A stretch of 64,000 nt of DNA from contig NZ_KL503803.1 in the NCBI RefSeq assembly GCF_000709795.1, forward strand, positions 186,001-250,000, given 5' to 3'. How positions within the stretch are numbered: the stretch's first letter is position 1; every line of letters begins with the position of its first letter. Below are positions 1 to 64,000 of this stretch, in pieces. The stretch comes from Bartonella bacilliformis Ver097. GTDB taxonomy: Bacteria; Pseudomonadota; Alphaproteobacteria; Rhizobiales; Rhizobiaceae. The position numbers were made by a program, and so were the translations under genes. The notes beneath the pieces are model-generated. The model searched no databases. It was not told the DNA's origin and worked only from the letters and a program-made list of their open reading frames with translations.

Positions 1-1301
1 GATTTCATTTCAGTTGTTGCGGAAGGTTGAATAGAACCTTGAAAGCCAAGTTTTTCTGCTTCTTTAATGCGTTGTCCTGAATAAGAAACAGTGCGAATTG
101 TTCCTGAAAGACTGATTTCACCAAAATACACATAATGGGCAGGGAGAGGAATGTTTGCAAGAGAGGATACTAAAGAAGCTGCAACAGCTAAATCAGCTGC
201 GGGTTCTGATATTTTGTAGCCACCTGCAACATTAAGATAGACATCATGTTGCCCAAAGCGAACACCACAATGAGATTCTAAAACAGCTAAAATCATTGAA
301 AGACGGCCTCCGTCCCATCCTACAACAGTGCGTCGTGGTGTTCCAAGAGAAGAGAGAGCAACAAGTGCTTGAATTTCTACTAATATAGGGCGTGTTCCTT
401 CCATCCCTGCGAAAACAGCAGCTCCTGGTGCTTTTTCATTCCGTTCCCCTAAAAAAAGTTGAGATGGATTGGTAACTTCTTGTAATCCTTTATCGGACAT
501 TTCAAAAACACCAATTTCATTAGTTGGCCCGAAACGATTTTTTACGGTTCTTAAGATTCGATAATGGTGGCTACCTTCGCCCTCAAAATAGAGAACACCA
601 TCCACCATGTGTTCTACAACGCGGGGGCCTGCAATTTGTCCATCTTTAGTAACATGACCAACAAGAATAACGGCAGCGCCTGTTTTTTTTGCAAAACGGA
701 TGATTGCTTGAGCACTGATGCGCACTTGCGTTACAGTTCCAGGGGCTGATTCAGCCGCATCTGACCATAGGGTTTGAATTGAATCAATAATGACCATATC
801 AAGTTTTTTATGCTCATTTAAGGTTGCAAGAATATCCTCAACATTAGTTTCTGCAGCAAGTTGGACTGTTGTATTTGTAGCACCAAGCCTTTGTGCGCGT
901 AAGCGGATTTGTTCAACAGATTCTTCACCTGAAACATAGATAACATGATGTCCTTTTTGCGATAATGCAGCTGCTGTTTGCGTAAGCAGTGTTGATTTGC
1001 CAATACCTGGATCGCCGCCGACAAGTAATGCAGATCCACGAACAAAACCTCCACCGGTAACACGATCAAGTTCAGAAATTCCAGAATGAATGCGTGGAGT
1101 ATCTTCAATATCTCCAGAAAGGAAAGTGAGTGCTATGACACGTCCTTTACGAATATTTTGCGTAGGGCCACTGCCAATACCGCTATTCATATCTTCTTCA
1201 ATAAGAGAATTCCATTCTCCGCAAGAAGTGCATTTTCCAGCCCAGCGTGAATAAATGGTACCACAATTTTGGCAGATAAATTTAATACGATTGCGTGCCA
1301 T
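1..1301 (-). CDS. radA: DNA repair protein RadA, C-terminus cut by window edge
   Basis: RadA is a RecA-like ATPase and branch-migration helicase that processes recombination intermediates. Reading inward from an ATG at 1301, the frame stays open to the window edge and gives about 433 residues, so roughly the last 30 of a usual ~460-residue protein are missing. A C4 zinc finger is visible at Cys10, Cys13, Cys24 and Cys27. The Walker A motif GGDPGIGKST lies near residue 95, and the RadA-specific KNRFG motif lies in the middle. The C-terminal part is the Lon-protease-like domain. It sits 12 bases downstream of dnaB on the same strand, so the two may be co-transcribed. Identity is secure; only the 3' end is unseen. 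Confidence 0.95.
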   Translation of the reverse strand, partial: MARNRIKFICQNCGTIYSRWAGKCTSCGEWNSLIEEDMNSGIGSGPTQNIRKGRVIALTFLSGDIEDTPRIHSGISELDRVTGGGFVRGSALLVGGDPGIGKSTLLTQTAAALSQKGHHVIYVSGEESVEQIRLRAQRLGATNTTVQLAAETNVEDILATLNEHKKLDMVIIDSIQTLWSDAAESAPGTVTQVRISAQAIIRFAKKTGAAVILVGHVTKDGQIAGPRVVEHMVDGVLYFEGEGSHHYRILRTVKNRFGPTNEIGVFEMSDKGLQEVTNPSQLFLGERNEKAPGAAVFAGMEGTRPILVEIQALVALSSLGTPRRTVVGWDGGRLSMILAVLESHCGVRFGQHDVYLNVAGGYKISEPAADLAVAASLVSSLANIPLPAHYVYFGEISLSGTIRTVSYSGQRIKEAEKLGFQGSIQPSATTEMK

Positions 1302-1313
1302 GTGAGATGATTT

Positions 1314-2816
1314 TTAACCAAATTGTTCTGGAAGATAATCGCTATCTGCCAAATCGCTAAAACGTGTGTATTCTGATTGAAAGGCAAGCTTAACCGTTCC
1401 TGTTGGTCCATGGCGTTGTTTTGCAACAATAATGTCTGCTTTCCCAAAAACTGCATCCATATCAGTTTGCCATTTCAAATGTTCAGAGCTACCCGCTTTA
1501 GGTTCTTCATTTTTGAGGTAATATTCTTCACGATACACAAAAAGAACAACATCCGCGTCTTGTTCAATTGAACCAGATTCGCGTAAATCTGATAATTGTG
1601 GACGCTTATCTGTTCGGTTTTCAACTTGGCGCGAAAGCTGTGAAAGGGCAATAATCGGCACATTCAATTCTTTCGCTAAAGCTTTTAGTCCTGTAGTAAT
1701 TTCTGTAATTTCTTGAACACGATTTTCCGATGAACGTTTCGAATTGCTTGTCATTAACTGTATATAGTCAATAATTAATACATCTAATCCGTGTTGTCGT
1801 TTTAAACGACGCGCGCGTGCGGCTAATTGAGTGATCGATATACCACCAGTTTGGTCAATATAGAGTGGCGCTTTTTGTAAATGATTTACGGTGCGTAATA
1901 ATTTTGCGAATTGTTCTTCTGAAATATTTCCACGCCGAATTTCAGAAGAAGAGACTTCCGTTTGTTCAGAAATAATACGTGTAGCAAGTTGCTCTGATGA
2001 CATTTCAAGAGAGAAGAAGCCAACAATACCTCCTTCATTTTCTTTTGATGGATCTTTTATTTTAGCATTACGATTATAAGCATTCGCAATATTAAAGGCA
2101 ATATTGGTAGCGAGTGAGGTTTTCCCCATACCAGGGCGTCCAGCCAAAATAATAAGGTCAGATGGTTGCAATCCTCCCATCTGTTCATCAAGTTTGTTAA
2201 TATGAGTAGCTATACCTGATAATTTTGAAGAGCGTTTTTTAGCAGCTCCTGCCATGTCGATAGCTTTTTTGATAGCATCATCGAAACTTTCAAAGCCTCC
2301 ACCATATTTGCCTGTTTCTGCTAATTGAAACAAATTGCGTTCAACCATTTCAATTTGTTGCGCTGGCGTAAGCTCAACAGGTGCATCAAAAGCTGTGTTC
2401 ACAATTTGATTACCAATATTAATCAAGGATCGCCGGATAAAAAGATCATAAATAATGCGCCCATAATCTTCCGCATTGATGATTGTAATTGCTTCCTTAG
2501 CTAAACGAATAACGTAATTGAAAACAGTGATGTCTCCGATTTTTTCTTCAGCTGGAATAAAGGGTTTAATAGTAACGGGGTTAGCAAGTTTTCCTTTTTT
2601 GATAATTTGCGATAAAATATCAAAGATTTTTTGATGTAATATTTCGAAAAAATGCTCTGGTTTTAAAAAATCTGAAACGCGATCAATTGCATTATTATTA
2701 ATGAGAATTGCACCAAGTAGCGCTTGTTCAGCTTCAATATTGTACGGCAGTTGTCGAAAAGAAGAAGTTTTTTCTTTGTGCGAAGGGCTAGAATTCAAAA
2801 TACTTGTTTCTTCCAT
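1314..2816 (-). CDS. dnaB: Replicative DNA helicase DnaB
   Basis: Hexameric helicase that unwinds DNA at the replication fork and recruits primase. The N-terminal helical domain (about residues 25-125) begins with the family-typical NIEAEQALLGAIL. The RecA-like C-terminal domain carries Walker A GRPGMGKTS near residue 226 and Walker B VLIIDYIQL about 110 residues later. At 500 residues it is a normal length with no intein. I chose the ATG at 2816; a GTG five codons upstream is open in the same frame and cannot be excluded. It is followed closely by radA. The 440 bases upstream separate it from the ribosomal block. Confidence 0.96.
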   Translation of the reverse strand: MEETSILNSSPSHKEKTSSFRQLPYNIEAEQALLGAILINNNAIDRVSDFLKPEHFFEILHQKIFDILSQIIKKGKLANPVTIKPFIPAEEKIGDITVFNYVIRLAKEAITIINAEDYGRIIYDLFIRRSLINIGNQIVNTAFDAPVELTPAQQIEMVERNLFQLAETGKYGGGFESFDDAIKKAIDMAGAAKKRSSKLSGIATHINKLDEQMGGLQPSDLIILAGRPGMGKTSLATNIAFNIANAYNRNAKIKDPSKENEGGIVGFFSLEMSSEQLATRIISEQTEVSSSEIRRGNISEEQFAKLLRTVNHLQKAPLYIDQTGGISITQLAARARRLKRQHGLDVLIIDYIQLMTSNSKRSSENRVQEITEITTGLKALAKELNVPIIALSQLSRQVENRTDKRPQLSDLRESGSIEQDADVVLFVYREEYYLKNEEPKAGSSEHLKWQTDMDAVFGKADIIVAKQRHGPTGTVKLAFQSEYTRFSDLADSDYLPEQFG

Positions 2817-3271
2817 AACGACTTTTCCCACTCAAGACTTTTAAGTTTTATTATTTAAGAGTGCTGTATATTAAAAGGATGGGATTGCAAATCTCTGATT
2901 TTAGTAAAAATAGCATTTTAAAATTAATAATACTTTCTTTAACAAAGACAATACGTATACTGTAATTCCCATATTTTATGTTTTATGATCCAGTCATTAA
3001 GATCACAATATTTGAAGTAGTTTTCATGCTATTTTTACACAACGAAGTAAATGCGAGCGGAAACACTTCCCCTATAATAACCCACAATTTGAAATCTCTT
3101 TGAGATAAATAATATGCTGAAAACTTGTTATGCAACAAAAATAATTTAATAAAAATACTCAGATTTCTTTAGACTGAGTATTTTTATAACATGTAAATAT
3201 TTTAAAAAATAGAAAGACAAAAAAGAAAAATATTAATTTCAGATTTTCTTTAAAAGCCGTTTTTATCACTA
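2817..3271. other. Intergenic region between dnaB and rplI
   Basis: AT-rich spacer of about 450 bases. The only structure I can support is the rplI terminator at 3151-3185. The dnaB promoter must lie in the rest, but no convincing -35/-10 pair stood out. No ORF, tRNA or gene remnant was recognised. Confidence 0.6.
3151..3185 (-). terminator. Intrinsic terminator after the rpsF-rpsR-rplI operon
   Basis: A perfect 12-bp inverted repeat, AAAAATACTCAG (3151-3162) and CTGAGTATTTTT (3174-3185), encloses an 11-base loop. Its AT arms supply the U-tract in either direction. It lies about 85 bases past the rplI stop, in the right place to end that transcript. Because it is symmetric it could work bidirectionally, but dnaB reads away from it. 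Confidence 0.8.
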
Positions 3272-3811
3272 TCATCCAATATTTTCTTCTAATGGTTGTT
3301 CTTGAACAACTTCCATTGCTTCCATAGAAGTAAGAATTTCAGCTTTTTCTTGAGGTTGTACTTCGTTGGCTGAACGTGCAACGTGAATTGTTACAGAAAT
3401 TTGAACCTCGGGATGTAGGTTGAGGGTAACGGGATGAAGACCGATAGTTTTTATTGGATGATTAAGTTCAATTTGATTGCGTTCAATAGCAAAGCCATCC
3501 ATTGTTATAATATCTGTAATATCGCGCGTTGATACAGAACCATAAAGTTGCCCTGTTTCACCAGCTGAACGAACAACAATAAATGATTTACCGTCAAGTT
3601 TTTCAGCAATTTTTTGAGCTTCATTTTTGCATTCAAGATTACGAGCTTCAAGTTGTATGCGCTGTGTCTCAAAAAATTTCTTATTAGCCTCATTGGCTCG
3701 TAGGGCTTTGCCTTTGGGCAATAAAAAATTACGTGCATAACCATCTTTAACTGAGACAATATCGCCTATCTGACCGAGACGATTAATGCGTTCAAGCAAA
3801 ATAATATCCAT
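3272..3811 (-). CDS. rplI: 50S ribosomal protein L9
   Basis: Large-subunit protein L9 binds 23S rRNA near the L1 stalk and limits frameshifting. The N-terminal RNA-binding domain (residues 1-50) has the family signature, starting [19 protein letters not shown] and continuing with [13 protein letters not shown] connecting helix and the C-terminal domain (about 70-150) follow. A tail rich in Glu, Gln and Val runs to residue 179. Length is within the alphaproteobacterial range. It is the last gene of the rpsF block, 25 bases after the DUF2232 gene, and is followed by a strong hairpin. Confidence 0.96.
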
Positions 3812-3836
3812 AGTTTTTTCCTTTCAAATAGGTCAA

Positions 3837-4817
3837 TTAATATAATCTATCGCGTGATTGGTTGTTATGTTGGATAGTTGCCCAAATACCCATCAAAAGA
3901 ATTACGAAAAAGATAGGTGGAGCAAAAACGACAGTTAAAATTGCAATATAGACAAGAGATAATATAATAATCCGACTATTTATTCCTTGTGTAATATTAT
4001 GGAGATACGCCAGACCACTGATTGATATGATTATAGTATATGCAGTAGTAAAGACACGTATGCTTAAATCAAAAATAGAGCCTAATTCAATTACTGATGT
4101 TATGCAAATGATGATAAAAATAGCTAGTCCAGAAATTGGAAGTCGGAAGGTTTGTCTCCAATCATCACGAGGTCTTGTTAGCCACTTCATACGTTGTGCT
4201 ATGATCATTGAAAAATAAAGATTACCAATCAGAAAAATCAAACTATAAATCACTAGCGCAATAGCTGTTAAAGTCGCTATATGTGTTGTTATTAAGTCAG
4301 AAAAAGCCAGAATATCATTTTCATCTATGGATTTTGATTGCCGCATAGTCTGTACTACATTTTCAGCAATTTCTTGTGCAATTATGGGAGTGTTTGGATG
4401 ATTTTGGATATAAAATCCAATAAAAGTCGAGATGAGAGCAATAAAGTTAGTTAAGAGAAAAATAACTGATGATAATGGGTACCATATCAGCGAGTTTTTT
4501 TCTTGCGTTAGTTTTGCAAGTCCAAGAAGCCATGAAGCATAGACAGCAGGCAGAAAAAACAACAACATAAAGCCACAACCAATATAAACACTATTGGTTG
4601 TGACGAGAATAGCTGTAGCACTTATCAAGGCAACAAGACTAGACAATGTTCCTAAACTGAATGCAGAAACAAAAATTGGGAGTGAAATGAAGCAACCAAG
4701 GAAAAAGGAAAGGTAAGGTGCGATATTTGCAATACTTGTGATGACTATTCCTATAATAACAGCGAATAACCCAGCTAAAATACCAACTGTTATTTCATAA
4801 AAACGAAAATTTTTCAT
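3837..4817 (-). CDS. DUF2232 family multi-pass membrane protein
   Basis: Inner-membrane protein of 326 residues with about eight hydrophobic segments (roughly residues 9-31, 36-57, 60-80, 83-100, 118-140, 183-208, 225-275 and 285-312) and short charged loops. I recognise it as the DUF2232 protein that alphaproteobacteria carry between rpsR and rplI. Its function is not established. DUF2232 is distantly related to membrane proteins such as YybS and to ECF-transporter-like folds. It sits inside the ribosomal operon, about 155 bases after rpsR, so it is probably co-transcribed. No catalytic motif is obvious. Confidence 0.85.
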   Translation of the reverse strand: MKNFRFYEITVGILAGLFAVIIGIVITSIANIAPYLSFFLGCFISLPIFVSAFSLGTLSSLVALISATAILVTTNSVYIGCGFMLLFFLPAVYASWLLGLAKLTQEKNSLIWYPLSSVIFLLTNFIALISTFIGFYIQNHPNTPIIAQEIAENVVQTMRQSKSIDENDILAFSDLITTHIATLTAIALVIYSLIFLIGNLYFSMIIAQRMKWLTRPRDDWRQTFRLPISGLAIFIIICITSVIELGSIFDLSIRVFTTAYTIIISISGLAYLHNITQGINSRIIILSLVYIAILTVVFAPPIFFVILLMGIWATIQHNNQSRDRLY

Positions 4818-4972
4818 TTACCGCTGTCCTGCTTTTGCAGTTAGGAGAATCGCAATACTCCAACTTTGAATATTCTATGCGTTTTCATGTGCTTACAACT
4901 AATATGGGAATACTGTAGACACATATAGAAAAGGCAGCCAAGAATTTCCCTGACTGCCAGTGTATTGATAGT

Positions 4973-5221
4973 TTATTTTACAACATATGGAAGCAATCCA
5001 AGAAAACGAGCACGCTTGATAGCATTAGCTAATTCGCGCTGCTTTTTTTGACTGACAGCTGTAATGCGTGAAGGAACAATTTTTCCACGCTCTGAAATAT
5101 AACGTTGTAATAATTTGATATCCTTATAATCAATTTTCGCGACGTTTGTCCCTGAAAAAGGACATGTTTTGCGGCGGCGATTAAAGGGACGACGTGTCAA
5201 GTTTTGATTAATGTCGGACAT
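4973..5221 (-). CDS. rpsR: 30S ribosomal protein S18
   Basis: Small-subunit protein S18 pairs with S6 on the platform of the 30S subunit. The 82-residue sequence contains the S18 core, including [20 protein letters not shown] and the basic C-terminal half with [19 protein letters not shown]. The ATG overlaps the rpsF stop by one base (TAATG), so translation of the two partners is coupled. This fits the need for equal amounts of S6 and S18. Confidence 0.97.
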
Positions 5222-5628
5222 TATTCTACTCCTTCTTCAACATCTTCGCGTTGGCGACGTGAAGGGCGAGACCGCTCTTCATCTTTTCCGGGAAAATCAT
5301 CACGGTCAGGACGTGAAAGCATAGCAGATTGCTCTTTTTCATGCTTTTCTACTCGGATAGTGATGTAACGCAAAATATCTTCATTGATACGCATTTGACG
5401 CTCCATTTCAGCAATTGCTGCAGCTGGAGCATCAATATTGATCAACACATAATGCGCTTTGCGATTTTTACGGATGCGATAAGCAAGGGAACGAAGTCCC
5501 CAGTTTTCAGTACGTTCAACTTTTCCACCGTGTGCTTCAATGACATTTTTATAGATTTTTAAAAGTTCATCAACTTGCTGCGGTGCAATGTCCTGTCGAG
5601 CAAGGAACACGTGTTCATAAAGAGCCAT
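5221..5628 (-). CDS. rpsF: 30S ribosomal protein S6
   Basis: S6 forms a heterodimer with S18 on the 30S platform. The 135-residue protein starts [14 protein letters not shown], the usual alphaproteobacterial N-terminus, at the ATG at 5628. An in-frame ATG six codons upstream falls before the GAAAGG ribosome-binding region and is less likely. The ferredoxin-like core spans residues 1-95 (with [19 protein letters not shown]). A charged tail rich in Arg, Glu and Asp follows, as in other Rhizobiales. It is the first gene of the rpsF-rpsR-DUF2232-rplI unit and is preceded by a GC-rich leader. Confidence 0.96.
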
Positions 5629-5842
5629 GATTGTGCCTTTCTTCAATTAAACTTCACTGGTTTTGGCGCAAAGCCTCTGCGACTTGTCTTTATTGGAAAT
5701 TCCAAAGAAGAAAGGACGCGTTTGCAAATTCGAGACATTCGAGAGCGGAGATACGGGAGGTCGGAATTATTACGCTTCCTGCTGGTTGGTTTACCAGTCC
5801 TCCGTTCAACCTCCAGCCAAAACACTGGTAACGAACAATAGC
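5629..5842 (-). promoter_or_regulatory. Long GC-rich leader of the rpsF operon, candidate S6:S18 autoregulatory RNA
   Basis: The ~210 bases before rpsF look clearly richer in G+C than the surrounding AT-rich DNA, which suggests a constrained RNA. In the transcribed sense there is a two-part stem: GCTGG (5817-5813) with CCAGC (5785-5781), and inside it GGTT (5811-5808) with AACC (5791-5788). A second hairpin, TTGGAATTTCCAA, lies near 5705-5692. S6:S18-binding leaders that repress rpsF are known in many bacteria. I did not match the consensus base by base, so that assignment is inference. A 60-codon Arg-rich frame also spans the leader, but I see no reason to call it a gene. Confidence 0.5.
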
Positions 5843-5871
5843 CATTTACAATTTATCTCAAAAAATAGCAA
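5843..5871 (-). promoter_or_regulatory. Candidate promoter for the rpsF operon
   Basis: On the minus strand, TTGCTA (5871-5866) and TAAATG (5848-5843) are separated by 17 bases, a plausible sigma-70-type pair placed just upstream of the GC-rich leader. The -10 is a weak match. This would start transcription near 5836 and give a leader of about 200 bases. Confidence 0.35.
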
Positions 5872-5980
5872 GTTAATGCGTGTAAAAAATATGAGTTTAT
5901 TGAGTCTAGATGTATTTTTATATATTTTGCTTATTTGTAATGAGCGATTGATAGCGTAAACTTTGAGAAGTGAGAGAAAA

Positions 5981-6568
5981 ATGGACCTTTTTTATCAGAT
6001 TGATGGGGTGCTTTTTGAAATGCTTTCGGGCAATCATCAGGCAGGGTCTGTTTTAATTTGGTTTGGTATTATTTGTGCAAAATTTTTGATTTATATTATT
6101 CCTCTACATGTTTTTATTTTATGGTTTTGTGGTGGGTATGGGGAGCGGCGTGTGGTGCTCAGTATTTGCATCAGCATTTGTTTTGTATTTTTTTTGAGCT
6201 ATTTCATTTCTCTAATATATTTTCGTCCGCGTCCCTTCGTAGCTAATTTAACTCAACCACTGATTCATCATAAGGCAACTGCTTCTTTCCCTAGTCATCA
6301 TGCGTTGGTTATTGGGTGTTATGCAGCTTGTCTTTATTTCTCTCAGTACAAAATAGTTTCTAAATTTGCGTTGATATTTCTATTCTTAGTTTGTTGGGGA
6401 CGTGTTTTTACTGGCGTACACTATCCTTTTGATGTTTTGGTTGGTGCTGTTTGGGGAAGTTTTGTTGGTTGGAGTATTATTCGCTTTGTTTCCCCTTATT
6501 TCCCAGGGTTTTTGTATAAAATTCCACCATTGAAATATAATTTTAGTGCAGGTATCTATTCTAAGTAG
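5981..6568 (+). CDS. PAP2-family membrane phosphatase (undecaprenyl-diphosphatase/BcrC-like)
   Basis: Integral membrane acid phosphatase. The three PAP2 signature motifs are present: RPRPF (the RP of motif 1), the PSHH motif 2, and GRVFTGVHYPFD, which supplies the motif 3 Arg, His and Asp. About five or six membrane segments surround them. Family members dephosphorylate undecaprenyl pyrophosphate or lipid phosphates; the exact substrate here is unknown. The ATG at 5981 follows GTGAGAG; a TTG six codons upstream is open but less likely. It stands alone, divergent from rpsF and about 65 bases before fabD. Confidence 0.85.
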   Translation: MDLFYQIDGVLFEMLSGNHQAGSVLIWFGIICAKFLIYIIPLHVFILWFCGGYGERRVVLSICISICFVFFLSYFISLIYFRPRPFVANLTQPLIHHKATASFPSHHALVIGCYAACLYFSQYKIVSKFALIFLFLVCWGRVFTGVHYPFDVLVGAVWGSFVGWSIIRFVSPYFPGFLYKIPPLKYNFSAGIYSK

Positions 6569-6634
6569 ATTGCGTTGTTTTCATGAATTTAGTTGATAAT
6601 AGAAAATTTGATTTTTTCATTGAGGAGACACTTA

Positions 6635-7579
6635 ATGGTTGCAGCATTTACTTTTCCAGGACAAGGAAGCCAAGTTGTTGGTATGGGCAAAATGCTCACA
6701 GAACAATTTGTTGAAGCGCGTATGGTCTTTGAAGAGGTTGATGATGCTTTAGGCGAGAAATTATCGCACATCATTTTTGAAGGGCCAGAAGATGTGCTGA
6801 CACTCACAGCAAATGCGCAACCAGCCTTAATGGCTGTATCCTTAGCAATTATTCGTGTAATGGAAAAATTAGGGCTTAATATAGAATCAAAAGTAAAATT
6901 TGTTGCAGGTCACTCTTTAGGGGAATATTCAGCACTCTGTGCAGCTGGTACATTTAGTTTAGCTGATACAGCAAGGCTTTTGCGAATTCGTGGAAATGCT
7001 ATGCAGAAAGCTGTTGCTGTTGGTGAAGGGTTGATGGCTGCACTCATCGGTTTGGATGAACAAGAGGTTGAAGAAATTTGTAAAGCTGTTGAAAAAGAAG
7101 GTATATGTCAGATCGCTAATGACAATGGTGGTGGACAAATTGTTATTTCAGGTGAAGCAAAAGCAGTTCAGGTAGCAGTGGAGATTGCTTCAGAAAAAGG
7201 TGCTAAACGTGCAATTCTTCTTCCAGTTTCAGCGCCTTTTCATTCATCTTTGATGCAACCTGCTGCTGATGTAATGAAGGATGCACTTGGAACTGTTAAT
7301 ATGGTAGCTCCTGTTATTCCATTGATTGCAAATATTTCTGCTGCGCCAGAAAATGACCCGGAGCGGATTTTTATGCTTCTTGTTCATCAAGTCACTGGAC
7401 AAGTAAGGTGGCGTGAAACGATTGAGTGGTTTGGAGCTTATGGAGTTGATATGCTTTTTGAAATTGGTTCTGGAAAAGTGCTAACAGGTTTGGCTCGTCG
7501 TATTAATAAGGACATTAAGGGTCTAACAATTGGTACAGCTAAGGAAATTGAAGAAACTCTGAAGATTTTGGGTGTTTAA
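6635..7579 (+). CDS. fabD: Malonyl-CoA:ACP transacylase FabD
   Basis: Transfers malonyl from CoA to acyl carrier protein at the start of type II fatty acid synthesis. The N-terminus MVAAFTFPGQGSQ is the family hallmark. The nucleophile Ser94 sits in GHSLGEYSA and the catalytic His in APFHSSLM. Length is 314 residues, as expected. The ATG at 6635 has GAGGAG just upstream; the frame is open 14 codons further but without a better site. It leads the fabD-fabG-acpP-fabF cluster, with fabG 19 bases downstream. Confidence 0.97.
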   Translation: MVAAFTFPGQGSQVVGMGKMLTEQFVEARMVFEEVDDALGEKLSHIIFEGPEDVLTLTANAQPALMAVSLAIIRVMEKLGLNIESKVKFVAGHSLGEYSALCAAGTFSLADTARLLRIRGNAMQKAVAVGEGLMAALIGLDEQEVEEICKAVEKEGICQIANDNGGGQIVISGEAKAVQVAVEIASEKGAKRAILLPVSAPFHSSLMQPAADVMKDALGTVNMVAPVIPLIANISAAPENDPERIFMLLVHQVTGQVRWRETIEWFGAYGVDMLFEIGSGKVLTGLARRINKDIKGLTIGTAKEIEETLKILGV

Positions 7580-7598
7580 TTTTAAGAAGGTTTGAAAA

Positions 7599-8336
7599 AT
7601 GTTTAAACTAACAGGTCTAAAAGCTCTTGTAACGGGAGCATCAGGTGGAATTGGAGAAGCAATAGCGCGTATTTTTCATGCGCAAGGAGCAATTGTTGGA
7701 CTTCATGGAACACGTGAAGAAAAGCTTGAAGAAATTGCTGCAGATCTTGGAGATAATATTTTTGTTTTTCCAGCTCATTTTTCTGAGCGTGAAGCCATTA
7801 AAAATTTAGCTAAAACAGCAGAAGAAAAGATGGGTGGTATTGACATCCTTGTTAACAATGCTGGCATCACGCGCGATGGTCTTTTCGTCCGTATGCAAGA
7901 TAAAGACTGGGATGATGTGTTGGCTATCAATTTAACGGCAGCCTTTACTTTGACACATGAATTAGTACACGCTATGATGCGGCGGCGCTATGGTCGTATT
8001 ATTAATATCACATCTGTTGTTGGTGTTGTTGGTAATCCTGGGCAAACGAATTATTGCGCTGCGAAGGCTGGTTTGATAGGATTCTCTAAATCATTGGCAC
8101 AAGAGATTGCATCAAGAAATGTAACTGTTAATTGTATTGCTCCAGGATTTATTAAATCTGCGATGACCGATAAACTTAATGAAAAGCAAAAAGAAGCAAT
8201 TATGGCTGCGGTTCCAATGAAACGTATAGGAATGTGTGAAGAAATAGCTTCTGCAGCTGTTTATTTGGCAAGTAATGAAGCGGCTTATGTAACTGGTCAA
8301 ACGATGCATATTAATGGTGGTATGGCAATGATCTGA
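7599..8336 (+). CDS. fabG: 3-oxoacyl-ACP reductase FabG
   Basis: NADPH-dependent reductase for the second step of each elongation cycle. It is a short-chain dehydrogenase of 245 residues with the Rossmann motif TGASGGIG near residues 12-19, NNAG in the middle, the catalytic Ser in NITSVVG, and the YxxxK pair in NYCAAKAG. The C-terminal GQTMHINGGMAM is typical of FabG rather than other SDRs. It follows fabD by 19 bases with AAGGTTTG before the ATG. It is separated from acpP by about 255 bases, so acpP likely has its own promoter. Confidence 0.97.
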   Translation: MFKLTGLKALVTGASGGIGEAIARIFHAQGAIVGLHGTREEKLEEIAADLGDNIFVFPAHFSEREAIKNLAKTAEEKMGGIDILVNNAGITRDGLFVRMQDKDWDDVLAINLTAAFTLTHELVHAMMRRRYGRIINITSVVGVVGNPGQTNYCAAKAGLIGFSKSLAQEIASRNVTVNCIAPGFIKSAMTDKLNEKQKEAIMAAVPMKRIGMCEEIASAAVYLASNEAAYVTGQTMHINGGMAMI

Positions 8337-8592
8337 GTATTTGTTTGATTCTACGTTGATTTATAAGTTGTATTATTTTAGATAACATAGGTGAGATAAA
8401 CGGTATGTTTATTTCTCAGATATGGTGATTACTCACTTATCGGATACTTAGATTAGTTCATTTATTTAGGAGATATCCACAAAATGTTCTAAATTATTGT
8501 TAAAATTCTGAAGTGATAGATCTATCATTTGATGATAGGAAGCCATGTTGCTTTAATTAATAGGAAAATAATATAAATTTAAGGATTTCAAT

Positions 8593-8829
8593 ATGAGTGA
8601 TACAGAAGAGCGCGTTAAGAAGATTATCATAGAGCATCTTGGAGTTGACGCAGATAAGGTAGTACAAAACGCAAGCTTTATCGATGATCTAGGAGCAGAT
8701 AGCCTTGATACGGTCGAGCTCGTTATGGCTTTTGAGGAAGAATTCGGTATAGAAATCCCAGACGATGCTGCTGAAACGATTTTCACGGTTAATGATGCAG
8801 TAAAATTTATTGATAAAGCCTCTGCATAA
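8593..8829 (+). CDS. acpP: Acyl carrier protein
   Basis: Small acidic carrier of growing acyl chains, 78 residues. The phosphopantetheine attachment site is Ser37 in [20 protein letters not shown], the canonical ACP helix II. It lies between fabG and fabF. The 256-base spacer upstream and a strong terminator downstream indicate a separately controlled, highly expressed transcript, as for acpP in other bacteria. Confidence 0.98.
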
Positions 8830-8839
8830 CTTTATTGAT

Positions 8840-8873
8840 GGGCAAAAGCGCAATGCTTTTGCCCTTATTCTTT
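8840..8873 (+). terminator. Intrinsic terminator of acpP
   Basis: GGGCAAAAGC (8840-8849) and GCTTTTGCCC (8855-8864) form a perfect 10-bp stem with a 5-base loop, followed by TTATTCTTT. It is 11 bases past the acpP stop. It may attenuate rather than fully block read-through to fabF. Confidence 0.9.
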
Positions 8874-8932
8874 CAAGTTGGAACTATTTGAGAATATAGC
8901 TTAGAGAGATTCTTTGTTCAGGGTTAAGGTAT

Positions 8933-10195
8933 ATGAGACGTGTTGTTGTTACTGGTTTAGGATTGGTATCTCCGCTAGCTGGTGATGTTGAGTGTAGTTG
9001 GAGACGTCTTCTTGAAGGGAAAAGCGGTGTTCGGCGTATTACTGAATTTGATGTAGTTGATTTACCATGTCAAATTGCTGCACGTATTCCTGTAGGAGAT
9101 GGAACAAATGGGACCTATAATGCTGATTTGCACATGGAGCCTAAGCAGCAACGCAAAGTTGATCCATTTATCGTATATGCGGTAGCTGCTGCTGATCAAG
9201 CACTTGCAGATGCTGAATGGCATCCAAAAAATGATGAAGACCAAATCCGAACGGGTGTTATGATTGGTTCTGGTATTGGTGGCATTGAAGGCATTGTTGA
9301 AGCAGGCTATACTCTTCGTGATAAGGGACCTGGTCGGGTTTCTCCTTTTTTTATTCCAGGACGTTTGATTAACCTTGCCTCAGGTCATGTTTCTATTAAA
9401 TATGGTTTACGTGGTCCTAATCATGCGGTTGTAACAGCTTGTTCGACAGGGGCGCATGCAATTGGTGATGCAGCTCGTTTAATTGCGTTTGGCGATGCAG
9501 ATGTTATGGTAGCAGGGGGAGCTGAATCTCCAATTAACCGGATATCTATTGCTGGTTTTTCCGCTTGTAAAGCTCTTTCTACGGGTCGTAATGATGATCC
9601 TGAACATGCATCACGTCCTTATGATATTGACCGCGATGGTTTTGTCATGGGGGAGGGGTCTGCTGTTATCGTTTTAGAAGAACTTGAACATGCAAAAAAG
9701 CGGGGTGCTCGCATTTATGCTGAGATTATTGGCTATGGTTTATCTGGTGATGCATATCATATTACAGCTCCTCCAGAAAGTGGTGAAGGTGCGCAGCGCA
9801 GTATGATAGCTGCCCTCAAAAATGCACGAGTGAATGTGTGTGATATTGATTACATTAATGCTCACGGTACATCAACGATGGCTGATGTTATAGAGTTGGC
9901 GGCTGTTGAGCGTGTTTTAGGTCATTATGCACCGCAAGTATTAATGTCGTCTACCAAATCATCTATTGGGCATTTATTGGGAGCTGCTGGTGCTGCTGAG
10001 GTTATTTTTTGTATTTTAGCGATACGAGATAATATAGCTCCAGCAACACTCAATCTTGATAATTTATCGATTGAGACGAAGATTGATCTTGTGCCTCACA
10101 AACCACGTGAGCGAAAAATTGATACAATTCTTTCTAATTCGTTTGGTTTTGGTGGAACAAATGCATCATTGGTCATGCGACGCTTTACAGGATAA
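8933..10195 (+). CDS. fabF: 3-oxoacyl-ACP synthase II FabF
   Basis: Condensing enzyme that extends acyl-ACP with malonyl-ACP. The 420-residue thiolase fold carries the nucleophile Cys170 in VVTACSTGAHA and the two catalytic histidines in NAHGTSTMAD and SSIGHLLGAAGA. GFGGTNASLV lies near the C-terminus. It directly follows the acpP terminator, with the start about 60 bases downstream of it, and precedes mltG, a conserved Rhizobiales order. Confidence 0.97.
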   Translation: MRRVVVTGLGLVSPLAGDVECSWRRLLEGKSGVRRITEFDVVDLPCQIAARIPVGDGTNGTYNADLHMEPKQQRKVDPFIVYAVAAADQALADAEWHPKNDEDQIRTGVMIGSGIGGIEGIVEAGYTLRDKGPGRVSPFFIPGRLINLASGHVSIKYGLRGPNHAVVTACSTGAHAIGDAARLIAFGDADVMVAGGAESPINRISIAGFSACKALSTGRNDDPEHASRPYDIDRDGFVMGEGSAVIVLEELEHAKKRGARIYAEIIGYGLSGDAYHITAPPESGEGAQRSMIAALKNARVNVCDIDYINAHGTSTMADVIELAAVERVLGHYAPQVLMSSTKSSIGHLLGAAGAAEVIFCILAIRDNIAPATLNLDNLSIETKIDLVPHKPRERKIDTILSNSFGFGGTNASLVMRRFTG

Positions 10196-10302
10196 AGAGT
10201 ACATTTGTTTATCATTATTGTTTTTTCAATTTTTTCTTGATGATAAGGTTTCAGAACAAAAAGGTAGCGTAGTGTCTTTCAAGGTTATTGAAGCTGATAA
10301 TC

Positions 10303-11412
10303 ATGTCTGATACGAAAAACAAAATATTATCACAAGATATAGATAGTTCTTCACTGGATCATTTGCTGAATAATGACGATGTGTTAGCTTGTAAAAGGCG
10401 AAGAAGATCGCATGTTGTGCGCAATCTGTTTGTTATCTTCAGTCATTTCCTTTTGATGGTGATTATCTTTGTAATTTTGGCTGTAAGCGTTTCTATTTAT
10501 ATTGGAAAAAATATATTTGAGGGAAAAGGACCAGCTAAAAAAGAACAAGTTGTGTTTATCTATCCTGGAACAGGGATTCGGGAGATTGCATCACTTCTTG
10601 AAAAACGTAACCTCATTCGATCATCAGATATTTTTGTGTATGGAGTTAGTTATTATCAGAAAGCGACACATCTTAAAGCTGGAGAGTATTTAATTCCAGC
10701 TTATGCCTCGATGCAGGGCATTATGGATATTTTTGTACAAGGAAAATCTATTGAACACGTATTGACCGTGCCGGAGGGTTTGACAGTCCAGCAGGTTTTT
10801 GATCGTTTAGCAGCGAATGAAATACTGATTGGTGATCTTCCAGAAATTTTACCCCCAGAAGGCAGTTTGATGACGGATACTATTCACTTTATTCGTGGGA
10901 CAACACGCGTGGAGATTATAAAGAGACTGATTGAAGGACAAAAAAAACTCATTCAGGAAATATGGGATAGCCGTTCACCTGATTTACCAATCAAGTCTAT
11001 TGACGAATTTGTTATATTGGCTTCCATTGTTGAAAAGGAAACAGGGATTGCAACGGAGAGACCGCAAATTGCTGCAGTATTTTATAATCGTCTCGTTAAG
11101 CGTATGCGTCTTCAATCTGATCCAACAGTTATTTATGGTATCTTTGGTGGGAAGGGAAATCCTTCAGGTCGTCCTATTTACCGTTCAGATCTTGAAAAGG
11201 AAACACCATACAATACTTATAAAATTTATGGATTGCCACCAACTGCTATTGCGAATCCAGGTAGGGCTTCTTTGAAAGCAGTGGCAAATGCACCAAAAAG
11301 TGATTCGCTTTATTTTGTTGCTGATGGTTTTGGTGGGCATGTTTTTTCTAAAACTTTGGATGAGCATAACATAAATGTTCGTAAATGGCGTGCATTAAGG
11401 AAAACACGTTAA
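10303..11412 (+). CDS. mltG: Endolytic murein transglycosylase MltG
   Basis: Membrane-anchored lytic transglycosylase that cleaves nascent glycan strands and limits their length. One N-terminal membrane segment (about residues 37-60) follows a basic stretch CKRRRRS. A LysM-like region comes next, then the YceG/MltG catalytic domain with the Glu of ASIVEKETG and the downstream FYNRL, LQSDPTVIYG and YNTY. The ATG at 10303 is preferred; a TTG five codons earlier is in frame. Relatives usually carry yicC between mltG and gmk; here the gap is only about 70 bases. Confidence 0.92.
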   Translation: MSDTKNKILSQDIDSSSLDHLLNNDDVLACKRRRRSHVVRNLFVIFSHFLLMVIIFVILAVSVSIYIGKNIFEGKGPAKKEQVVFIYPGTGIREIASLLEKRNLIRSSDIFVYGVSYYQKATHLKAGEYLIPAYASMQGIMDIFVQGKSIEHVLTVPEGLTVQQVFDRLAANEILIGDLPEILPPEGSLMTDTIHFIRGTTRVEIIKRLIEGQKKLIQEIWDSRSPDLPIKSIDEFVILASIVEKETGIATERPQIAAVFYNRLVKRMRLQSDPTVIYGIFGGKGNPSGRPIYRSDLEKETPYNTYKIYGLPPTAIANPGRASLKAVANAPKSDSLYFVADGFGGHVFSKTLDEHNINVRKWRALRKTR

Positions 11413-11484
11413 ATTTGGGGGAATTCATTACCGATGTTAATTTATAGTTTTAGAAGAAAGCTTTGAGAAAAAAGAAATAGTATT

Positions 11485-12150
11485 ATGACATTATTTAACA
11501 ATAAATTGAGTTCTCAAAAAACTGGTCAACGTCGCGGTTTTCTATTCATTCTTTCTTCACCTTCAGGTGCTGGAAAATCAACTCTCTCTCAGTTAATGCT
11601 AAAAGATGAAAAATTAGAGCTGTCTATAAGTGTGACAACACGACCAAGGCGTTCTAGTGAGATCGATGCTCTTCATTATTACTTTATTTCAAAACAAGAG
11701 TTTGAATATAAGCGTGATGAGGGTGAGTTTATCGAATGGGCAGAAGTTCATGGAAATTATTATGGAACTTTGCGTAAGAATGTTGAAGATGCTTTGAGTG
11801 CTGGTCGGGATATGTTATTTGATATTGATTATCAAGGTACCGAACAACTTCAAAAAAAAATGCCAGGAGATACAGTCTCTGTTTTTATCCTTCCTCCAAC
11901 AATGAAAGAGCTTGTCGCTCGTTTACATCGTCGAGCAGAAGATAGTCAGGATATCATCAATCTACGATTGAATAATGCACGGACAGAGATACAGCAATGG
12001 CGTTCTTACGATTATGTAATTATTAATGAGGATTTAAATCAATCTTTATTGCTTGTTAAATCAATTTATCGAGCAGAGACCATGAAATGTAATCGTTGTT
12101 GTTTTCTTGAATCTTTTGTTAATAAATTGAGTGTTGAAAAGATTGATTAA
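11485..12150 (+). CDS. gmk: Guanylate kinase
   Basis: Phosphorylates GMP to GDP. The 221-residue protein has the P-loop [10 protein letters not shown] at about residues 24-33, the GMP-binding TTRPRR and the [12 protein letters not shown] region that close over GMP, and the lid with [14 protein letters not shown]. It ends the fab-mltG cluster, converging on rsmA across a 50-base gap that has no obvious terminator. Confidence 0.96.
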
Positions 12151-12200
12151 AACGATTTATTGTTGAAGAGAATTTTAAAGCTAACCAACCTGTGAATGTT

Positions 12201-13031
12201 TTAAGTCATTAAATTTGCTAGAGTTACAAATTCAGGAATTGAAAGTGTTTCGGCCCGACGTGTTTCATTGATTCCAGCTTTTTCTAATAATTCTTTTCCT
12301 CCAATAGTTTTAAGACTTTGTCGAAGCATCTTCCTCTTTTCTCCAAAAGCAGCTTTTGTGACTAAACTCAATTTTTGTACTGAACACGCTAGAGGTTGCG
12401 GATGTGGAATGATATGAATAACAGAAGACGTTACTTTAGGAGCTGGTATGAAAGCTTGTGGAGGAACATCAAAGGCAATTTTTGCAATGGTACGCCATCC
12501 GACTAATACGCTAAGGCGGCTATAGTGAGGTGATTGAGGAGTTGCAGTGATACGTTTGGCTACTTCACGCTGAAACATTAGAGTCATCGATTCATAAAAG
12601 GGAGGCCATGATGTCGTCAAAAGCCAGTTTAATAGGAGCTGTGTTCCAATGTTATAGGGAAGATTTGCGATAATACGCGGTTTTTCTGGATATGTTTCAG
12701 AGAGTTTTGAGAGGTCTTGTTTCAGTGCATCATCAAAAATAAGATTTAATTTTTTTGGATAGTGCTTTTCTATATCTAAGAGCGCTGGTAGGCAGCGTTT
12801 ATCACGTTCTATCACTGTTACAATGGCGCCTTTTGCAAGCAAAGCGCGGGTTAAACCACCAGGACCAGGACCAATTTCAATAACAGGCTTTCCCTCTATA
12901 TTGCCTGCTTGACGAGCGATTTTAGATGTTAAGTTAAGATCAAAAAGAAAATTTTGGCCCAAAGATTTATTAGCTTGCAATCCATATGCATTGATGACCT
13001 CACGGAGAGGAGGAAGGTTGTCTATTGGCAT
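12201..13031 (-). CDS. rsmA: 16S rRNA (adenine1518/1519-N6)-dimethyltransferase
   Basis: Dimethylates two adjacent adenines in the 3' hairpin of 16S rRNA late in 30S assembly. The 276-residue protein shows LGQNFLFD, the SAM-binding [15 protein letters not shown] near residue 51, and the catalytic [14 protein letters not shown]. The start overlaps the pdxA 3' end by 10 bases. It is the last gene of the lptF-lptG-lptD-surA-pdxA-rsmA series, the same functional string as E. coli surA-pdxA-rsmA. Confidence 0.96.
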
Positions 13032-14032
13032 ATTAAATGATTGTTTGCGAGTTGGTTTGCTGTTTGAAGAGCAGCAATAAAGCTTTCAGGAGAGGCAATG
13101 CCTTTATGAGCAATATCAAAAGCAGTTCCGTGATCAGGAGATGTTCGTATGAAAGGTAACCCTAAAGTGATATTAACAGTGGTGTCAAAGTCCAATGTTT
13201 TGATGGGTATGAGGGCTTGATCATGGTACATGCAAAGGGCAACATCATATGTTTGTCTTGCATTTTTATGGAACATTGTATCTGAAGATAGAGGGCCTAT
13301 GATATGAAGACCTTGTTTCTTAAGATAATCAATGGCAGGAGTGATAATTTCAATATCCTCCTTCCCCATTGTGCCATTTTCTCCAGCGTGGGGATTGAGA
13401 CCGGCGATAGCCAAACGAGGTGAAGTTATCGCAAATTGCGTCTTTAAAGCACTTTCAACACTTAAAGCAGTTTGAATGATTAGGTCAGAGGTGAGGTGTG
13501 AGGGAACTTCATTGAGTGGAATATGAATAGTAATAGGGACTGTTTTTAATTGAGGTCCAGATAACATCATAATCGGATGATAGGGCTGACCAAAATGTTT
13601 TTGAGCGAGGTGGGCTAGGAATTCAGTATGACCTGCAAATTCAAATCCGATATCATAAAGGTTTTTTTTTGCAATAGGACAGGTGACCATTGCGCGTGCA
13701 TGGCCACTGTGAATCAATTGAACACAGTGTTTGATGGCTTCAATTGTTCCAGCAGCATTGTCTGGTGAAGGCACTCCTAGTTGATCGCTTTGCTGGTTTT
13801 TTAATGGTATTACAGGAAGAGCCGTTTGGAAGTTTCTAACAGGATTATCTATAGAAACAGATTCTACATCAATTTTAAGTTGAAAAAAACGAGCGCGTGA
13901 ACGAATAACATCAGGATCAGCAACAAGAACAAAAGGCGTAATATTACGTATATTACGCATACTCCAAGTTTTGATAATTATTTCGGGACCTATCCCAGCT
14001 GGATCACCGCCGCTAATAATTAATGGAGCCAT
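13022..14032 (-). CDS. pdxA: 4-hydroxythreonine-4-phosphate dehydrogenase PdxA
   Basis: Oxidises 4-phosphohydroxy-threonine in pyridoxal phosphate synthesis. The 336-residue protein begins with [13 protein letters not shown]. It has metal-binding histidines in GHTEFLA, LNPHAGE and MYHDQALIP, and ends with the [15 protein letters not shown] signature. The ATG overlaps the stop of the upstream surA-like gene by one base, so the two are translationally coupled. It overlaps rsmA by 10 bases downstream. Confidence 0.96.
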
Positions 14033-15024
14033 TATGAATCTTTAATATGTGCAGCTTGTTGCAACTCTTTTAAATATTTTTCGCTCAGAGTTTCAAGTTC
14101 TTGAGGAATATCTTCTTGACTACGTTGAATAGAAAATAAAAGTTGAGCAACACGATCATCAGAAACTCTTTTTATTTGACAAACAGCAAATGCCTCAATG
14201 CCATTGGGGGTTTCTTGTACCTGAGTCATTTTTCCAGTAGGCGTTTCAAGAATAGATTTTTTCCAATCCTGAGGAAGTTGGGGTTCTAAGATTTTTACTA
14301 AACTGCGAATAGTGACATCCAGTATGCCTTTCGCTTGTTCTCTCGTATTATTACATCCCTTAAAATGTTCACGGAAACTATTTGCTTCTTGTGTACGTTT
14401 TTGTAAAATTTCTGAACGGCGATGTGCAGGAATGACAAAAATAATTCGCTGTAATGTATATTCGTCCGTTGAAGGTTTTTGGCCACCATTTTTTAATATT
14501 TTATGTGCAACTTCTTGTTCAGTAAGAAGGCCACCTTCAGCTTGATAACGCGCATTAACAAGGCGCCCCCATCCTATTTGGCCACGGATATAGTCTTTAA
14601 AGTGCTTCACTGTGACATTTGTTTGAGTCAGCATTTCGCTAAGCTGATTAATGGTCATATGATTTTGTATTGCAAAATTTTCAAAAGCAGCATCGACTTC
14701 ACTATCGCTGACATCAATATTACGCTGCTTTATTTCAATCTTTTTGAGCATTTCATCAATTAGCTCATTTTTTGCCTGTACAGAGAGATCTTCCTTCTTC
14801 TGTTGTAATTTGAGAAAAGCAATACGCCTTTGAATATCATAATTTGTAATAGCATTACCATTGACGGTAAGAACAACTTTGGTTTGTTGTGCAAAGACTG
14901 GTAATATAGAAAATGCGTTTACAAATAGACTACTTACACCTAAAAAGGCGGTACAAAATAAGGTAAGAGAATGATTTTTAATTTTTTTCACGGCAGTAAA
15001 TTTTCTTATACTAACTTTCATCAA
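14032..15024 (-). CDS. SurA-like periplasmic chaperone / peptidyl-prolyl isomerase
   Basis: Periplasmic folding factor for outer-membrane proteins. A basic N-terminus and a hydrophobic stretch (about residues 20-45, ending near VFA|QQ) form a signal peptide. A SurA N-terminal domain follows with the typical LTVNGNAITNYDIQRRIAFL and a long helical region. The C-terminal ~130 residues correspond to a parvulin-like domain but are divergent, so isomerase activity is uncertain. It lies between lptD and pdxA. SurA assists LptD assembly, so the neighbourhood supports the assignment. Confidence 0.85.
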   Translation of the reverse strand: MMKVSIRKFTAVKKIKNHSLTLFCTAFLGVSSLFVNAFSILPVFAQQTKVVLTVNGNAITNYDIQRRIAFLKLQQKKEDLSVQAKNELIDEMLKKIEIKQRNIDVSDSEVDAAFENFAIQNHMTINQLSEMLTQTNVTVKHFKDYIRGQIGWGRLVNARYQAEGGLLTEQEVAHKILKNGGQKPSTDEYTLQRIIFVIPAHRRSEILQKRTQEANSFREHFKGCNNTREQAKGILDVTIRSLVKILEPQLPQDWKKSILETPTGKMTQVQETPNGIEAFAVCQIKRVSDDRVAQLLFSIQRSQEDIPQELETLSEKYLKELQQAAHIKDS

Positions 15025-15090
15025 TCCCCTAAGCTACATGTTTTTTTACATAAAAACAATGATAAGTTAAGACATTTATGTATTCTTTTC

Positions 15091-17466
15091 TTATAAATTG
15101 AGTTTTATTTTTTGACCAAAATCTGCAATTGTGCGCAATGAAAGAGAAAAATTAAAATTTTTCAAAGGCGCTTTTTCACCAGGATTTGTTATTTGTTGGT
15201 AACCAAATGTTATTCCAAAGCATTCATCTATGTAACTTAAATTTATTCCTTGTTTTACAAATTTTCTGGAGATTAAATCATAGCTAACATTGTTATTGAT
15301 AGACCAATTGTTAGATAATTTAACACCAGTTTGAAAAGAAATTTCTTGGCGGTCTTGTGTATATTCGTAATCTGGTTGATTTTGGATATAGGTGTATTGT
15401 GTTGCTATCCAAAAATTTGACCATTTTTGTGATGCTTCTATTTCATTACGGCGAATTTTACCTGTTATTTTATTAAAACGTCCGCGAGATTCTACAGAAA
15501 AACCATTGTCGTGATTTACACCAAACATGGCGACATAGTCTGAACGTGCTGTTTCAATGCCAGAATAAGAACCTGTGTTAATAAGATCTTGTTCTGCAAA
15601 AGAATTTTTTCCTGCGAGATGGAAAGATTGTCCGACAAGGCTATAAAATGACCAATTCTTGCTAAGATTTCCAGAATATCTCAAACCTATATTAGCTCTT
15701 GTTCCTCCCTCTACACGATCATATCCAGAAAATTTATCGCGTTGAAATAAAGTGGTTGAGTCAAACACAAAACTTTGTGCATCTTCATTAGGGAATTGTC
15801 CAATATGGTGTTCGTTATTGCCTATAAAAATTTGTACTGTTGGTTCTAAGATATGTGTAGAAATTTCAGAAGTTATAAGTAAGGGATAACGTAATTCTAA
15901 ACCTATTGTTGCCATGCTACGGATAGCTGATGAGGCAATATTAAACTTTGTTGAAGAGCTATTGAATGTATGAGTATTATAGTTTTCATGAACATTGCTT
16001 GCGATGGTATCGGCGCGTAAGGCAAGAGTAGGGATTATTATGAATCCATTTTGCGTGTTAAAACGCTTTTTCCATTCTAGTTCGCCTGTTAAACGAAAAC
16101 TTTTTCCAGCAATGCCAGAAAGTTGAGTGATATTAAGTGGGTAATTTTGCCAATTAGTATTATTAAAGCCAGCATGGCTACGATAAATTGATTGCATATT
16201 ACTGTTGAAGGTAAGTTCCCCAGCATAAACCGGTTCCTCTGGTGTCAAGAAATAATCAATGCGAGGGAGAACCCATGCTTGTTGAGAATGATTTGCATGA
16301 AAGGGATTATTAAACATTGAGTCTTGGATTTGGAAATGGTAAAAACGCATATCAAAGTAATTTTTACCTGTAAGACCATTCAAATAAAGCTGAGAAATTT
16401 GTACAGGGTTACTATAGGTTTCAATTTTGTATGCGCGGCTAAAATGTGAGTCTGACTGTGCAAAGATATCCCAGCCGTAAGTCCAGCGTGAATTAATACG
16501 AAAATCACCTTTTGTTGCCATCATATAACGATTGGTCTTTTGTGCATCAACAGTGTTATTGTCGAAGTTATGAGGATTGGTTTGGTATATATGGGCGAAG
16601 CGGATACTATAAATCCCCGTTTTTAAATGTTGACGCCATTCACCTTCGGTTAAAAGCCCTTGTTTCGTATAAAAAGTTCCAGACAGTGTAAAATCATAAT
16701 GAGAGGACAAATTCCAGAAATAAGAGTTTTTTATACCGAGGCCAAGATGATTAGTGTAAAAAAAGTGAGGTATGAGTAAGCCACTGACACGTTTTTCAGC
16801 TGGGTCCGGTAGCTCAAAAACTGGAAATTTTATAACCGGTATACCAAAAATTTCAAAATGAGCATCTTCAAACCGAATTGTTTTTATGACATTATTCCAT
16901 ATGATTTTTTTTGCCTTGATTTTCCACAAGGTTTCTCCATTCGGCTTATCGTAGCAAGGTTTACAGGCTGTATAGGTAGCATTGTTAAAGATTGTTATTT
17001 GATGGAGACTACGTTGAGCATTGGCAGCTGCGAAATGTGTATTGTTAGCTGTTTCAATACGTAAAGAATTGATAAAACCTTCACCAAAGTCTTCAGTCAT
17101 ATCGATCTGATTGGAGTAGATTTTATTGCCATTTTTTTGAATAATTTCAACATTTCCTTGGGCTATAATACGTCCTATTTTTTGATTATAAGTGACGCTT
17201 TGTGCGGTAACTTTGTTGCCATCATATTCGATTTGGACATTTCCTTGTGCGGAAACAGTATTTATATCATGGTTGTAAATGAGTTCATCAGCGGAGAGTA
17301 AAAAAGGATTTTTTGAGTTTTGGACGTTATTGTGAAAAAATGGGGCCGGATTTTGCGCTTTTACAGAACAAGATAAAGCCAAGCCTAAAATAAAGCTGAT
17401 AACGCTCTTTAAAGCTAATATACTTAATTTTGTTAAAATTATTTTTTGACTCATTAGCAGTTTCAC
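15091..17466 (-). CDS. lptD: LPS-assembly outer-membrane protein LptD
   Basis: Outer-membrane beta-barrel that inserts LPS into the outer leaflet. A hydrophobic signal region lies at residues 14-37. The periplasmic OstA/LptA-like beta-jellyroll follows (about 50-190, with repeated SAQGNVQIEYDG- and AQGNVEIIQKNG-type strands), then a large C-terminal barrel ending in hydrophobic strands. Length 791 is normal. The GTG start directly follows the lptG stop and has GAGG eight bases before it. An ATG four codons on is possible but badly spaced. It is coupled to lptG and lptF, the inner-membrane part of the same machine. Confidence 0.95.
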   Translation of the reverse strand: MKLLMSQKIILTKLSILALKSVISFILGLALSCSVKAQNPAPFFHNNVQNSKNPFLLSADELIYNHDINTVSAQGNVQIEYDGNKVTAQSVTYNQKIGRIIAQGNVEIIQKNGNKIYSNQIDMTEDFGEGFINSLRIETANNTHFAAANAQRSLHQITIFNNATYTACKPCYDKPNGETLWKIKAKKIIWNNVIKTIRFEDAHFEIFGIPVIKFPVFELPDPAEKRVSGLLIPHFFYTNHLGLGIKNSYFWNLSSHYDFTLSGTFYTKQGLLTEGEWRQHLKTGIYSIRFAHIYQTNPHNFDNNTVDAQKTNRYMMATKGDFRINSRWTYGWDIFAQSDSHFSRAYKIETYSNPVQISQLYLNGLTGKNYFDMRFYHFQIQDSMFNNPFHANHSQQAWVLPRIDYFLTPEEPVYAGELTFNSNMQSIYRSHAGFNNTNWQNYPLNITQLSGIAGKSFRLTGELEWKKRFNTQNGFIIIPTLALRADTIASNVHENYNTHTFNSSSTKFNIASSAIRSMATIGLELRYPLLITSEISTHILEPTVQIFIGNNEHHIGQFPNEDAQSFVFDSTTLFQRDKFSGYDRVEGGTRANIGLRYSGNLSKNWSFYSLVGQSFHLAGKNSFAEQDLINTGSYSGIETARSDYVAMFGVNHDNGFSVESRGRFNKITGKIRRNEIEASQKWSNFWIATQYTYIQNQPDYEYTQDRQEISFQTGVKLSNNWSINNNVSYDLISRKFVKQGINLSYIDECFGITFGYQQITNPGEKAPLKNFNFSLSLRTIADFGQKIKLNL

Positions 17467-18564
17467 TTAGCCATCCTCTTTATGCAGCAAAAAAGAGATT
17501 CCTAAAAATAATGCAATGATAACTGGTACCCACGCTGCGATAATTGGTGAGATGTATCCGGCATTGCCAAAAGCTTGAACGAGTACAGAAATTACATAGA
17601 GTACGAAGCCAGCAATGATGCCACTAAGGATTAATTTTCCAGATTGTTCGAGACGTGTAAATTTTAATGATACCGTTGCTGCAATAAGGGTCATCGCCAC
17701 AAGTAATGCTGGTAACGCAATCAATGATTGTAAATACATATCAAATTTATTAGCAGAATAACCAAAGGATTGTGCAACTGCAATCTTTTTCGGTAATTTA
17801 TAGAATGAAGTTGTTGCAGGATCAGCTAAATATTCAGTCAAGAATTCTGGTTTTAGATTCGTTTCGATCCGAAATTCAGTAAATTTCTCTGGAATATGGC
17901 CTGTTTTGTAGATTGTTCCATGAGTTAAAAACCAAGCACTATTTGTTAATGTCGCTTTTTGAGCATGGATCCAGTTCTTAATTGTTGCATCCTCGTTATA
18001 TTGTACAAAGGTTGCATTGATAAGAGAGAGGCCTTCATCTGTGATTGATTTAGCACCAACAGTTGTTGTTCCTAAATCTGTATGTTGCGTAAACCACGGA
18101 ATACGATGATTATTGAGAGAAGTTTGGACATTATTACTATTACTGTGCCATTCAGCCATTATTTTTTCTGCTTGGGAATATCCCCATGCAGCAAATGGAT
18201 TAAAGAGAAAAATCGCAACTAATCCGAAGAAAAAAGCTCCAAAGCATGCAGGCATGAGAAACTGCCATGCGGAAACACCTATTGAACGAGCGATAACAAG
18301 CTCAAGTTTTCGGTTCAGAGAGATGAGCATTGTCATTGCAGAAAATAATGCAATGAAGGGAAAAAGTTGTTGCATGATAAGGGGAATGCGCAGAAATGAG
18401 ATGAGAAGTGCACCCTTTGTTGTGTAATGGGGCAGAGAGGCTAGTCGACTAGAATTTTCTGTAAAATCAATTAAAAAGGCAAATATAAAAGCACCTAGCA
18501 AAAAATAACAGGTTATTCTGAGGTATTGTATAAAAAAATATCGTCCAAGAATCCATCTAATCAT
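17467..18564 (-). CDS. lptG: LPS export permease LptG
   Basis: Inner-membrane permease of the LptB2FG transporter that lifts LPS out of the membrane. The YjgP/YjgQ architecture is clear: three membrane segments at the N-terminus (about residues 13-32, 55-80 and 100-122), a periplasmic beta-jellyroll, and three segments at the C-terminus (about 277-360). Its ATG overlaps the lptF stop (ATGA, 18561-18564) and its TAA abuts the lptD GTG. I call it LptG rather than LptF because it is the second of the pair. Confidence 0.93.
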   Translation of the reverse strand: MIRWILGRYFFIQYLRITCYFLLGAFIFAFLIDFTENSSRLASLPHYTTKGALLISFLRIPLIMQQLFPFIALFSAMTMLISLNRKLELVIARSIGVSAWQFLMPACFGAFFFGLVAIFLFNPFAAWGYSQAEKIMAEWHSNSNNVQTSLNNHRIPWFTQHTDLGTTTVGAKSITDEGLSLINATFVQYNEDATIKNWIHAQKATLTNSAWFLTHGTIYKTGHIPEKFTEFRIETNLKPEFLTEYLADPATTSFYKLPKKIAVAQSFGYSANKFDMYLQSLIALPALLVAMTLIAATVSLKFTRLEQSGKLILSGIIAGFVLYVISVLVQAFGNAGYISPIIAAWVPVIIALFLGISFLLHKEDG

Positions 18565-19751
18565 AACAATTTATCCGAAGAATATTGAGATTTTCGGTGT
18601 CCAAATTTTCCTATCATTTTCTGAAAAATGGTTCGAATGGTATCATTAAATTTTGCAAAAAAATCTATTTTACGGTTTATCAATAATCTGCAAAAGATGA
18701 ATATGCTTGTTCCTATTGGCGTTATGTAGAGTAGTGGGATGTAAGCAAGGTTATTTTCTGTTTTTTCGACGAAAAAATATCTTACTAAGTAAATGAACAA
18801 GGAAAAAATAATCGCAGAAAAGGTTGCAGATATGCGTGCTTGCCGATATGAACGCGCATCTCCTGCTGCAGACACTGTAATTAATGCGAAAACAATAGGA
18901 TATAACCATTCTGTAAGTCGTCGATGAAACTCGGCTCTATATTGGAGTGGTTGACGCTGATGGTTAGGATCATCTGGATCGGGGCGGTATAAGTAAGAAA
19001 GAGGTCTATCTTTAGGATAAATTATGGGGATTCTATCATTCGGGATGAATTCGCTAAGATTAAAGGTGTAGGAGCTGAATTTAATAATCGAAACGCTATC
19101 ATTTTGATGATTGAGCCGCTTTATTTCACCATTATTAAGAACTAAAATATTCTCACTTTTATTGCTAACAATTGCTCCTTTGGTTGCATAATAAAAAAGG
19201 TCAATTTTAGGGTTACGCTGGTCTGCAATGAAAAGGCGCCCAATGGTTCCATCTGGATACCGTTCACCTATTCCTATATAAAGATTATTCGTTAATTTTT
19301 GAAAGCTTCCTTCATGAATAAACAGAGTAATGAGATCAGAATGAGCATTTGCTAACATTTCTCGCATATGAAGACGCGCTTGGGGTGCAACAAAATTAGT
19401 GATAAAAAAAGATGCACATGAAGCAAGAATAGCAAGAAAAAGAATTGGTTTCCAAATAGTAGTTTTGGGAATACCAGAGGCGCTAATAATCGTTAATTCT
19501 GAATCTTGATTCATTCTTGAAAGGGTGGTGATAATGGCAATCATTAACGCAAATGGGATAACAAGAGAAATGACAGAAGGAATTAATAAGGACGAAAAGT
19601 GTAGAGCTGTTAGGAATGTTTGTCCACTTGTTGTGAGAAAATTAATGCGTGCAAGGATTTGTACTGTCCAAATAATGCCAACTGCTGCAGTTATGACAGC
19701 GCTAAATAAAATAAAAATACGCTTTAGGATGTATAACTCAAGAATACGCAT
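18561..19751 (-). CDS. lptF: LPS export permease LptF
   Basis: Partner permease of LptG. The mature-looking start MRILELYILKRIF at 19751 matches the family N-terminus; a GTG/TTG-type extension of 14 codons upstream is open but adds nothing recognisable. Membrane segments occur near residues 14-35, 50-80, 95-118 and, after a periplasmic domain, 290-372. The C-terminal tail is basic and cytoplasmic. It is the first gene of the minus-strand lptF-lptG-lptD-surA-pdxA-rsmA run. Confidence 0.93.
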   Translation of the reverse strand: MRILELYILKRIFILFSAVITAAVGIIWTVQILARINFLTTSGQTFLTALHFSSLLIPSVISLVIPFALMIAIITTLSRMNQDSELTIISASGIPKTTIWKPILFLAILASCASFFITNFVAPQARLHMREMLANAHSDLITLFIHEGSFQKLTNNLYIGIGERYPDGTIGRLFIADQRNPKIDLFYYATKGAIVSNKSENILVLNNGEIKRLNHQNDSVSIIKFSSYTFNLSEFIPNDRIPIIYPKDRPLSYLYRPDPDDPNHQRQPLQYRAEFHRRLTEWLYPIVFALITVSAAGDARSYRQARISATFSAIIFSLFIYLVRYFFVEKTENNLAYIPLLYITPIGTSIFIFCRLLINRKIDFFAKFNDTIRTIFQKMIGKFGHRKSQYSSDKLL

Positions 19752-19793
19752 AGGTTGGATGACACCCTTATTTTTAACTTTAAAAAGATACAC

Positions 19794-20125
19794 TAAAACA
19801 TGTTAGGTCAAGATGTATAATAACAATTTAGAACAGTCTTTATGCGCGAGTGTTTCCTCTTAATGAACTAGGAGAAACCTTAATTGATCCTGATTATAAT
19901 ATTAAGTGTGGTGCACAAGAAAGTTAAAAAGATAGAATATTTTTTGTTAATCTAAAAAATTATGCTTCTTTTTTATTTATCGTTTTAACATATTGAACGA
20001 AAGACAATACCTACGATAAAGGAAAAAAAGCATTGTATTTTAAGTCATCTCGCTTCATGTGAGAAGTGTGAAAATATTTTAAAGGATGTTGGTTTTTGAT
20101 GAGATGAAGAGTGGTGAAAATTAAG
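19794..20125. other. Spacer between lptF and holC with a short possible coding remnant
   Basis: In many Rhizobiales pepA (leucyl aminopeptidase) lies here; no pepA sequence is visible. On the plus strand around 19833-19926 an unbroken frame with no ATG reads like the end of a protein (…VFPLNELGETLIDPDYN…, then a stop). I could not identify it. The rest is AT-rich and presumably holds divergent promoters. Confidence 0.35.
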
Positions 20126-20575
20126 ATGGTCGATATTCTTTTTTATCATTTAACACAGTCAACGCCGGAAAATGTTTTGCCGGTGCTTGTAGAACGTGCA
20201 TTGAATAACTTTGGCAAAGTAACAATACAGTGTATCAGCGAAGAGAGACGAGATGCTATGGATAAGCATTTGTGGGTTTATGCTGATGGTGCGTTTATTG
20301 GGCACGGAACTGAATGTGATGAATATCCAGATTTACAGCCTGTATTTCTTACTACGGGGAATGAAAATCCGAACAATTCTACAATACGCTTTCTTATAGA
20401 GGGAGCAGTTTGTTCTGATATTCATAGTTATCAACGGTTAGTGATTATATTTGATAGTCATGATGAGACACAGTTAAATACTGCTCGTGCGCAATGGAAA
20501 AATTATAAAGCACAAAACCATAATGTAACTTATTGGCAGCAGACGGAAGATCGCTCTTGGAAAAAGAAAGCGTGA
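20126..20575 (+). CDS. holC: DNA polymerase III subunit chi
   Basis: Clamp-loader accessory subunit that contacts single-strand-binding protein. The 149-residue protein opens with MVDILFYHLTQSTPENVLP, the usual alphaproteobacterial HolC start, and contains the family's HLWVY and the FLTTGNENPN and DSHDE regions. The ATG at 20126 is chosen; tandem GTG codons 4-5 codons upstream are in frame. The stop shares one base with the start of a small membrane-protein gene (TGATG), which suggests a coupled operon. Confidence 0.9.
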   Translation: MVDILFYHLTQSTPENVLPVLVERALNNFGKVTIQCISEERRDAMDKHLWVYADGAFIGHGTECDEYPDLQPVFLTTGNENPNNSTIRFLIEGAVCSDIHSYQRLVIIFDSHDETQLNTARAQWKNYKAQNHNVTYWQQTEDRSWKKKA

Positions 20576-20754
20576 TGCATATAACATCTTTTATTTTGAT
20601 TTTTATCGGTATTATAGGGACGATGAAACCAGAACTCTTTATTATGGAGGGATCAGGAGGAGGTCGTTGGGTTTTTATTATAATTTTTCTTCTGGGGGCG
20701 ATAAAAATATGGCCTATAATCAAAATGTTTGAACGGAATAACGATAGTGATTGA
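20575..20754 (+). CDS. Small membrane protein, function unknown
   Basis: A 59-residue protein with two hydrophobic segments (about residues 4-17 and 29-45) around a Gly-rich turn, GSGGGRW. The ATG overlaps the holC stop by one base, which supports real translation by coupling. I do not recognise a family. It overlaps the next small frame at its 3' end, so the three form a tight unit. Confidence 0.6.
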   Translation: MHITSFILIFIGIIGTMKPELFIMEGSGGGRWVFIIIFLLGAIKIWPIIKMFERNNDSD

Positions 20755-21010
20755 TCAAATTTTTCTGAGTATTTGGGCAGTAGCGTTAGCTTTTTTTTGT
20801 GTTTCATGGTTAGGCACAACGCATATTTTATCACGAGTATTCTCTATGACTCACATTGGTATGGTTGTTGATATCTTATTCTTTTTTCTTTGCGTGTTTT
20901 TTTCTTGGTTATTGTGGTGGAGCGTGCCGCAACCTATATCTTTAAAAATGAAATTGGCAGTATCTTTACCGCCAACATTAATTTTGTTACTCTTCATAAT
21001 TTTTAATTAG
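20747..21010 (+). CDS. Small multi-pass membrane protein, function unknown
   Basis: About 87 residues, almost entirely hydrophobic, with three membrane segments (roughly residues 3-22, 37-58 and 68-86). The GTG at 20747 overlaps the previous gene's last codons; a TTG six codons earlier is an alternative. No family recognised. Overlap with a coupled upstream gene argues for expression, but hydrophobic frames also arise by chance in AT-rich DNA. Confidence 0.5.
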   Translation: MIDQIFLSIWAVALAFFCVSWLGTTHILSRVFSMTHIGMVVDILFFFLCVFFSWLLWWSVPQPISLKMKLAVSLPPTLILLLFIIFN

Positions 21011-21574
21011 ATATTCCTTCATTTTTTAAACCAACATAAGCGATATTGAAATGTTGCATCAGGTATTTTGTAATGCAAAGTATAGCGGATAAGCTTAAAT
21101 AAATTCAAGAGTTACAGGCGCATCTGTGTATTGAGTTATCTATCAAGGCAGTAAAAAATAATTGATTTATGGTTATCGGTATATGCTGTTTTAGAGGTAT
21201 ATAAAGGATGAGAGTGTATTGGCTCCTTATTCTTAATTAAAGGGGATGCCCATTTTCAAGTATGACATTTCAATGATTAGAAAATTTTCCTTGAGAAGAC
21301 GAAAGTGTATTTTATTATATAATAGGCTATCGATTTTATTGCATATTTTATTTTATCTCCTATGTGATGAAGAGTTTTTAAAGGCATTTATTGTTCAAAA
21401 TAATATAGGTGTTATTGTATATTCGTTATTAAGAAAAAATGCTTTATGAAATGAAAAGATATTTTTAAAAAACAATAAATTTATTAAAGATATTACGATT
21501 ATTAATTGAAATTTGATTGCGTAGAACTACCTACATCCGGTGTTTGTGTAAGCAACTAAGAGTAGGGTGAATCT
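21011..21574. other. Gene-free AT-rich region before the autotransporter remnant
   Basis: About 560 bases without a convincing gene. A 67-codon frame at 21246-21449 has no recognisable domain. Part of it (around 21257-21290) resembles the stretch at 22120-22155 downstream of the remnant (both read roughly TTTCARTGATYAGA), which suggests both are pieces of a once-duplicated autotransporter spacer. Confidence 0.5.
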
Positions 21575-22093
21575 ATGCAGTATAAGTGGAAATTAAGTTA
21601 TTGGGTATTGATGGTTAGTAGGTAGTTGTCTTGTACAACCTACAGGTGCGTCGAGTTTGTGTGATGTCGTACTCCCCTGAAAGTGATGTTGGATATAGTC
21701 AATATGATTATAACTGTAAGGTTAAAAAAACAGGAGAACTTATACATATTAAAGAAACTGAAGAAGGTGTGATGATAATCAAATCCTATGATAAATTAAC
21801 CTATTTTGGTGGTTATTATGGTAACGACTTATATTGCAGCATCTTGGTTACGTGAGTATATTGATGATAATTATGTGACGATTAATAAACAGAATAAGTT
21901 TATAATTAATTTATCAGGAAATACTGGGAAATTTGGACTTGGTTTAAAAGGTTCAGTAAGTGATAATTTAACGCTTTATGTGGAAGAAAATTATCTTAAA
22001 GGGAGTAAGAGGAAACAATCGGTTTCTGGTTTGTTAGGTGTGCGCTATAATTTTCAGAAGTGCGTAAAAATTGAAAATATAAATATCCTTTGA
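21575..22093 (+). pseudogene. Decayed autotransporter remnant: N-terminal piece joined to barrel end
   Basis: Three disrupted pieces. An ATG at 21575 starts a signal-peptide-like stretch that hits a stop after 15 codons. A frame from 21631 reads like the start of a mature Bartonella-type passenger (SYSPESDVGYSQYDYNC) for about 58 residues, then stops. A frame from about 21806 reads the last ~80 residues of a beta-barrel (TTYIAASWLREYIDDNY … GVRYNF). That end aligns without gaps to the last 75 residues of the intact autotransporter downstream. So most of the passenger and barrel are deleted and at least two frame changes remain. Confidence 0.8.
21830..22055 (+). repeat. Diverged direct repeat of the autotransporter barrel end (partner 24658-24883)
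   Basis: The two 226-base stretches align end to end with no indel. They are roughly four-fifths identical by eye, with long shared runs such as GGGAGTAAGAGGAAA. The remnant and the intact gene therefore descend from a tandem duplication. Even the sequence just past each stop is similar (CTTTGATCAT versus CTTTTTGATCAT). Confidence 0.8.
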
Positions 22094-22495
22094 TCATGAT
22101 TAGAAATGTTGTTGTTTTTTAAGTTTGATATTTCAGTGATCAGAGGATTTTTTTTATTATAAATTATTGAGAGGATTCTCTTGATAATCACATAGCATTG
22201 GGTAAGATCATACACTGTTGTGTCAGTGAGATACTTCTGCTTAGCTTATATTAATAACTTCATTTTGTATTTTATTTAAATGAAGATGTAATATGTATAT
22301 TTTAATGAGTTCAGTTTACTTTCTCTACTGTAAGTGATTATTTAAGTTTGTTTTGCTTTTTGAAAACCATTTATGTACGGCTCTTAAAATACATTATAAT
22401 ATTAATTTGTAATATTAAATACATTATGATATTAATGAGAAAAATGAATAAGGGGATATCAATGTATAATAATTGTTAGCTTGGGAGTCTGGGTT
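22094..22495. other. Upstream region of the intact autotransporter
   Basis: About 400 AT-rich bases with no gene. Two nearly identical AT motifs, each with AATACATTATRATATTAAT, stand in tandem around 22387-22437 and could be promoter or regulator sites. An ATG at 22462 opens only five codons before a stop. Confidence 0.45.
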
Positions 22496-24886
22496 GTGAA
22501 AAATGAATATAAATTGGTTTTTTGGTCGCTAGTAATTAGTAGCTTTCTTACACAAAGTGCAAATGCAGAAGAGCGGAAACAGTTGGGGAGTGTTCTTTTA
22601 GATGGGCGTAGAGTTCCTATTTATGAAGCGCCGGATGTCAAAAAAGTCCTCTCTCCAGGGTCTCGGCGTATGACGAATAATACAGTAGTTGACGGTGGTC
22701 AGATTGAAATTGTTAAAGATGGCGGAACTTCAATGAGTGCTACTGTAATGGTGGGTGGAATACAAGTAGTTACATCTAAAGGGTATGCAATAAACACAAG
22801 GGTTAATGGTGGTCAACAATATATTTTTGAAACAGAAAATTTTGATTCTTCAGAAAGGGAGATAGGATCGAGTCATTCAAGAGCAGAAAATTCAGGGAGA
22901 GGCAGGCCTCCTCGGGATACAAGCGTTACAGGAAGGAAGGCTGCTAGTGCTTATGATGCTATAATTTCCGGTAAAGATGAAACATGGGGAGAGCAGAATA
23001 TATATAGTGGTGGAGAGGCTTGGGCAACACAAGTGAGAAAGGGAGGTGTGCAGAACGTTTTTAGTAATGGTACTGCATTTAAAACTAAGATATTTGATGG
23101 TGGGGAGCAGTACGTTTTGTTGGGAGGTAAGGCTGAGGATGTTACTTTACAGGATGGTGCTAAGCAAGTGGTGTCTGCCGGTGGATCTGTGAAGGATTTA
23201 ATTATCGGTAGAAGAGCACGATCGTGGGTGGAGATTGGTGCAAAGTTAAAAGGGGAAATAGATGTTAAGGAGAAAGGGCATCTTTATTTTTATGATAATA
23301 AAAATAAAAGTCGCGTTATAGGAGAAAGAGTTGAGGTAGTTGGGGGGGAGCTGATGGACTTGTTTTCTATTGATGTGCAAAGAGATGCAAGTCGTTCTCA
23401 GATTAATATTGATGGTTTAATGGGTAATGGAAAAGTCCATTTACCTGTCAGTGGTTATAGAGGGCGTTATCCTCAGCTTCTTATTGGTAAGCTCTCAGGG
23501 AGTTTACATTTCATTTTAAATCTTGGCGCTCTAGAGCATAATGGTAATTTACTTCGTATTCGAGATGACAGTAGTGGTGATCACAAAGTAAGCATTGTCG
23601 ATACAGGTGTTGAATCTGCAAACTTTTCCACATTAACGAGTAGGTTGAATTTGATTACTGATGCTGTTGGAGGAGCTCAATTTTCTTTGGCAAATCTTTC
23701 TGGCGATAGCATTAAAAGTGTCGATTTGGGAGTTTATAAGTATATTCTGAAAAACGATGAAAAGAGTCAAGACACTGATAATGAGAAAGATAAAAGAACT
23801 TGGTATTTGGCTTTAGATACTGAAAGTGGTAAAAATTCCACTTTTTTGCGTAAAAGGCAGAGACGTCGGGTTATTGATCTAGATTATGAAGATGATGGTT
23901 CAAATTATAGTGGGTATACGGCTGATGAGATCTCCCTTCCTTCGTCTTTAGAGAATATGCAAGCTGCTCATTTTTCAACCACTCCATCAACTGATGCCAT
24001 ATTGTCTATGGCAGTATCTTCTGAGCTTATTTTTCATAATGAATTAGAAAATTTGCGTTCCGGTAGAGGCATTGTAGACAGAACCAAGAAAGATACTGCT
24101 TTATGGACTGCTTTTTTCAAAGACAAAGAGCGCCTCTCTACAGGCCATACACATTTTGATCTTGGTCAGACAGGTATTGTGTTGGGTGCTGATTTTTTGA
24201 AAGAACTGACAAATGGAAATCTGTTTATTGGTGGTTTTAGTGGTTATGATCAAGCATGTATCACACATAAAGCTGGTGGTGTGAGTGGTGTAAACACTTA
24301 CAGTTTAGGAATTTATGCAACCTATTTTGATCATAACGGATGGTATTTGGATGGTACTGTAAAATATAATAGTTACCAAAATGACCTTAAGGCTGTTTCT
24401 ACAAATGGCTTAGTGATACAAGGAAATTATCGACAATCAGCTTTAGGAACATCTTTTGAAACCGGTTATCGTTTGGAGACAGGGTACAATAGTTGGATGC
24501 AACCTTATAGCCAATTTGCATGGGTATATGTTGCAGGTAAAGAAATTGAACTTTCGAATGGTATGAGGGGTGATATAGAGGCCTCCACATCGTTCCGAAC
24601 AGAAGTAGGGTTTTCTTTGGGGCATGACTTTAATGTGGGTGATAGCGCTTTTGTAAGTTATCTTACAGCTTCTTGGCTGCGTGAGTATATTGATGATAAT
24701 CATACAACGATCAACAAAAAATATAAATTTATAACTGATTTATCAGGGAATTCTGGGAAATTTGGAGTGGGCTTGAAGACTCTAGTTAATGATCGCTTAA
24801 CGCTTTATGCGGAAGCACATTATCTTAAAGGGAGTAAGAGGAAAGGATCAGTTGATAGTTTAATTGGCGTGCGTTATAGTTTTTAG
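22496..24886 (+). CDS. Autotransporter with AIDA-type passenger repeats
   Basis: Type V secreted outer-membrane protein. A signal peptide ends near ANA|EE (about residue 24). The passenger has AIDA/pertactin-like Gly-rich repeats (VVDGGQ, VMVGGIQ, RVNGGQQ, and later IYSGGEAW, IFDGGEQYV, SAGGSVKDL) in two blocks at about 60-115 and 165-240. A Ser/Arg/Gly-rich linker separates the blocks. A beta-helix-like region follows, then an autotransporter barrel from about residue 535 to the terminal Phe of VRYSF. The GTG at 22496 has GGGAG eight bases upstream; TTG at 22481 is an alternative. Such proteins act as adhesins or host-contact factors in Bartonella; the ligand is unknown. Confidence 0.88.
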   Translation: MKNEYKLVFWSLVISSFLTQSANAEERKQLGSVLLDGRRVPIYEAPDVKKVLSPGSRRMTNNTVVDGGQIEIVKDGGTSMSATVMVGGIQVVTSKGYAINTRVNGGQQYIFETENFDSSEREIGSSHSRAENSGRGRPPRDTSVTGRKAASAYDAIISGKDETWGEQNIYSGGEAWATQVRKGGVQNVFSNGTAFKTKIFDGGEQYVLLGGKAEDVTLQDGAKQVVSAGGSVKDLIIGRRARSWVEIGAKLKGEIDVKEKGHLYFYDNKNKSRVIGERVEVVGGELMDLFSIDVQRDASRSQINIDGLMGNGKVHLPVSGYRGRYPQLLIGKLSGSLHFILNLGALEHNGNLLRIRDDSSGDHKVSIVDTGVESANFSTLTSRLNLITDAVGGAQFSLANLSGDSIKSVDLGVYKYILKNDEKSQDTDNEKDKRTWYLALDTESGKNSTFLRKRQRRRVIDLDYEDDGSNYSGYTADEISLPSSLENMQAAHFSTTPSTDAILSMAVSSELIFHNELENLRSGRGIVDRTKKDTALWTAFFKDKERLSTGHTHFDLGQTGIVLGADFLKELTNGNLFIGGFSGYDQACITHKAGGVSGVNTYSLGIYATYFDHNGWYLDGTVKYNSYQNDLKAVSTNGLVIQGNYRQSALGTSFETGYRLETGYNSWMQPYSQFAWVYVAGKEIELSNGMRGDIEASTSFRTEVGFSLGHDFNVGDSAFVSYLTASWLREYIDDNHTTINKKYKFITDLSGNSGKFGVGLKTLVNDRLTLYAEAHYLKGSKRKGSVDSLIGVRYSF

Positions 24887-25143
24887 AGGTATTATTTGAA
24901 ATATTAACTGCATAAGTCTTTTTGATCATTGTAAAGGTATAATTTTTATTAAATATTTATTTTGATTAGCAGGCTGGTGAAAGGGAATGTAAATCGTAAT
25001 TTATATCATAATATAAGATCGTAGATCCTTTTGTGTATTACGGTTTTGTCTTTTTAGCGATGAGGGGTTTATTTTTTCGATGTGGTTAGTGTAATTTTAT
25101 TCTATGAGAACCTCGCTGTGCTTTGTTTTTTAAATTGATCATC

Positions 25144-25177
25144 TAACAACATCAAAAAGTAATGTTGTTATTTTAAT
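25144..25177 (+). terminator. Possible terminator downstream of the autotransporter
   Basis: TAACAACAT (25144-25152) and ATGTTGTTA (25162-25170) form a 9-bp stem with a 9-base loop, followed by TTTTAAT. It is 258 bases past the stop, so it would leave a long 3' UTR, and the stem is AT-rich. Confidence 0.45.
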
Positions 25178-25280
25178 ATAATTGAGATGTAAGTGATCTT
25201 TATTAAAATTGTGATCATGGTGGATGATGAATAATTGTAAAGGTTATATGGGCTATATATTTGATGAGCTAAAAGCTTTT

Positions 25281-25302
25281 CAATATCAACAAGTTGATAT
25301 TG
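25281..25302. repeat. Perfect 10-bp inverted repeat, operator-like
   Basis: CAATATCAAC and GTTGATATTG are separated by only two bases (AA), giving a 22-base dyad. There is no U-tract, so it is not an intrinsic terminator. A palindrome AAAAGCTTTT lies just before it. The size and spacing suit a dimeric regulator, but no flanking promoter or gene is obvious. Confidence 0.5.
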
Positions 25303-25632
25303 TCATTATCGATAAGTAAGGGATCCGATTCAGTAACGATATAGTTTTTAATACAACACAGTATTCATCAATAAAAATTCCTTTGTATTTTATATCATTA
25401 GCGTGGATATAATGAAAAGCTTAATTCTTGTGATTTTGTATCAGCCAAATAATTATTTAGTATTTAAAATAAGAGATTGATAATCACGACTATCTTTAAT
25501 TTATTGAAGTAGATTCTATTAAAATTATTGTAATTGAGAAATTAATACAGATTAAGTGACGATCACTTGGCAAAATCTTCTTTGCTCGCTATAGAATAGA
25601 GAGAGTTACATAAGTGAAATAAAGGTAGTTAA

Positions 25633-26055
25633 ATGGCTATAGAACGTACATTTTCGATGATTAAACCAGATGCAACACGTCGTAATTTGACCGGGGCAAT
25701 TACAAAAATGCTTGAAGACACAGGTTTACGTGTTGTCGCCTCTAAGCGTGTGTGGATGAGTCGACGTGAAGCTGAGGGATTTTATGCCGTTCACAGAGAG
25801 CGTCCATTCTTTGAGGAGCTTGTAGAATTTATGTCTTCTGGTCCAACTGTTGTGCAGGTTTTAGAAGGTGAAAATGCAATCATGAAAAACCGTGAAGTTA
25901 TGGGAGCTACGAATCCTGCAGATGCAGAGATGGGAACGATTCGTAAGGTATACGCTCTGTCAATTGGAGAAAATTCTGTTCACGGTTCAGATAGTCCTGA
26001 AACTGCAAAGACAGAAATAGCTTATTGGTTTTCTGATATTGAAATTGTTGGTTAA
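25633..26055 (+). CDS. ndk: Nucleoside diphosphate kinase
   Basis: Balances nucleoside triphosphate pools by phosphate transfer through a histidine. The 140-residue protein starts [21 protein letters not shown] (Lys11 contacts the nucleotide). The phospho-acceptor His117 is in [12 protein letters not shown], the family signature. GTAGTT precedes the ATG. It is monocistronic: a large gap upstream and a strong terminator downstream. Confidence 0.98.
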
Positions 26056-26086
26056 TAATTAAATTTAAGTTATCTATAAGATACAG

Positions 26087-26115
26087 AAACTCCCAATAAT
26101 ATCTTGGGAGTTTTT
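26087..26115 (+). terminator. Intrinsic terminator of ndk
   Basis: AAACTCCCAA (26087-26096) and TTGGGAGTTT (26104-26113) form a 10-bp stem with a 7-base loop and end in a T run. It lies 32 bases past the ndk stop. Confidence 0.9.
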
Positions 26116-26510
26116 ACAAAGTCACTAATTTTCTAAACTAAAAATGTGTGTGAAGATCAAAATCTTTTCTATTTAAGTGATTCCTGTTATGAATGTCATC
26201 AGATTATGTGATGGTTTTTTCTCTAATTCATAATAAGGATAAAGCAATGGACAAAACTCATGTGAAGCTGTTGTTCATTTATTTAACAGATCCTTCTTGT
26301 AGATTTTATGCTAATAATATCTAAGTAGAAGTGTATTCGGTATATATATGTTCAGCAATGACGCTACTTTAGCTAGAAAACAATGTAATAGCGCATCATG
26401 AAGTTTTTAAATTTCATCATTGATATTCAAAGTAATACAAATCGTGTGTAGAAGATGTCAGATGCTTTTTAATTGTTGGTTATAAAAAATACAATTTCAA
26501 TATTTTTATT
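26116..26510. other. Gene-free spacer between ndk terminator and pgsA
   Basis: About 395 AT-rich bases with no gene, remnant or structured element that I could support. In several relatives moaD and moaE lie next to pgsA (on its 3' side); they are absent here. Confidence 0.5.
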
Positions 26511-27110
26511 TTATGTAATGACATGTTTTAAGCCTGCACGAAAATAATCCCATCCTGTCCACAATGTAAGAAGAGCTGAAACCCAAAGCATAGCTATACC
26601 GAATTCTATTGTATAAGGGATAATTTTATCACCAGCTGGGCCTGCTAAGAGAAATATGATAGCTATCATTTGAACAAAAGTTTTCCATTTCGCAAGACGA
26701 GAAACAGGAACACTGACTTTCAGTTCAGCTAAATATTCACGTAATCCTGATACAAGAATTTCTCGGCATAGAATGATAATTGCTGCCCAAAGAGTCCACC
26801 CCGCGATAGTACTATCCGCAGCAAGCAATAACAAGCAGGCAGATACAAGAAGCTTATCTGCAATTGGATCCAACATGCGACCAATATTAGATGTTTGCTT
26901 CCAAATACGGGCAAAATAGCCATCAAAAAAATCAGTAATGGACGCAATAATAAAAATGGAAACAGCAGTCCAACGTGCTATATCGCTTGATTGTAGTTGC
27001 CCTTCTAAAAAAAAGCACGCCACAACAAGTGGAACTGCAACAATACGTGCATAAGTTAAAATATTTGGAAAAGAAAAGGTATAATCCTTTTTCATAGAGC
27101 CATTTTCCAT
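26511..27110 (-). CDS. pgsA: CDP-diacylglycerol-glycerol-3-phosphate 3-phosphatidyltransferase
   Basis: Makes phosphatidylglycerol phosphate, the precursor of phosphatidylglycerol and cardiolipin. The CDP-alcohol phosphotransferase motif is complete: DGYFAR, then Gly, then MLDPIADK, about residues 62-85. Around it lie about five membrane segments. Starts at 27131, 27110 and 27095 are all in frame; none has a well-spaced ribosome site and 27110 is a compromise. It follows uvrC by about 70 bases, a conserved uvrC-pgsA pairing. Confidence 0.92.
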   Translation of the reverse strand: MENGSMKKDYTFSFPNILTYARIVAVPLVVACFFLEGQLQSSDIARWTAVSIFIIASITDFFDGYFARIWKQTSNIGRMLDPIADKLLVSACLLLLAADSTIAGWTLWAAIIILCREILVSGLREYLAELKVSVPVSRLAKWKTFVQMIAIIFLLAGPAGDKIIPYTIEFGIAMLWVSALLTLWTGWDYFRAGLKHVIT

Positions 27111-27178
27111 CCTTTTTGAAGTCAAGCACATGTAACAATCTAAGTAACAAGGCAGAGATTATGAGACAAGCTTTATTT

Positions 27179-29152
27179 TTAATTAAAATGGTTATGAATG
27201 TTTTGCGCTATCGTAATAGAAATTCCCGAAACTTTTGTTAAGTCTTCTATAGATGCGTTGGCAATGGCTTTGGCGCTTCCAAAATAGTGCAGTAAAGCAC
27301 GCTTTCTTGTTGGACCTATATTGTTGATTTCATCAAGCGGATTTTTGAATATTTCCTTTTTTCTTTTTGTTCTGTGAGTCCCAATTGCAAAACGGTGTGC
27401 TTCATCACGTAGACGTTGCAGAAAATAAAGAATTGGATTACGTGGGGAAAGTGTAAAGGGAGGTTTTCCTTGTATAAAGAATCGTTCGCAGCCTGCTTCA
27501 CGATCAGTCCCTTTCGCTATGCCTACTACTGTGATAAGATCATCCACTCCCAATTTAGATAATATTGTACGGACAATATTTGTTTGTCCTTCACCACCAT
27601 CAATTAATATAAGGTCAGGCCACATAGGAAAAGAATTTTCATTCTCTATATCTTTATTTTTGGTGGGTAAACCATATGTTTTGATGAGGCGCGAAAATCT
27701 TCGTTCAATGACCTCCTTCATCATGCCTAAATCATCTCCAGGTGTGATATCAGTCGAGCGAATATTAAATTTGCGATATTGATTTTTGATAAATCCTGTT
27801 TGGTCAGCAACAATCATGATACCGACTGCATTTGTGCCCATGATATGTGAATTATCGTAAACTTCTAAACGGTGTGGAGTGCGAGATAGTTGGAATATTT
27901 CAGCAAGATTCTGAAAGAGTTTTATATATGTTGACGTTTCAGAAAGTTTTCGCTCGAGTGCTTCATAAGCATTCGTGTAAGCATGGTTAATAAGGGTTTT
28001 TCGTTCACCGTTTCGTGGTAAAGATAAGGATATTTTGCAGTGTGCTTTTAAATTTAATGCCTCTGTAAGAAGCGCTGCTTCTTCAATCTCTTTAGACAAA
28101 AGGATGAGTTTTGGAATTGGCTTATTATCATAAAATTGGGCAATAAAACTCGCTAAAATCTCAGCACTAGAAAAAGATGGATCTGCTTTTGGAAAATAAG
28201 CTTGATTTCCCCAATTTTGTCCCATACGAAAAAAAAATACTTGAATACAGGTCATGCCGCCTTGTTGTGCAATAGCAAACACATCCGCTTCTTCTATTGT
28301 GCGAGGATTAATGCCTTGGTGGCTTTGTATGTGAGAAAGGGCCGATAAACGGTCACGATAGTTTGCAGCTCGTTCAAAATCAAGATTTTCTGCAGCTTTA
28401 TGCATGGCTTGTACCATGTCTTGTTTAATTGATTGACTTTTTCCAGAAAGGAAAGCTCTTGCTTCTTTTACGAGCTTTATATAGTCACTATTGTTAATTT
28501 CATTCGTACAAGGGGCTGAGCATCGCTTTATTTGGTGAAGTAAGCAAGGTCGTGTACGGTTTTCAAGAACTGAATCCGTACAGGTTCGTAATAAAAAGGC
28601 ACGTTGTAGAACATTGATTGTTTGTGTAACCGCACTAGCAGAGGCAAACGGTCCAAAATAATGAGCTTTTCGCGTTCGGGCACCACGATGTTTGTAAAGT
28701 GCAGGGATTCGATGATCATCGGTAATAATGATATAAGGAAAGCTTTTATCATCGCGCAATAATATATTAAAACGTGGTTGTAATTTTTTGATGAGATTAG
28801 CTTCTAATAATAAAGCTTCTATTTCTGTATGGGTAACAACAAATTCCATATGAGATGTTGCACGAATCATACGAATAATACGGTTATTATGGCCTTGTTC
28901 ATGAGTATAGTTTGAAACTCGTTTTTTTAAATTACGTGCTTTGCCAACATAAAGAACATCGCCATATTCATTAAACATCCGATAAACCCCTGGTTTATGG
29001 GGAAGATGTTTAACAAATTCTTGTATGAGTGCAGATCCTTTGGATCCATTGTTATTCTCATTGTTTCGATTGGCACTATCCCATATAATATCAGATAGGA
29101 ACGGTAAATTTTTTTCATTTGGACAAGAAGGTGTGTTGCTTTTTCGGGTCAT
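27179..29152 (-). CDS. uvrC: Excinuclease ABC subunit C
   Basis: Makes the two incisions in nucleotide excision repair. The 657-residue protein has an N-terminal extension of about 50 residues, then the GIY-YIG nuclease ([20 protein letters not shown], and Arg and Glu downstream, to about residue 130). A UVR domain (about 240-280), the RNase H-like C-terminal nuclease ([19 protein letters not shown]) and tandem helix-hairpin-helix motifs ([16 protein letters not shown]) follow. Length is typical of Rhizobiales. Confidence 0.96.
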
Positions 29153-29532
29153 TTAGCTTTTCCAGCAATATTTTTATTTCCCACATGAGATATTTTCATT
29201 AAACGCTATCATGTGTATATTCATAGTTTTTTCCATAAATAATGCATATAGCACGATATTTTACGATTTTTTAGTCGCGTTATTTTAATTAAATACTACA
29301 AAGATAATTTGACAAAGCAGTTTTATGCAACTGTCAACTTGCAACTCATTTGATTGAAATGGTAATTTTATTAATCACGATTTTTAGATAGTTTTGTTTA
29401 AAAACTAAGTTTGTGATTTTGGTTATGATTGTATGCATTGCTGGTTGATGATTATCTGAGGGGTTTTAAAAACATTATTAAAGTGATGTACTGAAATGTA
29501 TTTTATAATATTTATTAAAATTTAAAAGACTT
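29153..29532. other. Gene-free spacer between rlmJ and uvrC
   Basis: About 380 AT-rich bases. The uvrC promoter presumably lies near its right part. No ORF, RNA gene or stable hairpin was recognised. Confidence 0.5.
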
Positions 29533-30399
29533 TTATGCAACTAAGCCTTCACCATTTATCCATTGATAAGTAATGTGTGCACTTTTATCTTGTCTGAGAC
29601 AAGTGATAAGAAAAAGGCTAATTTTTCTCATTTCTTCTTCAAGAAGATAAGGAGGATTAATAAGAATCAAACCGCTTCCATTCATCATGGGCACAATTGA
29701 ATTTTTTCGGATACGCATTTCGAGTTGTAGAATTTTGGGAATATCTGTTTTATGAAGCGTATGAAGAAAATTTTCAATGTCTTTATCGTACTTAACAGGA
29801 TACCATAAGGCGTAAATGCCACCAGGAAAACGCCGATATGCTTTCGCTAATCCTTCAATAAGACGAGAAAATTCACCAGGATTTTCAAAAGAGGGATCAA
29901 CAAGGATGAAGCCGCGTTTTTCTTTTGGAGGTAGATGAGCATTTAAAGATAGCCAACCATTCAGATGCAGCACTTTTGTTTGGTAATCACCAGAAAAATT
30001 ATTGGCTAAAGTTTGGTAATCTTCATCATGTAATTCAATGGCAGTGAGTCGATCTTGTTTACGTAACAATTTGCGAATGAGAATAGGTGATCCAGGATAG
30101 AATGTGATTTTTCTATTATTTTTTTGATTAAATGCATAAATCACATCAAGCCATGGATCAAGGAGTGTTTGTAAATCTTCGGGAATAGGGTTGGATAAAA
30201 TTCGTCCAATACCCTCACGCCATTCTCCTGTTTTTTGCGCTTCTAGGGAAGAGAGATCATACAATCCGATTCCAGCATGCGTGTCTATAACGCGAAAAGC
30301 TTTCTCCTTTCGCTTGAGATATTCTACGATGCGTGTGATAATGACATGTTTGAAAACATCAGCAAAATTGCCAGCATGATAGATATGCCGATAATTCAT
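29533..30399 (-). CDS. rlmJ: 23S rRNA (adenine2030-N6)-methyltransferase RlmJ
   Basis: SAM-dependent methyltransferase acting on 23S rRNA before ribosome assembly. The 288-residue protein opens with the RlmJ signature MNYRHIYHAGNFADVFKH. DTHAGIGLYD is the SAM-binding loop. The catalytic motif reads DPSFENPGEF where relatives have DPPYE; the second Pro and the Tyr are altered to Ser and Phe, a tolerated variation in this family as far as I recall. It stands alone on the minus strand. Confidence 0.92.
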   Translation of the reverse strand: MNYRHIYHAGNFADVFKHVIITRIVEYLKRKEKAFRVIDTHAGIGLYDLSSLEAQKTGEWREGIGRILSNPIPEDLQTLLDPWLDVIYAFNQKNNRKITFYPGSPILIRKLLRKQDRLTAIELHDEDYQTLANNFSGDYQTKVLHLNGWLSLNAHLPPKEKRGFILVDPSFENPGEFSRLIEGLAKAYRRFPGGIYALWYPVKYDKDIENFLHTLHKTDIPKILQLEMRIRKNSIVPMMNGSGLILINPPYLLEEEMRKISLFLITCLRQDKSAHITYQWINGEGLVA

Positions 30400-31076
30400 A
30401 AAATAGACTCTATTCTATACGATTGTTGATTAAATTTCTAAATGTATGATAATAATTCTTACATCAATAAAGCGCTATTAAAAAACAATATATCTTACAA
30501 AAACGAATGTTTTTTTAAGATTGTCGGTCGATATAGTTATATCTATGATTGTGTTATTCCTTACATAAAGCTTTCATGAACAAAGATCCAGAAGGTTGCG
30601 TAGAGATTTTTGATAACAAAAATATTTTTCAGAAAACCAGATTGGTTTATCTAGTATCTAAAAAGAAGCTTATTCACTATTTATTATAAAAATGCAGAAA
30701 ATTACAAAATTTCTGATAAAAATTAGGAATAAGTATGCTGAAATGAGATATTATGTAAAAAATATCGAGTACTATAAAAGTAAATAGCTATTTTACTAAA
30801 TAAAAGTTTTATCAAAAATAAAGAGGATTGTTTCCTTTTAAGGGAAGTCTTCTGTATGATGTATGAAGTTATAATTTTGTGTGTGACACTCAAATATATC
30901 TTTAAAAAATAGTGCGGAATATGAAAATATCTCAACCAATATTGGTAAAACGTATAGCGAGTATTAAAAAATACTCCTTCTACTCAGGCTGGAAAAACAA
31001 CTACTGCTAAAAATATATGTAAAATACTAGAATTAAGCATTAGTTCTTTTGAACAAAAAAGTTGAGCATCAGAAAT
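30400..31076. other. Decayed region upstream of tatB
   Basis: About 680 bases with no intact gene. tatA is expected just upstream of tatB in Rhizobiales, but no clear TatA helix was found. A frame at about 30969-31064 reads STQAGKTTTAKN and ends in a stop; it could be a leftover tail of tatA or another lost gene. A 70-codon minus-strand frame here has no domain and is probably chance. Confidence 0.4.
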
Positions 31077-31341
31077 ATTTTTGATTAGTGGGACAGAGTT
31101 TTAGTTATTTCACTTGTTCTCATCATTGTTGTTGGAGCAAAAAAATACCAAAAATGTTAAGGGTTAAGCAAAGGCAGAAGCATAATATGCGCGTTCAACA
31201 GTTTAATGAATTTCGTCATCAATTTGATGATGCTATAAAACAGGCTGAGCTAGATAATGAAAAAGGGTATTATCGGGTGTCGACCATTTGAATCCTCGTG
31301 AAGAGTTAACAAAATTTTTGATTCAAGTTATGATACAGTGA
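31077..31341 (+). pseudogene. tatB: tatB remnant, frameshifted (Sec-independent protein translocase)
   Basis: TatB is the receptor component of the twin-arginine translocase. Reading across frames, the remnant shows the N-terminal membrane helix (WDRVLVISLVLIIVVGAKK), then after a frame change the amphipathic helix KMLRVKQ … FNEFRHQFDDAIKQAELD typical of alphaproteobacterial TatB. A further frame change leads to HLNPREEL. The start codon is lost (ATT in place of ATG) and a stop interrupts the first residues. Several independent lesions make a sequencing error unlikely. Confidence 0.85.
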
Positions 31342-31538
31342 ATGAAATTTACGATTAGTGTAAATATAATACCATTTTATAAATTGAAAAAGGGAGAAGA
31401 GATTTGTGAATATAGTCAAGACAAATTGAGTGAAAATTTAAACACTATCTGCTGATTATTGTGATCATGGAGTTGTTTGTGTAGTTCGAAATGAGAAAGA
31501 AATGTCGTGAATCCTAAAAAAATGAAGTTGATGCTAAT

Positions 31539-32325
31539 ATGGCACCATTGTTGGAGTATTTGATTGAGCTCCGTTAGCGAATTATTGCAGCTCTGATTGC
31601 ATTTTTTATAGCTTTTATTATTTATTATATGTTTTTTTCAAAGATTATATTTTGAATTTTTTAATATGGTCTTATCAATGGGTGATGAAAATATCAGGTG
31701 GTGATCTTGAAAATGTTCATCTTCAATCAAAGCAAGTATGGGGAATTTTTTTAACAAAAACGAAGCTTGCTGCTTCTGGTATTGTTGTTTTATCTTTTTC
31801 CTATATAGCTTTAGCACCAAGGCGTTATAAAAGTGAGCGTATGGTTTTTTACCATTTTCTTATAGGTGTCCCGTTTTATTTTTGGTTAGAGGAGCATTTA
31901 TTTATGGTCTGTTAGCGCTAATAATGCTTTAGTTTAGTTTTTTTCAACAGTTTTTGCCGGATCTTTATTTAAGGATAGAGTTGATAGCTCGTATTTCAGA
32001 TTATCTGAGTTTTATAGCATGGTTGATCTTGATTTTTGGTTTGATTTCCAACTATCTCTTATTACTAGTTTTTTAATGAAGGTTGGATTGTTAACATCTC
32101 ATATGTTAATATCCATTTGAAAGTGAGTTATTCTGATTTCCTTTGTTATTGCGGCTATGGTGACGCCATCAGGTTTTTTTTACTATGTTTGCAGTAGTGC
32201 TACCAACCGTAGTTCTCTATGAAGTGTCGATTTTAATAGCTTACTGGATGGAAAAGAAAGAGAAATCATTCTTAATGAAAGTTTATATTTTTATGATACG
32301 AGGCTCATGGAAACGATACAAATGA
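31539..32325 (+). pseudogene. tatC: tatC remnant, multiply frameshifted
   Basis: TatC is the core membrane subunit of the twin-arginine translocase. From the ATG at 31539 the frame reads MAPLLEYLIELR, then a stop. The family sequence continues in shifting frames: FFIAFIIYYMFF, LIWSYQWVMKISGGDLENV, KQVWGIFLTKTKLAASG, RRYKSERMVFYHFLIGVPF, LIARISDYLSFIAWLILIFG, AMVTPSGFF, VVLPTVVLYEVSIL. It ends at a TGA ten bases before serS. I count at least three in-frame stops and three frameshifts. The order of the TatC landmarks is preserved, so this is decay in place. Confidence 0.88.
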
Positions 32326-32334
32326 GGAATTTTT

Positions 32335-33612
32335 ATGCTTGACATTAAATGGATACGTGAAAATCCTGAAAAATTAGATGCAGCACTAGCAAGTAGAGGC
32401 ATTGAGCCACATGCTGAACGGTTAATAGCACTTGATCTTGAACGTCGATCACATGTTGCCAAAGTGCAATGTGCAAAAGAGCGCCGCAATTCAGCTTCTA
32501 AAGAAATAGGCCAAGCTTTGGCTGCAGGTGATCAAAAAATTGTTGAGCGTATTAAAGCTGAGGTTGAGGAGATTAAAACTTTTCTTTCTTCTGCCGCAAT
32601 AAAAGAAAAGCAGTTAACCGAGAGTCTTGAAAAGATACTATCAGCTATACCAAATATTCCGTTAGATTCTGTTCCAAAGGGTGAAAATGAAGAGGCCAAT
32701 GTTGTTATTCGACATTTTGGTACACCCCCGATATTTAATTTTATACCAAAAGAACATTTTGATCTTGGTCAAAATCTTAAGCAGATGGATTTCGAGCGAG
32801 CAAGTCGTTTATCGGGTGCGCGTTTTACTGTACTTTCAGGGGCGTTAGCTCGGCTTGAGCGTGCATTAGGTCAATTTATGCTTGATGTACATGTTAATGA
32901 GCATGGTTATGAAGAAATTTCTCTTCCTCTTCTTGTGCGTGATGAGATTGTTTATGGAGCAGCGCAACTGCCGAAATTTGCTGATGATCTTTTTCGAATT
33001 ACAGATGGTCGGTGGCTTATTTCTACAGCAGAAGTGCCATTAGTCAATTTGGTAAATGGTGAAGTTCTTAATGAATCAGATTTACCATTGCGATTTTCCT
33101 CTCTTACCCCTTGTTTTCGTTCAGAAGCAGGAGCAGCCGGTCGTGATACACGTGGTATGTTACGTCAACACCAGTTTTGGAAGGTAGAGATGGTGTCGAT
33201 TACCACTGAAGAACAGTCCTTAATTGAACTGGAACGTATGACAGAGTGTGCAGAAGATATATTGAAGCGGCTTGGGTTACCTTTTCGTACTGTGATTCTT
33301 TCTACTGGTGATATGGGGTTTGCTTCATGCAAAACCTATGACATTGAGGTTTGGCTTCCAGGTCAAGGGTGTTACCGTGAAATTTCAAGTTGTTCAGTTT
33401 GTGGTGATTTTCAAGGACGGCGTATGAATGCTCGATATCGTAAAGACAGAGATAAAACATTGCATTTTGTGCATAGTTTGAATGGTTCAGGTACCGCTAT
33501 TGGTCGCTGTCTTATCGCTATTCTTGAAAATTATCAGCAAGCTGATGGATCGATTATTATTCCAGATGCTTTGCAACCTTATATGAAGGGAATAAATTGT
33601 ATCACTGCCTAA
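32335..33612 (+). CDS. serS: Seryl-tRNA synthetase
   Basis: Class II synthetase charging tRNA-Ser. The N-terminal coiled-coil arm (about residues 25-105) is followed by the catalytic domain with motif 2 ([20 protein letters not shown]) and motif 3 ([16 protein letters not shown]). Length 425 is normal. GAGG lies before the ATG at 32335. It sits ten bases after the tatC remnant, where an intact tatABC-serS order is usual, so serS may rely on the old tat promoter or a new one. Confidence 0.97.
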
Positions 33613-33788
33613 GTAACGTAAAGTGAAGTTGGTATAGATTTATTGCTGATGAGCGATAATTAATCTGTACATGAATGATAATTCTGTAAAGAGATCACTC
33701 ATGCATAAAAATAGCTACTATATTGGAGATTGAATGACATTATGGAGAGAAGGACATTCTACAATTTCGTGAGAAATTAGCAAGCCTT

Positions 33789-34400
33789 GTGCTGAAAATG
33801 CGTGGTAAAGGAATTGATGATGTAAATTTTTTTGCAGCATTTGAGAAAATTCCACGTCAATATTTTGTTGCTGCTCCTTGGCTTAATAGTGCTTATGATA
33901 ATAAAGTTATTCCGATTGAATGCGGTGAATATATTGAGCGTTTGGAGGAGCAACTTTTGATTCTCTTTGCGTTGTCATTGAGAAAAAAACACCGTGTTTT
34001 AGAAATTGGTACAGGCTCAGGTTTTTGTTCTGCTCTTACCGCATGTTTAAGTGATCGTGTAGTAACAGTTGATCGTTATAAAACACTTGTTGATCTAGCA
34101 CGGCAAAAATTTCAAACTTTAGGAATTGAAAATATTGTTGTGCATCAAATTGATGGTAGTCGAGGTGTTACAGGTTTTGGGCTATTTGACCGTATTCTTA
34201 TTTGGCCATCACGCTCTGATGAACCAGAAGATTTTTTAGAGCTTTTAACTGGAAATGGTATTCTTATTCAAGCTATTGGGCCAGATGAAGGAGTGCAGAT
34301 GGTTACACGTTATATAAAAAATGATAGCCGATTTAAGCGCTTAGAAATGTTTCAAGTGCGCTATCAACCTTTTATTAAAAATGTTGCGGCAGTTCTGTAA
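33789..34400 (+). CDS. pcm: Protein-L-isoaspartate O-methyltransferase, N-terminus uncertain
   Basis: Repairs damaged Asp/Asn residues by SAM-dependent methylation. The SAM site VLEIGTGSGFCSALTA is near residue 68 and the PCMT N-terminal core (FEKIPRQYFV) precedes it. The family has about ten more N-terminal residues. These are encoded in frame just upstream (FREKLASLV) but lack a start codon, while an ATG at about 33742 is in the wrong frame. A one-base change would join them, so the gene may be mildly damaged or start at this GTG. surE, often located before pcm, is absent. Confidence 0.8.
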   Translation: MLKMRGKGIDDVNFFAAFEKIPRQYFVAAPWLNSAYDNKVIPIECGEYIERLEEQLLILFALSLRKKHRVLEIGTGSGFCSALTACLSDRVVTVDRYKTLVDLARQKFQTLGIENIVVHQIDGSRGVTGFGLFDRILIWPSRSDEPEDFLELLTGNGILIQAIGPDEGVQMVTRYIKNDSRFKRLEMFQVRYQPFIKNVAAVL

Positions 34401-34551
34401 TTTTAGGATTAAGAGTCGCAAAATATTCCATTTGGTTACCTGATGATGAGCTCAATTTGATTTTTTATCAGCATGTTTATAGATAAAATGTTTAATTTTA
34501 ACTTTTAGGTAATATTAGCAATATTTAATAGAGTCAGTTGAGCATTGGCTA

Positions 34552-35757
34552 ATGAGAAAATTCATGTATTTGAAAACTTTGAATGACATTTTTCGGTATA
34601 ATTTTCAGAGGATTGTTCTTTTAGCAGTAGCAACAATAATTACAGGTTGTAGTTCTGGTACACAGCGTTTTTTTGATGGTTTTTATGAGGGGGAGGCGTC
34701 TACTCAGTTAACTGAAAATACAGCTATGTCTTCTGATAGACGAATAATATCGCAAAGCAGTGTAATACAAAGTGATGAATTGCCACCTGTGGAACCGCTT
34801 TATTCTTCAGGGGATCATAATCATGCTTCATATAATTTTTCAGGACAAGAGGCAGGATTGTCTTTTCGCGAAAACAGGGTTTCTCCCGATGGACGGATTA
34901 TGGGCGCACCACCGAAAAATCTTGGAACGCTTTCTCGTTCAAATGTGAATAATTCTTCCGTTTTTCAAAGGGGATCCTACATCGTGCAGAGTAGAGATAC
35001 ACTATCTAGTATCGCACGGCAAAAGGGAATCAGTGTCGAGGCATTAAAAGTGGCAAACGGTATGGGGGATAATGCTATTTATATCGGTCAAAAACTCGTT
35101 ATTCCAGATAAACAAACAGTTGTAACTTCGAATGCTCAAAATAATGCTGTAGGTTCATCAACAACTACATCCTCAGCTCAATCTAAAGGTGTATCCTCTG
35201 TTAAAACAGAGAAGATATCTTCTGCATCACGCTCTGTAAACACTGCACCTGCTGCAACAATTAATACGTCAGATATTAAAAAGAATGTTTCTAAGCAGAT
35301 GACTACTTCAAAATCTGCAAATAATTTATCGAAGACGGTTAAGGATTTAGATAATGTTACTGTTCCTCAGGCAACAGGAATTTCTAAGATGCGTTGGCCG
35401 GTACGAGGACGCTTGTTAAGTCACTTTGGGCAAAAAAAGGGAACAATAACCAATAGAGGGATAGACATTAATGTACCTGAAGGTTCATCAGTGAAGGCAG
35501 CTGAAAATGGTGTTATTATCTATGCAAGTGATGGATTAAAAGAACTTGGAAATGTTGTCATGATTCGACATGAGGATAACATTATCACTATTTATGGTCA
35601 TAATAGCAAACTTACTGTGAGTAGAGGGCAAAGAGTAAAACGTGGTGATGAAATTGCTAAATCAGGTATTTCAGGAGATGCTACAACACCGCGTGTTTAT
35701 TTTGAGATACGTCAAAATTCTATACCCGTCGATCCTGCTCAGTATTTAGAGAACTGA
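34552..35757 (+). CDS. NlpD-like lipoprotein with LysM and degenerate M23 domain
   Basis: Probable activator of cell-wall amidases during division. A signal peptide with lipobox ITGC puts the lipidated Cys at residue 33. A LysM peptidoglycan-binding domain spans about 142-185 (GSYIVQSRDTLSSIARQ). A Ser/Thr-rich linker follows, then a LytM/M23 domain in the last 125 residues. Its metal ligands are missing: the usual HxGID reads NRGID, and the HxH near the C-terminus reads RVYFE. It should therefore bind or activate rather than cut, as EnvC and NlpD do. It follows pcm, as nlpD often does. Confidence 0.88.
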   Translation: MRKFMYLKTLNDIFRYNFQRIVLLAVATIITGCSSGTQRFFDGFYEGEASTQLTENTAMSSDRRIISQSSVIQSDELPPVEPLYSSGDHNHASYNFSGQEAGLSFRENRVSPDGRIMGAPPKNLGTLSRSNVNNSSVFQRGSYIVQSRDTLSSIARQKGISVEALKVANGMGDNAIYIGQKLVIPDKQTVVTSNAQNNAVGSSTTTSSAQSKGVSSVKTEKISSASRSVNTAPAATINTSDIKKNVSKQMTTSKSANNLSKTVKDLDNVTVPQATGISKMRWPVRGRLLSHFGQKKGTITNRGIDINVPEGSSVKAAENGVIIYASDGLKELGNVVMIRHEDNIITIYGHNSKLTVSRGQRVKRGDEIAKSGISGDATTPRVYFEIRQNSIPVDPAQYLEN

Positions 35758-36407
35758 TTCGGTTCCTTCGATTTTAAAAATTCATTTATGTTAAACGCTG
35801 TAATATCAGTTGATTTAACGTAAGATATTTTTCGAGTTTCTGTATAACTGAGTAAGTTTATCAAAATTTTCCATGTTGTGCTTTATGTTAAGGTATCATA
35901 GTAATTTCAGAGCCATTTCACAGACTATAAGGTGAACATCAACATCAATCAAGAATATTTTTTGATATCTATGATGGGTAAATTTGATTAGGGATGTTTT
36001 GATCTAATTGATGTTTTGTAGGATAGGTGAAAACTCATTGGTACAAGTTCTTGTAATCGCATGCAATTTTTACGCATTGTTGATGCGATGATTGAGATTG
36101 ATGGCAATATAATTAACGCGGTTAACGGCTTTGTGTATGTATAATTTTTAAAGGTTTTGAACAGGATGATCAGCCTAATCCTCAAGGTTGAATTTCATTT
36201 AAATAAAATGGCATACATGAATAATTATCTAATCTAATTCTAAGATAGGGAAGCCTATTTTTCTCTTTTTTAATGGATTAGAAAGATAGTCTTTATTCAT
36301 ATACAAAAAGTGATATAAATCTGTTTTTTATATATTTTTTCTCTGAATCAAGAGCTTGTTTTGATTAGAGTGAAAAATACTTAAAGTTTAATCTGTAGGA
36401 GATAAAA
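35758..36407. other. Gene-poor region with a possible coding remnant
   Basis: About 650 bases without an intact gene. On the plus strand around 36035-36142 an open frame with coding-like composition reads NRMQFLRIVDAMIEIDGN and ends in a stop, with other stops upstream. I do not recognise it. Relatives often carry an ATPase gene (DUF815) between nlpD and yajC; I could not confirm that this is its remnant. Confidence 0.35.
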
Positions 36408-36869
36408 ATGTTGATTACCAGTGCTCAGGCTCAGGTTGCAGGTGGTGCTGCTAGCGGAACGTCGTTTGTTACCTTTATTCCTTTTATTTTAATTTTTGCG
36501 ATTATGTATTTTTTAATTATTCGCCCGCAGCGTGTGCAAATGAAAAAGCGGCAAGAAATGCTTAATTCTGTACGTCGTGGAGATGTAGTTGTAACAGGTG
36601 GCGGTATCATTGGTAAGGTTATAAAGGTTCATGATGAAATTGGTGAATTAGAGGTTGAAATTGGTGAAAATATGCGTATCCGCATTCTGCGTTCAACGTT
36701 AGCTGATGTGCGGGTTAAAGGTGAGCCAGTTTCAGAAGAGAAAGCAAAACCTAGTGCTAATAAGGTAAAAACACCTAAAAAGTCTGGAGATAAAATCACA
36801 ATAAAAAACAATGTGGCTGTTGCTAAAAAGGCAAAATCTGCATCAGAGGAAGAGAAACCAAAAGCGTAA
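36408..36869 (+). CDS. yajC: Preprotein translocase accessory protein YajC
   Basis: Small inner-membrane protein associated with SecDF-YidC. One membrane helix (about residues 20-43) is followed by FLIIRPQRVQMKKRQEM and the conserved RRGDVVVTGGGIIGKV. The C-terminal third is Lys/Ala/Ser-rich and makes it longer (153) than most YajC proteins (about 110). GTAGGAGA precedes the ATG. It is followed by a hairpin and no secDF, which is unusual. Confidence 0.93.
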   Translation: MLITSAQAQVAGGAASGTSFVTFIPFILIFAIMYFLIIRPQRVQMKKRQEMLNSVRRGDVVVTGGGIIGKVIKVHDEIGELEVEIGENMRIRILRSTLADVRVKGEPVSEEKAKPSANKVKTPKKSGDKITIKNNVAVAKKAKSASEEEKPKA

Positions 36870-36883
36870 TTGTGATTTATAAT

Positions 36884-36909
36884 ATCTCTGTTTTTTACAG
36901 AGATGTTTT
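36884..36909 (+). terminator. Probable terminator just after yajC
   Basis: ATCTCTGT (36884-36891) and ACAGAGAT (36897-36904) form an 8-bp stem with a T5 loop, followed by GTTTT. It is 15 bases past the yajC stop. The T-tract is short. Confidence 0.6.
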
Positions 36910-37252
36910 GGATCTGTGAAGAAGCGTTTATTTATGGGTGTTGCAGAAGTGTGAGCTGTTTTAGCCATAATACTAAGTGTTTTGCATAATTGAAGTTGTT
37001 TCTTTTAAAAAAAGAGAGATAGTGTAAATTTCTCATTTTTGATGGGTATAAGGTCATTGAGTGTGATTTATCGGAATTTTTTACATTATTGGCGACGTTT
37101 TTGTGTGTTCATTACTTTAAGCACTGTTGGATAAGAGAAATTTTGTATTGATATTACTATAAGCGTTATTATCAAAGCCTATGATACATCAATGTTTATT
37201 GCTGTTTTTTGAATGAAAAAGCGCAATAGGGGAGCAAAAAAGGACACTTATT
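36910..37252. other. Slot where secDF normally lies; no intact gene
   Basis: Only 340 bases separate yajC from the Mth938-family gene, where I would expect secD and secF (or a fused secDF, above 2 kb). A weak plus-strand stretch near 37080-37180 (HYWRRFCVFITLSTVG, stop, KFCIDITISVII) could be the relic of a SecF N-terminus, but the match is too poor to claim. Confidence 0.4.
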
Positions 37253-37639
37253 ATGTCTTATGCAATTCAAGTGCGTGAAGCGCATTTTCCAGGGCGAGCA
37301 CCTATTGATGCTTATGGAAATGGTGGTTTTCGTTTCGCCGATATGTCGCATCAAGGTTCTATTATGTGTGTACCATCAGGCGTTTATGGTATTGATATGG
37401 TAGGACCTATGCCGAGTCGGGATGATATTTCTCGCATTTTACAAGAAGCGGATGAGATTGAGATTTTTTTGATAGGCACAGGGATTGAATTATTACGTTT
37501 ACCTGAAGAATTACGGGTAGTTTTATGGGAAAAGCGTATTTCAACAGATACAATGAGTACAGGAGCAGCAGTGCGCACATTTAATGTTCTTTTATCTGAA
37601 AATCGTGCAGTTGCTGCGTTGTTGTTTGCAGTAGAATGA
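37253..37639 (+). CDS. Mth938/DUF498 family protein (NDUFAF3 homologue)
   Basis: A 128-residue single-domain protein. It shows the Mth938-like fold signature: IDAYGNGGFRFADMSHQGSI near the start, a central FLIGTGIELL, and TGAAVRTFNVLLSENRAVAA at the end. The human homologue NDUFAF3 is an assembly factor of respiratory complex I. The bacterial role is inferred, not proved. The stop overlaps the start of the next gene by four bases (ATGA), so they are translationally coupled. Confidence 0.88.
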   Translation: MSYAIQVREAHFPGRAPIDAYGNGGFRFADMSHQGSIMCVPSGVYGIDMVGPMPSRDDISRILQEADEIEIFLIGTGIELLRLPEELRVVLWEKRISTDTMSTGAAVRTFNVLLSENRAVAALLFAVE

Positions 37640-38496
37640 CACATTTTCTTCCTCATTGTCTCAATGTTTTACGTGCTACAGATCGTGATCGCTATATATC
37701 GGTGTTATTTGCACCTAAAAGAAAACGCAGAGCATTAGCAGCTCTTTATGCTTTTAATGCAGAAATTGCTCGTATTCGCGAAAGTGTGAGTGATCCGCTT
37801 ATTGGTGAAATGCGATTACGTTGGTGGTACGATTCCATTGCTAATAGCACAGTACCAAATGATGAAAATAATCCAATTTTGAGTGATTTGCTGGAAACAA
37901 TTATTCTATTTAATTTACCTAAAGAAGCTTTTTTACAGTATTGTGATGCACGGATTTTTGATCTTTACAATAACTCGATAACAAGCATTCACGATCTTGA
38001 GAGTTATTGTCATAAAACAGCAAGTAAAATTTTACAGCTTTCATGTCAGATATTGGATTTTGATTCAGCAAAAAACTTTACCGATGCCTGTGAGCATGGT
38101 GGAGTTTCTCAAGCATTAAGCGGTATATTACGTCTTTTGTCGTTAATGCAATCACGATATCAATGTTATTTTCCTTCTGATATGCTGAGAGCTCTAGGAA
38201 TAAACAGAGAAGAGTTAGAGTCTAATCGTATCAACGATAAACAAAAATGTCAGATGATTGAAGCTATGGTAGCTTTATCGCGAGATCATTATCTTAAATT
38301 TTATGAATATTCCATTATTTTACCTGAAACGCTCAAACCCGCATTTCTCCCATTAGCCATTATACCATTGTCTCTTCAAACGGCATCAAAATTGGGAGCT
38401 GAAGTTTTTCAAAACGGCATAAATTTTTCATTACTTTATCGTTATTGGTTAATAACAAAAACAGCTGTTTGTAGTAATTTTCCACAATTATCATAG
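37636..38496 (+). CDS. Squalene/phytoene synthase family protein (NDUFAF6-like)
   Basis: A 286-residue all-helical protein of the squalene/phytoene synthase superfamily. It resembles the shorter NDUFAF6-type members: CLNVLRATDRDRYISVLFAP, LYAFNAEIARIRESV, and LRWWYDSI. The diphosphate-binding Asp clusters of true synthases (DxxxD) are not complete in what I can see, so a catalytic prenyltransferase role is doubtful. It is coupled to the Mth938 gene, and both have human homologues that assemble complex I. No other terpenoid genes are nearby. Confidence 0.8.
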   Translation: MTHFLPHCLNVLRATDRDRYISVLFAPKRKRRALAALYAFNAEIARIRESVSDPLIGEMRLRWWYDSIANSTVPNDENNPILSDLLETIILFNLPKEAFLQYCDARIFDLYNNSITSIHDLESYCHKTASKILQLSCQILDFDSAKNFTDACEHGGVSQALSGILRLLSLMQSRYQCYFPSDMLRALGINREELESNRINDKQKCQMIEAMVALSRDHYLKFYEYSIILPETLKPAFLPLAIIPLSLQTASKLGAEVFQNGINFSLLYRYWLITKTAVCSNFPQLS

Positions 38497-38669
38497 GGCT
38501 TTGATAACAGATCACTTACCCCGATCATATGAGAATCCTAAATTAGTTAGATCTAACATTCTTTGTGCATCAAAAAATGTTTCAGAAATCCGTTTATTGT
38601 TTTTTCGTAACCCTCAAAATTTACAAAGCAGCTAACGTTGTGTAGAAATATAATTTACCTGAGATTTTC

Positions 38670-38697
38670 AAGAGAGAAAAAAATTCCACTCTCTTTA
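38670..38697. terminator. Weak hairpin between convergent genes
   Basis: AAGAGAG (38670-38676) and CTCTCTT (38689-38695) form a 7-bp stem with a 12-base, A-rich loop, in the gap between the squalene-synthase-like gene and ppiD. It could end either transcript; the U-tracts are poor. Confidence 0.35.
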
Positions 38698-38745
38698 ATG
38701 ACAGGCAAATTATTTGTTCCTTAATTTTAAAGTGGAATAAGATTT

Positions 38746-40635
38746 CTACTGAGATGTATTGAAGAGTTGATTGTAGTTAGATCCATTAATTGCTATAGGG
38801 TGTTCTTCATTTGCAACTTGTAGCATGCCAAATTTTAAATCCTCTTTCAGTGTCATATCCATATTTTCACGGATATCAAACGGAATAGTTTGAGCAGTTA
38901 CATTTTCAGGTATAATTGATTCTGTTATTTTATAAATAATACGATTCGTTACAACCGCACCTTTTATGATGCCATAATGACCTTTCGGACCAGAAAATAA
39001 TGCTTTAACTCCTTCAATGCCAAGAATGTCTGATGAATCTTGACGCCGTAAGGCTGGTGTTGTTTTCTTTTTAATACTGAGTTTAGCAGCAAGAGAATCA
39101 AGGCCTTTCCCTTCAGTAAGCTGTTTGAGAACATTGTTAGCTTTTTCATCAAGGAGTTGTTGAATTTTTGCATTTTTCCATTCAGCAATGGCCTCTTTTT
39201 CAACCTCCTCAAAAGTTTTGTCACGAGCAGGAGTGATTGCATCTACTTGATACCAGAGATAACCTCCTTCTTGAAGGGAGAGTGGATCAAGTTCAGAGCC
39301 TTCTGTTGCTTGATAAATTGCATTCAAGATAATCTCTTTTTGAAGTAAATCTGTGAGTATTCCGCCCTCAATTGTTTTGCCTTCTTTATCAATTGTGATT
39401 TGACGAAGAGATAATTTATATTGATCAGCAAGTTCTTTAAGAGAAGCACCTTCAAAACGAGCATTTTCGATTTCCGTATATTTACTGCGTAAATCGGTTA
39501 TAGCACGATTTTGGGCAAGTGTTTGGCAAATGTCTTGTTCTACATCTTTAAAAGGGATGGGGCCTGAAGGTATAATCTGCGTAACACGGACGATTATAGG
39601 GCCTTGCAAGTCATTGATAACGGCACTAATTTGCCCTTGTTTAAGTTCAAAAATTTCGGATGCCAAATAATTGGGAAGCTCGCTTTTTGCTAAAGGGCCT
39701 TTTTTTATATCTTTAAGAGTCTTTTTTTCAGATTGAACGAGTTGATCAAAACTCATGCCATTGGCTATTTTTTGGGCTGCTTTATCAGCGGCTTCTCGTG
39801 TAGGGAAGCGTAATTCTTCAATGACACGTTTTTCAGGAACTGTGAAACGCGAGGCATTTTGATTGTAATAAGTCATAGCCTCATCTGCTGAGATATTTTC
39901 CAATTTTACAAAATCATTTGGGGTGATGGATAATAAAGAGATGGTGCGATATTCCGGAGCACGAAACATATTTCTATGAGTATCAAACCATTTTTGTAAT
40001 GTCTCTTTATTAGGAGTAGAAATTTTTTTCTCTTTTTTTAAATCAATGACGAGATAATCGGCGGTACGTTTTTCTTCACGATGAAGGGCAAACGCTTCAT
40101 AAAAGAGATTGGGTATCTTTGCTCCAGATAATGATGCTAAAATGAGTTGATTACGCTTTTCTCTTTGAGTGTAATAATTAAGAAAATGATTCTGGTTAAT
40201 ATTTAATTGTTGAAGATAGTTGAGAAATAAATTTCGGTTGAAATTTCCATTTGTTTGAAAAATACTATCAGAACTAATAATGTGAGCTAGCGTATCTTGT
40301 GAAAGGTTAATTTTCATTTTACGCGCTTGTTCATCAAATAGGACATCCTGCTGTAATTGATAGAAAACAAAAGCAGGGATTCTATATTGCTGAATTTCAT
40401 CTGGTGAAAGCATTCGCCCTAGCTGAGAGGCAAGTGCAAGACGTAAGCTATGATCAGCAAGTGCAAGACGGTAATCATCAACAGTTATGGTAGATTTTCC
40501 AGAAGTGAGAAGATTGCTCTCATTCTTTATGTTTAATTGAGGTATACCCCACAAAAAAACAAAGCATAAAAGCAAAATGGCAAAAAAAATCTTAGTAGCC
40601 CAAGAATTTGTAGTGTTCCTTATGGAGTCAAGCAT
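38746..40635 (-). CDS. ppiD: PpiD-like membrane-anchored periplasmic chaperone
   Basis: Periplasmic folding helper anchored near the Sec translocon. A short cytoplasmic N-terminus (MLDSIRNTTNSWATKI) leads into one membrane helix (about residues 16-33). A SurA_N-like helical domain (to about 230), a parvulin domain (about 245-370, VPEKRVIEELRFPTREAAD) and a long C-terminal region follow. At 629 residues it is typical of the alphaproteobacterial PpiD. It is divergent from tpiA, as in several relatives. Parvulin activity is uncertain in this family. Confidence 0.9.
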   Translation of the reverse strand: MLDSIRNTTNSWATKIFFAILLLCFVFLWGIPQLNIKNESNLLTSGKSTITVDDYRLALADHSLRLALASQLGRMLSPDEIQQYRIPAFVFYQLQQDVLFDEQARKMKINLSQDTLAHIISSDSIFQTNGNFNRNLFLNYLQQLNINQNHFLNYYTQREKRNQLILASLSGAKIPNLFYEAFALHREEKRTADYLVIDLKKEKKISTPNKETLQKWFDTHRNMFRAPEYRTISLLSITPNDFVKLENISADEAMTYYNQNASRFTVPEKRVIEELRFPTREAADKAAQKIANGMSFDQLVQSEKKTLKDIKKGPLAKSELPNYLASEIFELKQGQISAVINDLQGPIIVRVTQIIPSGPIPFKDVEQDICQTLAQNRAITDLRSKYTEIENARFEGASLKELADQYKLSLRQITIDKEGKTIEGGILTDLLQKEIILNAIYQATEGSELDPLSLQEGGYLWYQVDAITPARDKTFEEVEKEAIAEWKNAKIQQLLDEKANNVLKQLTEGKGLDSLAAKLSIKKKTTPALRRQDSSDILGIEGVKALFSGPKGHYGIIKGAVVTNRIIYKITESIIPENVTAQTIPFDIRENMDMTLKEDLKFGMLQVANEEHPIAINGSNYNQLFNTSQ

Positions 40636-40827
40636 TGTTTAATTCCATCTTTTAGCACAGTTGTTGTCAAAATCATGATAAAATCCAAAACATAATAGAA
40701 TCTAAAAATAATAACAAAATTTGCAATAAAGATGCATAAGATGCAAGCTTAAATACTTGCGTTCATTCTATAATTTGTTACTTAAAAGCAGTAAATCTTG
40801 TTAGGATGTTTTTTTGAGGTAAAAATT

Positions 40828-41592
40828 ATGACTCCTAGTATTCAGCCTTTACTTGCTGGCAATTGGAAAATGAATGGAACTAGCGAATCTCTTGGAGAGT
40901 TACGTGTTATTGCTTCTGGTATTGGTTCTGATCGAGATCGTTGCTTTGAAGCGCTTGTTTGTGTTCCAGCAACACTTTTGTCGCGTGCTTCTGATGTATT
41001 AAATGATGGAAATATTTTTTTAGGGGGGCAAGATTGTCATTTTAATGATAGTGGTTCTCATACTGGAGATATTTCGGCATATATGCTTAAAGAAGCAGGA
41101 GCAAGTCATGTCATTCTTGGACATTCAGAGCGTCGTATAGATTATCGTGAAAGTGATACAATTGTCTGTGCTAAAGTGAAAGCTGCATGGCGGGCAGGTC
41201 TTGTGGCTCTGATTTGTATCGGTGAAACATTAGAAGAGCGTGAAAATAACACAGTGTTGGATGTGCTTGCACAGCAACTTAGAGGATCCGTGCCAGCGGG
41301 AGCAATGGATCACAATACCGTTATTGCTTATGAACCGAGATGGGCTATAGGTACAGGGAAGACACCTACTTCAGAAGATATTGCACAAGTGCATGGTTTT
41401 ATTCGTAAAGAGGTCAGCCATCGTTTTGGTGATGAGGGGTGCAAAATACGTTTGCTTTATGGTGGATCAGTCAAACCATCCAATGCATCTGAGCTTTTGA
41501 AAACGACTCACGTTAATGGTGCTCTGATTGGTGGAGCAAGCTTAAAAGCAACTGATTTTTTAACTATTTGCGACATTTATCGTAAATTATAA
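40828..41592 (+). CDS. tpiA: Triosephosphate isomerase
   Basis: Interconverts glyceraldehyde-3-phosphate and dihydroxyacetone phosphate. Catalytic residues are visible: Lys14 in GNWKMNG, His99 in GHSERR and Glu169 in AYEPRWAIGTGKTP. The phosphate-binding LLYGGSVKPSNA is near the end. Length is 254. The ATG at 40828 follows TTTGAGGT; a TTG ten codons upstream is in frame but not needed. It is about 100 bases before secG, the common tpiA-secG-pyrG-kdsA-eno order. Confidence 0.97.
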   Translation: MTPSIQPLLAGNWKMNGTSESLGELRVIASGIGSDRDRCFEALVCVPATLLSRASDVLNDGNIFLGGQDCHFNDSGSHTGDISAYMLKEAGASHVILGHSERRIDYRESDTIVCAKVKAAWRAGLVALICIGETLEERENNTVLDVLAQQLRGSVPAGAMDHNTVIAYEPRWAIGTGKTPTSEDIAQVHGFIRKEVSHRFGDEGCKIRLLYGGSVKPSNASELLKTTHVNGALIGGASLKATDFLTICDIYRKL

Positions 41593-41689
41593 AAAAGAAT
41601 TATGTTATGTTACCTCTTGGATTATGTGTAATTTATGTGTAAGTAATTTGTATGTAAACAACAGTGTGTGGTTATAAAGAGCGGAGCTT

Positions 41690-42145
41690 ATGCAAACAGT
41701 TCTAATTGTTATTCATTTTTTAATCGTCATTATTTTAGTGGGGGGTGTGTTGATTCAACCTTCAGAGGGTGGTGGACTCGGTGTTGGTGGTGGCTCAGGA
41801 TTTATGAGCACTCGTGGGACTAAAAATACATTGACACGTTTAACGGCTATCTTAGCAATTTGTTTTTTTGTAACCTCTATTGCTCTTGTCGTTGTTGGCA
41901 ATATATCAAATTCTAGTTTGGAGATTCTCAATCGTATTCCGGTTAATTCAGAACAGAATTCAACAAATAAAAATGCACCAGAGGGTGTGCTTTCACCTGG
42001 TAATGGAACTCAGCCTTCCATTCTTGAACAATTAGGTGGTGCTTCAACTTTTTCTCGAGAACAGAAAGGTTCAGCTGATTCAGCGACTGACAATCCAATT
42101 CCACCGCCGGTTAAAAGTCTAAATTCTGATAGTAAAACAAGGTAA
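41690..42145 (+). CDS. secG: Preprotein translocase subunit SecG
   Basis: Third core subunit of the SecYEG channel. Two membrane helices (about residues 3-22 and 50-72) flank the conserved loop QPSEGGGLGVGGGSGFMSTR. The C-terminal half is a Ser/Asn/Pro-rich tail, usual in Rhizobiales. AGCGGAG precedes the ATG. It is followed by a very strong terminator that separates it from pyrG. Confidence 0.95.
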   Translation: MQTVLIVIHFLIVIILVGGVLIQPSEGGGLGVGGGSGFMSTRGTKNTLTRLTAILAICFFVTSIALVVVGNISNSSLEILNRIPVNSEQNSTNKNAPEGVLSPGNGTQPSILEQLGGASTFSREQKGSADSATDNPIPPPVKSLNSDSKTR

Positions 42146-42151
42146 TAGTTT

Positions 42152-42197
42152 AAGAATCGCTTTCATGTTTCCAATATGAAAGCGATTCTTATTTTTT
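42152..42197 (+). terminator. Strong intrinsic terminator of tpiA-secG
   Basis: AAGAATCGCTTTCAT (42152-42166) and ATGAAAGCGATTCTT (42176-42190) form a perfect 15-bp stem with a 9-base loop, then ATTTTTT. It is seven bases past the secG stop. Confidence 0.95.
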
Positions 42198-42261
42198 AAA
42201 AGTAATTTTTATGCATTTTTTGCTGGAAAAATTTTCATAAATTGCTTATCACTACAATCCC

Positions 42262-43896
42262 ATGGCACGTTATGTTTTTATTACTGGTGGTGTGGTTTCT
42301 TCTCTAGGAAAAGGAATTGCAGCGGCGGCTTTAGCTGCGTTATTACAGGCTCGCGGATATCATGTGCGAATCCGCAAGCTTGATCCCTATTTGAATGTTG
42401 ATCCAGGCACGATGTCACCTTATCAGCACGGTGAGGTGTTTGTGACTGATGATGGTTCAGAAACAGATCTTGATCTTGGTCATTATGAGCGTTTTACTGG
42501 ATGTTCTGCTAATCGCCACGATAGTATTACAACAGGGTGTATTTATCGTAATATTATTGAGAGAGAACGACGCGGTGATTATTTAGGAGCAACAGTTCAG
42601 GTTATCCCTCATGTTACTGATGAAATTAAAAATTTTATTACCACAGGCAATGAAGAATTCGATTTTGTTTTATGCGAAATAGGTGGAACAGTTGGTGACA
42701 TTGAAGCAATGCCTTTTCTTGAAGCGATTCGTCAGCTTCATAATGAATTGCCAAGGCAAAGCGTTGTTTATATGCATCTTACGTTGATGCCTTATATTTC
42801 TTCTGCAGGAGAATTAAAAACGAAACCAACACAGCACTCTGTTAAAGAATTACAATCAGTTGGTATTGCTCCAGATATTTTGTTAGTGCGTGCGGATCGA
42901 CCTATTCCAGAATCAGAGCGGTGTAAATTGTCGCTTTTTTGTAATGTTCGTCCTAGTGCAGTCATTCAAGCATTAGATGTTTCAACAATTTATGATGTTC
43001 CTATGGCCTATCATAAAGAAGGTTTGGATTCAGAAATTCTCTCTGCTTTTGGAATTGATTCAGCGCCTGAACCGAAAATGGACCGTTGGGAAGATATTGC
43101 ATATCGGATTCACCATCCGGAAGGAGAGATCACGATTGCTATTGTTGGAAAATACACAGGCTTAAAAGATGCTTATAAATCACTTATTGAAGCAGTTGCA
43201 CACGGTGGCTTAGCCAACAAAGTAAAAGTGAATATTGAATGGATTGAGGCGGAGATTTTTGAAAAAGAAGATCCTGCGCTTTTTTTACAAAAAGTTCATG
43301 GGATTTTAGTGCCTGGAGCTTTTGGAGTGCGTGGCGCAGAAGGTAAAATTCAAGCAATTCAGTTTGCTCGGAATCATAAAATACCTTTTTTGGGTATTTG
43401 TTTGGGAATGCAATTGGCTTGTATCGAGGCAGTGCGTAATCTTGCAGGGATTAAGAATGCTTCATCAAGTGAGTTTTGCGAAACAAAAGATTCTGTTGTT
43501 GGTTTGATGGCTGAATGGCTTAAAGGAGATGTTTTTGAAAAACGTACAGCATCTGGAAATTTGGGGGGGACAATGCGTCTTGGTGCTTTTGTAGCTCAAT
43601 TAAAAAAAGATAGTCATATCTCCAAAATTTATGGGACAACCAGTATTTGTGAGCGGCATCGTCATCGTTATGAAGTGAATATTCATTATAAAGATATATT
43701 GGAACGATTTGGATTTGTTTTTTCTGGTATGTCTCCAGATGGTGTTCTGCCTGAGGCAATAGAATATACTCATCATCCATGGTTTATTGGTGTTCAGTAT
43801 CATCCAGAATTGAAGTCACGTCCATTTGATCCGCATCCGCTTTTTTCTTCTTTCATTGCGGCTACAGTGGAACAAAGTAGGTTGTTTAGTGTATAG
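42262..43896 (+). CDS. pyrG: CTP synthase
   Basis: Makes CTP from UTP with glutamine as nitrogen donor. The synthetase domain (residues 1-265) begins [19 protein letters not shown]. The glutaminase domain (about 290-544) has the nucleophile Cys in [15 protein letters not shown] and the His/Glu pair in [10 protein letters not shown]. Length 544 is standard. It is close to kdsA (17 bases), and CTP is the co-substrate for activating KDO, so the pairing makes metabolic sense. Confidence 0.98.
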
Positions 43897-43925
43897 ATTT
43901 ATTGTCTTAGTTTTTGGGGAATAAA

Positions 43926-44774
43926 ATGTCTCAACCAAATGTTTCCGTTAAGGTTGGAAATGTTGTTTTTTCTAATAAAGCACCTCTATCTTTAATTGTG
44001 GGACCTTGTCAGATAGAAAGTCGGGATCATGCTTTTGAAATGGCAGGTCGAATTAAAATCATCGCTGATCAAGCAGGTATCGGTTTCGTTTATAAATCCA
44101 GTTACGATAAAGCTAATAGAACATCTCTAAGTGCAGCACGTGGTATTGGCCTTGAAAAAGCAATAGCTATTTTTGCTGATCTTAAGAAGGAATTTGGATT
44201 TCCAATATTGACTGATGTACATACTGAAGAACAATGCAGAGCTGTTTCTTCAGTTGTGGATGTATTGCAAATACCAGCTTTTTTATGCCGTCAAACAGAT
44301 CTTCTCGTAGCAGCAGCTAAAACGGGGTGTGTTATCAATATTAAAAAAGGCCAATTTTTAGCTCCTTGGGATATGGATAATGTCTTAAAAAAAGTAACAC
44401 AAAGCGGTAACCCTGATGTTATGCTTTGTGAGCGTGGCACTTCATTTGGCTATAATCGTCTTGTTTCTGATATGCGTTCATTATCGATTATGAGCTCGTT
44501 TGGCGCACCTGTTATTTTTGATGCAACACATTCTGTTCAAGAGCCAGGTGGCAAAGGGGATTCATCTGGTGGACAACGTCAGTTTGTTGAAGTATTAGCA
44601 CGTGCAGCTGTTGCTGTTGGTGTTGCAGGTGTTTTTCTTGAAACACATCAAGATCCTGATAATGCACCGTCTGACGGTGCTAATATGATCGAGATTGATA
44701 ATTTACAGAGATTGATTGAGATTTTGATGGATTTTGATCGTTTGACGAAAAATGAATTAAATATACATGTATAG
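43926..44774 (+). CDS. kdsA: 2-dehydro-3-deoxyphosphooctonate aldolase (KDO-8-phosphate synthase)
   Basis: Condenses arabinose-5-phosphate and phosphoenolpyruvate in KDO synthesis for the LPS core. The 282-residue TIM-barrel has VGPCQIESRDHAFEMA, YKSSYDKANRTS, FDATHSVQEPGG and HQDPDNAPSDG. The ATG at 43926 has GGGGAATAAA upstream; TTG at 43914 is in frame but less likely. It is followed by eno, which makes its substrate phosphoenolpyruvate. Confidence 0.97.
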   Translation: MSQPNVSVKVGNVVFSNKAPLSLIVGPCQIESRDHAFEMAGRIKIIADQAGIGFVYKSSYDKANRTSLSAARGIGLEKAIAIFADLKKEFGFPILTDVHTEEQCRAVSSVVDVLQIPAFLCRQTDLLVAAAKTGCVINIKKGQFLAPWDMDNVLKKVTQSGNPDVMLCERGTSFGYNRLVSDMRSLSIMSSFGAPVIFDATHSVQEPGGKGDSSGGQRQFVEVLARAAVAVGVAGVFLETHQDPDNAPSDGANMIEIDNLQRLIEILMDFDRLTKNELNIHV

Positions 44775-44807
44775 AAGGTATCCTATGTTATGGTGTTTTA
44801 CAATTAA

Positions 44808-46136
<1,329 letters not shown>

Positions 46137-46467
46137 CTGTTAGAAAAGATATTATATCTTTCAGTTACTTTGATAGATTTTCAAATTTGTTTTCTTTGTC
46201 AATGGATTCATCAATGATTTTTGAGAAATTTTTTATAGCGAGTAAAAGTGAAAAAAATGATACAAATCGATTAAGAATTATTGATTATTTCAATTTCTAC
46301 AAATTTTACATAAGAATAGAATTTTCAACTTTTTGTTTTGGTAAGTGAAGCTTAAACTGTAAAAAAGACTAATTATCGATCACATTTGGTTATTATTTTG
46401 GTAATGAGGTATTAATCAAAGTGATATATCGTTAGATATAAAATATTTTACAAACCCGGCTATCAAT
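46137..46467. other. Spacer between eno and ftsB
   Basis: About 330 AT-rich bases. A 75-codon frame overlaps the end of eno and runs into it without any recognisable domain; I reject it as a gene. A weak AT hairpin near 46143-46161 (AAAAGATATTATATCTTT) could be a terminator for eno. Confidence 0.45.
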
Positions 46468-46797
46468 ATGTGGACGAAGCAAAAACGTAGATCAATCAAA
46501 ACGCGCTTTATATTGCCCGTTATGACGGTTTGGGTTGTAAGCTATTTCAGCTATCATATTTATCATGGTGAATATGGATTGCACGCACGCGATAAAATTA
46601 ATCAACATATTATCGAATTGAAAGAGGAACTTCATCAAATAGAAGTTGAGCGAGCGTTTATCGAAAACCGTATTTCTCTTTTGCGTGAGGGGCATATTGA
46701 AAAGGATATGCTTGATGAATATGTGCGAGAAAATTTAAATTTTTCTAAACCGAATGAATTAACAATTTTAGTTTCTCCTAAGGGGAGTAAAAATTAA
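46468..46797 (+). CDS. ftsB: Septum formation initiator FtsB/DivIC family
   Basis: Small divisome protein. The 109-residue bitopic protein has a basic cytoplasmic N-terminus, one membrane helix (about residues 13-30) and a periplasmic coiled coil (about 42-75, INQHIIELKEELHQIEVERA). A conserved C-terminal end (DMLDEYVRENLNF) follows. Its location between eno and pdhA is the usual Rhizobiales order. In relatives FtsB links FtsQ and FtsL; those genes are not in this window. Confidence 0.9.
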   Translation: MWTKQKRRSIKTRFILPVMTVWVVSYFSYHIYHGEYGLHARDKINQHIIELKEELHQIEVERAFIENRISLLREGHIEKDMLDEYVRENLNFSKPNELTILVSPKGSKN

Positions 46798-46927
46798 TTA
46801 GAAATCGATTAAACTAAAAAAATATTTTACAATAAGTCTCCTGATAGTATCGTTTGAGCTGATTTATAATGCTTGTAACTTTTGTTCGTAGGGGTTATTT
46901 ACGGATCATCATCGAAGGGAGTTAAGT

Positions 46928-47980
46928 ATGGCAGAACGAATCAAAAAAAATTCTGCATCGGTTGAGAATGCTGCATTATTAAATACTGCTAAGATGGTAT
47001 GTAGGACAGCGCAAATAGCCCATTTTACGAAAGAAGAGGAAATCAATGCTTATCGTGAAATGCTTTTGATTCGCCGTTTCGAGGAAAAAGCAGGCCAATT
47101 GTATGGTATGGGCCTTATTGGTGGGTTTTGCCATCTTTATATTGGACAGGAAGCTGTTGTTACAGGCACATTAAAGGCAACAAAAGAAGGTGATCAAATC
47201 ATTACATCTTATCGTGACCATGGCCATATGTTAGCGGCTGGTATGAGTCCGCGTGGGGTTATGGCAGAGTTAACAGGACGTCGAGGTGGTTTTTCCAAAG
47301 GGAAAGGGGGCTCGATGCATATGTTTTCTAAAGAAAAGGATTTTTACGGTGGACATGGTATCGTTGGTGCACAGGTTTCACTTGGCACAGGTCTAGCCTT
47401 TTCGAATCAATATCTTAAAAAAGATAATGTGGCATTAGTTTATTTTGGTGATGGTGCTGCAAATCAAGGGCAGGTCTATGAAAGTTTTAACATGGCCTCA
47501 CTTTGGAAGCTTCCTGTCGTCTATGTTATTGAGAATAATCAGTATGCTATGGGGACTTCTGTTGTGCGTTCAGCAGCAGGAGCGGATTTTTCTCGTCGTG
47601 GTCTTTCTTTTGAAATTCCAGGTATTGCTGTTGATGGTATGGATGTTCGTGCGGTAAAAGGAGCTGCTGATGAAGCAATTGGTTGGGCTCGTTTAGGTAA
47701 AGGGCCGATTATTCTTGATATACAGACTTACCGTTATCGTGGTCATTCCATGTCTGATCCAGCAAAATATCGGTCTAAGGATGAAGTAGAAAAAGTCAAA
47801 ACAGAGCATGATCCAATTGATCAAGTAAAAAATCGAATTATTAAACAAGGTTGGGCAAGTGAAGACGATTTGAAATCTATTGATAAAGAGGTGCGTGCAG
47901 TTGTTGCTGATGCAGCAGATTTTGCACAAAATGATCAAGAGCCAGATGCTTTTGAGCTCTATACTGACATTCTTGTTTAA
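46928..47980 (+). CDS. pdhA: Pyruvate dehydrogenase E1 component, alpha subunit
   Basis: Thiamine diphosphate enzyme that decarboxylates pyruvate. The 350-residue protein shows RRFEEKAGQLYGMGLIGGFC, the TPP/magnesium motif YFGDGAANQGQVYESFN and the phosphorylation-loop-like YRYRGHSMSDPAKYR. GAAGGGAG precedes the ATG. It leads pdhA-pdhB-pdhC with gaps of 14-16 bases, so it is one operon. Confidence 0.97.
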   Translation: MAERIKKNSASVENAALLNTAKMVCRTAQIAHFTKEEEINAYREMLLIRRFEEKAGQLYGMGLIGGFCHLYIGQEAVVTGTLKATKEGDQIITSYRDHGHMLAAGMSPRGVMAELTGRRGGFSKGKGGSMHMFSKEKDFYGGHGIVGAQVSLGTGLAFSNQYLKKDNVALVYFGDGAANQGQVYESFNMASLWKLPVVYVIENNQYAMGTSVVRSAAGADFSRRGLSFEIPGIAVDGMDVRAVKGAADEAIGWARLGKGPIILDIQTYRYRGHSMSDPAKYRSKDEVEKVKTEHDPIDQVKNRIIKQGWASEDDLKSIDKEVRAVVADAADFAQNDQEPDAFELYTDILV

Positions 47981-47996
47981 AACGAGGGGATAAGGT

Positions 47997-49361
47997 ATGT
48001 CCATTGATATTTTAATGCCAGCACTTTCACCAACGATGGAAGAAGGTAAATTGTCTAAATGGCTTAAGAAAGAGAGTGATCAAGTTAACTCTGGTGATGC
48101 AATTGCTGAAATTGAAACCGATAAAGCAATAATGGAAGTAGAGGCCGTTGATGAGGGTATTCTTGGCAAAATTTTGATTTCTGAAGGAACTGAAGGAGTG
48201 AAAGTTAACACTCCCATTGCAGTTTTATTAGAAGAAGGAGAAACTGCTGAAAATATTTTGCAAGTGATGACATCTTTTAAAAAGCCACAAAAGGATTTTT
48301 CTTCTCTTTCTTCATTGGTTCCTGTGTCCCCTGTTTTTGATATAGCTGATGATCCCGATATTCCTGTAGGTACTGAAATGGTTATGATGACAGTTCGTGA
48401 AGCACTTAATCAAGCTATGGCTGAAGAAATGCGGCGAGATGACTTGGTCTTCTTGATGGGGGAAGAAGTTGCAGAATATCAAGGTGCTTATAAAGTAAGC
48501 CAAGGTTTATTGGAAGAATTTGGTGGGCGCCGAGTTATTGATACACCAATAACAGAGCACGGTTTTGCAGGATTGGGTATCGGTGCTGCATTTGCTGGTT
48601 TGCGTCCCATTATTGAGTTTATGACGTTCAATTTTGCTATGCAGGCAATAGACCAAATTATTAATTCAGCAGCAAAAACGCGTTATATGTCTGGTGGACA
48701 GATGTCTGTTCCTATTGTTTTCCGTGGTCCTAATGGTGCTGCTGCGCGTGTTGGCGCTCAGCATTCACAGTGTTATGCTGCATGGTATAGTCATGTACCA
48801 GGTCTTAAGGTGGTTATGCCTTATAGTGCTGCAGATGCAAAAGGTTTGTTAAAGGCTGCTATCCGTGATGATAATCCTGTTATTTTTCTTGAAAATGAGA
48901 TTATCTACGGCCATCAATTTGAAGTTCCCAAGATAGACGACTTTGTTTTGCCTATTGGTAAAGCACGTATTCACAAATCTGGTAAAGATGTAACAATTGT
49001 GGCTTGTGGAATTGGGATGCATTATGCAATTCAGGCGCTACCAGAGATTGAAAAACTTGGTATTGACGTTGAATTGATAGATTTGCGTACTGTTCGTCCA
49101 ATGGATCTGCCAACAATTCTTACATCAGTTAAAAAAACTGGCCGGTTGGTAACGATTGAAGAGGGGTATCCTCAGTCGTCTGTTGGTACTGAAATAGCAA
49201 CGCGTGTTATGCAACAGGCTTTTGATTATCTTGATGCACCAGTTGCTACAATTGCTGGGAAAGATGTTCCAATGCCTTATGCAGCAAATCTTGAAAAATT
49301 AGCTTTGCCAAATATTGCTGAAATTGTTGAAGCCGTTAAAGCTGTAACTTATAAAACATAA
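47997..49361 (+). CDS. pdhB: Pyruvate dehydrogenase E1 component, beta subunit with lipoyl domain
   Basis: Partner of PdhA. Unlike most E1-beta proteins it carries an N-terminal lipoyl domain (residues 1-77) with the lipoylated Lys43 in [10 protein letters not shown] linker follows, then the transketolase-like E1-beta core from about residue 130 ([35 protein letters not shown]). Such fusions are typical of alphaproteobacteria. Length is 454. It follows pdhA by 16 bases. Confidence 0.97.
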
Positions 49362-49375
49362 CGGAGGAAGACACT

Positions 49376-50701
49376 ATGCCCATTAAGATCACGATGCCTG
49401 CGCTTTCTCCTACAATGGAAGAAGGAAATTTATCAAAATGGAATATCAAAGAGGGTGATAAAGTTTCTCCTGGTGATGTTATCGCTGAGATTGAAACAGA
49501 TAAAGCGACGATGGAAGTAGAAGCCATTGATGAAGGGACAGTCGCTAAAATCGTTGTTCCTGCTGGAACACAAGGGGTTAAAGTCAATGCTTTGATCGTT
49601 ATCTTAGCAGAGGAAGGTGAAAATTTAGCTGAGGCAGTAAAGGCTGCAGAAGAAGATGTCGCTCTTTCAGGGAAAAAATCAAAAGTTACAAAACAAGTAG
49701 AAGCAAAAGAAGAATTGGTTGCTGATGCATCACTGGCTCAGCAATTTATACAAAGAGATGGAGACAATACACGTCTTTTTGCCTCTCCTTTGGCGCGGCG
49801 GTTAGCAGCTGAATCAGATTTCGATTTATCGGTTATTTCTGGAACTGGTCCTCATGGGCGTATTATTAAGCGTGATGTAGAGAAAGCTCTGAGTGGTGGT
49901 GCCTTAAGAGATTCTTGTTCATCATCGGTCAATCGACCAATCGCTAAAGGTGCTTCTGGTGAACAGGTGATGAAATTATTTAAAGAGAGTGAATATACAT
50001 TTGCATCTCATAACAATATACGGAAGACAATAGCCAAACGTTTAGTTGAATCAAAAAGTACGATACCGCATTTCTACGTAACTGTGAACTGTGAACTTGA
50101 TGCGCTATTAAAGCTGCGTGCAGAGCTTAATGCCATTGCTCCAATGGTTACAATGCAAGAAAATATGAACCCTGCTTATAAGCTGTCAGTCAATGATATG
50201 GTTATTAAAGCTGTTGCTCTCTCTTTAAGGGCGTTACCTGATGCTAATGTATCATGGCTTGAAGATGGGATGCTTTATCATAAACACTGTGATGTTGGTG
50301 TTGCTGTTTCTATTCCCAATGGGTTAATTACACCAATTATTCGCCATGCAGAAGAAAAGTCGTTGCCAGTTATTTCTAATGAGATGAAAGATTTTGCAAC
50401 GCGTGCACGTGCAAATAAGTTAAAACCAGAGGAATATCAAGGGGGAACAACAGCCATATCAAATATGGGGATGTATGGCGTAAAAGATTTTTCTGCTATT
50501 ATTAATCCTCCGCATGCAACAATTTTCGCGATTGGTGCAGGTGAGCAATGTGCAGTTGTTAAGAATGGTGCATTAGCAATAGCAACAGTGATGTCGGTCA
50601 CACTTTCAGTTGATCATCGTGCTGTTGATGGTGCATTAGCAGCAGAGCTTGCTCATACTTTTAAGAAGCTGATTGAAAATCCGCTATCAATATTAGTTTA
50701 G
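49376..50701 (+). CDS. pdhC: Dihydrolipoamide acetyltransferase (E2) of pyruvate dehydrogenase
   Basis: Core of the complex. There is one lipoyl domain (1-77, Lys43 in ETDKATMEV), then a peripheral-subunit-binding domain (about 136-172, SPLARRLAAE and GRIIKRDVEKAL). The catalytic acetyltransferase domain runs from about 210 to 441, with the active site DHRAVDGALAAE near the end. GGAGG stands before the ATG. The lipoyl domain is nearly identical to that of PdhB, which suggests a domain duplication. Confidence 0.97.
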   Translation: MPIKITMPALSPTMEEGNLSKWNIKEGDKVSPGDVIAEIETDKATMEVEAIDEGTVAKIVVPAGTQGVKVNALIVILAEEGENLAEAVKAAEEDVALSGKKSKVTKQVEAKEELVADASLAQQFIQRDGDNTRLFASPLARRLAAESDFDLSVISGTGPHGRIIKRDVEKALSGGALRDSCSSSVNRPIAKGASGEQVMKLFKESEYTFASHNNIRKTIAKRLVESKSTIPHFYVTVNCELDALLKLRAELNAIAPMVTMQENMNPAYKLSVNDMVIKAVALSLRALPDANVSWLEDGMLYHKHCDVGVAVSIPNGLITPIIRHAEEKSLPVISNEMKDFATRARANKLKPEEYQGGTTAISNMGMYGVKDFSAIINPPHATIFAIGAGEQCAVVKNGALAIATVMSVTLSVDHRAVDGALAAELAHTFKKLIENPLSILV

Positions 50702-50918
50702 ATTTTGTTGGTGCGCTTTACATCACTGTATGTGATGGCAAGACAGGAGTGATGACGCAGGGGAAGTATAGATTTTAATTTTTAGTGGTGGCTTTGCGGC
50801 TTCTTTTGATTTAACCAGATTGTTTAGAACTGAATACATGAGAAAGTTCATCATGTTCATTTTGGTCTTAGGCTTGGGTAGGTAGCATCCGTTTTTATAT
50901 ATCCACGGAGGGATTATT

Positions 50919-52379
50919 ATGGCAAATCTTTACGATGTAATTGTAGTTGGTTCAGGGCCAGGTGGTTACGTGACAGCAATTCGTGCAGCACAATGTGGTT
51001 TTAAGACTGCGATCGTTGAGCGTGAACATTTGGGCGGAATTTGCTTAAATTGGGGTTGTATTCCAACAAAAGCGCTTTTGCGGTCAGCAGAAATTAAACA
51101 TTTTTCTGAACATGCCAAAGATTATGGGCTCAAGCTTAATGGTTCAATTGAAGCAAATGTTAAAGATGTTGTCACACGTTCACGTGGAGTTTCTGCTCGT
51201 TTAAATGCTGGTGTCGGTTTTTTAATGAAAAAAAATAAAATTGATATTATTTGGGGTGAAGCAAAATTAACCAAAGGAGTCAAAGGTAACCAGCCTGCGG
51301 AGATTTTGGTTTCTCCATTATCCAAAAAAATTATGCAACCGCAAAATCCGATACCTAAAGGGACATTGGGTGAAGGTGTATATCAAGCAAAGCATGTGAT
51401 TATTGCAACGGGTGCGCGTCCACGTGCTATTCCTGGTATTGAACCAGATGGAAAGCTGATTTGGACTTATTTTGAGGCTATGATACCACAAGTGATACCG
51501 AAGAAACTTTTGATTATGGGATCTGGAGCGATCGGCATTGAATTTGCTTCCTTTTATCATGATATGGGGGCTGAAGTGACTGTTGTTGAAATGATGCCTA
51601 ACATTATGCCTGTTGAGGATATTGAAATTTCGATATTTGCGCGTAAACAGTTAGAAAAAAGAGGTATCCGCATTATAACTGAAGCAAAAGTAACGAAGGT
51701 TGAAAAAGCCTCTGATTCTGTTACAGCGCATATTGATGTTAAGGGTAAGACACAAACAATGATTGTTGATCGCTTAATTTCAGCTGTTGGGGTGCAAGGG
51801 AATATTGAAAATCTTGGTTTAGAAGCTTTGAGTGTTAAAACTGATCGTGGAAGCATCATAACGAATGAGTGGAGCTGGACAGGCGTAGAGGGTATTTATG
51901 CGATTGGGGATGTTGCTGGCCCTCCTATGTTGGCCCATAAGGCAGAAGAGGAAGGTGTAACATGTATTGAACATATTGCAGGTTTGAAAAGTGCTCATCC
52001 ACTTGATAAAGGGAAAATTCCAGGATGTACATATTGCATGCCACAAGTTGCTTCTGTAGGCCTTTCAGAGGCGAAGGCAAAAGAGGCAGGTTATGATATA
52101 CGCGTTGGTCGTTATTCTTTCTCTGCTAATGGTAAGGCGATTGCTTTGGGTGAAGATCAGGGATTAGTTAAAACCATTTTTGATAAAAGAACGGGACAGC
52201 TTCTAGGTGCACATATGGTAGGAGCGGAGGTAACAGAGCTCATTCAAGGTTTTGTTATTGCTATGAACCTTGAAACAACCGAAGAGGAATTGATGCATAC
52301 TGTTTTTCCGCATCCAACGTTATCAGAAATGATGAAAGAAAGTGTATTGGATGCTTATGGTCAGGTTTTAAATGCTTGA
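50919..52379 (+). CDS. lpd: Dihydrolipoyl dehydrogenase (E3)
   Basis: Flavoprotein that reoxidises dihydrolipoamide. The FAD-binding GSGPGGYVTA is at residues 11-20 and the redox-active cysteines are Cys42 and Cys47 in GGICLNWGCIPTKA. The NAD-binding GSGAIGIEFASFY is near 206, and the catalytic HPTLSE near the C-terminus. A short insert around residues 130-150 is usual in Rhizobiales. It is separated from pdhC by 217 bases, so a second promoter is possible. CGGAGGGA precedes the ATG. Confidence 0.97.
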   Translation: MANLYDVIVVGSGPGGYVTAIRAAQCGFKTAIVEREHLGGICLNWGCIPTKALLRSAEIKHFSEHAKDYGLKLNGSIEANVKDVVTRSRGVSARLNAGVGFLMKKNKIDIIWGEAKLTKGVKGNQPAEILVSPLSKKIMQPQNPIPKGTLGEGVYQAKHVIIATGARPRAIPGIEPDGKLIWTYFEAMIPQVIPKKLLIMGSGAIGIEFASFYHDMGAEVTVVEMMPNIMPVEDIEISIFARKQLEKRGIRIITEAKVTKVEKASDSVTAHIDVKGKTQTMIVDRLISAVGVQGNIENLGLEALSVKTDRGSIITNEWSWTGVEGIYAIGDVAGPPMLAHKAEEEGVTCIEHIAGLKSAHPLDKGKIPGCTYCMPQVASVGLSEAKAKEAGYDIRVGRYSFSANGKAIALGEDQGLVKTIFDKRTGQLLGAHMVGAEVTELIQGFVIAMNLETTEEELMHTVFPHPTLSEMMKESVLDAYGQVLNA

Positions 52380-52391
52380 TATCTGGATTGT

Positions 52392-52422
52392 ATGAAAAAT
52401 CTTTCTCTTTATGATTTTTCAT
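52392..52422. repeat. Hairpin between lpd and lipA
   Basis: ATGAAAAATC (52392-52401) and GATTTTTCAT (52413-52422) form a perfect 10-bp stem with an 11-base loop. No T run follows on the plus strand. It may be a weak terminator, mRNA-stabilising structure or operator before lipA. Confidence 0.5.
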
Positions 52423-52455
52423 CAACCTTCCTTATTTAAAAGGCAGAGGTCCTAA

Positions 52456-53409
52456 ATGGTTACGGTGGTTGATAAAGTTGCGAATATGCGTGTACGTCAT
52501 CCTGAAAAGGCACATCGTCCAGATACAAGTATTCAGAAAAAACCAGATTGGATTCGTGTAAAGGCACCAACATCACAGGTATATAAAGAAACGCGTGGTA
52601 TTGTTCGTGCCAATAAATTGGTTACTGTTTGTGAAGAAGCAGGGTGCCCGAATGTTGGCGAATGTTGGAGTCAACGGCATGCTAGTTTCATGATTTTAGG
52701 TGAAATTTGTACGCGGGCTTGCGCTTTTTGCAATGTTGCAACAGGTATTCCGCTTGCTGTTGATGACGATGAACCAGAACGTGTAGCAGATGCCGTTGCT
52801 CAGATGGGATTAAAACATGTTGTAATTACTTCTGTTGATCGTGATGATCTTGCTGATGGTGGTGCGCAGCATTTTGCAAAAGTTATTTATGCTATTCGTC
52901 GAAAATCTCTTGGGACAACGATTGAAGTTCTTACCCCTGATTTTCGTCATAAGGATCACGCTTTAGAAATTGTAGTTGCTGCTAAGCCTGATGTTTTTAA
53001 TCATAATTTAGAAACGGTTCCATCAAAATATTTAAAAGTTCGACCTGGAGCACGCTATTTTCACTCAATTCGGTTATTGCAACGTGTTAAAGAAATTGAT
53101 CCAATGATCTTCACAAAATCAGGAATCATGGTTGGTTTTGGAGAAGAACGAAATGAAATTCTTCAATTGATGGATGATTTGCGCTCTGCTGATGTAGATT
53201 TTATGACAATAGGGCAATATTTACAGCCCACGCGCAAACATCACCCTGTTATCCGTTTTGTCCCTCCTGATGAATTTGAATCTTTTGCCAAAATTGGTAA
53301 AGCAAAGGGCTTTTTGCATATGGCTTCTAGTCCTCTGACACGTTCTTCTCATCATGCAGGAGATGATTTCGAAATTTTGCAAAAAGCACGTGCTCAAAAA
53401 TTTTCTTGA
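52456..53409 (+). CDS. lipA: Lipoyl synthase
   Basis: Radical SAM enzyme that inserts two sulfurs into octanoyl-lipoyl domains. Both iron-sulfur clusters are visible: Cys59, Cys64 and Cys70 in [14 protein letters not shown], and the radical SAM Cys85, Cys89 and Cys92 in CTRACAFC. Length is 317. Its products are the lipoyl domains of PdhB and PdhC encoded just upstream. The stop overlaps the ORF region of the following COQ10-like gene, whose ATG is 12 bases on. Confidence 0.97.
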
Positions 53410-53420
53410 TAAGGATAGTT

Positions 53421-53882
53421 ATGTCGACTTTTACAACACATCGGCAAGTTGCTCATACTGCTCATGAAATGTTTGATCTTGTCGCGGATATTGAATGTTA
53501 TCCTGAATTTTTACCAATGTGTGAGGCTTTAATTGTACGCTCTCGAGAAGAGTACGAAAACAAAACATTATTTCTTGCTGATATGACAGTTGGCTATAAA
53601 ATGATTCAGGAAACTTTTACGACTCAAGTTCTTCTTAAACCAAAAGAAAATCTCATTGAGGTTAAATATATTAATGGTCCATTTAAATATCTTGAGAATC
53701 GTTGGGCATTTCACCAAATTCAGAATATGAATGCATGTAACATAGAGTTTTTTATTGATTATGAGTTTAAAAGCAAAGTACTTGGAACATTGGTGGGATC
53801 AATGTTTGATATTGCTTTTAATAAATTTACTGATGCTTTTGAAAAACGTTCGCATCAGATTTATGGTTTTCCAGAGGAATAA
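53421..53882 (+). CDS. COQ10/RatA-like START-domain protein
   Basis: A 153-residue SRPBCC (START-like) protein that probably binds ubiquinone or another hydrophobic ligand. It has the family start (FTTHRQVAHTAHEMFDLVADIE), CYPEFLPMCEALIV, and WAFHQI. Alphaproteobacterial members next to lipA are the likely ancestors of mitochondrial COQ10. The ATG at 53421 follows AAGGA; earlier in-frame codons overlap the lipA stop. The RatA-toxin name used for E. coli homologues is not supported by anything here. Confidence 0.88.
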   Translation: MSTFTTHRQVAHTAHEMFDLVADIECYPEFLPMCEALIVRSREEYENKTLFLADMTVGYKMIQETFTTQVLLKPKENLIEVKYINGPFKYLENRWAFHQIQNMNACNIEFFIDYEFKSKVLGTLVGSMFDIAFNKFTDAFEKRSHQIYGFPEE

Positions 53883-53972
53883 ATAATTTTCTTAACTCAC
53901 TTTGTTGCATGATGGATGGTATGAAGGATTTGTGCTTGAGATAAGCTTAGAGCTTGCCCATAGTAAAATATA

Positions 53973-55166
53973 TTATTTTGGAATTTCTCCTGGATAAATA
54001 ACAGTAGCAGTTGCAAGAGCAGCAATACCTTCCTCACGACCAATAAATCCCAATTTTTCGTTGGTTGTCGCCTTAATGGAAATACGGTCAGTTGAAATTT
54101 TAAGTATCTTCATAAGATTTTCTGTCATGATGTGACGATAGGGACCAATTTTGGGTTTTTCAGCAATGAGTGTGATATCTACATTGGCAATACGACCTTC
54201 TGCGTTTTTAATAATTTCAATAGCGTGGTGCAGGAAAATTTCTGACGATGCATTTTTCCATTGCGGATCAGAAGGAGGAAAATGAGTGCCGATATCTCCT
54301 GCTCCTTGGGTAGAGAGAAGAGCATCCGTTAGGGCATGAAGCGCAACATCAGCATCTGAATGTCCGTTTAATTTCTTTTCAAAAGGGATTTTGATGCCAC
54401 ATAAAGTGATATAATGGCCGTCTTCAAAAGAATGAACATCATAACCATTTCCAGTACGAATATCAGGAAATATTTGCGTGCCTTTGAGGAGGTATGAGTG
54501 TGCGGTTTCAAGATCTTCTGGCCATGTAATTTTTATATTGTTCGGATCTCCAGGGATGGTGCGTATAGGGATACCAAACCATTCAGCGATTGCTGAATCA
54601 TCAGTAAAGTCTTGTTTATGAGATTGCATCGCTTTTTCATGGGCAGCTAAGATAAGTTTAAATGGAAAGCACTGAGGAGTCTGTGCTCTATAGAGATTAG
54701 TGCGTGGGATTGTTTCTAAAACGTGATGTGTGTTGCTGACATATTTAAGGGTATCAGAAACAGAGAGAACAGGGAGAACGCCTTCTTTGTGGTTGATGGA
54801 GGTATGGATTTGTTCAAGAAGTGCATTTCCAATAAAGGGGCGTGCACCATCATGAATATGGACATAGTCTGGCTTAACATTTTTGAGTGCACGAAGTCCT
54901 TGTAAAGTAGATATTTGACGTGTCTCACCTCCTTCAATAATTGTGAGGTGCTCTTTAAGATCAAGTATAGCGTTTGCACATATTTGGTGGTCATCTGGGT
55001 GGATGACTAAAATGATATTTGTGATAGCTGGATGTTGCAAAAAACAACGTATAGTATGACAAATAACTGGCTCTCGTCCTAAAAGTTGGTATTGTTTTGG
55101 ACCATTTTGGAGAAAGCCTGCTCTGCTTCCACGTCCGGCGGCTAATATGATCGCTGCAATAGAAAT
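53973..55166 (-). CDS. ispDF: Bifunctional IspD/IspF, with non-canonical start
   Basis: Two steps of the MEP isoprenoid pathway: cytidylyltransferase (IspD) and cyclodiphosphate synthase (IspF). The IspD nucleotide motif [15 protein letters not shown] is encoded at 55163-55119, upstream of the first in-frame TTG (55040), and without it the enzyme should be inactive. No ATG, GTG or TTG precedes it in frame. An ATT at 55166 sits seven bases after AGGAG and is the best start. An ATG at 55191 is in another frame. The IspF half, from about residue 241, has [12 protein letters not shown] and [17 protein letters not shown] and ends with [10 protein letters not shown]. Both domains look intact. Confidence 0.88.
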
Positions 55167-55199
55167 ATTTAATCTCCTTTTGAAATTTCATTATTTTTT

Positions 55200-55760
55200 A
55201 CTCTTATCAATTTTAAACTGACGTTGAAATAGTCATTGCAAATTAAAAATATACATTGTGAAAGAATAATGCACTAAACAAGATGTAGCTAATTCATCTT
55301 TGCGTTAGATAGTTAATGTATTTATGATATTTAAATTACAGAAATTGATCAAAGAATAATTAAATTAATTTTGTCAAAATATTTTGTTCTGGAGAGATTA
55401 TCTTTTGTTATTTTACAACATTAATTACTGAAAATCTCTATGCATTATTTGAAAAAAATACATTTCTACAATTGGTTCAAGGATTTTACATAGAATAAAG
55501 TTTCAAAGTGGCATGTTTTTAGCAATATTGAAAATATAACTTAGAGCACTCTAACTAAATGCAGATTACATAAATAAGTATTTAAAAGGGATAATTGGGG
55601 AGATAATAGCATTTTTCTTGCTTTGAAGCATTTTCGTATGCATTTTATTCAAAAATTATAGCTCTTTATTTTCTAATCAATTGATATTCTTAATATCGTT
55701 TGTCAATTTTTACCACAAGGGGTTGTATAAGGGGAATGAGATAGGTAACGTAAGATAATT
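55200..55760. other. Gene-free region upstream of ntrY
   Basis: About 560 AT-rich bases. In many Rhizobiales dusB, ntrB and ntrC stand between ispDF and ntrY. No intact copy is present and I could not recognise fragments. The ntrY promoter should be here; CACAAGGGG just before the start region is not by itself diagnostic. Confidence 0.5.
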
Positions 55761-57989
55761 ATGAGCACAACATCTGGAATACATCTCCAAGGTACAGGCC
55801 AAGATACTTATAATGATAGGTCACATCATTTGAGTAAGGTATATACATTTTTAGGTATCATAATTATCGTATTGGCTTTGCTGACGGCTTCTATTTCATT
55901 TATTATTCTTATTGGGTTTACTCCTGTTGTTCCTAGTAGAGTTGTAACATTGATCCTCATAGGGGTTAACAGTGTTTGGATTTTTGGATTAATCGTCATC
56001 GTTATTTACGAGATAATTCCCATTATCCGTGCATGGCGTTCGAGACGTGCTGCTTCGCGTCTTCATGTGCATCTTATTTCCTTATTTGCACTTGTTGCGA
56101 CATTACCCGCTGTTGCTGTAGCTCTTGTATTAGGGTTTGCTCTTAATTTAGGGCTTGATCGATGGTTTGATACAACAACTCGGCAAATTGTAGGATCTTC
56201 TATCGATTTGGCGAATGCTTATGCAGATGAAATGCTGCAAAATTTGAAAAATTTATCCTATGCTATGGCATTTGCACTAGATAACAAAGCGCTTCTGCTG
56301 CACAATTTAGCTGAGTATCGGTTGCAGTTAACACGTCATGCTGCAGGTCGTAATATCCGTGGTGCATTTTTATTAAGCGCTGGAGGAACCATTTTTGCAT
56401 CAAGTAATCTTGGTGATGAGGATAAATTGCCTATTCCACCGTCTGATCTTATCATACAAGCGACAAATACGAGGCCTTTTTCTTTTCAGCCAGGAATTCA
56501 CGATTATTTTGGCATTATTTTGAAGTTTACCAATATTCCAAATACATTTTTGTATTTAGTGCGTGATGTTGATAAAACTGTTTTATCTGCTTTGCGTTTG
56601 ACTGAAGTCAATACAGAGCGTTATCGTGATTTAAATGAAAATCGTCTTCCAATGCAAATTGCATTTGGTATGCTTTATTTATGCCTTTTTTTAAGTTTGT
56701 TTTTATCAGCTATTTGGGCAGGCATTGCTGTTGCTGATCGTTTAGTGCGTCCTATTCGGCTTCTTATTGGTGCAGCTGATGATGTGGCTTCTGGGAATAT
56801 GGAAGTCTTTGTGCCAGTGCGTGCAAAGGATGGTGATATTGGGCAATTATCAAAAACTTTCAATTACATGGTCAGTGAACTTAAAAGCCGACATAATGAG
56901 CTTATTGCAGTTCGTGATCAAATTGATGAGCGACGGCGTTTTTCTGAAGCTGTTTTATCTGGTGTAACAGCAGGTGTCGCTGGAATCGATGATAACGGTG
57001 ATATTACAATTATTAATCGATCTATCGAGACAATGTTTTCTATGGATTCTCAACAGGTTATCGGACATAGTCTTTTATCGCTGAGTGCTGAAATTTGGCA
57101 AGTCTTTGAACTTGTTCGTGCATCAGGTCGTAAAAATCATCGTGAGCAAGTAACTTTAAGTGTTACAGGACAGGAGCGTGTTTGTAATGTGCAAATTACA
57201 ATGGAGGAAGAGGATAGGCAAAGGAAATCTTGGGTCTTGACGATTGATGATATTACGGATCTTGTAGAAGCACAACGTTTATCAGCATGGACAGATGTTG
57301 CGCGTCGTATTGCACATGAAATCAAAAATCCACTAACACCTATTCAATTATCAGCTGAACGTATTCGTAGACGCTATGATAAAATGATTGTACAGGATCG
57401 AGAAATTTTTGATCGGTGTATCGATACGATTGTTCGACAAGTTGGGGATATTGGGCGTATGGTTGATGAATTTTCTTCTTTTGCACGTATGCCTAAACCA
57501 CAAATGCATACTTCAGATATACGTGGGTTATTGCATGAGGCATGTTTTTTGATAGAAGTTGTTCGATATGATATCCATTTTGAGAAAGATTTAGGAGATA
57601 TACCGCTTATAGGTAAATTTGATAATCGTCTTATTGTTCAGGCTTTCAGTAATGTTATAAAAAATGCAAGTGAAGCCATTGATTCAGTAATACGAGCAGA
57701 GGGTGTTTACGGTCATATTTTAGTCCGTTCTTATCGCCAAGAGGAGAATTTGGTTGTAGATATTATTGATAACGGTAAGGGGCTTCCAAAAGAACAAAGA
57801 CAAAAATTATTAGAGCCGTATATAACAACACGGAAAAAAGGCACAGGGCTTGGGTTGGCTATTGTGCGCAAAATTATTGAAGATCATAGTGGTTACATGG
57901 AATTATATGATGCACCGAGAAGTTTTTATGGAGGTTGTGGTGCGATGATTCGTATGGTGTTTCCAGTGAACAAAGTAGACTTATGTTGA
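55761..57989 (+). CDS. ntrY: Nitrogen-regulation sensor histidine kinase NtrY
   Basis: Membrane sensor kinase of the NtrY/NtrX pair. Membrane segments lie near residues 27-50, 58-82, 95-125 and 293-325, with a periplasmic sensor region between the last two. HAMP (about 325-380), PAS (about 390-490) and kinase domains follow. The phospho-acceptor is His519 in RRIAHEIKNPLTPIQLSAER. ATP-binding boxes are visible as NVIKNASEAID, DNGKGLP and GTGLGLAIVRKI. Length 742 is normal. ntrX follows 27 bases later. In relatives the pair responds to nitrogen, redox or oxygen cues. Confidence 0.95.
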   Translation: MSTTSGIHLQGTGQDTYNDRSHHLSKVYTFLGIIIIVLALLTASISFIILIGFTPVVPSRVVTLILIGVNSVWIFGLIVIVIYEIIPIIRAWRSRRAASRLHVHLISLFALVATLPAVAVALVLGFALNLGLDRWFDTTTRQIVGSSIDLANAYADEMLQNLKNLSYAMAFALDNKALLLHNLAEYRLQLTRHAAGRNIRGAFLLSAGGTIFASSNLGDEDKLPIPPSDLIIQATNTRPFSFQPGIHDYFGIILKFTNIPNTFLYLVRDVDKTVLSALRLTEVNTERYRDLNENRLPMQIAFGMLYLCLFLSLFLSAIWAGIAVADRLVRPIRLLIGAADDVASGNMEVFVPVRAKDGDIGQLSKTFNYMVSELKSRHNELIAVRDQIDERRRFSEAVLSGVTAGVAGIDDNGDITIINRSIETMFSMDSQQVIGHSLLSLSAEIWQVFELVRASGRKNHREQVTLSVTGQERVCNVQITMEEEDRQRKSWVLTIDDITDLVEAQRLSAWTDVARRIAHEIKNPLTPIQLSAERIRRRYDKMIVQDREIFDRCIDTIVRQVGDIGRMVDEFSSFARMPKPQMHTSDIRGLLHEACFLIEVVRYDIHFEKDLGDIPLIGKFDNRLIVQAFSNVIKNASEAIDSVIRAEGVYGHILVRSYRQEENLVVDIIDNGKGLPKEQRQKLLEPYITTRKKGTGLGLAIVRKIIEDHSGYMELYDAPRSFYGGCGAMIRMVFPVNKVDLC

Positions 57990-58016
57990 CCATAAATCGT
58001 ATGATAAGGGGTTGAG

Positions 58017-59375
58017 ATGGTATCAGATATCTTAATTGTTGATGATGAAGTAGATATTCGTGAACTTGTTTCTGGTATTTTGGATGATGAAGGTTATGAA
58101 ACCCGTGTTGCATGTAATTCTGATGAAGCATTAGAAAAAATTAATGAGCGTGTTCCAAAGTTAATTTTTTTAGATATTTGGTTACAAGGAAGCCGTGTTG
58201 ATGGTTTAGCGCTACTTGATGAAATCAAAATTCGATATCCAGCTCTTCCAGTGATTATGATTTCTGGTCATGGTAATATTGAAATGGCTGTCTCCGCTAT
58301 AAAACGAGGTGCGTATGATTTCATTGAAAAACCTTTTAAAGCTGATCGATTAGTATTGGTTGCTGAACGGGCTCTTGAGAATTCAAAATTAAAACGTGAA
58401 CTTTTGGAATTACGAAAGCGATCAAATGAAATACCAGCATTTCTTGGAACATCAACAGCTATAAAACATTTGCGCCAAGTTGTAGAAAAGGTAGCACCGA
58501 CCAATAGTCGTGTTATGATTACTGGTCCTTCAGGTGCAGGAAAAGAAATGGCAGCACGGGCTATTCATGCACTTTCAACGCGTTACAATGGACCATTCGT
58601 TACAATAAATGCTGCAACAATTACTCCAGAGAGAATGGAAATAGAATTATTTGGCAATGAAATAGAGAGTGGAGAACGTAAAGTTGGTGCATTAGAGGAA
58701 GCTCATGGTGGAACATTATACCTTGACGAAATTGCCGATATGCCACGTGGAACTCAAAGTAAGATTCTTCAAGTCTTAACGAGTCAGACGTTTGAGAGGG
58801 TTGGCGGTACAAAGCGCGTTAAAGTAGATGTTCGTATAATTTCTTCAACAGTGCAAAATCTTGAAAATTTAATTTCTGATGGGCTATTTAGAGAGGATCT
58901 GTTTCATCGTCTTTCCGTTGTGCCTATTTCTGTTCCACCGCTTTCTGCACGTCGTGAAGATATTCCTGAACTTGTTCATCATTTTGTTAAAACTATATCA
59001 CTGCAGGCTGGTATCAAGCCATGTGACATCAGTGATGATGCTATAGCTGTTTTGCAATCATATACTTGGCCAGGCAATGTACGGCAATTACGTAATAACA
59101 TTGAGCGTCTTCTTATTCTTGCACGTGAGGATGATAGACCAATAACACCGGAATTGCTTTCTGTTGAAGTGAATGATTCTTTTCCGCATGTGCACATGGA
59201 AATAGATAAGAGTGTAATGGATTTGCCGTTACGTGAAGCACGTGAGTTATTTGAAAAAAGATATTTAGCAGCTCAAATTGGGCGTTTAGGTGGCAATATA
59301 TCACGTACTGCTGAATTTATAGGTATGGAACGTTCAGCTCTACACCGTAAGCTTAAAGCACTTGGAGTTTCATAG
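58017..59375 (+). CDS. ntrX: Response regulator NtrX
   Basis: Partner of NtrY. The receiver domain (1-120) has the phospho-acceptor Asp53 in LIFLDIWLQG. The AAA+ domain has Walker A GPSGAGKEMAARA near 160 and Walker B GGTLYLDEIAD near 233. The GAFTGA loop needed to contact sigma-54 is missing; the segment reads NEIESGERKVGALEEA. So it is unlikely to be a sigma-54 activator and may act as a repressor or sigma-70 regulator. The C-terminal Fis-type helix-turn-helix is RTAEFIGMERSALHRKL. Confidence 0.95.
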   Translation: MVSDILIVDDEVDIRELVSGILDDEGYETRVACNSDEALEKINERVPKLIFLDIWLQGSRVDGLALLDEIKIRYPALPVIMISGHGNIEMAVSAIKRGAYDFIEKPFKADRLVLVAERALENSKLKRELLELRKRSNEIPAFLGTSTAIKHLRQVVEKVAPTNSRVMITGPSGAGKEMAARAIHALSTRYNGPFVTINAATITPERMEIELFGNEIESGERKVGALEEAHGGTLYLDEIADMPRGTQSKILQVLTSQTFERVGGTKRVKVDVRIISSTVQNLENLISDGLFREDLFHRLSVVPISVPPLSARREDIPELVHHFVKTISLQAGIKPCDISDDAIAVLQSYTWPGNVRQLRNNIERLLILAREDDRPITPELLSVEVNDSFPHVHMEIDKSVMDLPLREARELFEKRYLAAQIGRLGGNISRTAEFIGMERSALHRKLKALGVS

Positions 59376-59378
59376 ATT

Positions 59379-60755
59379 ATGCGTGTTATTATTTGCGGAG
59401 CAGGGCAAGTCGGTTATAGTATAGCAGAGCGTCTTTCTTTTGAGAATCATGATATTACTGTTATTGATACTGAAGCGAAGCTGGTTGAAAAAATTCGTGA
59501 TACGTTGGATATTAGAAGCTTCGTTGGTCATGGTACACATCCTGAAGTTCTTTCAGCTGCGGGTGCCGATGAAGCTGATATGTTGATTGCAGTAACTTTA
59601 TTTGATGAAGTCAATATGGTCGTGTGCCAAGTAGCACATTCATTATTTAATGTGCCCACTAAAATAGCGCGTATTCGTTCAAAATCATATTTGGAGCCAT
59701 GTTATAAAACCCTTTTTGCAAGGGAAAGTATTCCTGTTGATGTAGTTATTTCGCCGGAAATTGAAGTTGGGGAAATGGTTCTGCGTCGTATCGCGTTACC
59801 GGGAGCGATAGATGTTCTTTATTTTTGTGATGATGAAGTTGTTGCGTTAGCTTTGGAATGTATGGAAGATTGTCCGATCATTAATACCCCCTTGCGTCAG
59901 TTAACGGAGCTTTTCCCTGATCTTCAAACAACGGTTGCTGCTGTTAAGCGTGGTTCAGAATTATTGGTAGTGCATTCAGAGACACAATTGCGTGTTGGTG
60001 ATATTACGTATCTTGTTGCAGCTCGCGATCAGGTGCGTCGTGCACTTGGACTGTTTGGCTATAAAGAACAGGAAGCACATCGCATAATTATTGCAGGGGG
60101 TGGTCACATTGGTCTTTATGTTGCACAAGCTATTGAAAAGCGCCTGCATAAATTAAAATTGAAGATTATAGAGGCGCATAGAGAAAGAGCGCTGACAATT
60201 GCTGATCAACTTGAAAAAACAACAGTTTTATATGGTAATGTATTAGATCCACTCATTCTTCAAGAAGCTGGGATTGATCAGGCTGATTTAATGATTACAT
60301 TGACCAATCAAGATCAGGTTAATCTCTTAAGTGCTATTATAGCGAAGAGATTAGGATGCAAATCCAATATGGTATTAATTAATAATGTTGCTTATCAAGA
60401 GTTTAGTCGTGCAGTTGGTGTGGATACGCATCTCAATCCTCGTAGCGTTACTGTGTCAAGAATTTTGCAACAAATGCGCCGCGGGCGGATTCGTGCTGTC
60501 CATTCAGTTTTTAATGGTGCTGCAGAAATTATTGAAGCAGAAGCAATGCAAACGTCTTCATTGATTGGTAAAACATTATCAGAGCTCAATTTATCAGAAG
60601 GCTTACGGATTGGTGCAATTTATCGTAATAAGACAATAATACAACTTGCATCAGATACACGAATTTTATCTGGTGATCGGATAGTGATTTTTTCTCTTGC
60701 TAATTGTGTTCGTGATGTTGAGCAATTGTTCCGAGTAAGTTTGGAATATTTTTAA
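59379..60755 (+). CDS. trkA: Potassium uptake regulator TrkA
   Basis: Peripheral NAD-binding subunit gating Trk potassium channels. The 458-residue protein is a duplication: each half has an RCK-N Rossmann fold (VIICGAGQVGYSIAERL at residues 3-19 and IIIAGGGHIGLYVAQAI near 235) followed by a TrkA_C domain. It starts three bases after the ntrX stop, so it is in the ntrYX operon, the conserved Rhizobiales order. The channel partner TrkH/TrkG is not in this window. Confidence 0.95.
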   Translation: MRVIICGAGQVGYSIAERLSFENHDITVIDTEAKLVEKIRDTLDIRSFVGHGTHPEVLSAAGADEADMLIAVTLFDEVNMVVCQVAHSLFNVPTKIARIRSKSYLEPCYKTLFARESIPVDVVISPEIEVGEMVLRRIALPGAIDVLYFCDDEVVALALECMEDCPIINTPLRQLTELFPDLQTTVAAVKRGSELLVVHSETQLRVGDITYLVAARDQVRRALGLFGYKEQEAHRIIIAGGGHIGLYVAQAIEKRLHKLKLKIIEAHRERALTIADQLEKTTVLYGNVLDPLILQEAGIDQADLMITLTNQDQVNLLSAIIAKRLGCKSNMVLINNVAYQEFSRAVGVDTHLNPRSVTVSRILQQMRRGRIRAVHSVFNGAAEIIEAEAMQTSSLIGKTLSELNLSEGLRIGAIYRNKTIIQLASDTRILSGDRIVIFSLANCVRDVEQLFRVSLEYF

Positions 60756-60759
60756 TATT

Positions 60760-61566
60760 ATGGATATTTGTACTTTTTGGTATGGTAAACAATTAAGGTT
60801 AGTTGATAGGCTTTGTCTAGCATCAATGGTTAAAACTGGTCAACGCGTTAAGCTTTTCAGCTATGAAAGAGTGCAAAATGTACCTATTGGCGTTGAGTTA
60901 CATGAAGCTCAAGCAATTTTGCCACGTTCAATATTTTATCGACTTGATCCCAATTTTTTTAATCATCAACATAATCATACGATTGTTCAGTTTTCAGATA
61001 TTTTCTCCGTTATGTTAATGAAATATAAACAAGGTGTTTGGTTAGATACAGATGTTTATCTTGTTCAACAGTTTCATCCAGAAGTAGGTAAAAGTTGGTT
61101 AGCTAGAGAAAATGCTTCAAGAGTTGGGGTTTCTGCACTGTATTTACCGCCTGATAATCCGATTATAAAGACATTTGAGGATTATTTGGCGGGTACAGAA
61201 ATTATTCCTCATTGGTTGGGTTTTAAACGTCGTGTTTGGAGGCCATTTTGGTTAAAAAGAAGAGGAATAACCATTTTACCAAGAATGGTTGGAGTTACGA
61301 TATTTGGTAATGATGGTATTTCGCGATTAGCTAAACAATATAATTTTTTCCATGAAGCAAAAGAAAAAGAGACATTTTATTATTGGACAGGACGAAAAGC
61401 TGAACGGATTTTTGATACAGCTTTTGGTATTAAAATGCTAGAAGATCTGCGCTTTATAGGTTTTCATATTCATAGAAAAGCTAAGACAACTCAAAGACCT
61501 CAAGAAGGGAGCTTTTATCATTGGGCAGTGTCACGTATCCCTGATGCGCAGGGTTGGTTTGAGTAG
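60760..61566 (+). CDS. Glycosyltransferase with DxD motif (GT32-like)
   Basis: A 268-residue cytoplasmic protein with the sugar-binding DxD motif in GVWLDTDVYLV near residue 100, preceded by the family-typical SDIFSVMLMKYKQ. A start MDICTFWYGKQLRLVDRLCL resembles bacterial capsular and LOS glycosyltransferases related to the Och1/GT32 group. The acceptor and sugar are unknown; LPS core decoration is a reasonable guess. It begins four bases after trkA, where hfq often follows in relatives, so it is either a replacement or a rearrangement junction. Confidence 0.8.
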   Translation: MDICTFWYGKQLRLVDRLCLASMVKTGQRVKLFSYERVQNVPIGVELHEAQAILPRSIFYRLDPNFFNHQHNHTIVQFSDIFSVMLMKYKQGVWLDTDVYLVQQFHPEVGKSWLARENASRVGVSALYLPPDNPIIKTFEDYLAGTEIIPHWLGFKRRVWRPFWLKRRGITILPRMVGVTIFGNDGISRLAKQYNFFHEAKEKETFYYWTGRKAERIFDTAFGIKMLEDLRFIGFHIHRKAKTTQRPQEGSFYHWAVSRIPDAQGWFE

Positions 61567-61712
61567 GTTTGTTGTTGTTGTTTTTACATTACTGAAATTT
61601 TAATCTACTTGAAATATAATTGATTGTGGCTTGCGTAAGAGAGTATTGTTAGCCTATGAGTAATATGATTAATGCGTAAAGTAACATTTTTAGATTGGTG
61701 GAAATAAAAAAC

Positions 61713-62345
61713 ATGAGCGATTTGGTAAAAACAGCTTTAAGTTTAGTTCCTATGGTTGTCGAGCAGACTAATCGTGGAGAAAGAGCCTATGATATTTTTT
61801 CCCGTCTCTTAAAAGAACGAATTATTTTCATTAATGGTCCTGTTGAAGATAGTATGGCGATGCTTGTGTGTGCACAGTTACTTTTTTTGGAAGCAGAAAA
61901 TCCTAAAAAAGAGATTAGCCTTTATATCAATTCGCCCGGTGGTGTAGTGACATCTGGTATGGCGATTTATGATACTATGCAGTTTATTCGTCCTCCTGTT
62001 TCTACACTATGTATGGGGCAAGCTGCATCTATGGGATCACTACTTTTAACAGCAGGAGCAAAGGGGCATCGTTTTTCATTGCCGAATGCACGTATTATGG
62101 TACATCAACCATCTGGTGGTTTCCAAGGTCAAGCTTCTGATATTGAACGGCATGCACAAGATATTATAAGGATGAAACGGCATTTGAATGAAATTTATGT
62201 CCAACATACAGGGCAGGATTACGAAATTATTGAGAACACGCTTGATCGTGATCATTTTATGACAGCAGAAGAAGCTAAGATATTTGGTTTGATTGACGAT
62301 GTTATACAATATCGTGCAGAAACTGAAAAAGAAGAGAAAGATTAG
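61713..62345 (+). CDS. clpP: ATP-dependent Clp protease proteolytic subunit
   Basis: Barrel-forming serine protease. The catalytic triad is Ser106 ([10 protein letters not shown]), His131 ([10 protein letters not shown]) and Asp180 (LDRDHFM). Length is 210. The ATG at 61713 is chosen as it gives [19 protein letters not shown], the common alphaproteobacterial propeptide; a GTG six codons earlier is in frame. clpX follows about 200 bases later, the conserved clpP-clpX pairing. Confidence 0.97.
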
Positions 62346-62551
62346 GGAGTTTTTTACAGAAAATAGCATTTATTAAACATGTAAGGATTGCCTTTAAAAT
62401 AACTATTTTTAAATATAAAATCCTACGAAGATAGTAAATATTTAAAAATATTGTAGCGTTCTTAATTTTTTATAGTCTTTATATTTGTGGTTATGAAAAA
62501 CTTCTTTAATAGAGACGAGCTGTTTGTGTGTTGGAGTGAAAGGAAAGTGAA

Positions 62552-63826
62552 ATGAGCAAAGTTAGCAATAGTGGGAGCGAACCAAAAAATACACTCTATT
62601 GCTCATTTTGCGGCAAAAGTCAGCATGAAGTGCGTAAGCTCATTGCAGGACCTACTGTATTTATCTGTGATGAATGCGTAGAGCTGTGTATGGATATTAT
62701 TCATGAAGAAAATAAGTCTTCAGGTATTAAGACGCGTGATGGTGTTCCTACTCCACAAGAGATTATAGAGGTTCTTGATGATTATGTTATTGGGCAGCGA
62801 TATGCAAAGCGTGTTCTTTCTGTTGCTGTTCATAATCACTATAAGCGTCTTGCACATCAGTCTAAAAATAATGCTATTGAGTTAGCAAAATCAAATATTC
62901 TTCTTGTTGGACCAACGGGATGTGGAAAAACTTATTTAGCACAAACATTGGCACGCATCATTGATGTACCTTTTACTATGGCAGATGCCACGACCTTGAC
63001 TGAAGCGGGTTATGTAGGTGAAGATGTTGAAAATATTATTTTGAAACTTCTTCAATCCGCTGATTATAATGTTGAACGTGCACAGCGTGGTATCGTGTAT
63101 ATTGATGAAGTTGATAAAATCTCTCGTAAAGCTGATAATCCATCGATTACAAGGGACGTTTCGGGTGAGGGGGTTCAGCAAGCATTGCTAAAAATTATGG
63201 AAGGGACAATAGCCTCTGTTCCTCCGCAAGGTGGGCGTAAGCATCCACAGCAAGAATTTCTTCAAGTTGATACAACAAATATTTTGTTCATTTGTGGGGG
63301 CGCTTTTGCTGGCTTGGAACGTATTATTTCGGGGCGTGGTGAAAAAACTTCAATTGGTTTTTCTGCTACTATTAAAGCGCCAGATGAGCGTCGCGTTGGT
63401 GAAATTTTTCACGATTTAGAGCCTGAAGACCTTGTTAAGTTTGGTTTAATACCAGAATTTATTGGTCGTCTTCCCATTATTGCTACCTTGGAAGATTTAG
63501 ATGTTGATGCACTTGTTCGAATTTTGTTACAGCCAAAAAATGCTTTAGTTAAGCAGTATCAACATCTTTTTGAGATGGAAAATGTCGAATTAACGTTTCA
63601 TGAAGACGCTTTACGCGCTATTGCTAATAAGGCGATTGAGCGTAAAACAGGTGCTCGTGGTTTACGTTCGATTATGGAGAAAATTCTTCTTGATACTATG
63701 TTTGAATTACCAGCTCTTGAAGGTGTTCAAAAGGTAGTGATTTCAAGTGATGTTGTTGAAGGAAAGGCACATCCTCTCTATATTTATTCAGAGCGTGTAG
63801 AAGATAAAGAAAACGTATCTGCGTGA
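62552..63826 (+). CDS. clpX: ATP-dependent Clp protease ATP-binding subunit ClpX
   Basis: AAA+ unfoldase that feeds ClpP. The N-terminal zinc-binding domain has Cys17, Cys20, Cys39 and Cys42. Walker A GPTGCGKT is at 120-127 and Walker [11 protein letters not shown] follows. The RKHP and [13 protein letters not shown] regions are present. Length 424 is normal. AAAGGAAAG stands before the ATG. lon is the usual next gene, but the 174 bases left in the window hold no start I can support. Confidence 0.97.
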
Positions 63827-64000
63827 TGTAAGGTTATTGTATAAACGATAATAGGCACTATTTGGAATATATGTCTCTGGGCATTGTGATATGATTCTTG
63901 ATTTATTTATCTATCGTTACCATCTTCACTTATTATAGGTGGCTAGGTTTTTCTAGAGATGGTTTATAGAGTGAGGGAATCGTCAATTCCAGAAAGGTAA

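Follow-up and report, generated by a model that had tools for sequence, protein, structure and literature searches.

A tatABC operon was described for the Rhizobiales in a survey of 53 alphaproteobacterial genomes, in which, according to the accessible text, the Rieske protein was the only predicted cargo of the twin-arginine translocase (Tat) common to Anaplasmataceae and Brucellaceae, and COG1376 was a predicted Tat cargo in Brucellaceae (PMC3305326). The Rieske protein is reported to be Tat-dependent in Mesorhizobium loti, where it is not the sole reason for the need of Tat (PMC6256036), and also in Shewanella, where tat defects were tied to Rieske (PMC3623810; both as given in the available sections). 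In the part of PMC12911857 that could be consulted, Tat is described as essential in Caulobacter, as needed by S. meliloti and as not needed by A. tumefaciens; PBP2 is proposed there as a vital Tat cargo in Caulobacter, and the Rhizobiales are without PBP2. In mitochondria TatC has been lost at least 21 times with no tie to the twin arginine (RR) of the Rieske protein, at least in the sections available; the same article cites an earlier claim that the RR of Rieske goes with Tat and reports otherwise (Petru et al. 2018, PMC6251230). In a literature search covering titles and abstract openings, with most subscription journals outside its range, we found no report of Tat loss in Bartonella.

Here we analysed a window of 64,000 nucleotides from Bartonella bacilliformis Ver097. 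Its genome (G000) comprises 1,394,706 bases in 6 contigs, with a completeness of 100 and a contamination of 0.61. The original prediction held that tatB and tatC were decaying in place between rlmJ and serS. Both neighbours are intact: rlmJ, named after that prediction, is a 288-aa open frame at 29533..30399 on the reverse strand, and serS, which was found in 71 of 71 genomes of the genus, is a 425-aa open frame at 32335..33612 on the forward strand. The intact TatA (104 aa), TatB (147 aa) and TatC (260 aa) of G027, a genome of the same genus, were aligned to the DNA between them by a frame-aware protein-to-DNA script in which frame changes were permitted. Of tatA, which had not been recognised before, a C-terminal remnant is left at 30930..31014 (forward strand), covering only residues 71-99 with 17 of 29 identical to G027 TatA and one frame change. 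The tatB pseudogene follows at 31075..31501 on the same strand and covers residues 2-144 (70/143 identical) with eight frame changes; it is interrupted by stops at 31183 and 31356, one of which falls in an inserted codon. The start codon of tatB is missing, as had been proposed, and the match begins at residue 2. The tatC pseudogene at 31507..32268, also on the forward strand, covers residues 1-259 (175/253 identical) and contains six frame changes, four stops (31575, 31930, 32118 and 32124) and a six-residue deletion. Together tatB and tatC carry 14 frame changes and six stops, so the expected decay was confirmed and the earlier figure, four or more frame changes with several stops, was correct but too low; with tatA included there are 15 frame changes within about 1.3 kb. 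The order tatA-tatB-tatC-serS is preserved in spite of these lesions. The alignment scores of tatA, tatB and tatC were 77, 251 and 757, compared to maxima of 41, 47 and 63 in 20 shuffles of the region, and a chance likeness to tat genes was thereby ruled out.

Profile searches of the whole genome found no further TatC at E<=0.001 and no TatA/B/E at E<=0.1; no second tat locus was thus found in G000, and the proposed loss of the whole Tat route could be upheld. None of the open frames that a functional TatABC requires is present, as all three genes are broken or fragmentary. We concluded that the tatABC genes of G000 are pseudogenes and remnants. The gene loss itself is true and well supported; its interest lies in a repeated, ordered pattern across the genus and in a natural change in the signal of a second cargo, both described below.

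The closest relative among the genomes compared is G074, with a serS 95% identical to that of G000. The tatC genes of both genomes share a pair of neighbouring in-frame stops and a deletion of 16 bases, lesions that are absent from the tatC of G027 and of G032, the sister of the G000 and G074 pair (support 100), which has kept tatC and has no bc1. In G074, tatA and tatB have since gone as well, along with the beginning of tatC. Between G000 and G074 the tatC dN was 0.149 and the dS 0.206, giving a dN/dS of 0.72 against about 0.16 for serS; purifying selection on tatC was thus not found for this pair. Because the lesions are common to both genomes and dN/dS is relaxed compared to serS, tatC was dead before G000 and G074 separated. 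The loss had been called recent, the remnants being still readable, which holds in a relative sense only; it is older than this split. Poor reads typically show up as frame changes, and the tat genes could in principle be intact in the organism and broken only by sequencing or assembly error. With 15 frame changes and six stops in about 1.3 kb between open neighbours, the relaxed dN/dS and the lesions shared with G074, we ruled out read errors as the source and give this explanation practically no weight. It is scarcely more credible that a reduced or divergent Tat system persists unrecognised by the family models. TatA-type proteins are short and easily missed, and even the decayed copy in the window went unreported in the TatC search of G000; against this, the same model found tatC intact in 59 and broken in 8 of the 71 genomes and no intact TatC in G000, where TatA/B/E was also absent at the permissive threshold of the profile search.

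Seventy-one Bartonella genomes were searched for tatC and for the Rieske gene. tatC was intact in 59 of them and damaged or absent in 12 (G000, G004, G021, G023, G024, G029, G030, G074, G080, G084, G085 and G088). The Tat loss that had been ascribed to the lineage of the window is therefore present there, but is not peculiar to it. The available main text of the survey of 53 genomes stresses the preservation of Tat and contains no mention of Bartonella (PMC3305326), whereas Bartonella has lost Tat repeatedly. Tat was scored as intact on tatC in all 71 genomes, and tatA and tatB were checked in 49 of the tatC-bearing ones. One frame change in one tat gene, relative to G027, was seen in ten of these 49, all ten of which were scored as intact; nine of the ten frame changes are confined to the C-terminal end (from residue 88 in tatA, 106 in tatB and 255 in tatC) and the tenth, in G019, lies at tatB residue 74.

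The decay was found at different stages. G023 is lightly damaged in all three tat genes, G000 and the lineage of G021, G084, G088 and G024 are more heavily damaged, and little more than a faint trace of tatC is left in either G029 or G030 (scores of 70 and 105; the highest shuffle score was 63). rlmJ and serS lie 3633 apart in G027, 1936 in G000, 1011 in G074, 919 in G004 and 487 in G030, although Tat-bearing genomes differ in this spacing too (2183 in G012). The dN/dS of tatC was 0.00-0.36 in the 14 pairs that have Rieske as well as Tat. Eight pairs with at least one Rieske-less, Tat-bearing genome, which use nine of the ten such genomes (G032 was left out), gave 0.13-0.27 in seven cases and 0.51 in one pair with a low dS. 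In eight pairs with at least one Tat-less genome the values were 0.34-1.46, except for 0.145 in G080.

The gene of the Rieske protein, the classic cargo of Tat, was intact in 50 of the 71 genomes. It was absent in 13 (G000, G004, G014, G021, G024, G029, G030, G032, G068, G074, G084, G087 and G088) and broken in eight (G005, G015, G023, G071, G075, G081, G083 and G085). Cytochrome c1 tracks Rieske with three departures: c1 is open in G015; in G019, where Rieske is open, the c1 frame is short (205 aa); and the search missed c1 in G017, a fragmented genome. Tat was damaged in 11 of the 21 Rieske-less genomes and in 1 of the 50 Rieske-bearing ones (Fisher p=1.4e-6, kinship ignored). Eleven of the 12 Tat-damaged genomes are thus without an intact Rieske, the exception being G080, and ten genomes without Rieske retain tatC. 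In G000 the operon of Rieske, cytochrome b and c1 is deleted, leaving an interval of 469 bases (L314 6657-7126, C4) between a PRC-barrel-like and a trmL-like gene, both named by eye, where G027 has bc1. The operon persists in pieces in G023, G075, G081, G071, G005, G083 and G015; the record of G015 and one other record were covered in part. The N-terminal region of Rieske contains RRDFLFL in 30 of 30 intact loci examined, and the Rieske of G027 matches PF10399, the Rieske Tat-signal model, and is the sole match of the general Tat-signal model in that genome. As a separate observation, a predicted ATPase-like gene (by eye) beside prsA lies in pieces in several Rieske-less genomes (L201 1354-2850; L205, L208, L209, L204 and L207), and no counterpart was found at this place in G000, G074 and G004.

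The losses were placed, by parsimony without regain, on a tree of 61 genomes for which four deep lineages supplied the root; the ten of the 71 genomes left out (G007, G008, G011, G013, G017, G020, G064, G079, G082 and G089) all have Rieske and tatC intact. Eight Rieske losses and six Tat losses were obtained, or seven Tat losses when G080 is counted. All six Tat losses fall on Rieske-less branches (p=0.003), or six of seven with G080 (p=0.015), where Rieske-less branches make up 0.385 of the tree length and whole loss branches were counted as Rieske-less. The deep nodes are weak with both FastTree and IQ-TREE (UFBoot 41-50), and the safe minimum is therefore four Tat losses besides G080: one in G000 and G074, one in G023, the sister of which (G012) keeps tatC, one in G085, and one or more in the other lineages. 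The order cannot be read in G023, in G085 or in G029 with G030, three lineages in which a single branch carries both losses. An order with the cargo lost before the exporter is seen in the ten Rieske-less genomes that keep tatC, which include G032. The best reading is that bc1 was lost and then Tat was lost, separately in several Bartonella lineages.

Next to bc1 lies a gene for an L,D-transpeptidase with a YkuD domain and a lipoprotein-like signal of the form SRRAFLIAAPLALVGC, which was present in 30 of 30 genomes searched. We take COG1376 to be the L,D-transpeptidase family. To our knowledge, this protein carries no cofactor of the Rieske kind. Its signal was read in 70 of the 71 genomes; G017 was left out as its contig was too short. 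Where Rieske is present and Tat intact, the signal has RR and proline in 24 genomes and no RR in another 24, of which 20 are also without the proline. Where Rieske is absent and Tat intact, RR and proline are present in 10 of 10. Where both Rieske and Tat are lost, RR and proline remain in two (G000 and G074), RR without proline in three, and six have no RR. RR or the signal proline was thus lost in 9 of 11 genomes without Rieske and Tat compared to 0 of 10 without Rieske only, counts that are not independent since the genomes are related. The transpeptidase of G080 has neither RR nor proline. As 25 of the 49 Rieske-bearing genomes read have no RR, the transpeptidase can do without a canonical Tat signal. 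In the group of G085 the signal changed before Tat was lost, because its relatives (G022, G001, G010, G026 and others) have lost RR while Tat is intact. RR-less hydrophobic signals can still use Tat in E. coli, as stated in the available text of PMC5539426, and for that reason the loss of RR is no proof of Sec export.

The original prediction also stated that cofactor-containing periplasmic proteins of this lineage must use Sec or have gone. This applies to Rieske, which is gone together with bc1; the other RR protein, the L,D-transpeptidase, was kept in G000 and presumably goes by Sec. The Tat-signal model TIGR01409, applied at E<=1 to seven genomes, found no Tat signal in G000, G074, G032, G087 and G014, found Rieske in G027, and found three loci in G003, which by eye are Rieske, a transpeptidase-like and a formate-dehydrogenase-like protein. 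This model under-reports, because it missed the RR transpeptidase of G027; the transpeptidase of G000 likewise retains its RR signal without a match to the model. Our list of Tat cargo covers this model in the seven genomes and one neighbouring gene, and is not exhaustive. The formate-dehydrogenase-like protein (L325) bears a strong RR signal, and since G003, which possesses a bd oxidase, is a deep lineage, early Bartonella probably had more Tat cargo. A shift of the transpeptidase signal from Tat-type to Sec-type, with RR lost and the proline replaced, was observed in many Bartonella (L215-L244, L265-L304), including a large clade in which Tat is still intact.

The terminal oxidases were surveyed in 18 genomes, among them the bc1-bearing G012, G022, G027, G080 and G003. 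One full-length COX1-type oxidase was found in 17 of the 18, while G003 has two; in G029 there was, beyond its own COX1-type oxidase, only one fragment below the cut-off. In all 18 genomes CyoB, the bo3 ubiquinol oxidase, was the best model for the main oxidase; the score exceeded the curated cut-off in 17, and G003 reached 1018 bits against 1020. A bd oxidase was not found in 17 of the 18 genomes and was found in G003 only, so that a takeover by such an oxidase was rejected for those 17; in agreement with this, according to the accessible text of PMC5322542, only B. tamiae has a bd oxidase. G000 has a bo3-type quinol oxidase, and no further haem-copper oxidase and no bd oxidase were found in it. 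As the only terminal oxidase found in 17 of the 18 genomes is a bo3 quinol oxidase, bc1 looks expendable. Without a recognised cytochrome c oxidase, bc1 would be a side road, and quinol would feed oxygen directly.

We consider it quite probable that the loss of the cargo, Rieske with bc1, made Tat useless and that Tat then decayed, repeatedly. In such a succession quinol would pass electrons directly to the bo3 oxidase in oxygen respiration, bc1 would become expendable, and with Rieske gone Tat would be left with little cargo. The L,D-transpeptidase lipoprotein evidently copes without a canonical Tat signal, as its RR is already gone in many Tat-bearing species. Because no client would then strictly need Tat, tatABC would be freed of selection and collect frame changes, stops and ongoing deletions, and the same succession of bc1 loss and Tat loss would have run separately in several lineages of the genus. 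Several points, the weak deep nodes and the limited list of cargo among them, speak against cargo loss as the cause. The tatC of G080 was hit while Rieske and bc1 are intact, the TatB of G019 is shortened while its Rieske and tatC are open, and G000 and G074 still have the RR and proline in their transpeptidase, so that its re-routing is not visible in the lineage of the window. A more specific form, that Tat in most Bartonella is held by only two clients, Rieske and the L,D-transpeptidase, each of which can be shed, the translocase dying when both are shed, is possible, and we put it forward tentatively. Rieske would be shed via bc1 loss and the transpeptidase via the change from a Tat-type to a Sec-type signal. 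All 59 genomes with an intact tatC have either an intact Rieske (49) or an RR transpeptidase (10), and all six genomes without both have lost Tat.

General genome shrinkage could also have removed both systems, Tat and bc1 drifting away independently of one another in pathogens with small populations. Nineteen of the 21 Rieske-less genomes do not exceed 1.8 Mb, and the Rieske-bearing ones all reach at least 1.7 Mb; shrinkage is thus common to both losses, and its effect cannot be taken out completely by correlation. The losses are one-sided, however, with ten genomes that lost Rieske and kept tatC and G080 as the only clear reverse case. Moreover, size does not set apart the Rieske-less genomes by the fate of Tat: in rounded sizes the average is about 1.65 Mb with Tat lost (n=11) and about 1.61 Mb with Tat kept (n=10). 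Tat was lost in G023 (2.1 Mb) and G085 (1.9 Mb) and tatC was kept in four genomes of 1.5 Mb (G014, G015, G032 and G068). We therefore regard shrinkage as an unlikely explanation by itself. The opposite order, in which Tat failed first, Rieske was not assembled and bc1 decayed later, would fit the three lineages with both losses on one branch, and two individual genomes. In G080 a single frame change lies within an A/T-rich run of tatC, with bc1 and Rieske intact; since tatA and tatB of this genome are open and its tatC is constrained (dN/dS 0.145 against G026), a read error or a lesion of very recent origin is suspected. In G019 Rieske and tatC are open (tatC dN/dS 0.36 against G002) and a frame change shortens TatB to 75 of its 147 residues (L149); this may be the earliest stage or a differently ordered case, or may reflect errors in a 390-contig assembly. 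Against the opposite order stand the ten Rieske-less genomes with an open tatC, which is constrained in most pairs tested, and among them G032, without bc1 and with tatC next to the pair that lost both. We hold this order to be very improbable, and return to cargo loss as the preferred explanation.

Bartonella forms a natural series: genomes with both systems present, genomes with the cargo lost and Tat kept, genomes with both lost and light lesions, and genomes with both nearly deleted. In Shewanella and Mesorhizobium, as in Bartonella, the need for Tat appears to be largely the need for a working Rieske protein; there Tat was removed by experiment with Rieske present, whereas in Bartonella first Rieske and then Tat were removed naturally (PMC3623810, PMC6256036, in the parts at hand). 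Tat loss inside one bacterial genus also parallels mitochondrial history: in both there is repeated Tat loss among alphaproteobacterial descendants, with Rieske discussed as putative cargo. Mitochondria keep Rieske and move the protein by other means (Bcs1 in yeast), whereas Bartonella loses Rieske itself, and, unlike in the mitochondrial cases described in the accessible text, the decay in Bartonella is caught at several stages (PMC6251230). The question of what retains Tat thus becomes a testable prediction about two proteins. If these two clients indeed hold Tat, the fate of a whole export machine would be predictable from two short sequences.

Two further features of the window were observed. 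At 53973-55100 on the reverse strand an IspDF-like frame continues beyond the TTG listed as its start, and the upstream part looks by eye like a typical IspD start region; no ATG, GTG or TTG is listed ahead of that TTG, and a rarer start codon may serve. At 22481-24886 lies a frame of 801 aa that is autotransporter-like by eye.
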